DNA from: an uncultured Clostridia bacterium
Lineage (GTDB): Bacteria > Bacillota > Clostridia > Lachnospirales > CAG-274
Assembly (NCBI GenBank): GCA_944383305.1
Contig: CALWOZ010000005.1
Span: forward strand, 1 to 64,000
DNA: 64,000 nt
Direction of reading: 5' to 3'
The notes beneath the pieces were generated by a model. That model ran no database searches, was not told where the DNA came from, and worked only from the letters and a program-made list of their open reading frames with translations. The translations under genes were made by a program, and so were the position numbers. This document shows, one piece after another, positions 1 to 64,000 of this stretch. Each line of letters begins with the position of its first letter. Positions within the stretch are counted from its first letter, which is position 1.

Positions 1-25
1 TCTTTAGAGGCTTACAACAAGAAAA

Positions 26-72
26 AAGCCCTTATAGGGCTTGAGCAAACCACCCGTTTAACGGGTGGTTTT
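26..72 (+). terminator. Double hairpin, terminator of a gene left of the window
   Basis: Two hairpins lie in tandem. The first is AAGCCC/GGGCTT (26-42). The second is a GC-rich stem, AAACCACCCGTT paired with AACGGGTGGTTT (47-71), followed by a T-rich stretch. This fits an intrinsic terminator for a + strand gene upstream of the window. The dispersed repeat described elsewhere starts within about 8 bases. Confidence 0.75.
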
Positions 73-78
73 GATTTC

Positions 79-210
79 TCAATTAAGCTATAACTTTATT
101 TTTCAAAATAAATGAATTGCAATACACAATTTATAAAATTACCACATTATCAAAGAAAAATAATAGGAATAGATGGTGTGTTTATTTTGATACAAAGTAT
201 CAAAAATTAT
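79..210 (+). repeat. Dispersed intergenic repeat, copy A
   Basis: This copy starts CAATTAAGCTATAACTTTAT and carries the shared blocks TTTATAAAATTACCACATTAT and AAATAATAGGAATAG. It ends in a perfect hairpin, TTTTGATAC-AAA-GTATCAAAA (185-205). It lacks the middle third found in copy I. It follows a terminator hairpin directly. No reading frame is apparent. Confidence 0.85.
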
Positions 211-300
211 AATTATGTTATGACTTTATTTTTTAAGGTAAAAAATTTTTATTGTATAAAAATAATAGGAATAGCCTATTTTTAATATAAACCACTAAAA
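211..300 (+). repeat. Dispersed repeat, degenerate tandem copy A'
   Basis: A second, decayed copy follows copy A. The start block is TTATGACTTTATTTTTTAAG and the block AAAATAATAGGAATAGC follows near 270; the terminal hairpin is lost. From here to the gene start at 620 the sequence is almost pure A/T with no gene or clear structure, and presumably holds the promoter of the next gene. Confidence 0.55.
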
Positions 301-619
301 ATTTTAGTTAAGCTAGTATAAATTATGTATAAAATAAATATAAAATTAATAAAAATATACAGAAATTATATTTATAAAATTAATATTATAAATTTTTAAT
401 AATAAAAAATTCTTCATATAATTAATAGTAAATAACCTAAAATATAAATTTTAAATGTATATTTAAAAAGGTTGATTTTTATAAGAATATATAGTAATAT
501 AAATAATAAATTTAGTATAATTTTTATTATAAAAATATAAATTAAGCGATATTTAAAATATAAGTTATTTTTAAATATGCTAATAGCTTATTTAATATTT
601 TAATACATAGAGGTTTTAT

Positions 620-1231
620 ATGGATTTAGATGAAATAAAAAGAAGAATGAAAAACGGTGGTTTATATTTTTCAGATAATGAAGAATTAGTAAAAGAACAA
701 TTAAAATGTTTAGAATTATTATATGATTTTAATCAAACTAGACCTTTAGAAATTGAAAAAAGGCAAAAACTTTTAAAAAATATGTTTGCAGAAATAGGTG
801 AAAACTGTTATATAGAGCCACCTTTAAGGGCAAATTGGGGTGGTAAAAATGTACATTTTGGTAATAACGTTTATGTTAATTTTAATTTAACATTAGTTGA
901 TGATACAGACATATTTGTAGGTGATGATGTTATGATAGCACCGAATGTTATATTAGCAGGAGGAACTCACCCTATAAGTCCAGAGATTAGAAAGAAAAAA
1001 GGACAATATAACCTTCCAGTAAAAATAGGTAAAAATGTATGGATAGGAGCAGGGTGTATTGTACTACCTGGTGTTAGTATAGGAGATAATTCGGTTATAG
1101 GAGCAGGAAGTGTTGTTACAAAAGATATACCAAAAAATGTTGTAGCAGTTGGCAATCCTTGTAGAGTATTGAGAGAAATAAATGAAAATGATATGAAATA
1201 TTATAATAATGGTATAAAAATAGATGTATAG
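620..1231 (+). CDS. Maltose/galactoside O-acetyltransferase family protein
   Basis: This 203-residue protein belongs to the left-handed beta-helix acyltransferases that move an acetyl group from acetyl-CoA to a sugar hydroxyl (Maa/LacA/NodL group). An N-terminal Mac-type helical segment (about 4-60) precedes hexapeptide repeats with isoleucine/valine every sixth residue (about 75-190). The catalytic histidine is His117 in GGTHP, and the C-terminal GNPCRV signature is present. The length is normal for the family. AGAGG lies 8 bases before the ATG. It is first in a close-set run with mgsA, a HAD phosphatase, a MATE pump and an aldehyde dehydrogenase. The real acceptor sugar cannot be told from sequence. 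Confidence 0.9.
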   Translation: MDLDEIKRRMKNGGLYFSDNEELVKEQLKCLELLYDFNQTRPLEIEKRQKLLKNMFAEIGENCYIEPPLRANWGGKNVHFGNNVYVNFNLTLVDDTDIFVGDDVMIAPNVILAGGTHPISPEIRKKKGQYNLPVKIGKNVWIGAGCIVLPGVSIGDNSVIGAGSVVTKDIPKNVVAVGNPCRVLREINENDMKYYNNGIKIDV

Positions 1232-1242
1232 GGGGTATATTT

Positions 1243-1713
1243 ATGTTAGAAGAATATATTACATTAACTATAAAAAAACAAAAGAATATAGCACTTATAG
1301 CTCACGATAATAAAAAAAGAGAGCTTATAGAGTGGTGTCAAAAATATAAAAATATTTTAGAAAATCATAAACTTTATGGCACAGGAACTACCTCTAGAAT
1401 GATAACCGATAATACAGGGCTAAAAGTAAAAGGATTTAACAGTGGACCTTTAGGTGGAGACCAACAAATAGGTGCAAAAATAGTAGAAGGAGTAATAGAT
1501 TTTGTTGTATTTTTTTCAGACCCTTTAACAGCGCAGCCACACGACCCAGACGTTAAAGCACTTCTTCGTATAGCACAAGTATATGACATACCTATAGCCA
1601 ATAATAAATCATCAGCAGATTTTATAATAACCTCTAGCCTTATGAATGAAAATTATGACCATAAAGTTTTAAACTTTCAAAAAAATATTGAAAACCGTGC
1701 TAAAATATTATAG
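1243..1713 (+). CDS. mgsA: Methylglyoxal synthase
   Basis: The enzyme converts dihydroxyacetone phosphate to methylglyoxal and phosphate, a bypass of lower glycolysis used when sugar phosphates build up. The 156 residues cover the whole family. The phosphate-binding ALIAHD start (18-22) and TGTTS (46-51) are present, with the catalytic aspartate in GPLGGDQQ (Asp73) and the histidine in QPHDPD (His100). The gene lies 11 bases after the acetyltransferase gene and has a GGGGGT ribosome site. The aldehyde dehydrogenase three genes downstream could help remove the reactive aldehyde, but that link is inference. Confidence 0.96.
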   Translation: MLEEYITLTIKKQKNIALIAHDNKKRELIEWCQKYKNILENHKLYGTGTTSRMITDNTGLKVKGFNSGPLGGDQQIGAKIVEGVIDFVVFFSDPLTAQPHDPDVKALLRIAQVYDIPIANNKSSADFIITSSLMNENYDHKVLNFQKNIENRAKIL

Positions 1714-1731
1714 TTTTAAAGGAGAATAATG

Positions 1732-2526
1732 ATGATAAAGCTTATTACTTGCGATATAGATGGCACTCTTCTTAAAGAGTATAAAGAGCCAATAGACCCT
1801 GAGTTATTTGTATTGATAGAAAAGTTTTATGAAAAAGGTGTACTTTTTTTTGCAACAAGTGGAAGACAGCTTTATAATTTAAAACAAATATTTGAACCAG
1901 TTAAAGATAAAATAGGATATATTGCAGAAAATGGTGCAATTATATTTTATAAAGATAAAATATTGCATAAATCGGTAATAGATTTAGAATTAGCAAAAAA
2001 TTTATCTAAAAAAATATTAGAAAAAGATGATATAGAATTATTTATATGTGGAGAGCATACAACATATATTATGCCTAAATCAAAAGATTTTGATAATTTA
2101 ATAGGAAATGAGATACAAAATCATATTACACCTATTAAACATTTTGATGAAATAAATCAAGATATTGTTAAAGTATCATTTTTTTATAAAGAAGGCATAA
2201 ATGATGAAATAATAGAGGATTTTGTTAAAGATTTTGGAGATAAATTTCAACATACAGTTTCGGGGCATACCTGGTATGATTTTATGAACCTTAATACACA
2301 TAAAGGAAATGCTATAAAAATATTACAAAACGTTATTAATGTATCAAGTGAAGAAACAGTTGCATTTGGAGATAATTTTAATGACATAGAAATGTTGACA
2401 GATGCAAAGTATAGCTATGCTATGGAGCAAGCGCACGATGAAGTGAAAAAGGTTGCAAATTATACTTGTAGTAATGTAGTAGAAACTTTAAAATATCTTT
2501 ATAATAAATTTTTTGAGAAGGAGTAG
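1732..2526 (+). CDS. Cof-type HAD family phosphatase
   Basis: This protein belongs to the Cof/YidA class of haloacid dehalogenase-like hydrolases, which remove phosphate from sugar phosphates or cofactors. The nucleophile motif DIDGTL lies at the N-terminus, followed by the SGR motif of motif II (FATSGRQ). Between them and the C-terminal motif IV (FGDNFNDIEM) lies a type C2 cap. There are two adjacent ATGs (1729 and 1732). The second is better spaced from GGAG and is used here; the first would add one methionine. The gene sits 18 bases after mgsA. The substrate is unknown. Confidence 0.9.
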   Translation: MIKLITCDIDGTLLKEYKEPIDPELFVLIEKFYEKGVLFFATSGRQLYNLKQIFEPVKDKIGYIAENGAIIFYKDKILHKSVIDLELAKNLSKKILEKDDIELFICGEHTTYIMPKSKDFDNLIGNEIQNHITPIKHFDEINQDIVKVSFFYKEGINDEIIEDFVKDFGDKFQHTVSGHTWYDFMNLNTHKGNAIKILQNVINVSSEETVAFGDNFNDIEMLTDAKYSYAMEQAHDEVKKVANYTCSNVVETLKYLYNKFFEKE

Positions 2527-2529
2527 AAT

Positions 2530-3888
2530 ATGACTAATGATATGACAGTAGGAAATCCTACTAAACTAGTTATAAAATTTATTATCCCACTTCTTATAGG
2601 CAATATATTTCAGCAATTTTATAGTATGGTAGATACTATTATAGTTGGTAAATATGTGGGAACAAATGCACTAGCAGGAGTTGGTTCAACAGGTGCTATA
2701 AACTTTTTTATATTAGGATTTGCAATGGGCTTGACAACTGGATTTGCTGTGCCTATTGCTCAAGGCTTTGGAGCAAATGACTATGATAAAGTAAGGCATT
2801 TTGTAGCTATGAGTACATATCTTACAATTATTATAGGAATAGTAATAACTATTTTGTCTACTATAAGTTTAGGTCCCTTATTAACTATTACTAAAACACC
2901 AAGTGATATATATGAATATGCATATGATTATATGATAATAATATTGGCAGGGATACTTACAAATATGGCATATAATATGACAGCTAGTATATTAAGAGCT
3001 TTAGGAGATAGTAAGACACCATTATATTTTCTTATTGTTGCATCATTTTTAAATATAGTGTTAGACCTTTTATTTATACTATCATTTAATATGGGAGTTG
3101 CAGGTGCAGCGTGGGCTACAATTATATCTCAAGGAATATCTGCTTTATTATGTGTTATTTATATGAATAAAAAATTTGAAATATTAAAAATGAGAAAAGA
3201 GGATTTTGAATATAAACAAAGTTCAGCTAATTTACTTTTAAGAATTGGGATTCCTATGGCGTTTCAAACTTCAGTAATAGCCATAGGAAGCATACTTTTA
3301 CAAAGTGCAGTTAATTCTTTAGGTACTATATATGTTGCAAGTTATACTGTATGTTGTAGAATAGAACAATTAGCTATACAGCCATTTTCTACATTAGGCA
3401 TTGCAGCAACTACGTATACAGGACAAAATCTTGGGGCAGGTAAGTTAGATAGGATAAAAGAAGGTATGAAAAAAATGACAATAATTGGTATTATATTAGC
3501 AATTTTATGTGCAGGTATAATATATATATTTAACATACCTCTTATAAACTTATTTATATCAGAAGGTGATGATAAAGTATTAGTTATAAAGTATGTTAGA
3601 CAATATTTAATATGGGCTTGTTTATTCTTTATACCTCTTATGCTTTTAATATTATACAGAAGTTCTATACAAGGTATGGGAGATGCTACGTTCCCTATGG
3701 TAGCTAGTATTGTAGAGTTAGTTGGTAGAGTAGCTGTCGCAACAGGACTTGTAGCTTTTATTGGATATTTATCTATATGTATTGCTTGTCCAGTAGCTTG
3801 GACAGGTGGGGCTTTAATTGTTGTTCCAGCATATTTTATGAAAATGAAAAAATTAGAAAAAAATGTTGTACAAACAGAAGGTATTTAA
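2530..3888 (+). CDS. MATE family multidrug/cation antiporter
   Basis: The product is a 452-residue integral membrane protein with about twelve hydrophobic segments in two related halves, typical of the MATE (MOP superfamily) exporters that drive efflux of cationic compounds with Na+ or H+. The start MTNDMTVGNPTKLVIKF and the phrase QQFYSMVDTIIVGKYVG are characteristic of the clostridial NorM/DinF-like branch. It starts 3 bases after the HAD gene stop, so the two are almost surely cotranscribed. The substrate cannot be predicted. Confidence 0.92.
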   Translation: MTNDMTVGNPTKLVIKFIIPLLIGNIFQQFYSMVDTIIVGKYVGTNALAGVGSTGAINFFILGFAMGLTTGFAVPIAQGFGANDYDKVRHFVAMSTYLTIIIGIVITILSTISLGPLLTITKTPSDIYEYAYDYMIIILAGILTNMAYNMTASILRALGDSKTPLYFLIVASFLNIVLDLLFILSFNMGVAGAAWATIISQGISALLCVIYMNKKFEILKMRKEDFEYKQSSANLLLRIGIPMAFQTSVIAIGSILLQSAVNSLGTIYVASYTVCCRIEQLAIQPFSTLGIAATTYTGQNLGAGKLDRIKEGMKKMTIIGIILAILCAGIIYIFNIPLINLFISEGDDKVLVIKYVRQYLIWACLFFIPLMLLILYRSSIQGMGDATFPMVASIVELVGRVAVATGLVAFIGYLSICIACPVAWTGGALIVVPAYFMKMKKLEKNVVQTEGI

Positions 3889-3889
3889 A

Positions 3890-5266
3890 ATGTATAAAAA
3901 TATAATAGACCAAAAGAAAGTATTTTTTAAAACAGGAATAACTAGAAATATAGAGTTTAGAATAAAAATGCTCAATAATTTAAAAAAAAGCATATTAAAA
4001 TATGAAGAAGATATTATGCTTGCCTTAGAAAAGGATTTAAGTCGTTCTAAATCCGCTTCATATACGGCAGAAATATTGCCTATTTTACAAGAAATAGACT
4101 ATTTTATAAAAAATGTAAATAAATTATCAAAAATAAAAATAAAAAAGACACCTAATGTGTTTTTTGGATATAAAAGTTATGAAATAAAAGAACCTTATGG
4201 TGTTTGCTTTATTATATCTCCGTGGAATTATCCTCTTTTACTTACTATTTCTCCACTTATTGGAGCTATAGCAACAGGCAATTGCTGTATAATAAAACCA
4301 TCAGAATATTCTATAAATAGTTCTAATGTATTAAAAAAAATTATAGATGAAGCTTTTAAAGAAAATTATTGTCAAGTTATTTTAGGTGAGGCAGACGTAG
4401 TAGAAAATATTATAGACAATGGTGTAGACTTTATATTTTTTACAGGTAGTACAAACGTAGGAAAAATAATAATGAAAAAAGCAAGTGAAACTTTAACTCC
4501 AATAAGCTTAGAATTAGGTGGAAAAAGTCCGTGTATTGTAGATAAAAATATAGATTTAGATAAAACAGCTAAACGTATAGTCTGGGGTAAAACTTTAAAC
4601 TCAGGGCAAACTTGTATAGCTCCAGACTATTTATTAGTTGATGATAAAATAAAAGATAAATTAATAGAAAGACTTATTTTTTATACAGAAAATATGTGGA
4701 ATAAAAATGCTTTAAAAAATTCATATTATTCTAAAATAATAAATGAAAAAAATTTTAATAGAATATTAAATTTAATAAATGATGGTGATATTTTATATGG
4801 TGGAAATTATGATAGAGAAACTTTAAAAATTGAACCAACATATATAACAAATGTTTCAATGTATGACAACATTATGAAAGAAGAAATATTTGGTCCTGTT
4901 TTACCTATAATAAGCTATAATAATATAGAACAGATATATGATATAGTTGAGTATAATAAAAATCCTCTAGCTATGTATATATTTTCTAAAAATAAAAGCT
5001 TTGTTCATACTTTAATAAAGAATATACCTTGTGGTAATGTTTGTATAAATGATACTATTTTACAAGTAAGTAATCATCATATACCATTTGGTGGGAGAGG
5101 CACTAGTGGTATAGGAGTATATCACGGAGAGTACAGCTATGATTTATTCTCTCATAAAAAGGGGATTTTAAAAGCTAATAATATTTTTGACTTACAAACT
5201 AGATATAAAAATACAAATAATTTAGCCTCTATAAAAAAATTATTGAAGCTAATAAAAGCTATATAA
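3890..5266 (+). CDS. Aldehyde dehydrogenase, NAD(P)-dependent, class 3-like
   Basis: This protein of about 458 residues oxidises aldehydes to acids. It carries the fold motif SPWNYP (110-115), the coenzyme-binding FTGST (184-188), the general base in LELGGKSP (Glu208) and the catalytic cysteine in NSGQTC (Cys242). An upstream ATG at 3863 would overlap the MATE gene and lacks a ribosome site. GAAGG before 3890 supports the start used here. The shape (short, no N-terminal extension) resembles YwdH and fatty-aldehyde class enzymes. It is last in the five-gene run and ends inside a terminator stem. Detoxifying methylglyoxal-derived aldehydes is possible but unproven. Confidence 0.93.
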   Translation: MYKNIIDQKKVFFKTGITRNIEFRIKMLNNLKKSILKYEEDIMLALEKDLSRSKSASYTAEILPILQEIDYFIKNVNKLSKIKIKKTPNVFFGYKSYEIKEPYGVCFIISPWNYPLLLTISPLIGAIATGNCCIIKPSEYSINSSNVLKKIIDEAFKENYCQVILGEADVVENIIDNGVDFIFFTGSTNVGKIIMKKASETLTPISLELGGKSPCIVDKNIDLDKTAKRIVWGKTLNSGQTCIAPDYLLVDDKIKDKLIERLIFYTENMWNKNALKNSYYSKIINEKNFNRILNLINDGDILYGGNYDRETLKIEPTYITNVSMYDNIMKEEIFGPVLPIISYNNIEQIYDIVEYNKNPLAMYIFSKNKSFVHTLIKNIPCGNVCINDTILQVSNHHIPFGGRGTSGIGVYHGEYSYDLFSHKKGILKANNIFDLQTRYKNTNNLASIKKLLKLIKAI

Positions 5267-5302
5267 AAGGTTAATTTTAGCCTTTTATATAGCTTTTATT
5301 AT
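5255..5302. terminator. Bidirectional terminator between convergent genes
   Basis: A long stem, AAAAGCTATATAAAAGG paired with CCTTTTATATAGCTTTT, has a ten-base loop. It includes the stop codon of the aldehyde dehydrogenase gene and lies just beyond the 3' end of the convergent yesL-like gene. T and A runs flank both sides, so it can serve both strands. Confidence 0.85.
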
Positions 5303-5317
5303 TACAATTATATAATT

Positions 5318-5965
5318 TTATTCTTGTTCTATATTTGTACTATCAGTTAAATTATTTTCATTCATTTTTCTTATGTATATATCAAAAATATGATTAAAAA
5401 TATAAGAATTAAAAAATGCTAATATACCTGGAATAAACACTAAAACAGGTGGAACACGAGTAGCAGATAAAATTATAACAATAGCTAAAATCATCATTAA
5501 GGTAGTCCAACCCAAGTGTCTAATAGACATTATAAAAGAAAATTTAAACATATTTTTAGTAGTATTTTCAAATTTTGATATTAAAGGGAAAATATAAAGG
5601 TTTATTACTGAATAAAATAAAAAAATTATCCAAAATAAATAATACATAAAAAGACCTTTTGTAGTAGGTATAAATTTAAAATAATAAATATCAACAATAA
5701 GCACAATACCAACTATGAAAAGAATAAGCCAAACAATAGTCCCTTGCTTAAAATTTTGTTTAAATGCTTTAAAAAAATCTCTAATAAGATAACCTTCTTC
5801 ATCTTTAGCTAGTTTTAAAAATACATAATATAATGCAGAATTAGCAGCACCTATTGTAAAAATAGGTATACAAAATATAAGATATATTACACTTAAAAAA
5901 CAAGCATCAAAAAATTTTCCAACAAATCTCCAAGCAGGATTGTCTAAATCAAAAAAACTATTCAT
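5318..5965 (-). CDS. YesL-like (DUF624) membrane protein
   Basis: The product has 215 residues and about five transmembrane segments. It belongs to the YesL/DUF624 family, small membrane proteins often found beside carbohydrate ABC transporters in Firmicutes. The family opening F(F/D)..NP.WRF..K is visible (NPAWRFVGKFFDAC). The ribosome site is TAGGAGGT. No sugar transporter lies next to it here, so the usual context gives no clue. The role is unknown. Confidence 0.8.
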   Translation of the reverse strand: MNSFFDLDNPAWRFVGKFFDACFLSVIYLIFCIPIFTIGAANSALYYVFLKLAKDEEGYLIRDFFKAFKQNFKQGTIVWLILFIVGIVLIVDIYYFKFIPTTKGLFMYYLFWIIFLFYSVINLYIFPLISKFENTTKNMFKFSFIMSIRHLGWTTLMMILAIVIILSATRVPPVLVFIPGILAFFNSYIFNHIFDIYIRKMNENNLTDSTNIEQE

Positions 5966-6029
5966 TTTTACCTCCTAATTATATATATTTAATATTATAG
6001 CATATTTTTTATATTTAGAAAAGAGCGAG

Positions 6030-6186
6030 ATTGATAATCAATTTTTTTGATACTTTATATCAAAAAACAGCTATTTCTATTATTTTTCTTGAATAATGTG
6101 GTAATTTTATAAATTTCCACGAATTAAAACCAAAACCCGTTTATAATTTTTATTTAAAAAATAAAGTTATAGTTTAATTGAAATTA
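6030..6186 (-). repeat. Dispersed intergenic repeat, copy B (inverted)
   Basis: The reverse complement shows the family start TTTCAATTAAACTATAACTT, the blocks AAAATTACCACATTAT and AAATAATAGAAATAGC, and the terminal hairpin TTTTTTGATAT-AAA-GTATCAAAAAA (plus-strand 6043-6066). The copy lies in the divergent gap between the yesL-like gene and trxB. It ends about 16 bases before the trxB -35 box. It is the only clear copy in reverse orientation. Confidence 0.85.
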
Positions 6187-6202
6187 ATAAAAAAAATAAT
6201 TG

Positions 6203-6231
6203 TTGACATAAATGTTTTAAATATGTAATAT
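6203..6231 (+). promoter_or_regulatory. Sigma-A promoter of trxB
   Basis: A TTGACA box (6203-6208) and a TAATAT box (6226-6231) are separated by exactly 17 bases. Transcription would start near 6239, about 23 bases before the trxB start codon. Confidence 0.85.
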
Positions 6232-6261
6232 AAAGATATAATTAAAATTGAGGTGATTAAT

Positions 6262-7191
6262 ATGAATAATAATGATATATATGATGTAGTTATAATAGGT
6301 TCAGGACCTTCAGGCTTAGCAGCTGCTATATATGCACAACGAGCAAAATTAAATACTATAACAATTGAAAAACAATATATGAGTGGTGGTCAAGTTTTAA
6401 ACACTTATGAAGTAGATAATTATCCTGGGTTGCCAGAGATTAATGGGTTTGATATGGGGCAAAAGTTTAGACAACACGCAGAAAAATTAGGAGCTAAATT
6501 TATAAAAGACGAAGTTTTGGAACTTAACATAATGGATAAAATTAAAAAAGTACATTGCAAAAATAATGAGTTTTTAACAAAAACTGTAATAATAGCTACA
6601 GGAGCTCAACATAGACTTTTAGAAGTTAAAGGTGAACAAGAATTATATGGAAAGGGTGTTTCTTATTGTGCTACTTGTGATGGAGCATTTTATAAAGAAA
6701 AAACTGTAGCTGTTGTTGGTGGTGGAGATGTAGCTTTAGAAGATGCTATATTTTTATCTAGACTTTGTAAAAAAGTGTATCTTATACACAGAAGAGATGA
6801 ATTTAGAGGAGTAAAAATACTACAAGAAAAAGTATTTTCAATAGATAATATAGAAGTAATATGGGATACTGTTGTAGATGAAATATGTGGTGAAAATGAA
6901 GTAACATCTATAAATGTATCTAATGTAAAAACAAAGGATAATAAAACTTTAGATGTAGATGGTGTATTTGTAGCAATAGGAATAATACCTAATAGTCATA
7001 TATTTGAAAAACATTTAAAACTTGATGAAGCAAATTATATTATAGCAAATGAAGACTGTAAAACATCTGTTGATGGTGTATTCGTGGCAGGAGATGTACG
7101 TACAAAGGCTTTAAGACAAATTGTAACAGCAGTGTCTGATGGAGCTAACGCTATTACATCTATTGAGAAATATTTAGCAACAAAATTTTAA
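6262..7191 (+). CDS. trxB: Thioredoxin reductase
   Basis: This flavoprotein of about 309 residues passes electrons from NADPH to thioredoxin. The FAD-binding GSGPSG (13-18) is followed by the redox disulfide CATC (Cys136 and Cys139) and the NADPH-binding GGGDVALE. The second FAD motif VFVAGDVR is near the C-terminus. A GTG at 6253 would add three residues but lies inside the ribosome site GAGGTGA; the ATG at 6262 is correctly spaced. The gene stands alone with its own promoter and terminator, and no thioredoxin gene is adjacent. A ferredoxin-dependent variant is unlikely because the NADPH motif is intact. Confidence 0.95.
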   Translation: MNNNDIYDVVIIGSGPSGLAAAIYAQRAKLNTITIEKQYMSGGQVLNTYEVDNYPGLPEINGFDMGQKFRQHAEKLGAKFIKDEVLELNIMDKIKKVHCKNNEFLTKTVIIATGAQHRLLEVKGEQELYGKGVSYCATCDGAFYKEKTVAVVGGGDVALEDAIFLSRLCKKVYLIHRRDEFRGVKILQEKVFSIDNIEVIWDTVVDEICGENEVTSINVSNVKTKDNKTLDVDGVFVAIGIIPNSHIFEKHLKLDEANYIIANEDCKTSVDGVFVAGDVRTKALRQIVTAVSDGANAITSIEKYLATKF

Positions 7192-7327
7192 AATTAGTTA
7201 GTTCAAAGTATAGATAAAATATTAAAAACTAATTGTTTTGATTTATCTTGTGTAAAAGTTGGATTTATAAAGAATTTATTTATTATGGAACAAAATTAGA
7301 TTTTTTATTACAGTATACTTAAATAAT

Positions 7328-7374
7328 AAAATATACCCTATATATAAAATGAAATTATATATAGGGTATATTTT
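7328..7374 (+). terminator. Terminator 3' of trxB
   Basis: A perfect 19-base stem, AAAATATACCCTATATATA with its complement, has a nine-base loop and ends in TTTT. It lies about 140 bases past the trxB stop. The gap in between holds nothing recognisable. Confidence 0.8.
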
Positions 7375-7425
7375 AATTAAGCTATAACTTTATTTTTGGA
7401 GATAAAATTTATAAACAATGCTTGA
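7373..7425 (+). repeat. Dispersed intergenic repeat, truncated copy C
   Basis: Only the first 50 or so bases of the family remain: TTAATTAAGCTATAACTTTA, then GGAGATAAAATTTATAAAC. The copy breaks off where the compositionally different island begins. Its start is fused to the end of the trxB terminator stem. Confidence 0.75.
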
Positions 7426-7879
7426 AAGTACTTAAAATCAAGGTTTTCGTATATTTTTTTATCCCTTTATGTTTCTATATAAGTTGTTTTTGTAGAGTTG
7501 AGCACCATTTTAGAACAACAAATAAGAGATATGCATTAACACATAGGATGGTTATCAAGCCTACAAAGGCAATTTAAAACAACCTTATTTTAAGCTTTTG
7601 GTTCAATAAATATTGCATATACATTTAAACATATTAAAACTAATGGGGAAGGGGCGTATATCATTTACCAAAAAATGTACTTTAAATGCGTAATATATTA
7701 AAACAAGTTACTATCTGTATAAAGATCCATTCCTTTTGAGAAAAGGTTCGTTTCAATCATACCATTTATGACAAAATCTATCGTTTTTATCTACAACAGC
7801 AAGAGGAATTTCTACCAGTGGGGAAGCCTTTAAACCTGTTGAAAACTATAAGTTTCAATTGTTTTATATATAATTTTTA
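7426..7879. other. Gene debris at the edge of a foreign-looking island
   Basis: No intact gene is present, but short coding-like stretches are seen on the minus strand. One (about 7590-7480) reads as a hydrophobic tail, IAFVGLITILCVNAYLLFVV, ending in a stop at the close of a probable membrane protein. Another (about 7830-7745) contains EIPLAVVDKNDRFCHKWYD and then a stop. I cannot assign a family to either. The G+C content appears higher than in neighbouring intergenic DNA. Confidence 0.4.
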
Positions 7880-9142
7880 CTACACTGTATTAGATAATTT
7901 TCCTTGAATAATAAAGTCTATCAGTTTTGAAGCAGAATGCTTTTCAAGCGGGAAGACTCTATTAAAATACTTGTAATAAATAAGCAGTGACCAATATACC
8001 TCATATCCTCCCTGTTCATATTCCTCTTCAGTTGGGAAATAAGATAAACAGCCGTTTGTATATCCGTTTACATAAAAGAACTCATCTTTTAGTTTTTGCA
8101 TTGGTTCTAATGCAAACTCAACCATTAGTTCGTAAGGTACTCCACATATGCACCATTGACCAATGCTAAAATACTGAATTTCACATTTATCTTCTTGCAT
8201 ACTTATTCCCGCTTTATGTAATCTCTGAATTTCCTGTAACCATTCTGTACCATCAATACCACAGTAATGTTTTGCCTCCAACGCAATACGTTCTGCCTCG
8301 TCAAGTGATGGAACATTAGAACTAAGTGAAATACTCTCTGAATACATTTTTGTAAACAAATCTCCTGTTACATTAACTTCTTTCATTCTTTGTGCCACCT
8401 TTTCACAGACTATATTAGCTAAATCTTCTAAAGCAGTATTTGACCGGATATATTCTAATCCCTCTGCATCCACTGGAGTTAATTCAGAGTTGAAATACTT
8501 AGGAGCAATATTTCCAGCAGCACCTTGAATTACCATAACAGGACAGTGATATTTATTTTGTAGCACAGTCCTTATAGCACCAAAATAATCTGGTGAAATA
8601 AAATAATTATCTTGTTTCAAAACATTGCAGTGAGCGGTTACCCTTAATAAAAGTAAGTGCATATCATAATTTAATCTGCATACTTTTAATATTCCAACTC
8701 TATTATCAATATTATGATTGCCCTGCCGTCTGTTTACACCTATTTCAGCTTCTGTATTAGTCCAACCAACCAAAATCGGTTGCATATCAGATAAAGCACT
8801 TCTCGCAGCCAGTTCAACTTTATTGCATACCATTTCATAATAAGATGTCATATTGTCTGCATCTGGAGCAGAATGGCAATGGGAAAAACATAACATCACT
8901 TTATCGATTGAAACATCTAAGGATTTTCCCACTTTCATTCTAAGTCCATCAGACAGATATTTTGCAAACCCAATACTATCGATACAAATCAAACAACACC
9001 GTTCTTCGTTCTCCCACACAGACACTTGTGCCAATAGTGGATTCAATACTCCTCGAGACATATTATCTGCTCTATTAAAGCCAATTAGTGGAACTGATTC
9101 ATTTGGTGTTATATCAACCTCTGCATATCCTAATTTCAACAT
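7880..9142 (-). CDS. Neutral/alkaline ceramidase-like hydrolase
   Basis: This 420-residue protein resembles the N-terminal catalytic domain of neutral/alkaline non-lysosomal ceramidase, a zinc amidase fold. The start GYAEVDITPNESVPLIGF matches the family opening, HCHSAP (88-93) corresponds to the zinc-binding HTHSGP, and GVNRR and GAAGNIAPK follow in order. It has no signal peptide and no ceramidase C-terminal domain, so it is a short cytosolic relative whose substrate may not be ceramide. The ribosome site is GGAGGA. Codon use is clearly richer in G/C than in neighbouring genes, and debris lies downstream, so recent horizontal gain is likely. Confidence 0.75.
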   Translation of the reverse strand: MLKLGYAEVDITPNESVPLIGFNRADNMSRGVLNPLLAQVSVWENEERCCLICIDSIGFAKYLSDGLRMKVGKSLDVSIDKVMLCFSHCHSAPDADNMTSYYEMVCNKVELAARSALSDMQPILVGWTNTEAEIGVNRRQGNHNIDNRVGILKVCRLNYDMHLLLLRVTAHCNVLKQDNYFISPDYFGAIRTVLQNKYHCPVMVIQGAAGNIAPKYFNSELTPVDAEGLEYIRSNTALEDLANIVCEKVAQRMKEVNVTGDLFTKMYSESISLSSNVPSLDEAERIALEAKHYCGIDGTEWLQEIQRLHKAGISMQEDKCEIQYFSIGQWCICGVPYELMVEFALEPMQKLKDEFFYVNGYTNGCLSYFPTEEEYEQGGYEVYWSLLIYYKYFNRVFPLEKHSASKLIDFIIQGKLSNTV

Positions 9143-9405
9143 AATGCATCCTCCTCCATAAATATGATTTATCCTTTTCTGTATCAGTTAAATTATATCT
9201 TTTGTAATTTTTCTACTATGTGTTTGTACCTATTAATATATCAGACAAGGGAAAGAAAATTATAAATGCTTTCATCACATATTGCTTCATTTGGTCACTA
9301 AAGTGTCAAAAAGCATTGTTGTTTTGATTAGCTTAATAGGATAAATAGCCAGGATTTGTAGGATTTTTAATGCTTTACTATTTTTTCATAGTTACAATTT
9401 AAATA
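9143..9405. other. Intergenic stretch, upstream part of the island
   Basis: About 260 bases without a supported gene lie between the ceramidase-like gene and the next gene on the same strand. The first 200 share the less AT-rich composition of the island. It must hold the promoter of the ceramidase-like gene. I see no repeat, attachment site or insertion-sequence end. Confidence 0.4.
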
Positions 9406-9744
9406 CTATTTTTTATAATGTAAATATATTAATGTAAAAATAATAGTAGGTGTAAATAAAATAGCTATTAAAATTATTATATTAAAAACTTGCATAATAA
9501 TACCAGGCAAAAAGTCTACTGAATAACTAACTACTATAAAAGGATTATCATTACTATTAGGCAAAAAATTTAGTATAATTGTTATAATTATAGATATAAC
9601 AGGTAATAACGCAAATATAAAAGAGCCAATAGGTAAAATTAAACCTATTTTTTCATTTTTTACATTTTTACATATATATATTTGTAATATTGCAAATATA
9701 GTTAGAACACCAATAATTAAAATAAAAGATAATATTGAAAGCAT
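9406..9744 (-). CDS. Small hydrophobic membrane protein, unknown
   Basis: The product has 112 residues and three predicted transmembrane segments (about 3-23, 34-60 and 80-107), with a short charged loop NVKNEK between the first two. I recognise no family. The ribosome site TAGGAGTGA is good. The gene starts 26 bases after sdaAA on the same strand, so it probably belongs to the serine deaminase transcript. Whether it takes part in serine use is unknown. Confidence 0.6.
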   Translation of the reverse strand: MLSILSFILIIGVLTIFAILQIYICKNVKNEKIGLILPIGSFIFALLPVISIIITIILNFLPNSNDNPFIVVSYSVDFLPGIIMQVFNIIILIAILFTPTIIFTLIYLHYKK

Positions 9745-9770
9745 AAAATCACTCCTAAATTAAATAAAAA

Positions 9771-10640
9771 TTATTTTACAAGATAGCACTTGCTACAACC
9801 AGTAGGAGTTTTTGCACAGCCACCTAAGGCAGTTTCTCTAAGTTCAGATGGCATTGTCTTACCAACAGAATACATACAGTCAATCATTTCATCTAAAGGT
9901 ATAATATTTGATATACCAGCTAAAGCCATTTCAGCACATATTAAGGAGTTTGTAGTGCCTATACCATTTCTAGCTTGACAAGGAACTTCAACAAGACCAG
10001 CAACAGGGTCACAAACAAGTCCTAAAAGGTTTTGTAAAGCAGTAGAGGCAGCGTACATACATTGTTTAGGAGAGCCACCCATCATTTCAACAGCTGCAGA
10101 GGCTGCCATAGCAGAAGCAGAACCAACCTCAGCTTGACAACCAGCTTCAGCACCAGCAACGGAGGCATTTCTCATTAATAAATAACCAATAGCACTAGCA
10201 TTAAATAAACCATTTAATACACATTCATCAGAAAGGTTAAATTCTTCTTGTAATGCTAATAATAAACCAGGAACAACACCAGCAGCACCAGCAGTAGGAG
10301 CAGCTACAATAATCCCCATACCAGTATTTACCTCTAACACACCAAGAGCATAAGCTAGAGCTTTTGTTGTAAGACTACCAGATAAAGATTTACCCTCTTT
10401 TAATCTATCAATAAGCTTTTTTTCTTCTCCACCGATTAATCCACCCATAGTTTTAATAGGTTGTTCCAAGGGGGCTTTAACAGCAGATTTCATTATATTT
10501 AAAGATTTAGTCATTTTTTTAATAATATCTTCTCTTGAATCACTTGTGTTGGCTAATTCACGTCTAATCATTACCTCTGATATAGGAAGATTGTTTTTTT
10601 CACATAGTTCTAAAAGTTCATTGGCATAATTAAAATTCAC
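9771..10640 (-). CDS. sdaAA: L-serine dehydratase, iron-sulfur, alpha subunit
   Basis: The protein (289 residues) is the catalytic half of the two-subunit, oxygen-sensitive [4Fe-4S] L-serine deaminase, which turns serine into pyruvate and ammonia. Family motifs include the glycine-rich GIIVAAPTAGAAGVVPG, VGSASAMAA and CDPVAGLVEVPC. Cysteines likely to hold the cluster are in CDPVAG, VPCQARN and the C-terminal GGCAKTPTGC. It lies 12 bases downstream of sdaAB and is co-oriented with it, the standard gene order in Firmicutes. Confidence 0.96.
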   Translation of the reverse strand: MNFNYANELLELCEKNNLPISEVMIRRELANTSDSREDIIKKMTKSLNIMKSAVKAPLEQPIKTMGGLIGGEEKKLIDRLKEGKSLSGSLTTKALAYALGVLEVNTGMGIIVAAPTAGAAGVVPGLLLALQEEFNLSDECVLNGLFNASAIGYLLMRNASVAGAEAGCQAEVGSASAMAASAAVEMMGGSPKQCMYAASTALQNLLGLVCDPVAGLVEVPCQARNGIGTTNSLICAEMALAGISNIIPLDEMIDCMYSVGKTMPSELRETALGGCAKTPTGCSKCYLVK

Positions 10641-10652
10641 AGTAGTACCTCC

Positions 10653-11318
10653 TTATATTTGAACTAACATTACATTTAGAATATTTTTATTTTGTTTTAA
10701 AGAATTTATTATGCTATCATTTATTTTATCATCACATTCTATAATAGAATGTGCCTTTTCTCCTTTTGCGTCACGATATACTTTCATAAATGCTATATTC
10801 ATATTATTATCTTGTAGGCAGTTAGCCACAAATGCTAATACACCTTTTTCATCTAAATGGTCAATAATTAGCGTAGGATATTCTCCAAAAAATTCTACTG
10901 TTATATTGTCAATAGCAACTATTTTAATCTTACCTCCACCAATAGATACACCTCTAACAACCATTTTCTCTCCTGTTTTACTTTCCATACAAACATCTAC
11001 AACATTTGGGTGGTCTAAATCTATGTTACTTTCTTCAAAAGAGTAAGTTATACCAAGTTGTTTCGCTATATTAAAAGAATCTTTTATCCTTAAATCATCA
11101 GATGCAAAACCAAGACTACCACCTAATAAAGCTTTGTCTGTTCCGTGACCTTTATATGTTTTAGCAAAAGAACCGTATAATATAAATTTTACGTTACTTA
11201 TTTCCTTACCAAACATTTTTCTTGCTATAGAAGATATAGAGACTGCGCCAGCTGTATGAGAACTAGACGGACCTACCATATTGGGACCTACTACATCAAA
11301 GATACTAATGAAACTCAT
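10653..11318 (-). CDS. sdaAB: L-serine dehydratase, iron-sulfur, beta subunit
   Basis: This 221-residue subunit partners SdaAA. The family signature VGPSSSHTAGA lies near the N-terminus, and an ACT-type regulatory segment (about 145-220) with DHLDEKGVLAFVANCLQ follows. The SSHTAG motif forms part of the serine-binding site at the subunit interface. It is the first gene of the minus-strand unit sdaAB-sdaAA-small membrane gene, with an AAGGAGG-type ribosome site. Repeat copy D separates it from the symporter gene. Confidence 0.96.
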   Translation of the reverse strand: MSFISIFDVVGPNMVGPSSSHTAGAVSISSIARKMFGKEISNVKFILYGSFAKTYKGHGTDKALLGGSLGFASDDLRIKDSFNIAKQLGITYSFEESNIDLDHPNVVDVCMESKTGEKMVVRGVSIGGGKIKIVAIDNITVEFFGEYPTLIIDHLDEKGVLAFVANCLQDNNMNIAFMKVYRDAKGEKAHSIIECDDKINDSIINSLKQNKNILNVMLVQI

Positions 11319-11349
11319 TTTATTTCCTCCTTAAATTAAGTTTTTTATA

Positions 11350-11463
11350 ATTAGGTTATGACTTTATTTTTCAAGATAAAAATTATAAACTTACTTTTGT
11401 TTTAATTTTATGGAAGAAAAATAATAGGAATAACCGTTTTTAGTACAAAGTACTAAAAAATTA
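11350..11463 (+). repeat. Dispersed intergenic repeat, copy D
   Basis: The start block GGTTATGACTTTATTTTTCA is followed by AAAATTATAAACTTACTTTT, then the AAATAATAGGAATA block, and finally a perfect hairpin, TTTTTAGTAC-AAA-GTACTAAAAA (11437-11459). The stem differs from the GATAC stem of other copies on both arms together. The copy fills the gap between sdaAB and the symporter gene, and its hairpin touches the symporter stop codon. Confidence 0.85.
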
Positions 11464-12672
11464 TTTTATATATTTTTTATAAAAATTATCAACAATGATA
11501 GCAATTGCATTATCTCCAGATACATTACAAGCGGTGCCAAAGCTATCTTGAGTAATATATAAAGTTATTAAAAGTCCGGCTAAGGCTCCATCAGGGTCTA
11601 TACCTACCATTGATAGAAATGGAACAGCGGACATAATAGCTCCACCAGGTGCACCAGGTGCTGCAATCATTACAACTGCTAGTGTTAGTATAAACGGAAT
11701 TATTATTCCAAAATTTATATCTAGATTATTCATTAATAAAACACTTGTCACACAAGAAGTTATAGTTATCATACTACCAGCTAAATGAATGTTTGCACAT
11801 AGAGGGATAACAAATTCTCTTATTTGAGGAGAGGTATTATTTTTTTTAGCACAATCTAAGTTTATAGGGATTGTAGCAGCCGAAGATTGTGTTCCTATTG
11901 CTGTTAAATATGCAGGTATTTGATTTTTTAAAAGTTTTAAAGGATTTTTTTTACCAATAAAACCAGCAAATATAAATATTGCTATAATATATAGAATATG
12001 AAGTATAATAACTGTTATAAAGACTTTCCATAATACAGAAAGTATAGAAAAAGCTTGACCACTATATGTTAAATTTGCAAATGTTGATAATATATAAAAA
12101 GGTATAAAAGGAATTATTGCTTTATTTAAAACTTTTGTTATAATTATAGAAAATTCTGTAAAAAAGTCATAAGTAATATATCCTATTTCTTTACCTTTCA
12201 TTGTACTAATTGATAAACCTAATAAAAACGCTAATACAACAGCAGAGGTAACATCAAATAGTGGATTTAACTCAATAGAGAACAAAGGTTGTATAAAAGC
12301 AGTTTCATCAGTTAAATTTGTAAATACATTATTAGCCATAAAGTATGGAAAAAGATTAATAGCTACTATATATGCTATTGTACCAGCTATTAATGTTGAC
12401 ATATAAGAAACAAAAGTTGTAAATCCAAGTAATTTACCAGCGCCTTGACTTAAATCGGAAATACCTTTTGTTATATATGCTAATATCATAAGAGGTATTA
12501 TAAATTTTAAAAATAAGCTAAAAAAATTAGCTAATGTAACAACTATTTTCATTATAATTTCAAAACTTTCAAATCCTTTAATAGATAATATTAAAGTAGA
12601 ATATCCTAGTAAAATGCCTAGCACAATACCAGCAATAAGTTTTGGAATAAGTCCTATTTTCTTTTTTTGCAT
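11461..12672 (-). CDS. Dicarboxylate/amino acid:cation symporter, possibly SstT-like
   Basis: This 403-residue membrane protein of the DAACS family imports an anionic or neutral amino acid with sodium or protons. It has about eight helices plus the re-entrant loop motif QSSAATIP and the conserved stretch GAPGGAIMSAVPF near the C-terminus. The neighbouring serine deaminase genes on the same strand suggest serine/threonine as substrate (SstT role), but glutamate or a dicarboxylate cannot be ruled out. The ribosome site is AAAGGAAC before the ATG. Confidence 0.88.
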   Translation of the reverse strand: MQKKKIGLIPKLIAGIVLGILLGYSTLILSIKGFESFEIIMKIVVTLANFFSLFLKFIIPLMILAYITKGISDLSQGAGKLLGFTTFVSYMSTLIAGTIAYIVAINLFPYFMANNVFTNLTDETAFIQPLFSIELNPLFDVTSAVVLAFLLGLSISTMKGKEIGYITYDFFTEFSIIITKVLNKAIIPFIPFYILSTFANLTYSGQAFSILSVLWKVFITVIILHILYIIAIFIFAGFIGKKNPLKLLKNQIPAYLTAIGTQSSAATIPINLDCAKKNNTSPQIREFVIPLCANIHLAGSMITITSCVTSVLLMNNLDINFGIIIPFILTLAVVMIAAPGAPGGAIMSAVPFLSMVGIDPDGALAGLLITLYITQDSFGTACNVSGDNAIAIIVDNFYKKYIK

Positions 12673-12927
12673 AATATTTGTTCCTTTTCATTTTAGATTT
12701 ATAAAGATTATATATTAAATAGTAAAAAAGTACAAGTATTTTATTAAAAATTATATAAAATTAATAAATATAAAAATATAAACTAAAAATATATAATAAA
12801 ATATATAGAAAAAATTATTAAAGTATGGTAAAATATTAAAATATAAAATTATATTTAAAAATATTATATAATTAAAGATAACAACAAATAATAAAACAAT
12901 CTATAAACTACACTTTGGAGGATTAAA

Positions 12928-13425
12928 ATGAAGAAAATACCACTTTTTATATTATCTATTATACTTATATTTATAGACCAAATAGTTAAGTTTATATGTT
13001 TACAAAAACTAAAGCCAATAGGTTCTATTAAAGTCATAGAAAACTTTTTTTATCTTACTTATGTAGAAAACAAAGGAGCAGCCTTTGGTATGCTCCAAGG
13101 TGCTAGGTGGATATTTATAGGTATAGCTTTTATTGCAGTTATTTTTTGTATATATTATTATAATAAGTTACCTAAAAATAAGTTTTTAAATATTAGTAAA
13201 ATTTCATTAATATTTATTATAGCTGGTGCAATAGGTAATATGATAGATAGATTATTTAGAGGTTATGTTGTAGATATGTTTCATTTTATATTTTGGGGAA
13301 GAGAATTTGCCGTATTTAATGTGGCAGATATACTAGTGTGTGTAGGTACGTTTTTTATTGCAATAGCTATTATCTTTTCAGAAGATTCTAAAAAAGAAAA
13401 AATAGATAAAGAAAAGGGAGAATAG
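12928..13425 (+). CDS. lspA: Lipoprotein signal peptidase (signal peptidase II)
   Basis: This membrane aspartyl protease cuts the signal peptide from diacylglyceryl-modified prolipoproteins. The 165 residues carry four transmembrane segments. The catalytic dyad lies in GYVVDMF (Asp116) and FNVADI (Asp134), and the conserved ENKGAAFG and GNMIDRL motifs are present. It begins the lspA-rluD-pyrB-pyrC run known from Bacillus. The ribosome site is TTGGAGG. One substrate in this window is the GH85 lipoprotein. Confidence 0.96.
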   Translation: MKKIPLFILSIILIFIDQIVKFICLQKLKPIGSIKVIENFFYLTYVENKGAAFGMLQGARWIFIGIAFIAVIFCIYYYNKLPKNKFLNISKISLIFIIAGAIGNMIDRLFRGYVVDMFHFIFWGREFAVFNVADILVCVGTFFIAIAIIFSEDSKKEKIDKEKGE

Positions 13426-13427
13426 TT

Positions 13428-14339
13428 TTGAAACAACTAGAATTTACAATATTAAAAGAAGATGAAGATAAAAGAATAGATAATTTTTTAAATGAAAATT
13501 TAGAAGATATATCAAGAAGTAGAATACAAAAACTTATAGAAGAAAATCAAGTATTAGTAAATAACAAAAATATTAATAAAAATTATAAGTTAAAAATAAA
13601 TGATTATATTGTTGTAAATATAGAAGAACCAAAAGAAATAGATATTCTTCCAGAAAATATACCTCTTGATATAGTTTATGAAGATGATGATGTTATACTT
13701 ATAAACAAACCTCAAAATATGGTTGTTCACCCTGCTAATGGACACTATACAAACACATTAGTAAACGCTTTAATGTTTCATTGTAAAGATAATTTATCTG
13801 GAATAAATGGAGCTTTGCGTCCAGGGATAGTACATCGTATAGACAAGGATACATCAGGGATACTTGTTGTTGCTAAAAATGATAAAGCTCATAAAAGTTT
13901 ATCAAATCAGCTAGAAAATCATTCTATGACTAGAGTATATTATGCTATTGTATATAATAATTTAAAAAATGACATAGGAACTATAGATAAACCAATAGGG
14001 AGACACCCGATAGATAGAAAGAAAATGGCAGTTATAGAAAAAAACGGTAAAAGAGCAGTGACACATTATGAAGTGTTAAAGAGATTTAAAAAGTATACAT
14101 TCATTAGACTAAAATTAGAAACAGGTAGAACTCATCAAATAAGAGTGCATATGGCATATATAGGCAACCCTCTTTTAGGAGATACTACTTATGGAGGACA
14201 AAAACAACCATTCAAACTTGTAGGGCAAGTATTACACGCTAAGGTTTTAGGATTTATACACCCAACTACAAATGAATATATGGAATTTGAAACAGAGTTA
14301 CCACAATATTTTAATGAACTTTTAAACAAACTACAATAA
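13428..14339 (+). CDS. Pseudouridine synthase, RluA/RluD family
   Basis: This 303-residue enzyme isomerises uridine to pseudouridine, most likely in 23S rRNA. An S4 RNA-binding domain (about 14-75) precedes the catalytic domain, whose aspartate lies in HRIDKDTSG (Asp139). The arginine-rich GRTHQIRVH motif follows. It starts with TTG three bases after lspA, with GGGAG seven bases upstream. The position after lspA matches B. subtilis ylyB. The exact target uridines cannot be read from sequence. Confidence 0.93.
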   Translation: MKQLEFTILKEDEDKRIDNFLNENLEDISRSRIQKLIEENQVLVNNKNINKNYKLKINDYIVVNIEEPKEIDILPENIPLDIVYEDDDVILINKPQNMVVHPANGHYTNTLVNALMFHCKDNLSGINGALRPGIVHRIDKDTSGILVVAKNDKAHKSLSNQLENHSMTRVYYAIVYNNLKNDIGTIDKPIGRHPIDRKKMAVIEKNGKRAVTHYEVLKRFKKYTFIRLKLETGRTHQIRVHMAYIGNPLLGDTTYGGQKQPFKLVGQVLHAKVLGFIHPTTNEYMEFETELPQYFNELLNKLQ

Positions 14340-14357
14340 ATGTAAAGGAGAAACTCT

Positions 14358-15281
14358 ATGATTTTTCAAAGAAAAGATTTTATAAGTCTTATGGATATAA
14401 GTGCTGAAGAAATATTACATATATTAGAAACAGCAGAAACTATGAAACACGTTATAGGTAAAAAAAATAAAAAATCACCTTATTTAGAGGGAAAATCAGT
14501 AATAGTTTTATTTTATGAAAAAAGTGTAAGAGCAAAACTTTCATATGAATTAGCTGCTCAATATTTAAGCGCTAATATAGTAGACATAGTAGTGTCTGAA
14601 ACTAATAATAGATATGAAAATTTACACGAGATGGGAAGAACAATAGACCAAATGGGAGCAGACTTTATAATATGTAGGCACCCTATGAGTGGAAGTGCTA
14701 AATTTATAGCTGAAAATGTTACTGCTAGTGTTATAAACGCAGGAGATGGCATTAATGAAAATCCTAGTCAAGCTCTTTTAGACTTAATGACTATAAAAAA
14801 TACTAAAGGTGGATTTAAAGGATTAAAAGTAGCTATTATAGGCGATGTTGAAAGTTCCAGAGTTACTAGAAGTAACATATGGGGACTTTTAAAATTAGGA
14901 GCAGACGTATGTGTGTCAGGACCTCCTACTATGATACCACCAGAGTTAGAAAAATTTGGCGTTAGAGTATATTATAATCCAAAAGAAGCTGTAAAAGACG
15001 CTGATGTTATAATGACACTTAGACTACAAGATGAAGTGTCTTATGGAAGTAAGTTAGCCTCTTTTAATGAATATAAAAACTTTTTTAAACTAGACGAAAC
15101 ACTTTTATCTTATGCAAGCAAAGACGCAATAGTAATGCACCCTGGAATGCCTCACAAAAGTATAGAAATATCTACATCTATATTAGAAACAACTCGTGTA
15201 CTAATGGACGACCAAATAACTAACGGCGTAGCTGTACGTATGGCTTTATTTTACTTATTATCTTTAGGAATGGGGGTATAA
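14358..15281 (+). CDS. pyrB: Aspartate carbamoyltransferase homologue with altered active site
   Basis: The 307-residue protein aligns end to end with PyrB, which makes carbamoyl-aspartate for pyrimidines. Family landmarks kept are RHP (Arg107), NAGDG, Q138ALLD, SRVTRSN (Arg168) and LRLQ (Arg222). Several catalytic positions differ. The carbamoyl-phosphate loop STRTR reads SVRAK (56-60), the lysine of the KGE loop is Arg85, the histidine of HPTQ is Asn135, and the proline of the HPAP loop is Met264. The gene is intact, with ribosome site AAAGGAG, in the ancestral pyr position after rluD. It may have lost or changed activity; an active enzyme would then be encoded elsewhere. The symbol marks homology only. 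Confidence 0.82.
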   Translation: MIFQRKDFISLMDISAEEILHILETAETMKHVIGKKNKKSPYLEGKSVIVLFYEKSVRAKLSYELAAQYLSANIVDIVVSETNNRYENLHEMGRTIDQMGADFIICRHPMSGSAKFIAENVTASVINAGDGINENPSQALLDLMTIKNTKGGFKGLKVAIIGDVESSRVTRSNIWGLLKLGADVCVSGPPTMIPPELEKFGVRVYYNPKEAVKDADVIMTLRLQDEVSYGSKLASFNEYKNFFKLDETLLSYASKDAIVMHPGMPHKSIEISTSILETTRVLMDDQITNGVAVRMALFYLLSLGMGV

Positions 15282-15286
15282 TTTAG

Positions 15287-16567
15287 ATGGATTTATTAAT
15301 AAAAAATGCCAAAATTGTGTCTAATGGTATAATGGAAAAAGAGTGTAAAGATATTTATATAGAAAATGGTGTTATAAAAAATATAGATAAAAACATAAAC
15401 GTAGAAAATATTAAAATATTAGATGCTAAAAATAACCTTGTGTTACCAGGATTTATAGATATTGAATGTAGAATATTTGAAAACGGATATGAAAGTAAAG
15501 AAAATGTAATAAAACTTTCACAAGCTGGTAGCAAGGGTGGATTTACTACTATAACTACGTCATCTTCAGCAAAGCCAATAGTAGATAATAAGACTGTTGT
15601 AGAATATATACACTCTAAATGTAAAGGGATAAATAATATAAATTTATATCCTATTGGAAATATGACTAAAGGTGGAGAAGGTAAAGAAATAGCAGAAATA
15701 GGTGAAATGATTTTAACAGGTGTTGTAGCCATATCCGATGGAGGAGTTCCCATAGAAGATACAAGTCTTTTAAGAGATATATTTTTATATTCTAAAATGT
15801 TTGATGTAACTCTTATGACTACTTTAATAGAACATAATTTATCTAAAAATGGAACTGTAAATTATGGATATATGGCAACAAAGTTAGGACTTATTGGCAT
15901 ACCTAGAGAAGCAGAAGAAATAGAAACATCTAAAAACATTATTTTGGCTAAATATACAGGAGCAAAGGTACATATATCTTATGTCACCACAAAAGGTGCA
16001 GTAGAACTTATTAGAAGTGCTAAAAAAGAAGGAGTAAATATAACTTGTAGCACAGCTCCACATTATTTTACTCTTACAGACAGTGCAATTGATAATTATA
16101 ACACTTTAGCAAAAGTTATGCCTCCTCTTAGAGAAGAAGAAGACATAATAGCTATAAAAGAGGGGCTTAAAGACGGAACAATAGATATAATAGCATCAGG
16201 ACATTCACCTTCTCTTTATGAAAAAAAGGTTATGGAGTTTGAAAGAGCGGACTTTGGTATATCTGGATTAGATGTTGCTTTTAACATTACTAATACAAAG
16301 CTTATAAAAGAAGGTGACTTTTCAATAGAAGACATAACATTATTTATGAGTAAAAATCCAGCAAAAATTTTAGGATTAAATAATAAAGGTGAAATAAAAC
16401 AAGGATATGATGCAGATATAATTATTATAGATAAAGATACAAAAAAGACTATTAAATCTAGTGAATTTGTATCCAGAGCTAAATATTCACCTTATGAAAA
16501 TATGACAGTTTTTGGCGATATATTAACAACAATAGTTGGTGGAAATATTTTATATAATAAAGAATAA
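15287..16567 (+). CDS. pyrC: Dihydroorotase-like protein lacking the metal ligands
   Basis: This 426-residue protein matches class I dihydroorotase throughout: LPGFID, NMTKGGEG, LGLIGIPREAE, MPPLREEED, KEGLKDGTIDIIA and the C-terminal MSKNPAKILGL. The binuclear metal site is gone, however. The HxH after the first strand reads ECR (60-62), the SDDG segment reads SDGG, the HCED motif reads IEHN (181-184), HISHVST reads HISYVTT (Tyr232), and ATDHAPH reads ASGHSPS (303-309). It cannot work as a normal metal-dependent dihydroorotase. Inactive homologues serve as scaffolds for PyrB in Pseudomonas. The gene starts six bases after the pyrB-like stop. Confidence 0.85.
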   Translation: MDLLIKNAKIVSNGIMEKECKDIYIENGVIKNIDKNINVENIKILDAKNNLVLPGFIDIECRIFENGYESKENVIKLSQAGSKGGFTTITTSSSAKPIVDNKTVVEYIHSKCKGINNINLYPIGNMTKGGEGKEIAEIGEMILTGVVAISDGGVPIEDTSLLRDIFLYSKMFDVTLMTTLIEHNLSKNGTVNYGYMATKLGLIGIPREAEEIETSKNIILAKYTGAKVHISYVTTKGAVELIRSAKKEGVNITCSTAPHYFTLTDSAIDNYNTLAKVMPPLREEEDIIAIKEGLKDGTIDIIASGHSPSLYEKKVMEFERADFGISGLDVAFNITNTKLIKEGDFSIEDITLFMSKNPAKILGLNNKGEIKQGYDADIIIIDKDTKKTIKSSEFVSRAKYSPYENMTVFGDILTTIVGGNILYNKE

Positions 16568-16593
16568 AATTGTATTAATTTAAAAAATAACTG

Positions 16594-16622
16594 TTGCAAT
16601 AGTTGTTTTTTAATGGTATAAT
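16594..16622 (+). promoter_or_regulatory. Promoter of the rimP-nusA-infB operon
   Basis: TTGCAA (16594-16599) and TATAAT (16617-16622) are 17 bases apart. Transcription would begin near 16630 and give a leader of about 90 bases before rimP. Confidence 0.8.
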
Positions 16623-16651
16623 AAACATAGCGATAATATTACTCAGATTTA

Positions 16652-16680
16652 GAGAGTGGGGACTTCCCACTCTCCTTTTG
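16652..16680 (+). promoter_or_regulatory. Hairpin in the rimP leader, possible attenuator
   Basis: A nine-base perfect stem, GAGAGTGGG/CCCACTCTC, has a five-base loop (16652-16674) and is followed by CTTTTG. It lies between the promoter and rimP, about 45 bases before the start codon. The short U run would allow partial termination, which suits control of a translation/transcription-factor operon. The regulator is unknown. Confidence 0.6.
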
Positions 16681-16718
16681 TATGATAATTAATTTTAATA
16701 CAGAAAGGAGTTTATTCT

Positions 16719-17180
16719 ATGCAAACAAAAGATATTATTAAAAAAGTAGAAGATTATGTTTTACCTATTATCCAAAAAAATAGCTATGAACTTGTAGAAA
16801 TTGAATTTGTAAAAGAAGGTTCAAACTATTATTTAAGGCTATATGTTGATAAAGAAGGTGGCTTTTCTATAAATGACTGTGAAATAGTAAGTAGATATTT
16901 AGAACAAAAATTAGAATCAGATGATTTTATAGATAAAGCATATATATTAGAGGTAAGTTCGCCTGGTATAGATAGAGTTCTTAAAAAAGATAGTGAATAT
17001 GAAAAATATAAAGGGCGTATTGTAGATATTAAACTTTATAAACCTGTTGATAAAGTAAAAGAGTTTCAAGGAGAACTTGTAGGACTTGTTGATGGGAATA
17101 TAGTAATAAAAGAAGATAATAAAGAAATTGTATTTGATAGAAAAGACGTAGCTACTTGTCGTTTAGCAGTTATTTTCTAA
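16719..17180 (+). CDS. rimP: Ribosome maturation factor RimP
   Basis: RimP binds the 30S subunit during assembly. The 153 residues contain the N-terminal alpha/beta domain, with the family motif DCEIVSRYLE near residue 60 and VSSPGIDRVL near residue 85, followed by the C-terminal SH3-like barrel. The ribosome site is AAAGGAG. It is the first gene of the conserved rimP-nusA-rnpM-ylxQ-infB-rbfA operon. Confidence 0.96.
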   Translation: MQTKDIIKKVEDYVLPIIQKNSYELVEIEFVKEGSNYYLRLYVDKEGGFSINDCEIVSRYLEQKLESDDFIDKAYILEVSSPGIDRVLKKDSEYEKYKGRIVDIKLYKPVDKVKEFQGELVGLVDGNIVIKEDNKEIVFDRKDVATCRLAVIF

Positions 17181-17214
17181 TGGTATAAATATAATTATTA
17201 AGGAGGATAATATA

Positions 17215-18384
17215 ATGAATAGCCGTGAACTTATGAAAGCTTTACAGCTAATAGAAAAACAAAGAGGAATAGATAGAGAAGAAATTTTTCAAGCAATAGA
17301 AAATTCTTTAATATCTGCGTGTAAAAAGAACTTTGGAACGTCACAAAATATTAAAGTTGATATGAATAGAGAAACAGGTGAGGTTACTGTTTATGCTCAA
17401 AAAGAAGTTACAGAAGATGTTTATGATGGATTTTTAGAAATATCTCTTGAAGAAGCTAAAGAAATAAATCCTAATTATGAATATGGAGATATAGTTGATA
17501 TTCAAGTAACACCTCGTGACTTTGGACGTATATCTGCTCAGGCTGCTAAACAAGTTGTTGTACAAAAATTTAGAGAAGCAGAAAGAGAAAAATTATATAA
17601 TGAATTTGTCGTTAAACAAAATGATATAGACACAGGTATAATAAGAAGAATAGAAAATAAAAATATAGTAGTATCACTTGGTAAGATAGATGCTATTATC
17701 CCACCAAAAGAACAAGTCCCAACAGAAGAATATAATGTTCACGATAGACTTAAAGTATATATATTAAATGTTAGAAAAACAACAAAAGGAGCTCAAATAA
17801 CAGCTTCAAGAACACACTTTGAACTTGTAAAAAGACTTTTTGAACTTGAAGTACCAGAGGTATATGACGGAACAGTAGAAATAAAAGGATTAGTTAGAGA
17901 AGCAGGGTCAAGGACTAAAATGGCAGTATTTTCTAAAAATAGTGATGTAGATGCTATTGGAGCTTGTATAGGTAATAATGGTAATAGAGTAGCTGTCATA
18001 ATAAATGAACTTAGAGGCGAAAAAATAGACATTTTAAATTGGAGCGAAGACCCAAAAATTTATATAACAGAGGCTTTAAAACCTTGTAAGGTGTTAGCTT
18101 TAGAATTATGTGAAGAAGAAAAGGCAGCTAAAGTAGTTGTTCCAGATGACCAACTTTCTCTTGCTATTGGTAAAGAAGGTCAAAATGTTAGATTAGCAGC
18201 TAGACTTACTGGTTGGAAAATAGACATTAAAAATGAAACTCAAGCAAAAGCTACAAATTTTATAGATTTTGATAATAAAGAAGTATATATTGTAGATAAA
18301 AATGCAAATAATACAGAAGAGAGTATAAAACTTGACGAAGATAATTTAGATAATATAGACAATTTAGAAGATATAGAAGAATAG
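17215..18384 (+). CDS. nusA: Transcription termination/antitermination factor NusA
   Basis: NusA binds RNA polymerase and modulates pausing and termination. The 389 residues show the N-terminal polymerase-binding domain (1-125), an S1 domain (about 133-200) and two KH domains (about 205-345), with GNNGNRV and GKEGQNVRLAARL as the RNA-contacting GxxG motifs. The acidic tail (350-389) is typical of Firmicutes; the AR repeats of proteobacteria are absent. The ribosome site AAGGAGG is strong. Confidence 0.97.
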   Translation: MNSRELMKALQLIEKQRGIDREEIFQAIENSLISACKKNFGTSQNIKVDMNRETGEVTVYAQKEVTEDVYDGFLEISLEEAKEINPNYEYGDIVDIQVTPRDFGRISAQAAKQVVVQKFREAEREKLYNEFVVKQNDIDTGIIRRIENKNIVVSLGKIDAIIPPKEQVPTEEYNVHDRLKVYILNVRKTTKGAQITASRTHFELVKRLFELEVPEVYDGTVEIKGLVREAGSRTKMAVFSKNSDVDAIGACIGNNGNRVAVIINELRGEKIDILNWSEDPKIYITEALKPCKVLALELCEEEKAAKVVVPDDQLSLAIGKEGQNVRLAARLTGWKIDIKNETQAKATNFIDFDNKEVYIVDKNANNTEESIKLDEDNLDNIDNLEDIEE

Positions 18385-18394
18385 GAGGATATAT

Positions 18395-18664
18395 ATGATT
18401 AAAAAAAAGGTTCCTCTTAGAAAATGTACTGGTTGTCAACAAATGAAAGAAAAAAAAGAACTTATTAGAGTTGTAAGAACAGATGAAGATCAATATTATA
18501 TAGATTTGACAGGCAAAATGTCAGGACGTGGAGCCTATATATGTAAAAGTATAGAATGTTTTGAAAAGGCTTTTAAATCAAAAGGGCTAGAACGTTCTTT
18601 TAAAGCCACTATACCAAAAGATATATATGAAAAACTTAAAAGTGAGTTGATTTTAGATGAATAG
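18395..18664 (+). CDS. rnpM: RNase P modulator RnpM (YlxR, DUF448)
   Basis: This 89-residue RNA-binding protein carries the family signature RKCTGCQ...KKELIRVVR and GRGAYIC near the middle. In B. subtilis the homologue binds and modulates the RNase P RNA. It starts 10 bases after nusA with an AGGAGG site. Its stop lies inside the next gene, overlapping it by 8 bases. Confidence 0.93.
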   Translation: MIKKKVPLRKCTGCQQMKEKKELIRVVRTDEDQYYIDLTGKMSGRGAYICKSIECFEKAFKSKGLERSFKATIPKDIYEKLKSELILDE

Positions 18665-18974
18665 AAAATTATTATCTATGCTTTCTATATGTCAAAAAGC
18701 TGGTAAAATAGTATCAGGTGAGTTTGCCGTAGAAAAGGCTTTGCAAGAAAGAAGCGCCCTATACGTAATAATAGCTAGTGATGCATCAGAAAATACTAAA
18801 AAGAAATTTGAAAACAAAGCTTTTTATTATAAAGTAGAAAGTGTAATATATGGTGAAAAACAACAGCTAAGCCATTGTATAGGTAAGTTTAATAGAGCAG
18901 TATTTGCTATTTTAGATGAAGGATTTTGTAATAAAATAAAGGAATATATAGAAAATGATATAAAACAGGGGTGA
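18657..18974 (+). CDS. L7Ae-family RNA-binding protein YlxQ
   Basis: This 105-residue kink-turn-binding protein of the L7Ae/L30e/S12e family lies in the standard place between rnpM and infB. The start [20 protein letters not shown] and the segment [17 protein letters not shown] match the family. It overlaps rnpM by eight bases, and its last codons provide the ribosome site of infB, so translation is probably coupled. Confidence 0.92.
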
Positions 18975-18979
18975 TTTAT

Positions 18980-21070
18980 TTGGGAAAAATTAGAGTACAC
19001 GAACTTAGAAAAAAAATAAGTGAAACAATCAAAAAAGACATAGAAAATAAAGAACTTATAGAAAAATTATTAGAATTTGGTATAGAAGTAAAAAGTCATT
19101 CTAGCAGTATTGAAGAAAAAGATGCTGACCTTATATTAGAATTTTATGTAGAAGAAAATTCTCCTAAAGAAGAAAAAGAACCAGATGTAGAAATAGCTAG
19201 TATTGATAATAAACAACAAAAGTCTAATAAAAAAGATAAAAAATCTAAGAAGAACAAAAAAGAGGATAAAAAAGAAAAAGAAGATATGATAAATGAAAAT
19301 GTACAAAGTGAAGATGATGATATAAAAATAATACAAATAGAAAAAACTATAACAGTAAAAGAATTGGCAGAAAAATTAAATACAACAAGCTCTGACCTTG
19401 TAATGCGTCTTATGAAAAGAGGCGTAATGGCAAACTTAAATCAAGAAATAGACTTTGAACTTGCATCTTCTATATGTGAAGAATTTGACGTTTTGACAGA
19501 AGAAGCTGAAGAAATAGATATTTTAGAAGAAACATTTAAAGATGACGACGACGATGAAAATCTTACTGAAAGACCACCAGTTGTTGTTGTTATGGGACAC
19601 GTAGACCATGGTAAAACTTCTCTTTTAGACTCTATTAGAAAAAGTCGTGTAACAGAAAAAGAGGCAGGTGGTATAACTCAACATATAGGTGCATATACAG
19701 TATCTATTGATAATAAACCTATTACATTTTTAGATACTCCGGGGCACGAGGCTTTTACTGCTATGCGTATGAGAGGAGCTAGTGTTACAGACATTGCTAT
19801 CCTTGTTGTTGCAGCAGATGACGGTGTTATGCCTCAGACAATAGAGGCTATAAACCACGCAAAAGCAGCTGGAGTTGAAATAATTGTAGCTATAAATAAA
19901 ATAGACAAAGAAAGTGCTAATCCAGACAGAGTTAAACAAGAACTTACAGAATATGGACTTCTTGCTGAGGATTGGGGTGGTGATACTATATGTGTGCCAG
20001 TTTCTGCTGTTAGTAAAGAGGGTATTGACAACCTTTTAGAGATGATTATCCTTGTAGCAGAAATGAAAGAACTTAAAGCTAACCATAACAAAAAGGCTAG
20101 AGGTACTGTCATAGAGGCTAAGCTAGATAAAGGAAGAGGCTCTGTTGCTACTGTGTTAGTACAAAGTGGTACATTAAAAGTAGGTGACCCAGTTGTAGCT
20201 GGCTCTACTTATGGTAAAATAAGAGCTATGATGAATGATAAGGGACAAAAAGTAAAATCAGCAGGACCTTCTATACCAGTTGAAATTTTAGGTCTTAGCG
20301 AAGTACCATCGGCTGGAGATAGTTTTTATGTAGCTAAAAGTGATAAACAAGCAAGACAAGTTGCAGAGGCTGTTATAGCCAAAGATAGAGTGGATATGAT
20401 TAAATCAACTCCACAAAAAGTGTCTTTAGATGATTTATTTACACAAATACAATCTGGTAATATGAAAGAACTTAATATTGTTATTAAAGCCGATGTGCAA
20501 GGCTCTGTGGAAGCAGTACGTTCAAGCCTTGAAAAGCTATCTAACGAAGAGGTAAGAATAAGAACTATTCACGGTGGTGTTGGTGCTATTACAGAATCTG
20601 ACGTTATGCTTGCTAGTGCATCTAATGCTATTATTATAGGATTTAATGTAAGACCTGAAAATACAGCTAAATCAGTAGCAGAAGACCAAAAAGTAGATGT
20701 TAGATTATATCGTGTAATATATAATGCAATAGAAGATATAAACTCAGCTATGAAAGGTCTGTTAGACCCAGTTTATGAAGAAAAAGTTATAGGTCACGCT
20801 GAAATTAGACAAATCTTTAAAGCATCAGGTGTTGGTACTATTGGTGGTTCTTATGTAACCGATGGTAAAATTATTAGAAACTCTCAAGTTAGAATAATAA
20901 GAAATGGTATAGTTGTATATGAAGGAGAACTTGCAGCCCTTAGAAGATTTAAAGACGATGTAAAAGAAGTAAACTCAGGATATGAGTGTGGACTTTTATT
21001 TAATAAATTTAATGATATAAAAGAAGGGGATCAAGTAGAAGCATTTATTATGGAACAAATCCCTCAATAA
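18980..21070 (+). CDS. infB: Translation initiation factor IF-2
   Basis: IF-2 is the GTPase that brings initiator tRNA to the ribosome. The start used is TTG at 18980, giving the usual MGKIRVHEL opening. The longer GTG frame from 18971 begins inside the AGGGGTGA ribosome site. A lysine/glutamate-rich linker (about 55-115) and an IF2-N domain precede the G domain, with GHVDHGKTS (G1), DTPGHEAF (G3) and NKIDK (G4), then three beta-barrel/alpha domains to the C-terminus. At about 696 residues it is a compact form of the factor. Confidence 0.97.
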
Positions 21071-21082
21071 AGGAATGATTTT

Positions 21083-21436
21083 ATGAAAAATAATACAAGA
21101 ATGATAAGAATAAATGATGAGATAAAAAGAGAATTATCTGAAATAATTAGAACAGAACTTAAAGACCCTCGTATTGGCGTTATGACAAGTGTTTTAAAAG
21201 TAGAAACAACTAATGACTTAAAATATTGTAAAGTTTATATTAGTGTCTTAGGCGATGAACACCAAAAAGAAGAAGTTATTAAAGGGCTTAAAAATGCTAG
21301 TGGATTTATTAGAAAACAGGTAGCTATGAGAATTAATTTAAGAAATACACCTGAATTTAAGTTTGAACTTGATGATTCTCTTGAATATAGTATAAGAATA
21401 TCAAAATTAATAGATGAGGTAAATAAAGGTGAATAA
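21083..21436 (+). CDS. rbfA: 30S ribosome-binding factor RbfA
   Basis: RbfA is a KH-fold protein needed for 16S rRNA 5'-end maturation. The 117 residues contain the family phrases ELKDPRIGVMTSVLKVE and RKQVAMRINLRNTPEFKF. It starts 12 bases after infB with an AAAGGA site and overlaps the next gene by eight bases. Confidence 0.95.
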   Translation: MKNNTRMIRINDEIKRELSEIIRTELKDPRIGVMTSVLKVETTNDLKYCKVYISVLGDEHQKEEVIKGLKNASGFIRKQVAMRINLRNTPEFKFELDDSLEYSIRISKLIDEVNKGE

Positions 21437-22388
21437 TATTTATAAAGATATAGAACCATTTATTAAACAAATAGAAAATAGTAAAAACATAGCAATAGCT
21501 GGACATATAGCACCAGATGGAGATGCAATAGCTGCATCTTTAAGCCTTGCTATGACTATACAAAAAATGGGCAAAAATCCTGTTATATTATTAGAAAATT
21601 ATGTAGACACATATAATTATTTAAAAGGACACCATATGGTGTTTAAAGGTGATTATGACACTTTAAATATAGATTTATTTATTAGTGTAGATTGTGGTGA
21701 CATAGAAAGATTAGGAAAAGCAAAACCTATTTTTGAAAAAGCAAAAAATACAGTTAATATAGACCACCACATTAGTAATAATAACTTTGGAGAGTTAAAT
21801 ATAGTAAATCCAAAAGCATCTTCTACTTCAGAGATTATATTTGAAATAGTAAATCATATAGGAATAATAGATTTAGACATAGCTACTGCTATTTATACAG
21901 GCATAGTTTTTGATACTTGTGGATTTAAACATAAATCAACTGGTAAAAGAACTCATCAGATAGCTAGTGAACTTATAGAAATAGGTGTAGATAACTCTAT
22001 GGTACATACCCAACTGTTATATACCCATACATTAGCTAATAGTAGACTTTTAGCTAAAACTATCCAAAACATATATATTGAAAATGATATAGCTATATCT
22101 ACTCTTACTAAAAATGAAATACTAGAAGAATGTAAAGCTTCATATGAAGATTTAGAAGGTATATCTGGATATTTAGTAGATATAAAAGGTATAAATGTTG
22201 GAGTATTTTTATATGAAAAAAGAGATGGGTCTTTAAAAGTAAGCTTTAGGTCTAAAACTATTGATGTGAATAAAATAGCAAGTAGTTTTGGTGGTGGAGG
22301 ACATATTTTAGCTAGTGGTGCTACTATTACTAATATGTCATTAGAACAAGCTAAAGAAACTATTTTAGAAAAAATTAAAAATGTATAA
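21429..22388 (+). CDS. nrnA: DHH-family nanoRNase / pAp phosphatase
   Basis: This 319-residue phosphoesterase degrades very short RNAs and dephosphorylates 3'-phosphoadenosine 5'-phosphate in Bacillus-type relatives. It has the DHH domain (GHIAPDGDA near residue 30, VDCGD near 90, NIDHHISN near 113) and the C-terminal DHHA1 domain ending in FGGGGHILASGA. It starts with GTG inside the end of rbfA, so the two are translationally coupled. The order rbfA-nrnA-truB is standard in Clostridia. Confidence 0.92.
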   Translation: MNNIYKDIEPFIKQIENSKNIAIAGHIAPDGDAIAASLSLAMTIQKMGKNPVILLENYVDTYNYLKGHHMVFKGDYDTLNIDLFISVDCGDIERLGKAKPIFEKAKNTVNIDHHISNNNFGELNIVNPKASSTSEIIFEIVNHIGIIDLDIATAIYTGIVFDTCGFKHKSTGKRTHQIASELIEIGVDNSMVHTQLLYTHTLANSRLLAKTIQNIYIENDIAISTLTKNEILEECKASYEDLEGISGYLVDIKGINVGVFLYEKRDGSLKVSFRSKTIDVNKIASSFGGGGHILASGATITNMSLEQAKETILEKIKNV

Positions 22389-22410
22389 TTTATAAAGAAA
22401 GATGATAAAT

Positions 22411-23310
22411 ATGGAAAATATATCTGGCGTTATAAATATATATAAAGAAAAAGGCTTTACTTCTCACGATGTCGTAAACATTGTGAGAAAAAAGCTAGGT
22501 AAAATAAAAACAGGACATACCGGTACATTAGACCCAGATGCTATGGGAGTTTTGCCTATATGTATAGGAAAAGCAACTAAATTATCCGAATATATAGCAT
22601 CTTCTATAAAAGAATATAAAGCTATTGTAACACTTGGTAAAACTACTACTACACAAGATAGCTCAGGAGATATTATAGAAGAAAAACTTGTTAATTGTAG
22701 TAGGGAAGATATAAAAAATGTAGTATCTAAATTTAAAGGAGAAATAATGCAAACTCCTCCTATGTACTCTGCTATAAAAATAAACGGAAAAAAGCTTTAT
22801 GAATTAGCTAGAGAAGGCAAAGAAATAGAACGTAAACAAAGAAAAATAACTATACATAATATAGAAATAAATAGATTTATAGATAATGAAAACTTTGAAA
22901 TTACAGTTTTATGTTCTAAAGGAACTTATATAAGAACTTTATGTAATGACATAGGTAAATCCCTTGGATGTGGGGCATATATGAGCTATCTTTTAAGAAC
23001 TAGAACAGGTAATTTTTATTTAGATAATGCTATAAAGCTTGAAGATATAGACAGAGTATTAGAAAACAATAATATAAAAGATATAATGATACCTATGGAA
23101 CAAGTTTTATCAGATTATAATAAATTTATTGTTACAAAAAATGGTAATAAGTTTTTATATAATGGTAATAAAATAAGTTTTAACTATATACAAAATAAAA
23201 AAGATTTAAAACAAAATGAAAAAATAATTATATATGATGAAGACAACAATCTTATTGGTATATATGTTGTTTTAATAGACTGTATAAAGCCTTTAACTAT
23301 GTTAATATAG
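22411..23310 (+). CDS. truB: tRNA pseudouridine-55 synthase
   Basis: TruB makes the universal pseudouridine in the T loop of tRNA. The opening GVINIYKEKGFTSHDVV is typical, and the catalytic aspartate lies in GHTGTLDPDAMG. A C-terminal PUA-like part (about 230-299) is present. The start at 22411 fits the family length better than the in-frame ATG at 22402. No ribF follows directly, unlike in relatives; ribF lies 1.7 kb further on. Confidence 0.94.
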   Translation: MENISGVINIYKEKGFTSHDVVNIVRKKLGKIKTGHTGTLDPDAMGVLPICIGKATKLSEYIASSIKEYKAIVTLGKTTTTQDSSGDIIEEKLVNCSREDIKNVVSKFKGEIMQTPPMYSAIKINGKKLYELAREGKEIERKQRKITIHNIEINRFIDNENFEITVLCSKGTYIRTLCNDIGKSLGCGAYMSYLLRTRTGNFYLDNAIKLEDIDRVLENNNIKDIMIPMEQVLSDYNKFIVTKNGNKFLYNGNKISFNYIQNKKDLKQNEKIIIYDEDNNLIGIYVVLIDCIKPLTMLI

Positions 23311-23543
23311 CTTTAAACATTTATATAAATATAAAATACCAATATAAAAATAATAAACTAAAATGATAACTAACTTTAATAAATAGGTGGTTTTTATTTA
23401 TAATTATACAATTTATGATATTTTATAAAATATTTTTTCAGGATTTTATTTATTTTATTGGTATTTTATAGATTTTATTATATAGAGTATAAGCTATATA
23501 ATTTAAGTAAGAATAATAGCTTTGATTTAATATGAGTTTTAAA

Positions 23544-23583
23544 TATTAAAAAGTGCGTAGTAATTACTACGCACTTTTTAATA
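23544..23583. terminator. Perfect 40-base palindrome, bidirectional terminator
   Basis: Twenty bases from 23544 are repeated as exact reverse complement to 23583, with core AAAAAGTGCGTAGTAA and no loop in the DNA. As RNA it gives a GC-containing stem with T runs on both strands. It lies between the convergent truB and cupin genes. The remaining 230 bases after truB are AT-rich with nothing else evident, apart from a short direct repeat containing AAAAAACTAAT near 23600 and 23640. Confidence 0.8.
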
Positions 23584-23662
23584 CTAAAGCATAAAGCACT
23601 AAAAAACTAATATTTTGTTTATTTTAACACTAAAGCATTAAAAAACTAATTAATTTTCATTT

Positions 23663-24019
23663 TTAATTGTGCATAATGCCGTCTTCCATAGTATATTGTT
23701 CAAGTGAATTTTCTTTTACCTGAATACAAATAAAGCTAATTGGTTCATCATCTGATGCAAAAAATTGACGTTGACCTTGAGGAGAGATACGAATCCAATC
23801 ACCTGATATAAGTTCAATAGTTTCTCCATCTACAACTGCTTTTCCTTTGCCTGAAAGAATAAAATAGATTTCTTCGTTATTTTTGTGAGAATGAACAAAA
23901 GGGACACAGGTTCCAGCTGGAAGATTATTGATACTTATCTCTGCTCCTGTTAATGATAGCTTATCGTGAAGCTCTGTTCTTGAATCTTGTGATATACTAA
24001 CTTTGTTATAATTTTTCAT
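23663..24019 (-). CDS. Cupin-domain protein
   Basis: This protein of about 118 residues has a single small beta-barrel cupin. The first cupin motif is GTCVPFVHSHKNNEEIYFIL, with two histidines and a glutamate for metal binding, and the second motif includes GDWIRISPQGQRQF. An in-frame ATG at 24040 lies before the ribosome site AGGAGGT; the start at 24019 is correctly placed. It is transcribed from a promoter just downstream of an Rrf2-type regulator gene, with paired operators. Similar proteins are found in stress or sugar contexts; the function is not known. Confidence 0.82.
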   Translation of the reverse strand: MKNYNKVSISQDSRTELHDKLSLTGAEISINNLPAGTCVPFVHSHKNNEEIYFILSGKGKAVVDGETIELISGDWIRISPQGQRQFFASDDEPISFICIQVKENSLEQYTMEDGIMHN

Positions 24020-24044
24020 TTTATCTACCTCCTGATACATTTTA

Positions 24045-24107
24045 ATGTAATAATCATTGTTACAATAAAATTATATCAAAGTTTAATTGTAATGTCAATA
24101 GTTACAA
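24045..24107 (-). promoter_or_regulatory. Cupin promoter flanked by two matching operators
   Basis: On the minus strand TTGACA (24093-24098) and TATAAT (24070-24075) are 17 bases apart. Two inverted repeats share one layout, (A/T)TGTAA-N9-TTACAA. One spans 24045-24065, past the -10 box. The other spans 24087-24107 and covers the -35 box. Their like positions are 42 bases apart, four helical turns. The adjacent Rrf2-type repressor is the obvious candidate to bind them. Confidence 0.75.
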
Positions 24108-24530
24108 CAAATTTTCTATATCTTTTCTTATATCTTCAAGTGTAATAGAAGCAAGCTCTTTTTCCATAGCACTTTGGATTCTCTCTAACTTATCATCCAT
24201 AATCAAATGAATATTTTGTCCAACAGGGCATTTTACATTGGGATTTTCGTGAAAATTGAATAAACCTTTGCTATCTATACAATCTACAGCGTGATAAATA
24301 TCTAAAAAACTAATTTCATTTAGTGGCTTTGCAATAGATGCGCCTCCAGAACCTCTTGCAACCTCCGCAATTCCCGCAACTTTTAACTGTCCAAGTATCT
24401 TACGAATAATAACTGGATTAACATTTGTGCTACTGGCAAGAAAATCACTAGTTATTTTATAGTTATCCTTAAATGTATCGATACACACCAGTATATGCAC
24501 AGCTAGAGTAAATCTGCTTGAAATTTGCAT
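24102..24530 (-). CDS. Rrf2-family transcriptional regulator, YwnA-like
   Basis: This 142-residue winged-helix repressor has the family opening MQISSRFTLAVHILVCI and the recognition segment NPVIIRKILGQLKVAGI, followed by the wing RGSGGASIAKPL. It has only two cysteines after the wing (CIDS and KCPVGQ) in place of the three-cysteine Fe-S cluster of IscR/NsrR, so it probably senses something other than an Fe-S cluster. The ribosome site is GGAGGAAGGA. It probably controls the cupin gene immediately downstream through the paired operators. Confidence 0.88.
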   Translation of the reverse strand: MQISSRFTLAVHILVCIDTFKDNYKITSDFLASSTNVNPVIIRKILGQLKVAGIAEVARGSGGASIAKPLNEISFLDIYHAVDCIDSKGLFNFHENPNVKCPVGQNIHLIMDDKLERIQSAMEKELASITLEDIRKDIENLL

Positions 24531-24553
24531 TTGTCCTTCCTCCTTTTATTAGA

Positions 24554-24582
24554 ATTATAACATTAGGGTAGTATAAAATCAA
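24554..24582 (-). promoter_or_regulatory. Promoter of the Rrf2-type regulator gene
   Basis: On the minus strand TTGATT (24577-24582) and TATAAT (24554-24559) are 17 bases apart and about 24 bases upstream of the start codon. No copy of the TTGTAA-N9-TTACAA operator is visible here. Confidence 0.7.
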
Positions 24583-25010
24583 TGATTATAAGAGGAATAT
24601 TAGAATGAATATATTAATTATTAGATAAACTTTTTAAGCAAAATATAATTTTTGTACTAAAGTATATATTTTTAAGGTTTATAAAAGTAAAATTAAAAAT
24701 TTAATATATTAAATAAGTTTTTATAAACATAGAACCAATAAATAGAATTTTTATAACAATTAATATTAGGGTTTATTTATCCATAATATATTATATAAAT
24801 AACAATATAGACAATTAAATATGAAATATATAGACAAAAGATAAAAAATATAATAAAATACAAATTAAGATATTAAAAATAATAAATTTTTTTAGTATTA
24901 GAATTGTACTAAAAAGTGTAAAATAAAGATAAAATTATAAATTGAAAAATAAAAAACCTTAAAATACACCATATAAAAGGATATGACAAAGAATTTTTAA
25001 GAGGTGAAAT
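24583..25010. other. AT-rich gap before ribF
   Basis: About 430 bases of A/T-dominated sequence hold no gene. The only structure seen is an inverted repeat, TTTTTAGTA/TACTAAAAA (24889-24915), with a nine-base loop. The promoter of ribF must be in the last 100 bases, but no box stands out. Confidence 0.4.
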
Positions 25011-25955
25011 ATGAACATATTAGATAATTTTAATATTTTTGAACAAGGTGACAAAAAAGAAACAGTTGTTACCATAGGTAATTTTGATGGAATACATATA
25101 GGACATAAAAAACTTATTACTATTACTAAAAAATACGCTTTAGATGAAAATTTAAAATCTGTTGTTATAACTTTTAGTCCCCATCCTTTAGAAATTGTAA
25201 AAAATAAAAGTCCATTTTTTTATATTTTTTCTGAAGAAGAAAAAGATATGGAAATAAAAAAGGAAAATGTAGATTATTTTATAAAATATCCTTTTACTAA
25301 AGATTTTTCTAATGTTAGTCCTGAAGACTTTGTAAACATTTTAATAGAAAAGTTAAATTGTAAAATTCTTGTTGTTGGAGAAGATTATTGTTTTGGTAAA
25401 AATAGAACTGGTAATGTTAATGTCCTTAAAAAAATATGTGAAGAAAAAGGCATAAAAGTTATAAAAATTTCTAATATTGTTATAGATGGAGAAAGAGTAA
25501 GTAGCTCTATTATTAGAGAATGTTTAAACAATAGAAACATTAAAAAGGCAAATCTATTACTTAATAAACCTTATTACATTTTTGGCAAAGTTGTAGAGGG
25601 AAATAAATTAGGAAGAACAATTGGATTTCCTACGGCTAATATTATACCACCAAAAAATAAACTTTTACCACCAGATGGAGTATACATAACAAAAACTAAA
25701 TATAATAATAGAATATATGATAGTATTACTAATATTGGCAAAAATCCAACAGTAAATAATATTGACAGAACAATAGAAACGTATATATTTGATTTTAATC
25801 AAAATTTATATAATCAAAATATTAAAGTATGTTTTTATGATTGGATAAGAGGTGTTAAAAAATTTAATGGCATAGGTGAGCTTAAAGGACAAATAGCTAA
25901 AGATATAAATATTGCTATTAATTTTTTAAAATTAAAAAATAATTCAAATTTTTAA
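25011..25955 (+). CDS. ribF: Bifunctional riboflavin kinase / FAD synthetase
   Basis: This 314-residue enzyme makes FMN and FAD from riboflavin. The N-terminal nucleotidyltransferase domain has TIGNFDGIHIGH (21-32) and the ISSSxIR-like VSSSIIREC. The C-terminal kinase domain has GKVVEGNKLGRTIGFPTAN and GVYITKTKYNN. The ribosome site is AGAGGTGA. It normally follows truB; here a 1.7-kb segment with the rrf2 and cupin genes separates them. Confidence 0.95.
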   Translation: MNILDNFNIFEQGDKKETVVTIGNFDGIHIGHKKLITITKKYALDENLKSVVITFSPHPLEIVKNKSPFFYIFSEEEKDMEIKKENVDYFIKYPFTKDFSNVSPEDFVNILIEKLNCKILVVGEDYCFGKNRTGNVNVLKKICEEKGIKVIKISNIVIDGERVSSSIIRECLNNRNIKKANLLLNKPYYIFGKVVEGNKLGRTIGFPTANIIPPKNKLLPPDGVYITKTKYNNRIYDSITNIGKNPTVNNIDRTIETYIFDFNQNLYNQNIKVCFYDWIRGVKKFNGIGELKGQIAKDINIAINFLKLKNNSNF

Positions 25956-26118
25956 TTATTTATATGAATAAGGTATTTAAACAATATAATAGATTGATTT
26001 TAATATAAGTATTATTTTATATTTATAATATAAATTTTACTCTTGGTGAATATCTTACTTAAAATAGAAAACTAATTCTTAATCAAAAGTATATATATTT
26101 GAAAGGAGTAGTAAGTAT

Positions 26119-26442
26119 ATGGCTTCAAGTGAAAAATATTTACAATTTATTTTAGAACAGCTATCAGAGTTAGAAGATATAACATATAGGAGAATGATGG
26201 GAGAGTTTATTATTTATTATAAAGGGAAAATTATTGGGGGTATATATGACGATAGGCTACTTATAAAACCAGTAAAATCGGCAATATCATATGTTAAAAC
26301 AGCCTCTTATGAACTGCCTTATGAGGGAGCAAAAGAAATGTTATTAATAGATGAGGTTGATAATAAAGAGTTTTTAAAAGGTTTATTTGATACAATGTAT
26401 GATGAATTGCCACAGCCAAAGCCCAAAAATAAAAATAAATAA
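26119..26442 (+). CDS. TfoX/Sxy N-terminal domain protein
   Basis: This 107-residue protein consists of the TfoX_N domain alone, with the typical RRMMGEFIIYYKGKIIGGIYDDRLLIKPV. In gammaproteobacteria the full TfoX controls competence; the stand-alone Firmicutes version has no proven role. The ribosome site is AAAGGAG. It has its own gap on both sides and no evident partner. Confidence 0.85.
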   Translation: MASSEKYLQFILEQLSELEDITYRRMMGEFIIYYKGKIIGGIYDDRLLIKPVKSAISYVKTASYELPYEGAKEMLLIDEVDNKEFLKGLFDTMYDELPQPKPKNKNK

Positions 26443-26592
26443 ATTATATTTTAAATCTATTATGTTGAACTATTTATAATATAAACTTATTAAATATGAA
26501 ATAAAAAGTTTAAAAATAAAAATATTTAGGTAAAAGTGTTATAATTATTAGTTTAATATTGTCATATTTATTTAATTATTTTAAAAAAGTGC

Positions 26593-26621
26593 TTGACATA
26601 TTATTGATATATTGGTATAAT
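26593..26621 (+). promoter_or_regulatory. Promoter of the tRNA cluster
   Basis: TTGACA (26593-26598) and TATAAT (26616-26621) are 17 bases apart, and the first tRNA starts about 20 bases beyond the -10 box. This is close to consensus and suits a strong stable-RNA promoter. Confidence 0.85.
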
Positions 26622-26640
26622 ATGATTTGTTGTTAGATGT

Positions 26641-26713
26641 GGGAGCATAGCTCAGCTGGGAGAGCACTTGCCTTACAAGCAAGGGGTCACAGGTTCGAGC
26701 CCTGTTGTTCCCA
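26641..26713 (+). tRNA. tRNA-Val (anticodon TAC)
   Basis: The 73-base gene folds into a full cloverleaf. The acceptor stem is GGGAGCA/TGTTCCC, the anticodon arm CTTGC-CTTACAA-GCAAG, and the T arm ACAGG-TTCGAGC-CCTGT. The CCA end is not encoded. It differs from the two other valine genes here by one compensated pair in the anticodon stem. Confidence 0.95.
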
Positions 26714-26739
26714 CTATGCTTTTATTAAGCACACATTAT

Positions 26740-26812
26740 GGGAGCATAGCTCAGCTGGGAGAGCACCTGCCTTACAAGCAGGGGGTCACAGGTTCGAGCC
26801 CTGTTGTTCCCA
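26740..26812 (+). tRNA. tRNA-Val (anticodon TAC), duplicate unit 1
   Basis: The cloverleaf is as in the first valine gene but with anticodon stem CCTGC/GCAGG. It is identical to the gene at 26955 and opens the first copy of a 210-base tandem duplication. Confidence 0.95.
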
Positions 26813-26875
26813 CTTTTATAAAAACCTTCTCTTTTAATTATAGAAGTGAGATATATTATATCTACTTCTAAATTT

Positions 26876-26949
26876 GGCGGAATAGCTCAGTTGGCTAGAG
26901 CACACGGTTCATACCCGTGGTGTCGGGGGTTCAAATCCCTCTTCCGCTA
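26876..26949 (+). tRNA. tRNA-Met (anticodon CAT)
   Basis: The 74-base cloverleaf has acceptor GGCGGAA/TTCCGCT and anticodon arm CACGG-TTCATAC-CCGTG. A G-T first acceptor pair is formed, so it is not the initiator type. An isoleucine-2 tRNA with modified CAT anticodon cannot be excluded. No CCA is encoded. Confidence 0.9.
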
Positions 26950-26954
26950 TATAT

Positions 26955-27027
26955 GGGAGCATAGCTCAGCTGGGAGAGCACCTGCCTTACAAGCAGGGGG
27001 TCACAGGTTCGAGCCCTGTTGTTCCCA
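26955..27027 (+). tRNA. tRNA-Val (anticodon TAC), duplicate unit 2
   Basis: Identical to the gene at 26740 and part of the second copy of the tandem unit. Confidence 0.95.
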
Positions 27028-27090
27028 CTTTTATAAAAACCTTCTCTTTTAATTATAGAAGTGAGATATATTATATCTACTTCTAAATTT

Positions 27091-27164
27091 GGCGGAATAG
27101 CTCAGTTGGCTAGAGCACACGGTTCATACCCGTGGTGTCGGGGGTTCAAATCCCTCTTCCGCTA
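27091..27164 (+). tRNA. tRNA-Met (anticodon CAT), duplicate unit 2
   Basis: Identical to the gene at 26876. It is the last tRNA of the cluster, and a terminator follows at once. Confidence 0.9.
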
Positions 27165-27170
27165 TTGATT

Positions 27171-27194
27171 AGCTAGGATTACCTAGCTTTTTTT
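27171..27194 (+). terminator. Terminator of the tRNA cluster
   Basis: The stem AGCTAGG/CCTAGCT with loop ATTA is followed by a run of seven T. It starts seven bases after the last tRNA. Confidence 0.9.
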
Positions 27195-27279
27195 GTATAT
27201 GATATTATACAACTTGAAAATTTAAAGTTTTTATGTTAAAATAACTTGATAAAATTATATTAGAGAGTAGGAAGAAATT

Positions 27280-29106
27280 GTGAATAAACGAGAAGATGTA
27301 AGAAATATTGCTATTATAGCACACGTAGACCACGGTAAAACTACACTTGTTGACGAACTTTTAAAACAAAGTGGCACATTTAGGTCTAATCAAGTAATTA
27401 GAGAGAGAGTAATGGATTCTGGTGATATAGAAAGAGAAAGAGGTATTACTATACTTTCTAAAAACACATCTGTATATTATGAAGATAAAAAAATAAATAT
27501 TGTTGATACACCAGGACACGCTGACTTTGGTGGTGAGGTAGAACGTGTTTTAAAAATGGTAGATGGTGTTGTTTTAGTAGTAGATGCTTATGAGGGAGCT
27601 ATGCCACAAACAAAATTTGTTTTAAAAAATGCTCTATCTTTAAAACTACCAGTTGTTGTTTGTGTAAATAAAATAGACAAGCCAGAGGCAAGACCAGATG
27701 AGGTTGTAGATGAAATATTAGAACTTTTTATAGAACTTGACGCAACAGATGAACAGCTTGATGCTCCTTTTGTATTTGCATCAGCAAAGGCTGGTAAAGC
27801 ATCTATGGAAGCAGACAAAGCTATGGAAGCAGAAGATATGAAATGCCTTTTTGACACAATTATAGATTATATACCAGCTCCACAAGGTGATATGGAAGCA
27901 GGGGTACAAATGCTTGTTACTACTATTGATTATAATGAATATGTAGGGAGAATAGGAATTGGTAAGGTTGAAAATGGTACTATAAAAGTAAATCAAGAGG
28001 CTTGTGTAGTAAACTTTAATGACCCTGACAAAAATTATAAAGTAAGAGTAAATAAACTTTATGAATATGAAGGACTTGAAAGAGTAGAGGTAAAATCGGC
28101 TACTGTTGGGTCTATTGTAGCAGTTAGTGGCATACCAGATATCCAAATAGGTGACACTATTGCTTGTATAGAAAATCCACAACCTATTGAGGTTAATAAA
28201 ATATCAGAACCTACAATTGCTATGACTTTTTCTGTAAATGATAGCCCATTTGCAGGACTTGAAGGGAAATTTGTTACAAGTAGACATTTAAGAGATAGGT
28301 TACAAAAAGAACTTAATACAGACGTAAGCCTTAGAGTAGAAGAAACAGATAGTGCAGATTCATTTAAAGTTAGTGGACGTGGTGAATTACATTTATCTAT
28401 ATTAATAGAAACTATGCGTAGAGAGGGATATGAGTTCCAAGTTTCTCGTCCAGAGGTATTATTTAAAGACATTGACGGCAAACGTTATGAGCCTATGGAA
28501 ATAGCTACGATAGATGTACCAGAAGAATTTGTAGGAAATGTTATAGAAAAGTTAGGTACTAGAAAAGGTGAAATGACAAATATGGTACCATCTAAAGGTG
28601 GATATACAAGATTAGAGTTTAATATACCAGCTAGAGGACTTATAGGATATAGAAGTGAGTTTTTGACTGACACTAAAGGTAATGGTATAATAAATACTAT
28701 ATTTAATGATTATGAACCTTATAAAGGTGAAATAGTAAGCCGTCCTCAAGGTTCATTAGTTGCCTTTGAATCTGGTGAAGCAGTAACTTATGGTCTTTAT
28801 AATGCACAAGAACGTGGAGATTTATTTATAGGACCTGCTACAAAGGTTTATTCTGGAATGGTTGTTGGGAGAAACGCTAGAAGTGGAGATATGGAGGTAA
28901 ACGTTTGTAAAAGAAAACAACTTACTAATACACGTTCCTCTGGTGCAGATGACGCTTTAAAATTAACTCCACCTATAAATATGAGTTTAGAAAAATGTAT
29001 TGAGTTTATTACAGATGACGAACTTGTTGAGGTTACTCCAGAAAATCTTAGAATAAGAAAGAAAATATTAGATTCTAACCTTAGAAAAAAAGCTAATAAA
29101 AATTAA
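27280..29106 (+). CDS. typA: Translational GTPase TypA/BipA
   Basis: This ribosome-binding GTPase of the EF-G family helps 50S assembly and stress growth. Its 608 residues contain AHVDHGKTT (G1), RERGITI (switch), [10 protein letters not shown] (G3) and [10 protein letters not shown] (G4), then domains II, III and V and the TypA-specific C-terminal domain with [18 protein letters not shown]. Translation starts at GTG, with AGGAAG upstream. It stands alone between the tRNA cluster and hslO. Confidence 0.97.
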
Positions 29107-29145
29107 TTTCATATTATAAAAATAAACTTATATAAAATTAAAGTA

Positions 29146-29188
29146 ATATTATAAAAAGTAAGGTGTATAACCTTACTTTTTATAATAT
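29146..29188. terminator. Bidirectional terminator between typA and hslO
   Basis: A 19-base stem, ATATTATAAAAAGTAAGGT with its complement, has a five-base loop and lies between the convergent typA and hslO genes, six bases from the hslO stop. T runs are present in both directions. Confidence 0.85.
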
Positions 29189-29193
29189 CAAAA

Positions 29194-30072
29194 TTATTTT
29201 GTACACTCATTTAAAAGTGTTTTTAAATCATCTTCATTAAAATCATAATCTTTATTACAAAAATGACAATGTAATGTAGCTTTTTTATCTTCTTTTATTA
29301 TAGTTTCTAATTCGTGTTTACCAATGCTTATTAAAGCTTTTTCTACACGTTCTCTAGAACAGTTACAATAAAATTTTACAGGGATTTTATCAAGGATATT
29401 AACACCAAAATTACCTAAAAGAATATTTAAAATATCTTCTATTGTGTTACCTTCTTCTAAAAGAGTAGTAAAAGGTTTTATAGTGGATAGTTTATTTTCT
29501 AAACTATTTATTATATCTTCATCAGCATCAGGCATAACTTGTATTATAAACCCACCAGCTTGTTTTATAGAATAATCTCTATCTACTAAAACGCCAAGAC
29601 TAACAGCAGAAGGAGTTTGTTCAGATTTTGCAAAATAATAAGTTAAATCTTCTGCTATTTCTCCAGATACAAGAGGAATTTGTCCAACATAAGGTTCTTT
29701 AAGTCCCATATCTTTTATAACAGTAAGGCTACCTTCGCCTAAGGCATTTTGTACGTCTAGCTTACCATTAGGTTTTAAAGGAATGTCTACCACAGGGTTT
29801 AAAGGATAACCTTTAACACTTCCCTTATTATCTCCAGTAACCACTAAGCCTTTCCCCAGACCATTACCATTTATTTTTATAGTAACAAGGTCATCATCAG
29901 ATTTTAACATAATCCCCATAATAGATACAGCTGTTAAAGCTCGCCCTAAGGCAGCAGACATAACAGGGGAGGTTTTATGGTGTAAAAATGCTTGTTGAAC
30001 AGTTTCTTTTGTGTTTGCTATAAATACTCTAACGCTGCCATCTCCAGCAGTTGCTCTTAAAATATAATCCAT
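29194..30072 (-). CDS. hslO: Redox-regulated holdase chaperone Hsp33
   Basis: Hsp33 protects unfolding proteins during oxidative stress when its zinc centre is oxidised. The four zinc cysteines are present as CNC (Cys236, Cys238) and CHFC (Cys269, Cys272), and the full N-terminal domain opens MDYILRATAGDGSVRVF. At 292 residues the length is normal. The ribosome site is AAAGGAG. It is transcribed alone and converges with typA. Confidence 0.96.
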   Translation of the reverse strand: MDYILRATAGDGSVRVFIANTKETVQQAFLHHKTSPVMSAALGRALTAVSIMGIMLKSDDDLVTIKINGNGLGKGLVVTGDNKGSVKGYPLNPVVDIPLKPNGKLDVQNALGEGSLTVIKDMGLKEPYVGQIPLVSGEIAEDLTYYFAKSEQTPSAVSLGVLVDRDYSIKQAGGFIIQVMPDADEDIINSLENKLSTIKPFTTLLEEGNTIEDILNILLGNFGVNILDKIPVKFYCNCSRERVEKALISIGKHELETIIKEDKKATLHCHFCNKDYDFNEDDLKTLLNECTK

Positions 30073-30202
30073 TTTTATCTCCTTTAAATTTATTAATATA
30101 TTAAACTTTTTTAAATAAAAATTATAAATAGGTTTATGTTTTTATTGTAATTTTAAAAATTATTCAAGAAAGGGTGTTTGTTTTATAAAAACATTAAAAA
30201 GC

Positions 30203-30958
30203 TTATTTTCCATTTTCACGAACTACAAAAAATACCCTTTGGCTATCTTTTTTTGGCTTATCAAAAGTAAGTTCATCATAAATATCTAAAAGTTCAAGTC
30301 CAGATTTTTTTATAAGTTCTTTTATTTTTTCTATTGAATATGCCTTTTCATAATGTATTTCTTCAAATCTATGATAAAGGTTAGTTTTTTCATCTTTTAT
30401 AAAAAAATTTGTATAAAACTCATTTATCATTTCATCACTATCAAAATAATTTTCTAATGTATAGGCAGAATTTTCTGTTGTTTGAGAAAAAGTATTATCA
30501 GATAGAATATTTTCAAATTTATAAATTGTATTTATATCAAAAATAAAAAGTCCCTTTGGGTCTAAATAATTATTTACCAGTTTAAAAACTTGCAATAATT
30601 CATCTTCTTCTAATATATAATTTATACTATCACATATACTTAAAATACAATCTACCGTGCCATATAGCTCAAATTCTCTCATATCTTGCTCTAAATAAAG
30701 AATGTTAAGATTTTCTTTAATAGATTTTTCTCTAGCTTTTGAGAGCATTTGAAAGGAGGCATCTATGCCTATTAATTCATATCCATTTTTTGATAAAGGT
30801 ATAGTAATATTACCAGTTCCACAGCCAAGGTCAGCTATTAAATTTGGTTTTAGTCCAAATTTTTCCCAAATTTTTTTTATATATATAATCCATTCTTCAT
30901 ATGGAGTATCTTCCATAAAAGTATCATATACTTCTGCAAAGTTTTCATAAATAGACAT
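30203..30958 (-). CDS. Class I SAM-dependent methyltransferase
   Basis: This 251-residue protein has the Rossmann-like motif I LIADLGCGTGNITIPL (about 40-55), motif II LIGIDAS and the DCILSICDSINYI stretch of motif IV. The opening YENFAEVYDTFMEDTPYEEW is common in the YqeM/small-molecule methyltransferase group of Firmicutes, often near rsfS or hslO. The substrate is unknown. It is followed by about 130 bases with no feature before hslO. Confidence 0.88.
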   Translation of the reverse strand: MSIYENFAEVYDTFMEDTPYEEWIIYIKKIWEKFGLKPNLIADLGCGTGNITIPLSKNGYELIGIDASFQMLSKAREKSIKENLNILYLEQDMREFELYGTVDCILSICDSINYILEEDELLQVFKLVNNYLDPKGLFIFDINTIYKFENILSDNTFSQTTENSAYTLENYFDSDEMINEFYTNFFIKDEKTNLYHRFEEIHYEKAYSIEKIKELIKKSGLELLDIYDELTFDKPKKDSQRVFFVVRENGK

Positions 30959-31102
30959 ATTTTTATCTCCTTAAAGTAATGTTTGCTAATTATATTATAT
31001 ATTTATATACTGTATTTTTCAAGGATACTTTACAAAATTTTGGTTTATAATTTTAAAAACAAGGTTAATATTAAAAATTTTAACAAAAATAGATAATATA
31101 TT

Positions 31103-32677
31103 TTATTTTTCAAATATTACTTTATCTAGTTTTATAGTTTTTAAAATTTCTATATTTTTAATATGACTTAAAGGTATTTTTAATGGATTTTTTGATAAGA
31201 TTACAAAATTTGCCTGTTTTCCCTTTTTTATAGAACCTTTAATATGTTCTTCAAAATATTGATAAGCTACATTTATAGTAACAGCTTTAATAGCATCAAT
31301 AGGATTTATTATTTCATCTTTACCAATAGACTTACCATCTTTAGTAACACGATTTGTAGCACACCATATAGTTTCTATCATATTAGGCATTATTACAGGA
31401 GAATCTTGGTGCAGAGTATAAACTATATCAAGTTTTTTAGATGAGTTTAAAGGACTTATATTATATGCTCTTTCTCCTAAATTTTTAATATGAGTATCAC
31501 CCCAATAAAAAGTATGGGCTACAAAATATGAAGGAATAATATTTAATTCTTTTACTATAGGCAACAAGTCTTTTCTAAGTAGTTGTGCGTGTATCATAAC
31601 TGGTCTAATATTATTGTTTGTATTAGTTTCATCTTTTGCCTTTTTATAACATTTTATAAATTGTTCACAAGCTGCATCTCCGTTACAATGCACTAATATT
31701 TGTACATTTTCAATAATAGCCTTTTTAAAAAAGTTTATTACCTCATTATCTTCATATATAGGATATCCTTTATATTTAATTTCATTTTCATAAGGTTTAG
31801 TAAGCCACGCTGTTTTGCCTTGTGGACTACCATCTAAAAATGCTTTATATCCTAAAAGTTTAATACCATTATTATATTTTTTAAAATATGATATATTTTC
31901 TTTTAATAAATCAGGACAATTTTTTATATCTACATATCCTATTATATCTAATATATTATCTTTACATTTTAGCATATTAAGTTCTTTTTTAGTTAAAAGT
32001 CCTTCTTGAGCAGTGGTGATACCATAACTTGCATATATTTTTTGAGCTTTGTTTATCATTTTTTTTATTTTACTTTGGTCTGGGTTATATATAGAAGCAG
32101 ATTTTGATATAAAGCTATTTTCTTCTAAATATCCATTTGGTTCATTACTCCCTGGTATTCTTCCTATTTTCCCACCAATATCATCTTTTGTGTTTTCATT
32201 TATATTAAATATATCAAGTCCTTTTTGGTTGACAACTCCCATATGTCCAGAGGTATGGGTTAATAAAATAGGATTTTCTATTTCAATACTATCTAGCATA
32301 AATTTATCAGGATGAGATTTTTCTTTTAAATTATTATGGTCATATCCAAAGCCTATAATCCACTCATTTTTAGATATATTATTATCTTTTGCAAATTTTA
32401 AAATAATATTTTTTATATCATTAAAACTTTTAGCCTCTTGTAACCTTGCAAAGCTTGTTGTTAAAGCAAGTCCAGATATATGACTATGAGGGTCTAAAAA
32501 GGCAGGGAGCATAGTATTACCTTTTAAATCTACTAATTTAGCATCTTTAGCTTTTTGTTTAAGATTATCAAGGCTATCTAAATCCTCTATTATACCATCT
32601 TCTACTAATACTGCATCAACATAAAGATTATCTTCTAAAGTTATTATATCTCCACCAAAATATATAGTTTTATCCAT
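31103..32677 (-). CDS. YtcJ-like amidohydrolase
   Basis: This protein of about 524 residues belongs to the amidohydrolase-3 / YtcJ group, metal-dependent hydrolases with a small N-terminal beta domain and a TIM barrel. The metal-binding LDPHSH follows the first barrel strand; HCNGDAACEQ, the HAQL segment and HQDSPV lie further on. A longer frame from 32701 lacks a ribosome site, while GGAGGTGTTTT precedes 32677. The substrate cannot be predicted; relatives include formamide and imide hydrolases. Confidence 0.88.
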   Translation of the reverse strand: MDKTIYFGGDIITLEDNLYVDAVLVEDGIIEDLDSLDNLKQKAKDAKLVDLKGNTMLPAFLDPHSHISGLALTTSFARLQEAKSFNDIKNIILKFAKDNNISKNEWIIGFGYDHNNLKEKSHPDKFMLDSIEIENPILLTHTSGHMGVVNQKGLDIFNINENTKDDIGGKIGRIPGSNEPNGYLEENSFISKSASIYNPDQSKIKKMINKAQKIYASYGITTAQEGLLTKKELNMLKCKDNILDIIGYVDIKNCPDLLKENISYFKKYNNGIKLLGYKAFLDGSPQGKTAWLTKPYENEIKYKGYPIYEDNEVINFFKKAIIENVQILVHCNGDAACEQFIKCYKKAKDETNTNNNIRPVMIHAQLLRKDLLPIVKELNIIPSYFVAHTFYWGDTHIKNLGERAYNISPLNSSKKLDIVYTLHQDSPVIMPNMIETIWCATNRVTKDGKSIGKDEIINPIDAIKAVTINVAYQYFEEHIKGSIKKGKQANFVILSKNPLKIPLSHIKNIEILKTIKLDKVIFEK

Positions 32678-32890
32678 AAAACACCTCCAAATATTTACCA
32701 CTTTATTATATCATTAATAATTTATTTTATATACTTTAATTTTTGTATTTATATATTTATTTATACTTAAAAATATTTAAGTTTTATATAAATTATAGTC
32801 ATAAAACACTTTTATTACATTTGACAAAGAATAGTATTAATAATATAATAAAAAAGGCTATTAAATTTTTAAAAATTAGAAAGGTATAGT

Positions 32891-33748
32891 ATGAATAATA
32901 TAATAAATGGTACTGAAATAGCTAAAAATATTAAAGACCAGCTTAAACTAGAAATAGAAAAAATAAATGATAAAAAGCCTTGTCTTGCTGTTATAATAGT
33001 AGGCAATGATGAAGCTAGTCATATTTATGTAAAAAATAAAAATAAGGCTTGTGATTATGTTGGTATAAAGTCAGATACATACTTTTTAAATTCTAATATA
33101 TCTGAAATAGAACTAATACAGTTAATAGAAAAGTTAAATAATAATGAAGAGGTAAATGGTATTTTAGTACAACTACCTTTACCAAGTCATATAAATGAAA
33201 AAAATATACTTTTAAAAATAAATCCTTTAAAAGACGTTGATGGTTTTCATCCTTACAACATAGGTATGTTATCTACTAATAGTGCTAAATTAAAATCTTG
33301 TACACCGTCTGGTTGTATGGAACTTTTAAAAAGATACAATGTAGATATAAAGGGTAAAAATGCACTTGTAATAGGAAGGAGCAACATTGTAGGTAAGCCT
33401 ATTTCTATGATGCTTTTAAACGAAGATGCAACAGTTACAACAGCTCATTCTAAAACAAAAAATTTAGAATACTTGACAAAAAATGCAGATATTATTATTG
33501 TGGCAGTAGGCATTGCCAATTTTTTAAAGCCACATATGATAAAAGATGGAGTTGTTCTTATAGATGTGGGTATGAATAGGGCAAAAGACGGCAACCTATG
33601 TGGTGATATAGACTTTGAATGTAGCCAAAAGGCAAGTCTTATAACACCTGTACCCGGTGGAGTTGGTCCTATGACTATTACGATGCTTATGAAAAATTGT
33701 TTAACTGCTTATAAAATACAAAATAATATAAATATAGAGGAGGATTAA
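32891..33748 (+). CDS. folD: Methylenetetrahydrofolate dehydrogenase / cyclohydrolase
   Basis: FolD interconverts one-carbon folates (5,10-methylene, methenyl and 10-formyl). In the 285 residues the catalytic lysine is in YVKNKNKAC (Tyr-x-x-x-Lys), then VQLPLPSHI, PLKDVDGFHP and the nucleotide-binding GRSNIVGKP, and finally TPVPGGVGPMT. It begins the folD-rimO-pgsA-cinA-recA run; the next gene starts two bases after its stop. Confidence 0.97.
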   Translation: MNNIINGTEIAKNIKDQLKLEIEKINDKKPCLAVIIVGNDEASHIYVKNKNKACDYVGIKSDTYFLNSNISEIELIQLIEKLNNNEEVNGILVQLPLPSHINEKNILLKINPLKDVDGFHPYNIGMLSTNSAKLKSCTPSGCMELLKRYNVDIKGKNALVIGRSNIVGKPISMMLLNEDATVTTAHSKTKNLEYLTKNADIIIVAVGIANFLKPHMIKDGVVLIDVGMNRAKDGNLCGDIDFECSQKASLITPVPGGVGPMTITMLMKNCLTAYKIQNNINIEED

Positions 33749-33749
33749 G

Positions 33750-35105
33750 TTGGATAATAGAGTGAAAATATCTTTTGTTTCTTTAGGTTGTGATAAAAAC
33801 CTTATGGATAGCGAAATAATGCTTGGACTTATAAAAGAAGAAGGATATATTGTGACAGAACAAGAAGAAAAAGCCGACATAATAATAATTAATAGCTGTG
33901 GATTTAAAATGGACGCTAGTGAAGAAGGCATAGAGAATATACTTAGAGTAGCAGATTATAAACAAACAGGAAACTGTAAAGGTATAATTGTTACAGGGTG
34001 TATGGCTCAAAGATATAAAGAAGAAATATTTGACTCCTTACCAGAAGTGGATGCTGTTGTAGGTACTGGAGATTTTGAAAACATTGGCAATGTTATAAAA
34101 GAAATATTAAACGGGCATAAACAAGTAAAGCTTATTACAGACAACAACAAGGCTTTAGATGAAAAAAATTCATTAAAAAGAATTGTTACAACGACAGGAG
34201 GATTTGCTTATCTTAAAATTGCAGAAGGTTGTGACAAACGATGCACTTATTGTACAATACCATCTATAAGAGGTAAATTTAGAAGTCGTAGTATGGAAAG
34301 TCTTGTAGAAGAGGCTAAACTTTTAGCTAGTCAAGACATTAAAGAGATTATATTAGTAGCTCAAGATTCATCTCTTTATGGTACTGACTTATATGGTGAA
34401 AAAAAACTGCCAGAGCTTTTAAGAAAATTATCACAAATAGATGACATAAAATGGATTAGAATTTTATATTGTTATCCAGAGCATATAGATGATGAACTTA
34501 TAGAAGAAATGGCAACTAATGATAAGGTTTGTAAATATATAGATATGCCTATACAACACGCAGATGATAAAATATTAAAACTTATGGGAAGAAGAAGCAC
34601 AAGAGATAAACTAGAACAAACTATTAACAAGTTAAGAGATAAAATGCCTAATATATGTATAAGAACTACTTTTATTGTTGGATTTCCTAATGAAACAGAA
34701 GAGGCTTTTAATAATCTTTATGATTTTACACAAAAAATGAAATTTGATAGACTTGGAATATTTACCTATTCTAGAGAAGAAGGAACACCAGCTTATAATA
34801 TGGACAATCAAATAGATGAAGAAATAAAAGAAGAAAGAAAAGAAAAGCTTATGTTGCTTCAAAAAGATATATCATCAGATATATGTAAAAACTTTATAGG
34901 ACAAACTTTAGAGGTTATAGTAGAGGGCAAGTTAGAGGGAGAAGACAACGTATATTGTGGCAGAAGTTATAGAGATTGTTATGAAATAGATGGCTTTGTG
35001 TTTTTTAAAGCACCAGAAGATATGGAACTTATAGCAGGAGACTTTTATAACATAAAAATTACTGATGCATATGAATATGACCTTATAGGTGAAATACAAG
35101 TATAA
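33750..35105 (+). CDS. rimO: Ribosomal protein S12 methylthiotransferase
   Basis: This radical-SAM enzyme adds a methylthio group to an aspartate of ribosomal protein S12. The N-terminal UPF0004 domain has cysteines in LGCDKN, NSCGF and GCMAQ. The radical-SAM cluster motif is CDKRCTYC, and a TRAM domain (about 380-450) ends the 451-residue protein. It starts with TTG after the ribosome site GAGGAGG, within the end of folD. MiaB is less likely given the start and gene context. Confidence 0.94.
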   Translation: MDNRVKISFVSLGCDKNLMDSEIMLGLIKEEGYIVTEQEEKADIIIINSCGFKMDASEEGIENILRVADYKQTGNCKGIIVTGCMAQRYKEEIFDSLPEVDAVVGTGDFENIGNVIKEILNGHKQVKLITDNNKALDEKNSLKRIVTTTGGFAYLKIAEGCDKRCTYCTIPSIRGKFRSRSMESLVEEAKLLASQDIKEIILVAQDSSLYGTDLYGEKKLPELLRKLSQIDDIKWIRILYCYPEHIDDELIEEMATNDKVCKYIDMPIQHADDKILKLMGRRSTRDKLEQTINKLRDKMPNICIRTTFIVGFPNETEEAFNNLYDFTQKMKFDRLGIFTYSREEGTPAYNMDNQIDEEIKEERKEKLMLLQKDISSDICKNFIGQTLEVIVEGKLEGEDNVYCGRSYRDCYEIDGFVFFKAPEDMELIAGDFYNIKITDAYEYDLIGEIQV

Positions 35106-35123
35106 TTTTGGGGAGGTAATTTT

Positions 35124-35681
35124 ATGAATTTACCTAATAAATTAACTATTTTTAGAATAATATTAATACCAGTTTTATTAGTATTTATATTATTTGACTT
35201 TATACCATTAGACATACAAATAAGACGTTATATAGCTACTATTATATTTATAATAGCATCTTTAACCGATGCTTTAGATGGACATATAGCTAGAAAATAC
35301 AATTTAATTACCAATTTTGGAAAGTTTATGGATCCACTTGCCGATAAACTTTTAGTTACCTCTACAATGATAGCTTTAATAGCTATGGAAGACTCTGTAG
35401 TTCCTTTAAAGGCGTGGATTGTTATATTAATTATAGCTAGAGAATTTTTTATGACTGGATTTAGAACTATTGCTATGGAAAAAAATGTAGTAATCTCAGC
35501 AGGAAACTCAGGTAAATTAAAGACTATTTTTCAAATGCTTATGATAATATTTTTATTATTAAATATAAATAATAAAGTATTTATAAATTTAACTTATTTT
35601 TTAGTGATAATTTCTGTATTTTTAACAATATATTCTTTAGTGGAATATGTAATAAAAAATAAAAATGTTTTAAAAGACTAG
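35124..35681 (+). CDS. pgsA: Phosphatidylglycerophosphate synthase
   Basis: This membrane enzyme (185 residues, four or more helices) joins CDP-diacylglycerol and glycerol 3-phosphate. The CDP-alcohol phosphotransferase motif DG-x2-AR-x8-G-x3-D-x3-D is complete (DGHIARKYNLITNFGKFMD and following PLAD). The opening NLPNKLTIFRIILIPVLL is typical of PgsA. The ribosome site is GGGAGG. About 150 featureless bases separate it from cinA. Confidence 0.95.
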   Translation: MNLPNKLTIFRIILIPVLLVFILFDFIPLDIQIRRYIATIIFIIASLTDALDGHIARKYNLITNFGKFMDPLADKLLVTSTMIALIAMEDSVVPLKAWIVILIIAREFFMTGFRTIAMEKNVVISAGNSGKLKTIFQMLMIIFLLLNINNKVFINLTYFLVIISVFLTIYSLVEYVIKNKNVLKD

Positions 35682-35835
35682 TATATATTAAAATATAAAA
35701 TGTATAAATATAATAATATAATAAAAACTATTTAAAAAAGTTGGTATTTTATAAAACCTATATTTTATAATAGTTTAAAAAAATGTTAAAAGGATAAAAT
35801 AAAAATATATTAACATTATAAAAAGAGGTGTCTTT

Positions 35836-37065
35836 ATGAAAGCAGAAATTTTTTCAGTAGGAACAGAAATTTTACTTGGAGAAATATTAGATTCTAATGC
35901 AAAATATATAGCAGGCGAACTTGCTAATATGGGAATAGACGTTTTTTATAAAACGTCTGTTGGAGATAATGAAGAAAGACTATTAGATGCTATAAATATA
36001 GCTTATAAAAGAGCGGACATAATAATATCAACAGGTGGATTAGGACCGACAGATGATGATTTAACAAAAGAAACTTTTGCAAAATATTTTAATAAAAAAT
36101 TAGTAACACATAAAGAAAGTTTAGAAAATTTAAGAGCATATTTTGTAGACCCTGATACAGAAATGCCACTATCTAACTTAAAACAAGCAGAGCTACCAGA
36201 GGGGTGTACAGTATTTTTAAATGACAATGGAACAGCATCTGGCTGTATGATAGAAGATAATGGAAAAATAGCTATAATTTTACCAGGACCTCCTAAAGAA
36301 TGTGTTCCTATGTTTGATAAAAAAGTAAAACCAGTATTAGAAAAGTTTACTAATAAAGTATTAGTGTCTAAAAGCCTTAATCTTTGTGGCATAGGAGAAA
36401 GTGATGCTTCAGAACAAATAAAAGAGTTAATGTTACAATCTAAAAATCCTACTATCGCTCCATACGCTGGAAATAACGAAATGAGATTTAGAATAACAGC
36501 AAGTGGAAAAACAAAAGAAGAGGCTACAAACCTTTTAAAACCTACAGTAGATAAGTTATATACCATTTTTAAAGATTATATATATGGAGAAGACCAGGAT
36601 ACATTAGAAAGTGTATTAGTAGATAAATTGTTAAAAAACAATATGACTATATCAACGGCAGAGTCTTGTACTGGAGGACTTTTAGCATCTACAATAATAA
36701 ACGTACCTTCTGTTTCTAAAGTATTTTTAAATGGTGTAATATCATATTCTAATGAAAGCAAAATATATGAACTTAATGTAAATAAAGATGATTTAGAAAA
36801 ATATGGAGCTGTTAGTGAACAAGTGGCCATACAAATGGCAGATGGTATTAGAAAAAAATCTAAGTCTACAATAGGGATATCCACAACAGGTATAGCAGGA
36901 CCAACAGGTGAAACACCTGAAAAACCAGTAGGACTTGTATATATAGCTATATCTATTGAGGGTAAAGAAACTATTTGTAAGAAGCTTATGTTAAAAGGTG
37001 ATAGACAAAAAATAAGGGAAAAAACAGTTCATATTTGTTTTAGTAATTTATTAAAATCAATATAA
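35836..37065 (+). CDS. cinA: CinA-like competence/damage-inducible protein
   Basis: This 409-residue two-domain protein has an N-terminal molybdopterin-binding-like COG1058 domain ([30 protein letters not shown]) and a C-terminal CinA domain with nicotinamide-nucleotide amidase features ([28 protein letters not shown]). It may recycle NMN. As in streptococci and many Clostridia, it lies directly before recA (20 bases). Confidence 0.94.
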
Positions 37066-37085
37066 TAACAAAGGAGAAAAATAAA

Positions 37086-38273
37086 ATGGCTGAAAAAAAA
37101 TCTAAAGACAGCGTTATGGATAATATAGCTAAAGGGAGAGAAACTGCCTTAAAAAATGCCCTTGCCCAAATAGAAAAACAATTTGGTAAAGGGGCAGTTA
37201 TGAAGCTTGGAGAAACAAGTAATAAAACAGTTGAGGTTATACCTACTGGTTCTTTAAGTTTAGATGTAGCCCTTGGTGCAGGTGGTGTACCAAAGGGCAG
37301 AATTATAGAAATATTTGGACCAGAATCTAGTGGTAAGACAACCGTTGCGTTACATATGGTGGCAGAGGTACAAAAAGCTGGTGGTATAGCAGGATTTGTA
37401 GATGCAGAGCACGCATTAGACCCGGTTTATGCCCAAAAGATAGGTGTAAATATAGACGAACTTTATATATCTCAGCCAGATGATGGTGAGCAAGCTTTAG
37501 ATATTACAGAAACAATGGTTCGTTCTGGAGCAATAGATATTATTATAGTAGACTCTGTTGCTGCTTTAGTTCCAAAATCTGAAATAGATGGGGAAATGGG
37601 CGATTCTCATATGGGTGTTCAAGCTAGATTAATGAGCCAAGCCCTTAGAAAACTTACAGCTATTACCGCTAAAAGCAAATGTATAGTTGTATTTATAAAC
37701 CAACTTAGAGAAAAAATTGGTATATCATATGGTAGCCCGGAAACTACTACTGGTGGTCGTGCTCTTAAATTTTATGCTAGTGTTAGGATAGATATAAGAA
37801 AAGGCGAACCTATAAAAAATGGAACAGACATAATAGGAGCTAGAACTAAAGCTAAAATTGCAAAAAATAAAATAGCACCTCCTTTTAAAACGGCAGAGTT
37901 TGATATTATATATGGTCAAGGTATATCTCACGTAGGTGATGTACTAGATTTGGGGGCAGAACTTGGAATAGTAACAAAAGGTGGAGCCTGGTATTCTTAT
38001 GAAGAAACAAGATTAGGACAAGGTAGAGAAAATGCTAAAAAATTCCTTTTAGAAAATCCACATTTATTAAGAACAATAGAAAATGCAGTTAGAAAGCACT
38101 ATGAAATGCCTGAACTTGAACAAATAAAAGAAAGCATCGCTAACACAGAGGCAACTCCTATTAATGATGAAGAAGCACAAATTGCAATAGAAGATACTGA
38201 ATTTAAAGCAGATTTTGATGAAGATGCTTTAGAAATTGAACTCTTAGATGATAATATTGATGAAGAAGTTTAA
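37086..38273 (+). CDS. recA: Recombinase RecA
   Basis: RecA drives homologous recombination and SOS induction. The 395 residues show the Walker A motif GPESSGKTT, Walker [11 protein letters not shown], loop L1 GEMGDSHMG and loop L2 with [21 protein letters not shown]. An unusually long acidic C-terminal tail (about 345-395) is rich in Glu and Asp. The ribosome site is AAAGGAG. I see no LexA box of the Bacillus or Clostridium type in the short gap before it; its transcription probably comes from cinA or earlier. Confidence 0.97.
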
Positions 38274-38309
38274 AAATATAAATTAGAAATATATTAATAT
38301 TACTATTTT

Positions 38310-38348
38310 ATAAAACAACATATCTTTTGCTATGTTGTTTTATTTTTG
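38310..38348 (+). terminator. Terminator of recA
   Basis: The 13-base stem ATAAAACAACATA with its complement, loop of eight, then a T-rich tail, lies 37 bases after the recA stop. Confidence 0.85.
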
Positions 38349-38400
38349 AAAATAGTAGTTATAGCTTGTTTATTTTGATACAAAATGATTGATTTAAAAA
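38347..38400 (+). repeat. Dispersed intergenic repeat, weak remnant E
   Basis: GTTATAGCTTGTTTATTTTG and ATACAAAATGATTGATT resemble the two ends of the family with the middle missing and one hairpin arm lost. It follows the recA terminator directly, like other copies. The match is partial, and the rest of the gap (to 38734) is AT-rich, with only a short frame without a start codon near 38630. Confidence 0.4.
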
Positions 38401-38734
38401 TTAATTATAAAATATTGTATTAATTTTTATAATTAAAGTTATTTTACATATTTTTATTATTATATTATTAATTTTTAATAGATATTTTAATCCTTGTTTT
38501 ATATTTTTAAATGTAACAAGTAACTATTTTATAAAAATTCAACTTTCTTACTATTATTTAATGAATAATTATGTTAAAAAATAATTCTTTATTTACAATA
38601 AATAGAATTTTATTTAATATGGAGTTGATTTCAAAAGAGATATTGCTAAAAATATATATGAAAAATACATTAGAAAGTATGATAAATATATAGTTAAAAT
38701 AAATAGAAAATTATATTTTATTAGAAATATTAAG

Positions 38735-38786
38735 AAAAATATAAAAACAGGAGTTTATTTTAAAATATCCTGTTTTTATATTTTTA
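38735..38786. terminator. Terminator downstream of the GH125 gene
   Basis: An 18-base stem, AAAAATATAAAAACAGGA with its complement, has a 15-base loop. On the minus strand the stem is followed by a T-rich run, so it ends the kinase-GH125 transcript. Confidence 0.75.
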
Positions 38787-38851
38787 AGTTTAGGTTATTT
38801 TTTTATTAAAATTTTAAATTTTTTATTTTTACTTTTATTTTTTATATTATA

Positions 38852-40144
38852 TTATTTTCTTTTTACAGTATAACCACAATAGTCTAAAACTAATTCGCAG
38901 AACATAGCATTAGCCCAAGAGAACCATTCTCTAGTAAATTCTTCTGGATTATCTACATTGAAACCTTCGTGCATTAAGTTTGTATTACCATCAGTAGCTT
39001 TCATTAAATCAATAATTTGTTTTTTATATTCTTTATCACTACTTGTTAAACCTTGCATAGCTAATGAAATGTGCCAAATATAATTAATAGGAGTGTGAGG
39101 ACTACCAATACCTTTAGCTTTTGTACCTTCATAATAATAAGGATTACCATTACTTAAAATAAAATCTCTTGTGTTTTTATATGTTTCATCATTTTCATCT
39201 CTATAACCAATGTATGGTATAGAAAGTAAGCTAGGTAAGTTGGCATCATCCATAAGATTATATTGACCAAATCCATCTACTTCATAAGCGTACATTCTAC
39301 CATATTTATAGTGTTCTATAACTCCATATGTTTCAATACCATCTTCTATTTCTTTAGCAAGTTTTAAGCTTTCTTCAGCTAATTTATTATCTTTAAGTAC
39401 TTCTAAAGAAATTTCATTTAAGTATTTTAATACTACGACAGCAAACATATTAGATGGAATTAAGTATCCATATTGACAAGCATCATCACTAGGTCTAAAT
39501 CCAGACCAAGTTAAACCAATGTTAGATTTAACTAAAGAACCTTTACCATCTCTAGAAAGAGTGTCTGTATAGTAACAGTCTTTTCTAATGAAAGAATATG
39601 GAGAGTTTTCTTCGTGATTTTGTTCTGTTTTAAAAACTTCAATTATTTTATATGAAGCTTCTTTAAAAGTATGGTCAAAGTGAGAAGTTTTACCAGTGTT
39701 TTTCCAAAGAAGATAAGCCATTTGAAGAGGAAAACAAAGGGAGTCTATTTCATATTTTCTTTCCCAGATCCAACCAGACATTTCAGTGATATCTTTTTCC
39801 CAGCAGTTGCCATTGTCAGCTTCATTAAATGCATTAGCATATGGATCTAATATTATATATTGCATTTGACGTCTTACTAAACCTTCAATAAGATTAGCTA
39901 TTTCTTCGTCTTTTTCTGCTAAAAAGTAATAGGGTCTTAATTGACAAACAGAATCTCTTAACCACATAGCAGGTATATCACCAGTAATAACATAAGTAGT
40001 ACCATCAGGCATTTTTTTAACAGTAGTGTCTAATGTATTAGTATAGCAATTTTCAAACATTGTTTTTAACTTTTCATCGTTTCCTAATTTTTCATATACA
40101 TCCTTTAATAAATTTTCCATAGATTGTGGTAATTGTTTTTTCAT
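38852..40144 (-). CDS. Glycoside hydrolase family 125, exo-alpha-1,6-mannosidase
   Basis: This 430-residue enzyme is a close match to family 125, metal-independent inverting mannosidases that remove alpha-1,6-linked mannose from N-glycans. Family phrases include TGDIPAMWLRDSV, DPYANAFNEADNG, WERKYEIDSLCFPL, GFRPSDDACQYGYLIPSN and the C-terminal FTREWFSWANAMF with its acidic/aromatic pocket. It has no signal peptide, so it acts on imported oligosaccharides in the cytosol. It lies 61 bases downstream of the ROK kinase gene on the same strand and opposite the GH85 gene. Confidence 0.93.
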   Translation of the reverse strand: MKKQLPQSMENLLKDVYEKLGNDEKLKTMFENCYTNTLDTTVKKMPDGTTYVITGDIPAMWLRDSVCQLRPYYFLAEKDEEIANLIEGLVRRQMQYIILDPYANAFNEADNGNCWEKDITEMSGWIWERKYEIDSLCFPLQMAYLLWKNTGKTSHFDHTFKEASYKIIEVFKTEQNHEENSPYSFIRKDCYYTDTLSRDGKGSLVKSNIGLTWSGFRPSDDACQYGYLIPSNMFAVVVLKYLNEISLEVLKDNKLAEESLKLAKEIEDGIETYGVIEHYKYGRMYAYEVDGFGQYNLMDDANLPSLLSIPYIGYRDENDETYKNTRDFILSNGNPYYYEGTKAKGIGSPHTPINYIWHISLAMQGLTSSDKEYKKQIIDLMKATDGNTNLMHEGFNVDNPEEFTREWFSWANAMFCELVLDYCGYTVKRK

Positions 40145-40205
40145 AATAAAATTCTCCTAAATAAAAATATTTTTAGTACAAAACAGTAAAAATTATTAAA
40201 AATAG

Positions 40206-41162
40206 CTATCTTGCAAGCATAGCAGCTCCAATTAAACCAGCGTCGTTACCTAATGTAGCAATGTCTATTTTAGTTTTTAAGTCGTTACCAAAAACTTTAG
40301 TTACTACTTTTTCTTTTAAAGGTGTTGTTAATTTTTCACCTTGTTTAGATATACCACCACTAAGAAGGAGCACTTCTGGTTTAAATATGTTAATTAAATT
40401 AGCAACACCAACTGCTAAATATTCAATATAGTTTTCAACTAGAGTAATAGCTACACTATCATTTTGGTCTTTAGCGTCAAATACAACTTTTGCAGTAATA
40501 TTTTCTAAATTATTATCTGCTAAAGTGTTTAATAGAGAATTAGGATTTTCTTTTGCAGATTTTTTAGCATCTCTTATAAGAGCAGAGGCAGAAGCATAAG
40601 CCTCTAGACAACCTTTATTGCCGCAAGTACAAAGCTCACCATTATGAACAATAGTTTGATGACCAAGCTCAGCGCCACCAGCAAAAAATCCAGAATAAAT
40701 TTTATTGTCTATTATTATACCACCACCAACACCAGTGCCTAATGTGAGAATTACTAAATCGCTACAACCTTTACCAGCACCAGCTACAAGTTCACCAAGA
40801 GCAGCACAGTCGGCATCATTGGCAAAGAAAAATGGTATATCCATATTTACTTTTTTACATAGATTTTTCATATAAGAAGAAACATTAAAGTCTTTAATTG
40901 GAATATTATTAGAGTAGTTTATAATACCTTTTTTAGAGTCTACTTCTCCTGGTATACCCATACCAATGCCTTTTAAAGATGAAAGATTTAAGTTAAATTC
41001 TTCTATTAATATTTGACACATATCAATAATATCGTCAAAGATTTCTTCTGTTTTTCTAGTAGGTATAGTTGGTCTAGTGTAAGACTTGATAATATTACCT
41101 TCCATATCTATAAGCCCAACCACTATATTTGTGCCACCTAAATCTACACCTATATACTTCAT
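40206..41162 (-). CDS. ROK-family sugar kinase (glucokinase-like)
   Basis: This 318-residue cytosolic kinase has the phosphate loop GVDLGGTNIVVG (5-16), the catalytic base in FANDADCAALGE (Asp116) and the zinc-binding motif with His168 and Cys178, Cys180, Cys185 (CTCGNKGCLE). It closely resembles Firmicutes glucokinase GlcK. In this locus it may phosphorylate glucose, mannose or N-acetyl sugars freed from N-glycans. It has no N-terminal DNA-binding helix, so it is not a ROK repressor. Confidence 0.9.
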   Translation of the reverse strand: MKYIGVDLGGTNIVVGLIDMEGNIIKSYTRPTIPTRKTEEIFDDIIDMCQILIEEFNLNLSSLKGIGMGIPGEVDSKKGIINYSNNIPIKDFNVSSYMKNLCKKVNMDIPFFFANDADCAALGELVAGAGKGCSDLVILTLGTGVGGGIIIDNKIYSGFFAGGAELGHQTIVHNGELCTCGNKGCLEAYASASALIRDAKKSAKENPNSLLNTLADNNLENITAKVVFDAKDQNDSVAITLVENYIEYLAVGVANLINIFKPEVLLLSGGISKQGEKLTTPLKEKVVTKVFGNDLKTKIDIATLGNDAGLIGAAMLAR

Positions 41163-41392
41163 TTAATCACACTCCCAAAATAGAATAGTTTAAAGTATCT
41201 AAATATTAGATAATTTTATAAACATATTATAATTTAATTATAAAAGACTGTAAAGACTAATATTTTACAAATAATAAACAAAAATAATAGGCAATATTTT
41301 AAATAATTTATATACTAATATATATTATATTGCACAAATTATATATTTAATGGATTTTTTATAGAATGATTAAAAAAATATACAACCAAATA

Positions 41393-41421
41393 TTGACATA
41401 TTATAAATATATTGGTATTTT
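41393..41421 (+). promoter_or_regulatory. Probable promoter of the GH85 gene
   Basis: TTGACA (41393-41398) and TATTTT (41416-41421) are 17 bases apart, about 70 bases before the start codon, in the 327-base divergent gap. No clear operator or CRE-like site is visible in the gap. Confidence 0.55.
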
Positions 41422-41489
41422 TATATTAAATATTAATATTTTATAATATAAATTTGTATAAATTTACTATATAAAATCTGGAGGTAAAA

Positions 41490-44285
41490 ATGAAGTATAA
41501 TTTTAATTTAAAAAAAGCTAGTGCTTTATCTATCGCTACAATATTTACAATTTCTGCATCTTTAGTAGGTTGTACAAATCAAAATAATAACTTAACTAAT
41601 ACAAACAATCAAGTTACATATACAATAACAGAAGAAGGTGTAGATTTTAAAATGCCAAATGCTCCAACTACACCAGCGTGGCTACCAGAGCAACTTTTAC
41701 AAGCAGATATAAAAACTGAAAGTCTATATAATAAAAGTTTTGTAAAGTTAAAAGAGAGAGTTAGTAAAGATAGAATATATTCTGTAAACTCTACACAAAA
41801 CAAAGATACAAACTTAGTAGCCTTATCTATTATGAATAATAACACAAGTGGTAATATCCCTCACGGAAGTAATGACTTTAATGTTAATACATTTTCATAT
41901 TGGCAATATTTAGATAAACTTGTTTATTGGGGTGGCTCTGCTAGTGAGGGAATTATTGTTCCTCCTAGTCCTGACGTTGTAGACTCTGCTCATAAAAATG
42001 GAGTTTTAGTATTAGGTACTGTTTTTTTCCCACCTTTAGAGTATGGAGGTAAAATAGAATGGGTTGACCAATTTTTACAAAAAGATGAACAAGGAAACTT
42101 TGTTATGGTGGATAAACTTATAGAAGTTTGTAATGAGTTTGGATTTGAAGGCTGGTTTATAAATCAAGAAACAGATACAACTGAAAGTGAAACTATGAAA
42201 TCAGAAGAGTATGGTAAGCTTTTTCAAGAATTTATAGCACAATTTAAAGAAAAAGCTGGAGATAGCCTTGAAATTATGTGGTATGATGCTATGACAAATG
42301 ATGGCAAGCTAGACTGGCAAAATCAATTAAATGAAAAAAACAAAGATTTTATAGTAGATGATAATGGTAACAAACTAGCAGATAGTATGTTTTTAAATTT
42401 TTGGTGGACAACAGATAGATTAGCACCAGAACAATTGCTTAAAAAATCTAATGAATTTGCAAGTACAATAGGATATGATAGTAAGTCTCTATTTGCAGGT
42501 ATTGATATACAAGCCGAAGGAACGGCAACTCCTATTAAATGGGAACTATTAGAAAATGGTACAGACACACAAACCTCTATTGGTCTTTATTGTCCTAGCT
42601 GGTCATTTTCTTCATCTAATGGAGATATAGACCAATTTCAAAGCAAGGAATCCAGAATATATGTAAATGAATTTGCAGACCCTTCTAAAGATAGTGAAGC
42701 TACGGGTACAGAGTGGAGAGGTATGTCTAAGTTTATAACAGAAAAAACAGTAGTAAACTCTATACCTTTTAATACAAATTTTAGTATGGGTAATGGTTAT
42801 AACTATTTTATAAATGGTGAAAAAGTGTCTTCTTTAGATTGGAATAACAGAAGCATTGCTGATATTATGCCTACATATAGATGGATAATAGATGAAAATG
42901 GTAATAGTATAACACCTAGCATTGATTATTCAACAGCATACTATGCAGGTAATTCTATTAAGTTTTTAAGTGATTTAAAGGCTAATACTGTATCTACTGT
43001 TAAACTTTTTAGTGCAGATTTAAAAATAGAAGAAAATACACAATTTTTAACTTATGCAAAAGCTAGTAGTGAAGTACAACTAGACCTTAAATTGTCTTTT
43101 CACGATAGTGAAGAAGAAGTTGTTATAAAAGCAGATAAATCTCTTAATGAAAACTGGCAAGAAATATCTTATGATATATCAGATTACGTAGGTAAAAATA
43201 TAAAAACAATATCTTATGAAATTTCTTCAACAGAAGATAAAAATGTTACCATTAATTTAGGTGGTATAAGTATAAAAGATGGTACACAAAAAGCAAATGT
43301 AATAGACGTTACAAGTGTTAATATAGACGATAGTTTATTTGAAGAAGATGATACATTAGCAGGGGTAAACTTATCGTGGGAAACAACAGATAGCACAGAT
43401 TTAAAAGCTTATGAAATATATAGAAAAAATACAGATGGTAGTTTATCTTTATTAGGTTCTACATTAAATAATAGATTTTTTGTAAATAGCTTACAAAGAA
43501 CACCAGAAACTATGGAAACAGAATTTGTCATTATGGCAGTTAATAATGACAATATAAGAGGTGAAAGCTCATCTGTAAAATTAACTTGGCCAGATAATAC
43601 TGTACCTAAAGCTAATTTTAAGGCATCTAAAACAGTAGTTAGTCCAAATGAAGAAATAGAGTTTATTAATATGAGTAACACACTTTCAGAAAGCTTTGAA
43701 TGGAGCTTTGAAGGAGCTAATGTTGAAACTAGTACAGATGAAAACCCAGTTGTAAAATATGAAAACGAAGGAACATATACAGTTAAATTAAAAGCAAAAA
43801 ATGCTAAAGGTGAAGATGAAATTGTGTTAGAAAATCTTATTACTGTTACACAAAAAGCAAGTGATTTACAAAACTTTGCCTTAAATGCTAGTACAGAAGC
43901 TTCTAGTTTTGTTAATGATAATGAAGCACCTATGTTTGCAGTAGATGGTGATAAATCTAAAAAATGGTGTGCTGTTGGCTCAGACAAACACAACATAACA
44001 ATAGATTTAGGTCAGGTAAGAAAAATAGCTAGGCTAGACGTATATCACGCAGAGGCTGGTGGCGAAAGTCCAGATATGAATACAGAAGAATATATGCTTG
44101 AGGTAAGTGAAGATGGAGTAAACTTTACTAAAGTTTTAGAGGTGGAAAAAAACTCATTAGGAGTTACCTCAGATTCCTTTAAAATGGTAGATGCTAGATA
44201 TGTAAGATTTACTGTTTTAAAAGCTACTCAAGGTTCAGATTCTGCTGCTAGAATTTATGAAATAGAGGTATATGGTTTAGAATAA
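41490..44285 (+). CDS. GH85 endo-beta-N-acetylglucosaminidase, surface lipoprotein
   Basis: The enzyme cuts the chitobiose core of N-glycans, freeing the oligosaccharide from the protein. The 931 residues start with a lipoprotein signal, lipobox LVGC (Cys28). A GH85 domain follows (about 60-430) with the catalytic Asn/Glu pair in FINQETDT (Asn225, Glu227), then a jelly-roll part (about 480-600), an Fn3-like domain (605-702), a PKD domain (705-790) and a C-terminal F5/8 type C (CBM32-like) domain (795-931). It has no cell-wall anchor motif. The divergent GH125 and kinase genes would process the released glycan inside the cell. Confidence 0.94.
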   Translation: MKYNFNLKKASALSIATIFTISASLVGCTNQNNNLTNTNNQVTYTITEEGVDFKMPNAPTTPAWLPEQLLQADIKTESLYNKSFVKLKERVSKDRIYSVNSTQNKDTNLVALSIMNNNTSGNIPHGSNDFNVNTFSYWQYLDKLVYWGGSASEGIIVPPSPDVVDSAHKNGVLVLGTVFFPPLEYGGKIEWVDQFLQKDEQGNFVMVDKLIEVCNEFGFEGWFINQETDTTESETMKSEEYGKLFQEFIAQFKEKAGDSLEIMWYDAMTNDGKLDWQNQLNEKNKDFIVDDNGNKLADSMFLNFWWTTDRLAPEQLLKKSNEFASTIGYDSKSLFAGIDIQAEGTATPIKWELLENGTDTQTSIGLYCPSWSFSSSNGDIDQFQSKESRIYVNEFADPSKDSEATGTEWRGMSKFITEKTVVNSIPFNTNFSMGNGYNYFINGEKVSSLDWNNRSIADIMPTYRWIIDENGNSITPSIDYSTAYYAGNSIKFLSDLKANTVSTVKLFSADLKIEENTQFLTYAKASSEVQLDLKLSFHDSEEEVVIKADKSLNENWQEISYDISDYVGKNIKTISYEISSTEDKNVTINLGGISIKDGTQKANVIDVTSVNIDDSLFEEDDTLAGVNLSWETTDSTDLKAYEIYRKNTDGSLSLLGSTLNNRFFVNSLQRTPETMETEFVIMAVNNDNIRGESSSVKLTWPDNTVPKANFKASKTVVSPNEEIEFINMSNTLSESFEWSFEGANVETSTDENPVVKYENEGTYTVKLKAKNAKGEDEIVLENLITVTQKASDLQNFALNASTEASSFVNDNEAPMFAVDGDKSKKWCAVGSDKHNITIDLGQVRKIARLDVYHAEAGGESPDMNTEEYMLEVSEDGVNFTKVLEVEKNSLGVTSDSFKMVDARYVRFTVLKATQGSDSAARIYEIEVYGLE

Positions 44286-44323
44286 TAAATAAAAAGAGTA
44301 GATGTTTTCTACTCTTTTTATTT
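44286..44323 (+). terminator. Terminator of the GH85 gene
   Basis: The stem AAATAAAAAGAGTAG with its complement has a seven-base loop and begins at the stop codon. Repeat copy F begins within about six bases. Confidence 0.85.
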
Positions 44324-44326
44324 ATT

Positions 44327-44378
44327 TCAATTAAGCTATGACTTTATTATTGGAGATAAAAATTATAAACGGGTTAAA
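44327..44378 (+). repeat. Dispersed intergenic repeat, truncated copy F
   Basis: TTCAATTAAGCTATGACTTT and GGAGATAAAAATTATAAAC are followed by CGGGTT, as in copy B. The rest is missing. The gap then continues to 44467 without a feature. Confidence 0.75.
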
Positions 44379-44467
44379 CAGGTTTATGTTTAAAACATAA
44401 ACAAAATGTATATTTAATAGGTATAAAAATGTTAAAGTGTCAAACATAGGTTAAACTTAAAAGATTT

Positions 44468-44519
44468 TTTAACAAAGATAAGAATAAGTATAAAATAATA
44501 CTAACTTATCTTTGTTAAA
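44468..44519. other. Perfect 15-base inverted repeat near a transposase remnant
   Basis: TTTAACAAAGATAAG (44468-44482) pairs exactly with 44505-44519, and an inner AGTAT/ATACT pair extends the stem. It lies just past the 3' end of the transposase fragment and may be its terminator or an element end. No U run clearly decides this. Confidence 0.5.
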
Positions 44520-44544
44520 TTTGTTGATATAGTAAATTTATATA

Positions 44545-44617
44545 TTAAAATATCCCTAAATATTGTTCTACTACTTGATTAGGTGATTTAAATCCTAAAC
44601 AAGTCTTTATATAATTG
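44545..44617 (-). pseudogene. C-terminal remnant of an IS30-like transposase
   Basis: The minus strand reads NNYIKTCLGFKSPNQVVEQY followed by LGIF and a stop. The pattern NxxxxKxLGxKxPxxV is the usual C-terminal tail of IS30-family (DDE) transposases. Only about 24 codons remain; the frame is fused at its upstream side to the leucine-rich-repeat fragment. Confidence 0.6.
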
Positions 44618-44956
44618 TTTGCTGATAGTTTAAAAAGCATAAATATGCCAAATGTAACAAGAATAGGAAGTAGTGCATTTAGTGGTTGTAGTAGTTTAAT
44701 AAATATAGATATACTAGAGGTAATAGTTATAAATAATAGTGCATTTGAAAATTGTACTAAATTACAAAGTATAAATATGTCAAAGATAATTAAACTATAT
44801 GATGATATATTTAATGGTTGTAGTAGCTTAGAAAGTATATATCTACCAAAAACTATTAATTATTTATAGAGTGACGCATTTGCTGGTATTTCAAATTTAA
44901 AATCCATATATATAGAACAATATGTAGTGGCAAATCCAGATAAAAAGACTAGATAA
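44615..44956 (+). pseudogene. BspA-type leucine-rich-repeat (LRR_5) gene fragment
   Basis: The frame reads four LRR_5 repeats with the recurring pattern IGSSAFSGCSSLxxI. It lacks a signal peptide, a proper start (a TTG follows a stop) and the whole N-terminus, and has an in-frame TAG at 44867. After that stop the same frame goes on with SDAFAGISNLKSIYIEQY to the TAA at 44954. BspA-like proteins are surface adhesins in gut bacteria. This copy is dead, cut at its 5' side where the transposase remnant lies. Confidence 0.75.
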
Positions 44957-44973
44957 AAATCTAGTCTTTTTAT
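44941..44973 (+). terminator. Terminator after the LRR fragment
   Basis: The stem TAAAAAGACTAGA with its complement and a short A-rich loop overlaps the last codons of the pseudogene and ends in T run. Confidence 0.8.
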
Positions 44974-45069
44974 ATAAACTTTTATTAGTTATTTTAAATA
45001 TTGTTAAAAATGTATATAGTAGAAAAATATGGTAATAATAAATATAAAATAAAATAAGGAGAAAAAAAT

Positions 45070-45714
45070 ATGAACATATTAAAAAAAGAAAAAAATATAT
45101 TATTATTATCAATATTTATAGGTACATTTATTACTCTAGTCTTTACATTAGCTACAAAAAGCTATTCTTATAATATACAACAAGGTATAGCAGATGAGGT
45201 AATAAGGTTACACGTTTTGGCAAATAGCGATGAGGACTATGACCAACAGTTGAAAATAAAAGTAAAAGATGGAATAGTAAAAATGTTAGAAAATGAATTA
45301 CATAATAGTATGACTAAAGATGAAACAAGAATAGTTTTATTAAAAAATTTAGATAAAATAGAAAAAAGAGCAGAAGAAATAATAAAAGAGAATGGATATG
45401 ATTATAGTGTAAATGCAAAAATATGTTTTGATGATTTCCCTACTAAAGAATATGCAGACGTAACATTACCAGCAGGTGAATATGAGGCGTTAAAGATAGA
45501 GATAGGTGAGGCAAAAGGTAAAAACTGGTGGTGTGTTATGTTTCCACCTTTATGTTTTGTAGATGCTAGTGTAAAAGAAGTGCCTAAAGAGGATAAAGAA
45601 ATATTAAAAAGTGTACTTACAGATACAGAGTATGACATAGTAACTAAAGCTAAAAATGAAAATGATATACCTATAAAAATAAAATTTAAAATAGTAGAAT
45701 GGTGGCAACAATAA
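45070..45714 (+). CDS. spoIIR: Stage II sporulation protein R
   Basis: SpoIIR is secreted from the forespore and triggers processing of pro-sigma-E in the mother cell. The 214 residues have an N-terminal hydrophobic signal segment (about 10-28), then the family phrases IRLHVLANSDEDYDQQLK, LPAGEYEALKIEIGEAKGKN and WWCVMFPPLCFVD. The ribosome site is AAGGAG. The gene marks the organism as spore-forming. The 214 bases after it are AT-rich with no clear feature. Confidence 0.95.
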   Translation: MNILKKEKNILLLSIFIGTFITLVFTLATKSYSYNIQQGIADEVIRLHVLANSDEDYDQQLKIKVKDGIVKMLENELHNSMTKDETRIVLLKNLDKIEKRAEEIIKENGYDYSVNAKICFDDFPTKEYADVTLPAGEYEALKIEIGEAKGKNWWCVMFPPLCFVDASVKEVPKEDKEILKSVLTDTEYDIVTKAKNENDIPIKIKFKIVEWWQQ

Positions 45715-45928
45715 ATTTTCAGAAAAATGAAATTTTGATTTATAAAAAATTCAAAAAATGTGATTTTATATAAAAAATATCTATATATATGAATAATATA
45801 TATAGTTAAAAATCAAAAATTCATAAATTGATTGATTTTTTATTAAAAATATATTAAAATAATTTTTACAACATATTTATTAAAAATTATATAGTTTATA
45901 TAAATAAAATATAGAAAGGAAGAAGCCA

Positions 45929-48900
45929 ATGAGTTTACCCAAAAAACAAGGACTTTATGACCCACAATTTGAACACGATAACTGTGGAATAGGTTTTATT
46001 GCTAATATAAAAGGTAAAAAAAGTCATAATATAATAACAGATGCTATACAAATACTTAAAAATCTCACCCATAGAGGTGGAGTTGGAAGTGAAGAAGACA
46101 CTGGAGATGGAGCAGGTATATTAACTCAAATTCCACATAAATTTATGCAAAAAGTATGTAAAAGTGAAGGAATAAACTTACCTGATGAAAAAGAATATGG
46201 AGTTGGTATGTTTTTTTGTTCACACAATGAAAATATAAGAAATAGAACTATAAAAACTCTTGAAAACATAATAAAAGAAGAAAATCAGGAAATTTTAGGA
46301 TTTAGAAATGTTCCTACTTTTAGCAAATGTATAGGTAAATCGGCTAAAGATTCTATGCCTTATATTATGCAAGTTTTTATAAAAAAATCAAGTAATATAA
46401 AATCAGAAGAAGACTTTGAAAGAAAGCTTTATATAATATCAAAAAGAGCAGAAAAAGAAATAAGATATCCAAGTGAAAATGACCCATATTTTTATTTTAC
46501 TTCTTTATCTTGTAAAACTATTGTATATAAAGGTATGCTTACGCCAGAGCAAGTGGATAGATTTTATATAGATTTATTAGATTTAGATTTTGAAAGTGCA
46601 CTAGCTTTAGTTCACTCTCGTTTTAGTACCAATACGTTTCCTAGTTGGGAAAGAGCACACCCTAATAGATACCTTATACATAACGGAGAGATAAATACTA
46701 TTAGAGGTAATGTAAATTGGATAAAAGCTCGTGAAAAAATGTTTGAAACAGAGGTTTTTTCTAAAGAAGATTTAGATAAAATATTACCAGTTATAAATGA
46801 AGACGGTAGTGACTCTGCTATGCTTGATAATTATATACAAATGCTTACTCTTTGTGGATATGGACTGCCTAAAGCTATTATGATGGCTATACCAGAACCG
46901 TGGGAAAATGATAAGGAGATGGATAAGGATAAAAGAGATTTTTATGCTTATAATAGCTTAATGGGAGAAGCGTGGGACGGTCCAGCTGCTGTTGGATTTA
47001 CAGACGGAGATTTAATAGGTGCTACTCTTGATAGAAATGGACTAAGACCAGCTAGATATTATGTCACAAAAGATGATTATGTAATATTATCATCAGAGGT
47101 AGGAGTTTTACCTATAAAAGAGGAGAATGTTGTTAAAAAAGATAGACTTACTCCAGGGAAAATGCTCCTTATAGACACTAAAGAAGGAAAAATAATAGAA
47201 GATAGAGAAATTAAAGAAAAAATAGCTAAAGAAAATCCTTATGGAGATTGGCTTAAAAATAATTTAGTATTTTTAGATAATATAGAAAGTAACAATAATG
47301 AAGAAAAAGAAAGCTTATCTTTACTTACAAGACAAAAAGCCTTTGGTTATGTAAAAGAAGACATAGAACTTACTATAAAAGATATTATTGAAAAAGGCGA
47401 AGACCCAATAGGTGCTATGGGTAATGATGCTCCTCTTGCTGTATTTTCTAGTCGTACTCAGCTTTTATACAACTATTTTAAACAACTTTTTGCTCAAGTT
47501 ACAAATCCACCAATAGATGCCATTAGAGAGCAAATTGTAACAAGTACAATATCTTATCTTGGTGGTGAGGGCAACCTATTAAACCCAAACAGTAAAAACT
47601 TTAAAAGAGTAAAATTAGACACACCTATACTTACAAATGACCAATTTAATAAAATAAAAAACCTTGACACTAAAGGATTTAAAGTAGCAACCATATCAAT
47701 AGTTTATAATAAAAATGAAAAAACTATGGAACAAGCTATAAATGATATATTTAGTCAAGTTGACGAACATATAAAAAATGGAGTTGGTATATTAATATTA
47801 TCAGATAAAGGTGTAGACAAGGACAATATGCCAATACCTTTATTATTAATATCATCAGGTGTTCACCATTATTTAATAAGAACAGGTCATAGGACAAAAA
47901 CAAGTATAGTATTACAATCGGCAGAACCTCGAGAAGTTCATCACTTTGCACTTTTAGTAGGATATGGAGCCAATGCTATAAACCCTTATTTAACTTTTGA
48001 AACAATAGAGGATATATTTGAAGATAGCGAAAAATCTATAAAAACGTATGTTAATGCAGTTACAAAAGGTATTATAAAAGTAATGTCTAAAATGGGTATA
48101 TCTACATTACAAAGTTATCAAGGGGCTCAAATATTTGAAGCACTTGGTATATGTGAAAAAGTTGTAGATAAATTTTTTACAAATACTACTACTAGAATAG
48201 GTGGTATAGACTTACAACATATAGAAAAAGAAGCCCAAATTAGACACGAAGAAGCTTTTTTAAATAATGAAGATTTAGAATATGGTGGAGAATACAAATG
48301 GCGTAAAGGTGGAGAATACCATATGTTTAATCCTCAAACTGTAACTTTGTTACAAAAGGCAGTTAGAGAGGGAGATTATAGCATATATAAAGAATATGCA
48401 AAACTTATGGATAGCCATAATGAAGGTTTATGTACTATTAGAAGTATGTTAGATATACGTTTTAACGATAAGCCTATTAATATAGACGAAGTAGAAAGTG
48501 TAGAAAGTATTGTAAAAAGATTTAAAACAGGTGCTATGAGTTATGGCTCTTTAAGTCAAGAGGCACACGAATGTTTAGCAATAGCTATGAACAGATTAGG
48601 AGCAAAATCTAATAGTGGTGAAGGTGGAGAAATACCAGAAAGATTTATACCTATGGAGAATGGAGACTCTAAATGTTCGGCTATAAAACAAGTAGCATCA
48701 GGACGTTTTGGCGTTTCTATAAATTATTTACAAAATGCAGTAGAAATTCAAATAAAAATGGCTCAAGGAGCAAAGCCAGGTGAAGGTGGACACTTACCAG
48801 GTAAAAAAGTATATCCGTGGATAGCAAAAGCAAGAAACTCTACACCAGGGGTTGGACTTATATCTCCACCACCTCATCACGACATTTATTCAATAGAAGA

Positions 48901-50449
48901 TTTAGCCCAACTTATACACGATTTAAAAAATGCTAATAAAGATGCTAGAATAAGTGTTAAATTAGTTAGTGAGGCTGGTGTTGGTACTATTGCTGTTGGG
49001 GTTGCTAAAAGTCTTGCCGATGTTATATTAATAAGTGGATATGACGGAGGAACAGGGGCTGCACCTCGAACTAGTATAAGACACGCAGGATTACCGTGGG
49101 AGCTTGGTCTTAGTGAAACTCATCAAGCATTATTATTAAATAATCTTAGAAACAGAGTTGTATTAGAAGCAGATGGTAAAATGTTGACAGGAAGAGATGT
49201 TTTAATATCTTGTCTACTTGGTGCCGAAGAATTTGGTTTTTCTACTGCTCCATTAATATCCATAGGCTGTGCTATGCTTAGAGTATGTCATATGGATACT
49301 TGTGCTGTAGGGGTTGCCACTCAAAATCCAGAACTTAGAAAAAGATTTAAAGGTAAGCCAGAGCACGTTGAAAACTTTATGAAATTTATAGCTATGGATT
49401 TAAGAGAGCAAATGGCTAATCTTGGATTTAGAACAATTGAAGAAATGGTTGGTCGTGTAGAAAAATTAGTACCTAAAAAAGTTGATAATTATAAAGCTAA
49501 AACAGTAGATTTATCTAGTATTTTGTATCAACCAAAAGGAAGTGTATCTGACAAAGAGAGATTTTTTAACACTCCACAAAATCATAATATAGAAAAATCT
49601 TTTGATTATAACACATTATTAAAGCTTTGCAAGCCAGCTATATATGAAGAAAAGACAGTTAATGCTAAATTTAAAATAACAAATATTAATCGTGTTTGTG
49701 GTACTGTTTTATCTAGTGAGATAGCTAAAATAAAAGGTGAAAAAGGCTTAAAAGAGGATACAATAAATCTTACCTTTGAAGGTTCAGCTGGTCAAAGCTT
49801 TGGTTCATTTTTATCTAGTGGTGTTACTATGAAAGTATTAGGAGATTGTAATGACTATGTAGGTAAAGGACTTAGTGGTGGTAAAATAATAGTTACACCA
49901 TCTGAAAAAAGTACCATTGTACCAGAAGAAAATGTTATAATAGGTAATGTAGCATTATTTGGCGCTATAAAAGGTGAGGCTTATATAAATGGTATAGCTG
50001 GAGAGCGTTTTTGTGTAAGAAATAGTGGTGCTACTGCCGTTGTAGAAGGAATAGGAGAGCACGGACTTGAATATATGACAGGTGGTAAAGTTTTAATAAT
50101 TGGTAAAACAGGCAGAAACTTTGGTGCTGGTATGAGTGGTGGTATGGCTTATGTTTATGATGAAGACGGAAACTTTTCAAATAAATGTAATATGGAGCTT
50201 ATTATTTTAGAAGACCTTAATGATGAAGACAAACAAGACTTAAAACAAATGTTACAAAATCACTATAAATATACAAATAGTCAAAAAGCTAAAAAATTAT
50301 TAGATAATATAGATTTAGAATTAAATAAATTTATAAAAGTTATACCAAAGGCTTATAAAGAAATTATAGAACAAATAAAATTAGCTAAATCACAAGGTTT
50401 ATCTGAAGATGAGGCTATGATGAAAGCATTTTTGGATACTGTAAAATAA
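45929..50449 (+). CDS. gltB: Glutamate synthase, large subunit
   Basis: The enzyme transfers the amide of glutamine to 2-oxoglutarate. Its 1506 residues contain the N-terminal glutaminase domain, with the catalytic cysteine in DNCGIGF (Cys19, exposed by propeptide removal), the central domain, the FMN-binding synthase domain (GAKPGEGGHLPG, GYDGGTGAAPRTS), the 3Fe-4S cysteines in CAMLRVCHMDTC, and the C-terminal beta-helix with repeated G-x-x-G-x-G units. No small subunit (gltD) follows. It may use a partner encoded elsewhere or ferredoxin. Confidence 0.96.
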   Translation: MSLPKKQGLYDPQFEHDNCGIGFIANIKGKKSHNIITDAIQILKNLTHRGGVGSEEDTGDGAGILTQIPHKFMQKVCKSEGINLPDEKEYGVGMFFCSHNENIRNRTIKTLENIIKEENQEILGFRNVPTFSKCIGKSAKDSMPYIMQVFIKKSSNIKSEEDFERKLYIISKRAEKEIRYPSENDPYFYFTSLSCKTIVYKGMLTPEQVDRFYIDLLDLDFESALALVHSRFSTNTFPSWERAHPNRYLIHNGEINTIRGNVNWIKAREKMFETEVFSKEDLDKILPVINEDGSDSAMLDNYIQMLTLCGYGLPKAIMMAIPEPWENDKEMDKDKRDFYAYNSLMGEAWDGPAAVGFTDGDLIGATLDRNGLRPARYYVTKDDYVILSSEVGVLPIKEENVVKKDRLTPGKMLLIDTKEGKIIEDREIKEKIAKENPYGDWLKNNLVFLDNIESNNNEEKESLSLLTRQKAFGYVKEDIELTIKDIIEKGEDPIGAMGNDAPLAVFSSRTQLLYNYFKQLFAQVTNPPIDAIREQIVTSTISYLGGEGNLLNPNSKNFKRVKLDTPILTNDQFNKIKNLDTKGFKVATISIVYNKNEKTMEQAINDIFSQVDEHIKNGVGILILSDKGVDKDNMPIPLLLISSGVHHYLIRTGHRTKTSIVLQSAEPREVHHFALLVGYGANAINPYLTFETIEDIFEDSEKSIKTYVNAVTKGIIKVMSKMGISTLQSYQGAQIFEALGICEKVVDKFFTNTTTRIGGIDLQHIEKEAQIRHEEAFLNNEDLEYGGEYKWRKGGEYHMFNPQTVTLLQKAVREGDYSIYKEYAKLMDSHNEGLCTIRSMLDIRFNDKPINIDEVESVESIVKRFKTGAMSYGSLSQEAHECLAIAMNRLGAKSNSGEGGEIPERFIPMENGDSKCSAIKQVASGRFGVSINYLQNAVEIQIKMAQGAKPGEGGHLPGKKVYPWIAKARNSTPGVGLISPPPHHDIYSIEDLAQLIHDLKNANKDARISVKLVSEAGVGTIAVGVAKSLADVILISGYDGGTGAAPRTSIRHAGLPWELGLSETHQALLLNNLRNRVVLEADGKMLTGRDVLISCLLGAEEFGFSTAPLISIGCAMLRVCHMDTCAVGVATQNPELRKRFKGKPEHVENFMKFIAMDLREQMANLGFRTIEEMVGRVEKLVPKKVDNYKAKTVDLSSILYQPKGSVSDKERFFNTPQNHNIEKSFDYNTLLKLCKPAIYEEKTVNAKFKITNINRVCGTVLSSEIAKIKGEKGLKEDTINLTFEGSAGQSFGSFLSSGVTMKVLGDCNDYVGKGLSGGKIIVTPSEKSTIVPEENVIIGNVALFGAIKGEAYINGIAGERFCVRNSGATAVVEGIGEHGLEYMTGGKVLIIGKTGRNFGAGMSGGMAYVYDEDGNFSNKCNMELIILEDLNDEDKQDLKQMLQNHYKYTNSQKAKKLLDNIDLELNKFIKVIPKAYKEIIEQIKLAKSQGLSEDEAMMKAFLDTVK

Positions 50450-50480
50450 TGTTGTTTTTAAAATAAATATATGTTAATAT

Positions 50481-50516
50481 AAAAATGTACTCATATTTTT
50501 GTGAGTGCATTTTTTA
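50481..50516 (+). terminator. Terminator of gltB
   Basis: The stem AAAAATGTACTCA pairs with TGAGTGCATTTTT (one G-T pair), with an eight-base loop and a T run, 31 bases after the stop. Confidence 0.85.
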
Positions 50517-50543
50517 TAAAATAATTAATATAATGAGGTTATT

Positions 50544-51230
50544 ATGGAACTATCCTTTAGATTAAATAAAATAGCAGACAAAGTTACTCAAAATAGTATT
50601 ATAGCCGATATAGGTACAGACCACGCATATATACCTATTTTTTTATATAAAAATAATAAAATAAAAAGCGCCATAGCTTGTGATATAAGTAAAGGGTCTT
50701 TACAAAAAGCTAAAGACAATATTTTTAAACATAATTTACAAGAAAATATACAAACAAGGCTTGGAAATGGACTTGAAAAAATAACTATACAAGATAACAT
50801 AGATACCATTATTATAGCAGGTATGGGTGGTATGCTTATGATAGATATTTTAAAAAGAGGACATAATATAGTAGAAAGTGCAAAAGAGTTAATTTTACAA
50901 CCACAAAAAGATATTGATAAAGTAAGAGAATATTTACATAAAAATAATTTAAAAATAATAGATGATGAAATGTTAAAAGATGATGGTAAATATTATACAA
51001 TAATCAAGGCTATAAAAGGTAAAGAACAAACTCCATATAAAAAAGAAGAATATATATTTGGAAGAATTGAGATAGAACAAAAAAGTAATATTTTAAAGGA
51101 ATATATAACTAAACAAATGTATAAAATGGAAATAGTTTTAAAAAATATAGAAAAAACTAATGTACAAAGCCGTATTTTAGAAATAGAAAATGAAATAAAA
51201 ATGTATAAGGAGGTCTTAAAATGTCTGTAA
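50544..51230 (+). CDS. trmK: tRNA (adenine(22)-N1)-methyltransferase
   Basis: This 228-residue SAM-dependent enzyme methylates A22 of tRNA. Motif I reads IADIGTDHAYIPI (21-33), then CDISKGSLQKA, and IIAGMGGMLM serves as motif IV. The C-terminal half is a coiled-coil helix region (about 165-228). The pairing with a NIF3-family gene downstream, overlapping by ten bases, is widely conserved in Firmicutes. Confidence 0.93.
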   Translation: MELSFRLNKIADKVTQNSIIADIGTDHAYIPIFLYKNNKIKSAIACDISKGSLQKAKDNIFKHNLQENIQTRLGNGLEKITIQDNIDTIIIAGMGGMLMIDILKRGHNIVESAKELILQPQKDIDKVREYLHKNNLKIIDDEMLKDDGKYYTIIKAIKGKEQTPYKKEEYIFGRIEIEQKSNILKEYITKQMYKMEIVLKNIEKTNVQSRILEIENEIKMYKEVLKCL

Positions 51231-52027
51231 AATGTAGTGATATTATAAATATTATGGAAGAATACGCAAATTCTAACTTAGCAGAAGACTGGGATAACGT
51301 TGGACTTATGGTAGGAGATGAAAACAAAACTATAAGTAAAATATTAGTAGCACTTGATATAGAGGATAAAATAATAGATGAGGCTATAGAAAAAAATTGT
51401 GATATGATTATAACTCATCACCCATTTATCTTTAAAGGTATAAAGTCTATAAAAGCATCGGATACAATAGGTGCAAGGATTATAAAACTTATAAAAAATA
51501 ATATTTGTGTATTTTCGGCTCATACAAACTTAGACATAGCTAAAAATGGAACTAATGATACTTTAGCTAATCTTTTAAACCTTGAAAAAATAAGTAACTT
51601 ATTTGAAAAGGATAATAGTGTAGTAGGGCTTGGTAGAGTAGGCGAACTTTTTGAAACTATGCCATTTTCTAAGTTAATAGAAAATGTAAAAAAAGTATTA
51701 AATTTAGATAGTTTAGTAGTGTCTGGAAGTTTAGATACACCAGTTAAAAAAGTAGGTATATGCACAGGAGCAGGTGGAGAGATAGACTTTATGTTACAAG
51801 CTGTATCAAAAGGGTGTGACGCCTATATAACTGGAGATATAAAATATCATAATTCTCAAGTGGCAAATGATTTAGGCTTATGTCTTATTGATGCAACTCA
51901 CTATGCTAGTGAGGCTATTATTATTCCAGTTATATGTGATTATATAAATAGCTGTTCAAGACGACTTAATATGAATATAGAGTGTATACCATCTAGTGTC
52001 AACGGACAAACATTAAATATTGTATAA
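51221..52027 (+). CDS. NIF3/DUF34 dinuclear metal-binding protein
   Basis: This 268-residue protein of the GTP cyclohydrolase I type 2/NIF3 family forms hexamers with a two-metal site. Metal ligands are visible in ITHHPF (about 65-70), SAHTNLD (near 105) and the C-terminal DATHYASE. It is the short form, without the inserted PII-like domain. The ribosome site AAGGAGG lies inside trmK. A molecular role is not established. Confidence 0.9.
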   Translation: MSVKCSDIINIMEEYANSNLAEDWDNVGLMVGDENKTISKILVALDIEDKIIDEAIEKNCDMIITHHPFIFKGIKSIKASDTIGARIIKLIKNNICVFSAHTNLDIAKNGTNDTLANLLNLEKISNLFEKDNSVVGLGRVGELFETMPFSKLIENVKKVLNLDSLVVSGSLDTPVKKVGICTGAGGEIDFMLQAVSKGCDAYITGDIKYHNSQVANDLGLCLIDATHYASEAIIIPVICDYINSCSRRLNMNIECIPSSVNGQTLNIV

Positions 52028-52040
52028 AAGGAGGGGTTTT

Positions 52041-53708
52041 ATGAAAGATATAAATGTAAAAGTACTATATAAAGGTAATGAAATTTTAAAAACCAATTTT
52101 AAAGAAGGTACTACTTTATATGATATAAAAGAACAATTAAAAGATAAGTTTGAGTATCCTATATTTTTAGCTAAAATAAATAATGAAAATATAGAACTTT
52201 TTAAAAAGATATATGAAGATTGTGAAATAGAATTTTTAGATATAGCCGATAAACACGGATATTTAGTTTATAAAAGAAGTGTTGCTTTATTAATGATAAA
52301 TGCTATAAGAAAAGTATTAGGAGAAGATACTAGAATATTTATAAAATATTCTATAAATCAAAACTGGTTTTGTGAAATAGAAAATATTCATATAACAGAA
52401 GAAATATTAAATAAAATATCAAATTATATGCTTAACACAACTGTAGAAAATAAAAAAATAACAAAAATGAATGTTCCTACTAATGAATGTATAAAGCTTT
52501 TAAATAAATATAAAATGCACGATAGAGCCAATGGACTTAGCTTTGTAAGAAAATCTTCTATAAATCTTTATAAATTAGAAGACACATATGACTATTTATA
52601 TGGCCCTATGGCAATAGATACAAAAGATTTAGCAGGGTTTAAACTTATAAAAAACGAAAATAATAGCTTTACATTAAACTTTTTAGATAGAAATAATCCT
52701 ACTGAACTTAAAGAGTATAAAAATATTAAAAAGCTTATAGAAGTATTTGAAGAATGTTCTAATTGGTCTAAAATTATAGGAGTTGATTATGCTAGCTCTT
52801 TAAATAGTGCTATATGTGAGGAAAGAATAGAAGAAATAATTTTAATATCTGAAGCCTTACAAGAAAAGAAAATAGCAAATATAGCAGATATGATAACTAA
52901 AAATAATAAAAAAGTAGTATTAATAGCAGGTCCATCATCTTCTGGTAAAACTACTTTTGCTAACAGAATATGTGTACAGTTAAAAGTAAACGGAATAAAA
53001 CCTTATGTTATATCATTAGATAACTATTATTTAGATAGAGGAAATGTACCTTTAGGTGAAGATGGAAAACCAGATTTTGAATCTTTAGAATCTCTTGATG
53101 TACAAAGAATAAACAAAGATATGGAAAGTCTTATAAAAGGCGAACCAACAGAAATACCTAAATTTAATTTTATTACAGGAAAAAGAGAAAAAGGCAAAGT
53201 AATAACCTTAAAAGAAAATGAAGTAATAATAATTGAGGGTATACACGGACTTAATGAAAAAGTAAGTCAAAATATAGATAAACAACATAAATTTAAAATT
53301 TTTATAAGTGCTTTAACTCAACTTAATATAGATAGTCATAATAGAATATCTACAACAGATGCAAGAATTTTTAGAAGACTTGTAAGAGACCATTATTTTA
53401 GAGGTTTTGGTGTAAGCAAAACTATACAAATATGGTCTGATGTAATGAAAGGGGAGGTAAAAAATATATTCCCATTTCAAGAAGAAGCAGATATTATATT
53501 TAATTCTGCATTAATATACGAACTTGCTGTGTTAAAACCTTTCGCAGAGCCATTATTATATAGAGTGACAAAAGATGAAGAAGAATATAGTGAAGCTACA
53601 AGGCTTATAAAGTTTTTAGATAGCTTTTTGCCTATAAATCGTTTAGATGCTATACCACCTAATTCTATTATTAGAGAGTTTATTGGTGGAAGTTGTTTTG
53701 AACATTAA
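52041..53708 (+). CDS. TGS-domain nucleoside (uridine) kinase
   Basis: This protein of about 555 residues has an N-terminal TGS-like domain (1-60), a threonyl-tRNA-synthetase-like second part with H and R motifs (about 60-210), and a C-terminal uridine kinase/phosphoribulokinase domain with the P-loop AGPSSSGKTTFANR (near 297) and the motif SLDNYYLDR. The start at 52041 follows AAGGAGGGG; the longer frame starts inside the previous gene. Such fusions are common in Clostridia. The phosphate acceptor is likely uridine or a related nucleoside. Confidence 0.9.
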   Translation: MKDINVKVLYKGNEILKTNFKEGTTLYDIKEQLKDKFEYPIFLAKINNENIELFKKIYEDCEIEFLDIADKHGYLVYKRSVALLMINAIRKVLGEDTRIFIKYSINQNWFCEIENIHITEEILNKISNYMLNTTVENKKITKMNVPTNECIKLLNKYKMHDRANGLSFVRKSSINLYKLEDTYDYLYGPMAIDTKDLAGFKLIKNENNSFTLNFLDRNNPTELKEYKNIKKLIEVFEECSNWSKIIGVDYASSLNSAICEERIEEIILISEALQEKKIANIADMITKNNKKVVLIAGPSSSGKTTFANRICVQLKVNGIKPYVISLDNYYLDRGNVPLGEDGKPDFESLESLDVQRINKDMESLIKGEPTEIPKFNFITGKREKGKVITLKENEVIIIEGIHGLNEKVSQNIDKQHKFKIFISALTQLNIDSHNRISTTDARIFRRLVRDHYFRGFGVSKTIQIWSDVMKGEVKNIFPFQEEADIIFNSALIYELAVLKPFAEPLLYRVTKDEEEYSEATRLIKFLDSFLPINRLDAIPPNSIIREFIGGSCFEH

Positions 53709-53710
53709 AT

Positions 53711-53760
53711 AAGATAAAAAAGCCATATTGATTAAATTCAATAAGGCTTTTTTATCTTAT
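53711..53760 (+). terminator. Terminator of the nucleoside kinase gene
   Basis: AAGATAAAAAAGCC pairs with GGCTTTTTTATCTT, with an inner ATTGA/TCAAT pair. The stem starts two bases past the stop. Repeat copy G starts at its end. Confidence 0.85.
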
Positions 53761-53902
53761 TTAAGCTATGACTTTATTATTCAAGATAAAATTTATAAAC
53801 TTACTTTTGGTTTTAAAAATATTGCAATTTAAGAATTGTAAAATATCTAAGGAAAATAATGGGAAAAGCTATTTTTGATACTTTATATCAAAAAAATTGA
53901 TT
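53759..53902 (+). repeat. Dispersed intergenic repeat, copy G
   Basis: The start TTTAAGCTATGACTTTATTA is followed by AAATTTATAAACTTACTTTT and ATATTGCAATTTAAGAATTG. The terminal hairpin reads TTTTTGATAC-TTT-ATATCAAAAA (53872-53894), that is, with its loop in the opposite sense to the other copies. The following 250 bases up to the next gene are AT-rich and hold no other feature. Confidence 0.85.
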
Positions 53903-54156
53903 ACTCTTTTGCCATATCTAATTTTAGTGCGTTCTATATATGGATTTTTAGGATTATTGGTCAATTAATGGCGACATTTGATTACTCCTTTCTTTATCTA
54001 TACAAATATTATAGTATGTAGCAAATTCTCAATGTTTAAATTAATAATTTTTAACACTAAAAAATAAAGTTAAAAACCCTAATATAAATATAGTTTTAGT
54101 TGATTATTAGAGTTATATATGATATAATTATATAAAGTATTAAAGGAGGGTTAATT

Positions 54157-55038
54157 GTGAACGTAAATAAAAATTACAAAGATAGTTTATTTACAAGGTT
54201 ATTTTCTAATAAAGAAGAAATAATAAGTTTGTATAATGCTATTAAAGATACAAATTATGAATCCTACAATACAGATATAAACATAATAACCCTTGATGAT
54301 GTATTATTTATGGATAGAAACAATGATTTATGTTTTACAATAAATGATAAATTAGTTGTTTTGATTGAACACCAAAGTTCTATTAACCAAAATATGCCTT
54401 TAAGATTTTTACTTTATATTGCTAGAGAATACGAAAAAATATTAGATAATACAAATATATATAAATCAAAGTTAGTAAAAATTCCTAAACCAGAATTTAT
54501 TGTTCTCTATAATGGAGAAAGCAAATATCCTAAATATAATAAACTTTATTTATCAGATGCGTTTTGCGATAAAACTAATTTAAACTTAGAATTAGTTGTA
54601 GATGTAATAAATATAAATTATGAAGAAAATAATAACTTAGTAGAAAAATCTATTACTTTGAATGATTACAGCTATTTTATATACCTTGTAAGAAAATATA
54701 TAAAAGAAAATAAAAATACTATTGAAAAAAGTAAACTATTGGAATATTGTATAACAAAGGCAATAAAAGAATGTATAGAAAAAAATATATTAAAAGAGTT
54801 TTTAAAAGAAAATGGAAGTGAGGTAATAAATATGATAAATACAAAGTTTAATTTAGAAGATGCTAAATTAGTTTGGAAACAAGAAGCTTTTGAAGATGGT
54901 TTTCAAGATGGTGTTAAACAAGGAATGATCAAACAAATTAGATCTTTAAAAGAATTTGGCATAGAAAATAGTAAAATTATATCCAAAATAAAAGAAGATT
55001 ATAATGTAACAGAAGAAGAAATAAAAAAATATTTATAA
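54157..55038 (+). CDS. Rpn-family PD-(D/E)XK nuclease / putative transposase
   Basis: This 293-residue protein matches the Rpn (recombination-promoting nuclease, formerly YhgA-like transposase) group. The opening KDSLFTRLFSNKEE and the catalytic strand LVVLIEHQSS, with Asp before it in the FMDRNNDLCF region, form the PD-(D/E)XK core (about 10-130). The C-terminal tail EDGFQDGVKQGMIKQIRSL is the familiar repeat-like end of this group. Translation starts at GTG, after GGAGGG. It stands alone, with its own terminator. Its activity and mobility are unproven. Confidence 0.88.
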   Translation: MNVNKNYKDSLFTRLFSNKEEIISLYNAIKDTNYESYNTDINIITLDDVLFMDRNNDLCFTINDKLVVLIEHQSSINQNMPLRFLLYIAREYEKILDNTNIYKSKLVKIPKPEFIVLYNGESKYPKYNKLYLSDAFCDKTNLNLELVVDVININYEENNNLVEKSITLNDYSYFIYLVRKYIKENKNTIEKSKLLEYCITKAIKECIEKNILKEFLKENGSEVINMINTKFNLEDAKLVWKQEAFEDGFQDGVKQGMIKQIRSLKEFGIENSKIISKIKEDYNVTEEEIKKYL

Positions 55039-55041
55039 TTT

Positions 55042-55075
55042 TAGACTAGGATTAAACTCCTAGCCTATTTTTTTA
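55042..55075. terminator. Terminator between the Rpn and stalk-domain genes
   Basis: TAGACTAGGA pairs with TCCTAGCCTA (one mismatch) with a six-base loop and a T run on the + strand. It lies between convergent genes. Confidence 0.8.
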
Positions 55076-56080
55076 TTCATATATTGCTGTTTTTGTATTA
55101 CTGTCCCATTTTACATTCATTCCTAATGCTTCTCCTAATGATCTAAATGGTACAAACACTCTTCCATCTTTTATTTCTGGTACTATGCTATTACCCATAT
55201 TAATAGATTTTCCATCTACAATCATATTATTATTCCCTACTGTAAATTTTATAGATTTATTATCTTTAAATATAGCAACTGTTTTAGTATTACTATCCCA
55301 CATCATATTATCTTCACCTACTAATGCTACTGATACAAATCTTAATGGAACATATACTGAATTATTACTATTATTTATATATGCTGGAGTATCTAATGCT
55401 ACACTTAATTCATTTACTGTAGCTACTTTTTCTCCTACTTTTAATTTTACAGATTTGGCACTTTCGTTTTTTGTATTTGAATTTGTTGATATACTTTGTG
55501 TTTCTTGTTCAGTTATTTTTTTATCTTCTATTATTGTTTGATTATCTCCTGTTCCATATACTGCCTTTTTAGCTGAAAATATTTCATTATTTTCATATTT
55601 AAAATCTCTTGAGTTTAATTGATCAGGTGTATGATATGGTAAATATACAGTAGTATTACTATCTAAAAATGCTGCCTCTTCTATATATTCTATAGTTGAT
55701 GGAATTGTCACACTTTCTAGATTGTAGTAATTCATAAAAGCATCTGCTTCTATTCTTTTTTTGTTGTTATTTTTTTTGCCCAAACACCATTTAAGCATAT
55801 TCATAAAGCTATGTACTTCTTCTCCTGTCAATATTTCAGATATAGATTTTTTACCTGGAATAGTATCTATTTGAAAATCTATTTCTTCTATCAAGCTATC
55901 AATAAATTCTTCATTACCAAAGTTATCTAATACATAATTTCTTACTTCTTCGTAATTTATATAATATTCTTTATCCATATTTTCATAAACATAATCTATA
56001 TTAACCATTTCTATAACTCTTTCTCTATTTTTATTTATAAAAAGATTTACAAAATACACTTGTCCTTTTCCTGTAGCCAT
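55073..56080 (-). pseudogene. Stalk-domain (copper amine oxidase N-like) surface protein, 5' end lost
   Basis: The 335-residue frame has a mixed N-terminal part, one LRR_5 unit (IEADAFMNYYNLESVTIPST) near 110-135, a polar linker (about 185-205) and two Cu_amine_oxidN1-type stalk units (VYVPLRFVS, VFVPFRSLG). Such proteins are exported, yet no signal peptide is present. The frame stays open for 15 codons before the first ATG and then hits a stop, and no ribosome site precedes the ATG. It looks like a truncated gene, though a non-canonical start cannot be excluded. Confidence 0.6.
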
Positions 56081-56167
56081 AAGTGTTTTACTTATTTTAC
56101 CTTTTATTTCACTTTCCTTAACTGCTTATATAAATAATACTTAAGTTTTTGTAGTATTATTTTTTAT

Positions 56168-56205
56168 TCAACATTAAGTCTTTTATTTTTCTTTTAATGT
56201 TGTAG
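56168..56205. other. Inverted repeat CAACATTAA/TTAATGTTG
   Basis: A nine-base or longer stem with a T-rich loop lies in the gap between the stalk-domain frame and the spoVA genes. It may be an old terminator. A remnant of the dispersed repeat follows at once. Confidence 0.45.
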
Positions 56206-56212
56206 ATTTATT

Positions 56213-56265
56213 AAAAATAAAAATTATAAACTTATTTTAATTTTTAGTACAATACATTAAAAGTT
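56213..56265 (+). repeat. Dispersed intergenic repeat, remnant H
   Basis: AAAATTATAAACTTATTTTA followed by TTTTTAGTACAATACATTAA matches copy D with its centre deleted and one hairpin arm decayed. Confidence 0.5.
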
Positions 56266-56366
56266 GATTTATATTTAATGCTTAATATTGTGAATAAAAA
56301 TTTAATTTTTGTAAAATATATAAGTATTAAAAATAATGAAAAAATGATTAAATATATTAGAAAGGA

Positions 56367-56528
56367 ATGATTAATATATTTTTTAAAAATAAGGTTATAA
56401 TATTGGTTATATTAATTGTCAGTATAATATGTTTATTATATTTTATGAATTTTAAAGAAAAAGAAGACTATAATGGAATATTTGTTAAAGTAGGTGATAA
56501 TGTTGGATATATATATAAAACCATTTAA
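56367..56528 (+). CDS. Possible small single-pass membrane protein before spoVAA
   Basis: A 53-codon frame starts MINIFFKNKVIILVILIVS and has one transmembrane segment (about 9-27) and a polar tail. AAAGGA lies directly against the ATG, which is too close for a good ribosome site. It overlaps spoVAA by 29 bases in another frame. It could be a real small sporulation gene or an old, decayed one. No family is recognised. Confidence 0.35.
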   Translation: MINIFFKNKVIILVILIVSIICLLYFMNFKEKEDYNGIFVKVGDNVGYIYKTI

Positions 56529-57141
56529 AAAAGTATCTTTATCAGAAGTAAAATCAGTTTATTTAAAAAATGTAAGTGAAGTTTATGCACCAAGTGAAAT
56601 ATTAAAAAGAGTTAAAAATATTAAAATAATGGATATTAAAGAAGAGGAACAAAAAAATTATTTAATATCTATTATAGATATAATAAATGCAATAGATAAA
56701 GCTATGCCGGGGCATACTATAAATAACGTAGGAGAGATGGATACAGTATTAGAATATTCTCCTAAAAAAGAAAAAAATAAATCTTTTGTAAAAACATTGA
56801 AAGTAATAGCTGTTACTATAATACTTTTAGCAGGGTCTTCTACTGCTATTATGAGTTTTCACTCAGATGCACAAATGTCTAAGGTGTTTGAAAATTATTA
56901 TTATATTTTTTTTAACGAACGAATAGAAAACCCTATGATTTTAGATATACCATATTCTATTGGTTTAGCAGTAGGCATAATAGTATTTTTTAACCATTTT
57001 ATAGGAAGAAAAATAACAACAGACCCTACACCAATAGAAGTTGAAATGTCTACTTATGAGTCTAATGTTACAGATAATATTATAGATACATTAAATGTAG
57101 AAAAAACAAAAGGTGGTAACAAAAAAGATGGAAACAATTAA
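56500..57141 (+). CDS. spoVAA: Stage V sporulation protein AA
   Basis: SpoVAA is part of the channel that moves Ca-dipicolinate into the forespore and out at germination. The 213 residues have a soluble N-terminal domain (LSEVKSVYLKNVSEVYAP, about 15-90) and two transmembrane segments (about 103-123 and 150-170). The start is taken at the ATG at 56500 after AGGTGA; GTG 56494 and TTG 56503 are alternatives. It overlaps spoVAB by 14 bases. Confidence 0.85.
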   Translation: MLDIYIKPFKKVSLSEVKSVYLKNVSEVYAPSEILKRVKNIKIMDIKEEEQKNYLISIIDIINAIDKAMPGHTINNVGEMDTVLEYSPKKEKNKSFVKTLKVIAVTIILLAGSSTAIMSFHSDAQMSKVFENYYYIFFNERIENPMILDIPYSIGLAVGIIVFFNHFIGRKITTDPTPIEVEMSTYESNVTDNIIDTLNVEKTKGGNKKDGNN

Positions 57142-57559
57142 AGCAATAATGGCAGTTATATTAGCCTTTTCATCAGGTATAATAATATCAGGTGCTGTTT
57201 TTGCATTTATAGCTATAATAGGCGTTGTACCAAGACTTGCCCAAAAAACAAGAACAGAGGATAAAATTAGATTTTATGAAGAAGCTATAATATGGGGAGG
57301 GATTATAGGAACAGCGTCTATGATATATGATTTTTATATACCAATAGGTAAATTTTTTGCTATGTTATATGCTGGTTGTATAGGTATATTTTTTGGGTGT
57401 TTAGCAGTATCATTAGCAGAAATATTAAATGTTATACCTATACTTACAAGACGTGGAAGAATACAAACAGGTCTTAAATATTTTATATTAGCAGTAGCTT
57501 TAGGTAAGCTTATGGGAGCTATAATATATTCAAGAGTGCCTGGTTTTTATTATATGTAG
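57128..57559 (+). CDS. spoVAB: Stage V sporulation protein AB
   Basis: This 143-residue membrane protein has about four transmembrane segments and the family phrases GAVFAFIAIIGVVPRLAQKT and GCLAVSLAEILNVIPI. The ATG at 57128 is preceded by AAAGGTGG, inside the end of spoVAA. It acts with the other SpoVA proteins in dipicolinic acid transport. Confidence 0.9.
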   Translation: METIKAIMAVILAFSSGIIISGAVFAFIAIIGVVPRLAQKTRTEDKIRFYEEAIIWGGIIGTASMIYDFYIPIGKFFAMLYAGCIGIFFGCLAVSLAEILNVIPILTRRGRIQTGLKYFILAVALGKLMGAIIYSRVPGFYYM

Positions 57560-57568
57560 GAGGATATT

Positions 57569-58030
57569 ATGGAAAATAATAAATCTAAAAAACAACAACA
57601 ATTAGAACAAGAATATCAACAGAGAGTAAAAGAACTCTCTCCTAATAGTCATATAGTTAAAGATTGTCTTAGAGCATTTTTAGTAGGAGGCATTATTTGT
57701 TGTATAGGACAACTTATAACTAATCTTTTGGCAAAATATGGATTATCACAAAATGAAACAGGTATGTACACATCTATGGTACTTATATTTTTAGCATCAC
57801 TTTTAACAGGACTTGGTGTGTATCAAAAAATAGGTAAATTTGCAGGAGCTGGCTCAGTAGTTCCTATTACAGGATTTTCAAACTCAGTTACATCTCCAGC
57901 TTTAGAATTTAAAAAAGAAGGATTTATATTAGGTCTTGGAGCTAAAATATTTATAATAGCAGGACCAGTTATATTATATGGTACACTTGCTTCTGTGTTA
58001 GTAGGTATTGTATATTATTTTATGAAATAA
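57569..58030 (+). CDS. spoVAC: Stage V sporulation protein AC
   Basis: The 153 residues have a charged N-terminus (QEYQQRVKELSPNSHIVKDC) and four transmembrane segments. The homologue in B. subtilis is a mechanosensitive channel component for dipicolinic acid release. The family phrase GLGVYQKIGKFAGAGSVVPI is present, as is TGFSNSVTSPALEFKKEG. The ribosome site is AGGAGG, ten bases after spoVAB. Confidence 0.95.
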   Translation: MENNKSKKQQQLEQEYQQRVKELSPNSHIVKDCLRAFLVGGIICCIGQLITNLLAKYGLSQNETGMYTSMVLIFLASLLTGLGVYQKIGKFAGAGSVVPITGFSNSVTSPALEFKKEGFILGLGAKIFIIAGPVILYGTLASVLVGIVYYFMK

Positions 58031-58105
58031 GTTAAAAATAAGCTGTTATTAATACTATTTAAAATAGAGATACAGCTTAATTATAAAAAAATAAAGGTGG
58101 TATAT

Positions 58106-59113
58106 ATGGGAAAACATATTGGTAAACAATCGGCAATGTTTGATAAAGATATTTATATAATAAATACAGCGTCTACTGTTGGTTCAAAAGAGGGACAAGG
58201 TCCTTTAAAAGATTATTTTGACGTAATTTTAGAAGACTCTCTTTTTGGAGAAGATAGTTGGGAAAAAGCAGAAAGTAAAATGGTAAATACCAATATGAAA
58301 TTGGTAGTAAATAAAGCAAAATTACAGTTTTCAGATATAGATTATATATATGCAGGAGATTTGTTAAATCAAAGTAGTGGTTCAAACTATGCTATAAGAG
58401 ATTTGAATGTACCGTTTTTTGGTATATTTGGAGCTTGTTCTACAATAGGTGAAGGTATGGCTTTAGGAGCTATTAATATAGAAAGTGGTGTAGGAAGAAA
58501 AGTACTTGTAGGAGCATCTAGCCATTTTTGTGCAGCAGAAAAACAATTTAGATTTCCTTTAGGTCTTGGTACTCAACGTCCTTTAACGTCTACGTGGACA
58601 GTAACAGGAGCAGCAGCTTTAATTTTATCCGATGAGGGAAAAAGTATAAAAATAAAAGGGATAACAACTGGAAAAATAGTAGATTTAGGTATAAAAGATG
58701 CTAATAATATGGGGAGTGCTATGGCACCTGCTGCGGCTGATGTTATTATAAATAATTTAAAAGATTTTAATATTGAACCAGACTATTATGATATGATTTT
58801 TACTGGAGATTTAGGATATGTAGGTAAAGAGCTTACAATAGAGTTAGTAAAAAAAGCAGGATATGATATATCTAAAAATTATACAGACTGTGGAATAGAA
58901 ATATTTGACCAAAAAACACAAGATACACATAGTGGTGGTAGTGGTTGTGCTTGTGCAGGCGCAACTTTTGCTGGTATGATATATGATAAGTTAAAAAAGG
59001 GTGAATTAAATAGGATTTTATTTATACCAACGGGAGCCTTAATGAGTCCAACTAGTGTACAACAAGGAGAGAGTATAGCTGGTATTGCCCACGGTATAAT
59101 TATAGAAAGATAA
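58106..59113 (+). CDS. spoVAD: Stage V sporulation protein AD
   Basis: SpoVAD has a thiolase-like fold and binds dipicolinic acid directly. The 335 residues include the family phrases FGIFGACSTIGEGMALG, TGAAALILSDEGKSI and HSGGSGCACAGATF. The start at 58106 follows AAAGGTGG; the longer frame begins in that site. No spoVAE gene follows, unlike the usual AC-AD-AE order in Clostridia; a terminator and the repeat come next. Confidence 0.95.
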   Translation: MGKHIGKQSAMFDKDIYIINTASTVGSKEGQGPLKDYFDVILEDSLFGEDSWEKAESKMVNTNMKLVVNKAKLQFSDIDYIYAGDLLNQSSGSNYAIRDLNVPFFGIFGACSTIGEGMALGAINIESGVGRKVLVGASSHFCAAEKQFRFPLGLGTQRPLTSTWTVTGAAALILSDEGKSIKIKGITTGKIVDLGIKDANNMGSAMAPAAADVIINNLKDFNIEPDYYDMIFTGDLGYVGKELTIELVKKAGYDISKNYTDCGIEIFDQKTQDTHSGGSGCACAGATFAGMIYDKLKKGELNRILFIPTGALMSPTSVQQGESIAGIAHGIIIER

Positions 59114-59120
59114 TTTATAA

Positions 59121-59150
59121 GTCGATAGAAAAGTTTATCTATCGGCTTTA
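59121..59150 (+). terminator. Terminator of the spoVA operon
   Basis: GTCGATAGA pairs with TCTATCGGC (one G-T pair), with a loop of eight, then TTTATTATT. It begins seven bases after the spoVAD stop. Confidence 0.85.
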
Positions 59151-59158
59151 TTATTAAT

Positions 59159-59360
59159 TACAATTAAGCTATGACTTTATTTTTCAATATAAAATTTGTA
59201 AACTTACTTTTATTTTAATAATATTGCAATTCATTTTTTTGGCGCAAAGCGTCAAAATAAATAAAGTTGCAATACGCAATTTATAAAATTACCACATTAT
59301 CGAAGAGAAATAATAGGAATAGATTGTTTATTTTGATATAAAGTATCAAAAAAATGATTA
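59159..59360 (+). repeat. Dispersed intergenic repeat, copy I (longest)
   Basis: This is the fullest copy. It has the start ACAATTAAGCTATGACTTTA, AATTTGTAAACTTACTTTTA, an inner nested hairpin (ATTGCAA/TTGCAAT around GGCGC-AAA-GCGTC, 59223-59273), the TTTATAAAATTACCACATTA and AAATAATAGGAATAG blocks, and the terminal hairpin TTTTGATAT-AAA-GTATCAAAA (59331-59351). It lies about eight bases past the spoVA terminator. Confidence 0.9.
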
Positions 59361-59535
59361 ATTTTAATTATATTTTTTTAAATAAAAACTATAAAATGGT
59401 TTTGGTTTTAATACTATTGCAGTTATTGAATTTCAATATTTTTGGCGCAAAGCATCAAAATAAATAAAAATTGAAATATGTAATTTGAAAAATTATAAAG
59501 TTACTAAATAAAAAATAGTATGAATAACTATGTTT
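59361..59535 (+). repeat. Dispersed intergenic repeat, tandem partial copy I'
   Basis: A second, diverged copy follows: AAATAAAAACTATAAAATGG, GTTTTAATACTATTGCA, then a nested hairpin with outer arms TTTCAAT/ATTGAAA around GGCGC-AAA-GCATC, and a decayed TAAAAAATAGTATGAATAAC block. The terminal hairpin is lost. The gltX promoter must lie in or just after it. Confidence 0.7.
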
Positions 59536-59622
59536 TATTATATATTAAAAATATTGCAATTTTACCATAAAAGTGTTATTATATATTGAATAACAATGAA
59601 AATATATAAAATGGAGGACACT

Positions 59623-61047
59623 ATGATTAGAACAAGATTTGCACCTAGTCCTACTGGGTATATGCATATAGGAAATCTTAGAACAGCTCTTTATGAATAT
59701 TTAATAGCAAAAGCTAATAATGGTAAATTTATACTTCGTATAGAAGACACAGATCAAGCTAGACTTGTAGATGGGTCAATAGATATTATATATAAAACTC
59801 TTAAAATGGCAGGAATTAAGTATGACGAAGGTCCAGACATAGGAGGAGAATATGGACCATATATTCAAAGCCAAAGAAAAAATGATTATTTAGATTACGC
59901 TAAACAATTAGTAGAAAAAGGGGAAGCTTATTATTGTTTTTGTGATAAAGATAGACTTGATAGATTAAAAGACGGGGATAGTATATCTAAATATGATAGA
60001 CATTGTGTATCTTTATCTAAAGAAGAAATAGAAGAAAAGTTAAAAAATAACACACCATTTGTTATTAGACAAAAAATAAAAGATGGGACAACTACATTTA
60101 TAGATGAAGTATATGGTGAAATAACAGTAGAAAATGAAGAAATGGAAGACCAAATATTAATAAAATCTGATGGTCTCCCAACGTATAACTTTGCTAATGT
60201 TATTGACGACCATTTAATGAATATAACTCACGTTGTTAGAGGCTCTGAATATTTATCTTCTACACCGAAGTACAATCTTTTATATGATGCTTTTGGTTGG
60301 GACATACCTACTTATATTCACTTACCACCAGTTATGAAAAATCAAACAGAAAAGTTATCCAAAAGAAATGGAGATGCATCTTTTCAAGATTTAATAGATA
60401 AAGGATATTTACCAGAAGCAATAGTTAATTATATAGCCCTTTTAGGTTGGTCACCATCTACTAATCAAGAGATATTTACATTAGATGAACTTATACAAAA
60501 TTTTAACATAAAAGGTCTTAGCAAATCTCCAGCTATATTTGATATAGTAAAACTTACGTGGCTTAATGGAGAGTATATTAAAAAAATGGATTTTGACAAG
60601 TTTTTTGAAATGGCAGAGCCTGTTTTAAAAAGTGTTATAACAAAGCATTATGACCTTAAAAAAGTAGCCCAGCATATAAAAACTAGAATAGGTACTATAA
60701 ATGAAATAGTAGATATGGTAGACTTTATAGAAAGTCTTCCTGAATATAGCACAGATCTATATATACACAAAAAAATGAAAACAGATGAGGCTATATCTTT
60801 AGAAGTACTTAAAAATATATTACCTATTTTTGAATCTTTAGAAAATTGGGATAATGATACTATATACAACGCTATGATAGACTTAGTATCTAAAATGGAG
60901 GTTAAAAATGGTATAGTTTTATGGCCAGTTAGAACAGCTTTATCTGGTAAACCATCATCTCCTTGTGGAGCTAGCGAAATGGCCGAGATTTTTGGAAAAG
61001 AAGAAACATTAAATAGAATAAAAAAAGGTATAGAAAAACTTTCATAA
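59623..61047 (+). CDS. gltX: Glutamyl-tRNA synthetase
   Basis: This class I synthetase charges tRNA-Glu (and in many Firmicutes tRNA-Gln for later amidation). The 474 residues have the HIGH-type motif HIGN (15-18), the KMSKS-type motif KLSKR and the [10 protein letters not shown] opening. The start at 59623 is set by GGAGG ten bases upstream; the longer frame from 59596 has no site. No T-box leader is seen. The following glycosylase gene starts two bases after its stop. Confidence 0.96.
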
Positions 61048-61049
61048 TT

Positions 61050-61637
61050 ATGCAAAAATTAACAAAAGAATTTTTTACACAAGATGCACTAACAGTAGGA
61101 AGAGAACTTGTTGGTAAATATCTTGTTAGAGAAATAGACAATGAAAAAATAATAGTACAAATAACAGAAACAGAAAGTTATTTAGGTGATATAGACAAGG
61201 CTTGTCACGCATATGGAGGCAAAATAACTGACAGAACAAAAACATTTTATATGGTTGGCTCTACTATTTATGTTTATTTAATATATGGTATGTATTATTG
61301 TTTTAACATAGTTACAGACACTATAAATAAACCATCAGCTGTCTTAATAAGAGGAGCCAAACCAATAGAAAATATAGAAAAATTAAGTATGTTAAGATAT
61401 AATAAGCCTTATGATAAACTTAGCTTGTATCAAAAAAAGAATTTTTTAAATGGTCCGGGGAAGATTTGTAAAGGACTTAATATAGATAAAACTTTTAATG
61501 AAACTAGTATTTTAGACAATAATATATATATACTAGATAATAAAAATTTTGACAAAAGCCTTATAAAAACAGGTAAAAGAATAAACATAGATTATGCAGA
61601 AGAAGCTAAAGATTTTTTATGGAGATTTTATATATAG
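61050..61637 (+). CDS. 3-methyladenine DNA glycosylase (AAG/MPG type)
   Basis: This 195-residue base-excision repair enzyme removes alkylated and deaminated purines. The catalytic glutamate is in ITETESYLG (Glu42), and the fold signature YVYLIYGMYYCFNIVT and GPGKICKGL are present. It lacks its own ribosome site and begins two bases after gltX, so translation is probably coupled. Confidence 0.94.
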   Translation: MQKLTKEFFTQDALTVGRELVGKYLVREIDNEKIIVQITETESYLGDIDKACHAYGGKITDRTKTFYMVGSTIYVYLIYGMYYCFNIVTDTINKPSAVLIRGAKPIENIEKLSMLRYNKPYDKLSLYQKKNFLNGPGKICKGLNIDKTFNETSILDNNIYILDNKNFDKSLIKTGKRINIDYAEEAKDFLWRFYI

Positions 61638-61655
61638 CGTGGAGTGAATTATTGT

Positions 61656-62840
61656 ATGCAAAGTTTAAAAAATATTAAAAAATTGGGTATTATGGGTGGT
61701 ACATTTAATCCTATACATTATGCACATCTTTTATCAAGTTCTTATGTTTTTGAAAAGTATAACCTTGATAAAATAATATTTATACCAACAGGAGAGCCAC
61801 CTCATAAGAGAAACATAAATATAGCTAGTGGAGAACATAGATATAATATGGTAAACCTTGCTATACAGGATAATCCTAACTTTTTAATATCTAATATAGA
61901 AATAGAAAGAGATGACACAACATATACAATAGACACATTAAGACAGATAAAATCTATGTGTGATGAAGACACAGACATATACTTTATAACAGGTACAGAC
62001 ACAATAAACCAAGTTTATAATTGGAAAGAAACAGAAAATATTTTTAAATTATGTAAGTTTATTGTTACTACAAGACCTAATTATGTTTTAGATGATAATA
62101 CTAAAAATTTAATAGACAAACATAAAAATAAAATATATTTTTGTGAAATACCAAAACTTGAAATATCTTCTACTAACATAAGAAAAAGAGTTGAACAAGA
62201 AAAAACAATTACTTATTTATTACCTAAAAATGTGGAAGAATATATTTATAAAAATAATTTGTATAAAACAGATTTTTTTAAAAAATATGAAAAACAACTA
62301 AATATATTAAAACAAAACCTTACAGAAAAAAGGTTCAATCACTCTATACAAGTGGCTAAAGAAGCTAAAAACTTAGCTATACAACACAATGTAGATAAAG
62401 AAAAAGCCTTTTTAGCAGGACTTATACACGACTGTTGTAAATGTTTTCCACTTCCTAAAATATATGAAACTTGTGAAAAATATAAATTTGAATTAGATGA
62501 TATTTTAAAAAAGCAGCCAGACCTTGCACATAGCTTTTTAGGATATTATATAGCAAAAGATATTTATAACATACAAGATGAAGATATGTTAAATAGTATA
62601 AAATATCACACTACGGGTAGAGAGAATATGTCTAATCTTGAAAAGATAATTTATATAGCTGATTATATAGAGCCAACAAGACCATATTTTGATGGGATTT
62701 ATGAGGCTAGAGAACTTGCATATAAAGATTTAGATAAGGCTATCCAATATATATTAAAAAATACAATACAATTTAACACACAAAAAGGAAGAATAATACA
62801 CCCCTTAAGCATAGAGGCTTATGAATACTATAAAAAATAG
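61656..62840 (+). CDS. nadD: Fusion of NadD and the YqeK-type HD phosphohydrolase
   Basis: The first 200 residues are nicotinate-mononucleotide adenylyltransferase of NAD synthesis (GIMGGTFNPIHYAHL, TGTDTINQVYNWK, SSTNIRKRV). The remaining part (about 210-394) is an HD-domain phosphohydrolase like YqeK, a diadenosine-tetraphosphatase (RFNHSIQVAKEA, GLIHDCCKCF, YHTTGRENM, YIADYIEPTR). In Bacillus these are two adjacent genes; here one frame with no internal stop joins them. The ATG at 61656 after GGAGTGA is preferred to GTG 61644. rsfS overlaps the tail in the larger frame. Confidence 0.93.
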   Translation: MQSLKNIKKLGIMGGTFNPIHYAHLLSSSYVFEKYNLDKIIFIPTGEPPHKRNINIASGEHRYNMVNLAIQDNPNFLISNIEIERDDTTYTIDTLRQIKSMCDEDTDIYFITGTDTINQVYNWKETENIFKLCKFIVTTRPNYVLDDNTKNLIDKHKNKIYFCEIPKLEISSTNIRKRVEQEKTITYLLPKNVEEYIYKNNLYKTDFFKKYEKQLNILKQNLTEKRFNHSIQVAKEAKNLAIQHNVDKEKAFLAGLIHDCCKCFPLPKIYETCEKYKFELDDILKKQPDLAHSFLGYYIAKDIYNIQDEDMLNSIKYHTTGRENMSNLEKIIYIADYIEPTRPYFDGIYEARELAYKDLDKAIQYILKNTIQFNTQKGRIIHPLSIEAYEYYKK

Positions 62841-62850
62841 GAGAGATAAA

Positions 62851-63213
62851 ATGAATAAAGAACAAGTTTTTGAAGCAGTAAAAGTAGCATATAAAGCGTT
62901 AGATGATAAAATGGGTATAGATATAAAAGTTATAGATATATCTAATTTATCTCCTATTGCAGATTATTTTGTTATAGCTAGTGCTAGTAACTCAAGTCAA
63001 TTAAGAGCTATGGCAGACGCAGTAGAAGAAGAATTACACAAACAATGTAATATACAAAAAACTCATATAGAAGGATTTCAAACAAAAAGTTGGATTTTGT
63101 TAGATTTTAATGACATAGTTGTACACTTATTTAACGAAGAAGACAGAGAATTTTATAATATAGAAAGAATTTGGGCAGATGCAGAAATTATAGATGAAAA
63201 TATATTAAAATAA
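62851..63213 (+). CDS. rsfS: Ribosome silencing factor RsfS
   Basis: RsfS binds ribosomal protein L14 and blocks subunit joining in starved cells. The 120 residues have the family phrases LSPIADYFVIASASNSSQ, EGFQTKSWILLDFNDIVVHLF and FYNIERIWADAE. The start at 62851 follows AGGAGAG. The order nadD-yqeK-rsfS is conserved in Firmicutes. Confidence 0.95.
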   Translation: MNKEQVFEAVKVAYKALDDKMGIDIKVIDISNLSPIADYFVIASASNSSQLRAMADAVEEELHKQCNIQKTHIEGFQTKSWILLDFNDIVVHLFNEEDREFYNIERIWADAEIIDENILK

Positions 63214-63236
63214 AAGCTACATAAGGAGGTATCTTG

Positions 63237-64000
63237 TTGAGCAAAGCAAAATTTATTAAACAAGCAGCCATACTTGCAGTAGCTAGCCTTTTAGTTAGAT
63301 TATTAGGGTTTTTATATAGATTACCTTTGACGGATATGTTAGGTGACGAGGGAAATGGCATATATAGTGCAGGTTTTTATTTATATAACTTTTTTCTTGT
63401 TATGAGTTCGGCTGGGTTGCCAGCTGCTATATCTAAAATAGTATCTGAAAAAATAGCATTAGAAGAATATAGAAATGTTAAAAAGACTTTTAAAATGTCA
63501 CTTATTTTATCCTCAACAGTAGGTTTAATTTTTTCTATTATTATGTTTGTATCAGCTAGATTTTTTTGTAATATAATAGGAAGTCCCAATAGCTATTATA
63601 CTATACTTACACTTTCACCTACTGTGTTTATAGTATCGGTTATGTCTGTTTTTAGGGGGTATTTTCAAGGGCTTGGGACTACTGTACCAACTGCTATGTC
63701 ACAAGTTATTGAACAAATTTTTAATGCAGTATTTAGTATTTATTTAGCATATTTATTAGTGGGGATTAGTTTACCACTTGGAGCAGCAGGTGGTACAGCT
63801 GGAACAGGGATTGGTGCTTTAGCAGGGCTTATATATATTTTAATGATATTTTTGAAGAAAAAAAGATATATAAATAGAAAGTTATCCACAAAAACACATA
63901 GATATAGAATAGAAACTAATAAAGAAATAGCTATAAAAATAATAAAAACAGCAACTCCTATTATTGCAGGTACGGCTATTTTTAGTATGACAAATCTTAT
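63237..64000 (+). CDS. Oligosaccharide flippase / SpoVB-like membrane protein, partial
   Basis: The gene runs off the right edge, with about 254 codons inside the window. It starts with TTG after AAGGAGGT, and its product has at least six transmembrane segments. The opening SKAKFIKQAAILAVASLLVR is typical of the MOP-superfamily polysaccharide transporters in the SpoVB/YtgP/MurJ-like group, which flip lipid-linked sugars. The exact member (SpoVB or a general lipid II flippase) cannot be decided from the part seen. Confidence 0.85.
   Translation, partial: MSKAKFIKQAAILAVASLLVRLLGFLYRLPLTDMLGDEGNGIYSAGFYLYNFFLVMSSAGLPAAISKIVSEKIALEEYRNVKKTFKMSLILSSTVGLIFSIIMFVSARFFCNIIGSPNSYYTILTLSPTVFIVSVMSVFRGYFQGLGTTVPTAMSQVIEQIFNAVFSIYLAYLLVGISLPLGAAGGTAGTGIGALAGLIYILMIFLKKKRYINRKLSTKTHRYRIETNKEIAIKIIKTATPIIAGTAIFSMTNL

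Follow-up and report, generated by a model that had tools for sequence, protein, structure and literature searches.

The pyrB'-pyrC' locus

The window, that is, the whole 64,000-nucleotide stretch analyzed here, contains two adjacent genes resembling pyrB and pyrC, which we refer to as pyrB' and pyrC'. The features of the locus and the basis of each assignment are as follows.

12928..13425, plus strand: lspA, signal peptidase II, heading the presumed lspA-rluD-pyrB'-pyrC' run (open reading frame)
13428..14339, plus strand: rluD-type pseudouridine synthase gene, a conserved neighbour (open reading frame)
14344..14350, plus strand: AAAGGAG ribosome-binding site of pyrB' (sequence)
14358..15281, plus strand: pyrB', degenerate aspartate-carbamoyltransferase-like protein, 307 aa (PF02729 and PF00185, NF002032, AlphaFold2 model, dN/dS)
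14523..14537, plus strand: SVRAK at the phosphate-binding S-T-R-T-R place in PyrB' (Ser and Arg54 kept, T53 and T55 lost)
14610..14612, plus strand: Arg85 codon of pyrB' at the place of catalytic Lys84 in the 80s loop (residue comparison)
14760..14762, plus strand: Asn135 codon of pyrB' at the place of catalytic His134 of HPxQ (residue comparison)
15287..16567, plus strand: pyrC', degenerate type-I dihydroorotase-like protein, 426 aa (TIGR00857, AlphaFold2 fold match)
15464..15472, plus strand: Glu60-Cys61-Arg62 of PyrC' at the metal-binding HxH place (residue comparison)
16199..16201, plus strand: Gly305 codon of pyrC' at the place of catalytic Asp304 (residue comparison)
16652..16674, plus strand: terminator-like hairpin between pyrC' and rimP (pattern match only)

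The gene order lspA-rluD-pyrB-pyrC given in the original prediction was confirmed: lspA (12928) and rluD (13428) lie immediately 5' of the pair, with gaps of 18 nt between rluD and pyrB' and of 5 nt between pyrB' and pyrC'. Both reading frames are intact and full length at the positions claimed for them, and the AAAGGAG site is present. It was also right that this locus has no pyrR, no uraA/pyrP and none of the later pyr genes; rimP-nusA follow pyrC' instead. Rfam scans near the pair revealed no PyrR-binding leader and no other RNA. Just upstream of lspA, our own reading of the open frames places L-serine dehydratase genes sdaAA/sdaAB (9774-11318) and an sstT-like symporter gene (11464-12672), all on the minus strand.

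Family assignment, fold and active-site residues

PyrB' carries the domains PF02729 and PF00185, scores 301.9 bits against NCBIfam NF002032 (cut-off 263) and agrees with aspartate carbamoyltransferases (ATCases) in the OTCace_N/OTCace fold and in overall sequence; the structures nearest to its AlphaFold2 model (pLDDT 91) are ATCases (Z 37). The pocket was compared at residues invariant in 25 canonical PyrB proteins (E. coli numbering). The window copy retains S52, R54, R105, Q137, R167, R229 and Q231, including R105, R167 and the aspartate motif RxQ (229/231), present as R107, R168, R222 and Q224. T53, T55, K84, H134 and P268 are replaced by V57, A59, R85, N135 and M264; the changes quoted for PyrB in the earlier reading (STRTR to SVRAK, K84 to Arg85, H134 to Asn135, P268 to Met264) are accordingly correct.

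Among all PyrB' sequences, the binding residues R54 (98%), R105 (98%), R167 (100%), Q137 (94%) and S52 (89%) are widely kept, and the catalytic residues H134 (0%), T55 (9%) and K84 (11%) are not. Thus, position 134 is occupied by N in 62 and by D in 12 of 74 sequences and never by H, which is present in 25/25 canonical PyrB. Lys84, which the 80s loop of the neighbouring subunit supplies together with a Ser, is found in 25/25 canonical PyrB vs about 11% of PyrB'. R229/Q231 are only partly kept across the clade, although nearly every member has R or K at position 229. The pocket varies by family, with N or D at position 134 and a variable position 84; in families f3, f17 and f18, the set S-S-R-S-K / N134 / K229 is nearly fixed. 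SxRT, HPxQ and HxLP are marks of all known transcarbamylases (PMC4581275, PMC4016543). Judged by these residues, PyrB' should not be called an aspartate carbamoyltransferase.

PyrC' scores 336 bits against TIGR00857 (cut-off 279) and corresponds to type-I dihydroorotases (DHOases) in fold and overall sequence. The first match of its AlphaFold2 model (pLDDT 93) is 4bjh_A, the Aquifex DHOase of the ATCase complex (Z 56.5; Z 56 for 4bjh/3d6n), and the other top matches are type-I DHOases. None of the six site residues (B. anthracis numbering) is left in the window copy, in which H59, H61, D151, H178, H231 and D304 are replaced by E60, R62, G152, T179, Y232 and G305. The metal-site changes had therefore been read correctly for HxH to ECR, D151 to G152, H178 to T179, H231 to Y232 and D304 to G305, with one exception: HCED aligns with TLIE, not with IEHN. 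Position 304 is G in 30/30 family members and D in 25/25 canonical PyrC.

Every PyrC' of the census lacks H61, R63 and D151 and at least two of the six metal or catalytic residues. The ten f3/f17/f18 sequences each retain exactly four of the six, those from f4/f12/f13 retain 0-3 and those from f1 retain 0-2, and D304 is lost in every PyrC' from f1, f4, f12 and f13. Canonical PyrC proteins have 6/6, with the exception of genus g11 (see below). On this residue evidence, the dihydroorotase label should not be applied to PyrC' either.

Working enzymes in the same genome and in other carriers

The possibility of a second, canonical pyrB and pyrC in the genome, raised with the original prediction, is borne out by a complete pair on contig C2 (L173), arranged as pyrB-pyrC-pyrF-carA-carB-pyrK with every catalytic residue intact. 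Its identity to the window pair is 44% and 38%, respectively. The contig C2 pair shares the pyrB-pyrC order with the window pair; unlike the latter, it has intact catalytic residues and lies inside pyrBCF-carAB-pyrK. The pyrD gene follows pyrK beyond an inserted element, and no pyrE gene exceeded the cut-off of the PyrE model in this genome, a model that also stayed below its cut-off in 4/14 controls. The integrated element between pyrK and pyrD (about 30.2-38.9 kb of contig C2 in the window genome, G000; L256 1702-10000) encodes a tyrosine integrase, a D5-like primase and a capsid-like protein of 278 aa.

Of the other carriers checked, nearly all likewise have genes for a working ATCase and DHOase at another locus. 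A canonical type-A pair was found in f1 and in genomes G205, G102, G093, G153, G063, G075 and G049, while many f4/f12/f13/f18 genomes have instead a class-B ATCase with intact STRTR and HPTQ and an adjoining PyrI-like gene. Since the pair is kept beside class-B ATCases too, its retention is independent of a type-A partner. Canonical-type PyrC was detected in all but one (G073) of the 22 genomes checked. G073, a 1.5-Mb draft, has no other ATCase and no canonical PyrC, and its own pair is damaged; this one case suggests, only weakly, that retention is tied to the pyrimidine pathway as such. In G150, a 92% complete draft, the pair and a PyrC are present and a true ATCase was not found. A role of PyrB' as the catalytic chain of a PyrBI enzyme was ruled out, PyrI being absent from the 48 genomes of the window family.

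The true ATCase is patchily distributed in the order: some families have a type-A enzyme with PyrC, others a class-B enzyme with PyrI, a pattern suggesting that the pyr operon was replaced repeatedly. The canonical operon of genus g11 encodes a PyrC that has itself lost metal-site residues (NHRNGYHHD, NHRDAHTHN and NHKDGISHA in G046, G045 and G047; L184 4877-6172, L288 1258-2538 and L289 1842-3131, respectively). The adjacent PyrB is intact, as read from its motifs in G046, a genome that also has another, intact PyrC of 37% identity (L287 1561-2847). Going by these motifs, the g11 PyrC is a putative second, independent and Pseudomonas-like origin of a pseudo-DHOase.

Distribution and the ancestral locus

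In the window family, the pair is present in about 30 of 48 genomes and missing in genera g4, g6 and g11. Across the order, which is probably Lachnospirales, motif-checked pairs were identified in at least seven families (f1, f3, f4, f12, f13, f17 and f18); the examples from f2 and f20 were canonical, and in f5, probably Lachnospiraceae, the pair was not found by score. Dozens of independent genomes show these same residue changes. Among 293 genomes sampled from the class, the eight top-scoring candidates for additional PyrB' outside the order proved to be canonical by motif; a high bit score against the PyrB' profile is therefore not enough to identify the clade.

In most loci of the seven families, lspA(-rluD) is located upstream of the pair. 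The view that this is the ancestral pyr locus is well supported by relatives: f17/f18 keep lspA-rluD-pyrR-uraA-pyrB'-pyrC' (uraA is missing in some), and Caldicoprobacter, outside the order, keeps lspA-rluD-pyrR-pyrB-pyrC-pyrF-carB-pyrK with canonical residues. Among 23 genomes searched, PyrR was found only in f17/f18. The pair has moved away from lspA-rluD in f18 genus g65 and in f1 genera g7 and g9, remaining adjacent each time, and the neighbour genes of the relocated pairs give no common functional hint.

Phylogeny, decay and selection

The 54 PyrB' and the 53 PyrC' sequences each form one clade (SH-aLRT 100 in both trees). The main split, f3/f17/f18 vs f13, f4/f12 and f1, is the same in the two trees, and the pairwise identities of PyrB' and PyrC' are correlated (r=0.80), which is what joint inheritance of the two genes would give. 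The graded residue counts of PyrC', with first losses common to all members, indicate stepwise decay. The claim that both partners had shifted together holds for the first changes (H134N in PyrB'; loss of H61 and D151 in PyrC'), which lie at the clade base in both, but not for what came after, when PyrC' decayed further step by step, whereas PyrB' was tightly constrained.

Another important question is whether the pair is maintained by selection, as had been proposed. In eight genomes of the window genus, median dN/dS (NG86) was 0.049 for pyrB' and 0.153 for pyrC', compared with 0.097 for canonical pyrB, 0.084 for canonical pyrC, 0.112 for rluD and 0.192 for lspA, all of these values being approximate given the high dS (0.6-0.8). 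Selection on the pair is thus purifying, and the low value for pyrB' excludes a pseudogene in the window genus. Frame disruption in relatives is also rare: among some 75 loci, frames are full length in about 70 and two are damaged. In draft G073, an insert of about 640 bp interrupts pyrC' (L148 7230-7889); in draft G218, pyrC' has one frameshift (L301 1299-1820) and the adjoining pyrB' is intact.

Proposed function and alternatives

Taken together, the pair probably has a new, mostly non-catalytic job and is mislabelled in databases. We propose, with a rough probability of 0.45, that PyrB' and PyrC' form a double-pseudoenzyme complex of the ATCase-DHOase type, which would bind a ligand without turnover and sense or regulate pyrimidine metabolism. 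The two proteins would be old ATCase-DHOase copies left in the ancestral locus, synthesis having been taken over by another pyr operon. They may assemble like the ATCase-DHOase particle of Aquifex or Pseudomonas, with PyrC' as a metal-free scaffold. PyrB' appears to keep the arginines that grip phosphate and carboxylate/ribose (R54, R105, R167 and R/K229) and not the residues of transfer (K84, H134 and T55); on this ground it is proposed to bind a ligand of the pyrimidine pathway without turning it over. Candidates are carbamoyl phosphate, UMP or a similar compound, and the particle could report on the bound ligand as a sensor or regulatory complex of pyrimidine metabolism. In the active site of Arabidopsis ATC, UMP is bound via R136, T137, R187, H215, R248 and R310 (PMC7878868); by our own mapping, R136, R187, R248 and R310 would correspond to E. 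coli positions R54, R105, R167 and R229.

This proposal is favoured by the complete canonical pair and operon that the genome has on contig C2, by the adjacency that survives relocation, by the pyrR and uraA genes preceding the pair in f17/f18 and by the damage to the pair in G073, the sole small genome without another ATCase or PyrC. The predicted fold of PyrC', nearest to the Aquifex DHOase of the ATCase complex, points the same way. On the other side, the conserved sites of f3/f17/f18 (four PyrC' residues; SSRSK, N134 and K229) could mean that altered chemistry is retained there, and the kept arginines would be equally useful to an active transferase. In addition, R229/Q231 are not uniformly kept, and a PyrR-type RNA element was not found in the Rfam scans. 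Only tentatively, with the odds somewhat against it, do we suggest that two dead pyrimidine enzymes jointly make up a dedicated metabolite-sensing complex (for carbamoyl phosphate or a pyrimidine nucleotide), a regulatory particle consisting of pseudoenzymes throughout and retained in much of the order beside the working enzymes.

The main competing explanation is that of an altered transferase: PyrB' would be a transcarbamylase that is active on a new acceptor or donor, with PyrC' as its structural partner, like the inactive PyrC' of the Pseudomonas ATCase. The stronger constraint on PyrB' than on PyrC' would suit a pair of one active and one passive chain; S52, R54, R105, Q137 and R167 are kept; and other pseudo-ATCases proved to be real transferases (UGTCase, PMC4016543). 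It is most plausible in f3/f17/f18, where the modified pocket is nearly fixed. However, the SxRT and HPxQ motifs kept by all known transcarbamylases, including three pseudo-ATCase groups, are broken in PyrB' (PMC4581275, PMC4016543), the 80s-loop Lys/Ser of the neighbouring subunit is lost and the pocket differs among families, so that we consider this explanation rather doubtful.

PyrB' and PyrC' might instead be regulatory subunits that enter mixed trimers or dodecamers with canonical PyrB and PyrC and tune them. Homology would permit such assembly, f1 has a canonical type-A pair, and PyrI occurs in 0/48 genomes of the family. Nevertheless, many f4/f12/f13/f18 genomes keep the pair while having as true ATCase a distant class-B enzyme with an adjoining PyrI, and the same canonical operon operates without the pair in g4, g6 and g11, which makes this explanation unlikely.

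Collapsin response mediator proteins (CRMPs) of animals, which are neuronal and belong to the dihydropyrimidinase branch, have a metal-free cyclic amidohydrolase fold and non-enzymatic roles. By analogy, the pair could moonlight outside pyrimidine metabolism, as a scaffold or a nucleic-acid-binding complex, and in f1 the PyrC' site is wholly or nearly lost and the pair is kept without a common pyrimidine neighbour. We regard this as quite improbable: pocket arginines are kept far above catalytic residues, pyrR-uraA are still neighbours in f17/f18, and in a single case, G073, the pair decayed where the pathway was lost.

Finally, the progressive loss of catalytic residues and the damaged pyrC' genes of the G073 and G218 drafts might suggest pseudogenes decaying after operon replacement, a reading that has hardly any probability left in view of the full-length frames in the other loci, dN/dS ranges of 0.02-0.11 for PyrB' and 0.10-0.28 for PyrC', a constraint on PyrB' tighter than on canonical PyrB and retention across at least seven families, and that the selection data refute for PyrB' in the window genus.

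As both proteins score above the NCBIfam cut-offs, automatic pipelines would name both genes active enzymes, and pathway predictions in these gut bacteria can miscount the pair as ATCase plus DHOase, an annotation that needs correction. The PyrC series, with six, four and then 0-3 site residues, provides a graded natural record of an enzyme pair turning into a non-enzyme.

Comparison with known systems

Inactive DHOase partners of active ATCases and ATCase paralogues with new substrates are already known. When the literature was searched for paralogous or pseudo versions of the pyrB-pyrC pair in these bacteria, only Pseudomonas PyrC' and pseudo-ATCases 1-3 came up, and a doubly degenerate pair spread over at least seven families, with PyrB' under tighter constraint than the working enzyme, had no precedent in the literature searched. 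CRMPs share the metal-free fold with PyrC' but, unlike it, are without an ATCase partner.

The closest folds are those of the Aquifex aeolicus ATCase-DHOase (PDB 3d6n, 4bjh; Z 56 for PyrC', and Z 37 for PyrB' among the top ATCases), whose genes are homologues of the pair. The Aquifex complex runs both reactions, whereas the window copy has none of the DHOase ligands and a broken ATCase site.

Pseudo-ATCases 1-3 keep STRT and HPTQ and have an altered aspartate site (HxLP and RxQ), and one of them is a real transferase, ureidoglycine transcarbamylase (UGTCase) (Barba et al. 2013, PMC4016543). Like PyrB', they are ATCase paralogues annotated as ATCases beside an authentic one. PyrB' shows the reverse pattern, in which the Thr of SxRT and the His of HPxQ are lost, and is accompanied by a dead DHOase.

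In Pseudomonas, an inactive DHOase chain is required for ATCase assembly (PMC7053772). As in this class A2 ATCase, pyrB and pyrC are adjacent at the window locus, and a DHOase-like chain without a metal site, inactive as judged from its residues, is kept as a putative partner and encoded beside the ATCase-like chain. The Pseudomonas ATCase chain, however, is catalytically complete and is the ATCase of the cell, while the ATCase-like chain of the window is degenerate and another ATCase does its job.
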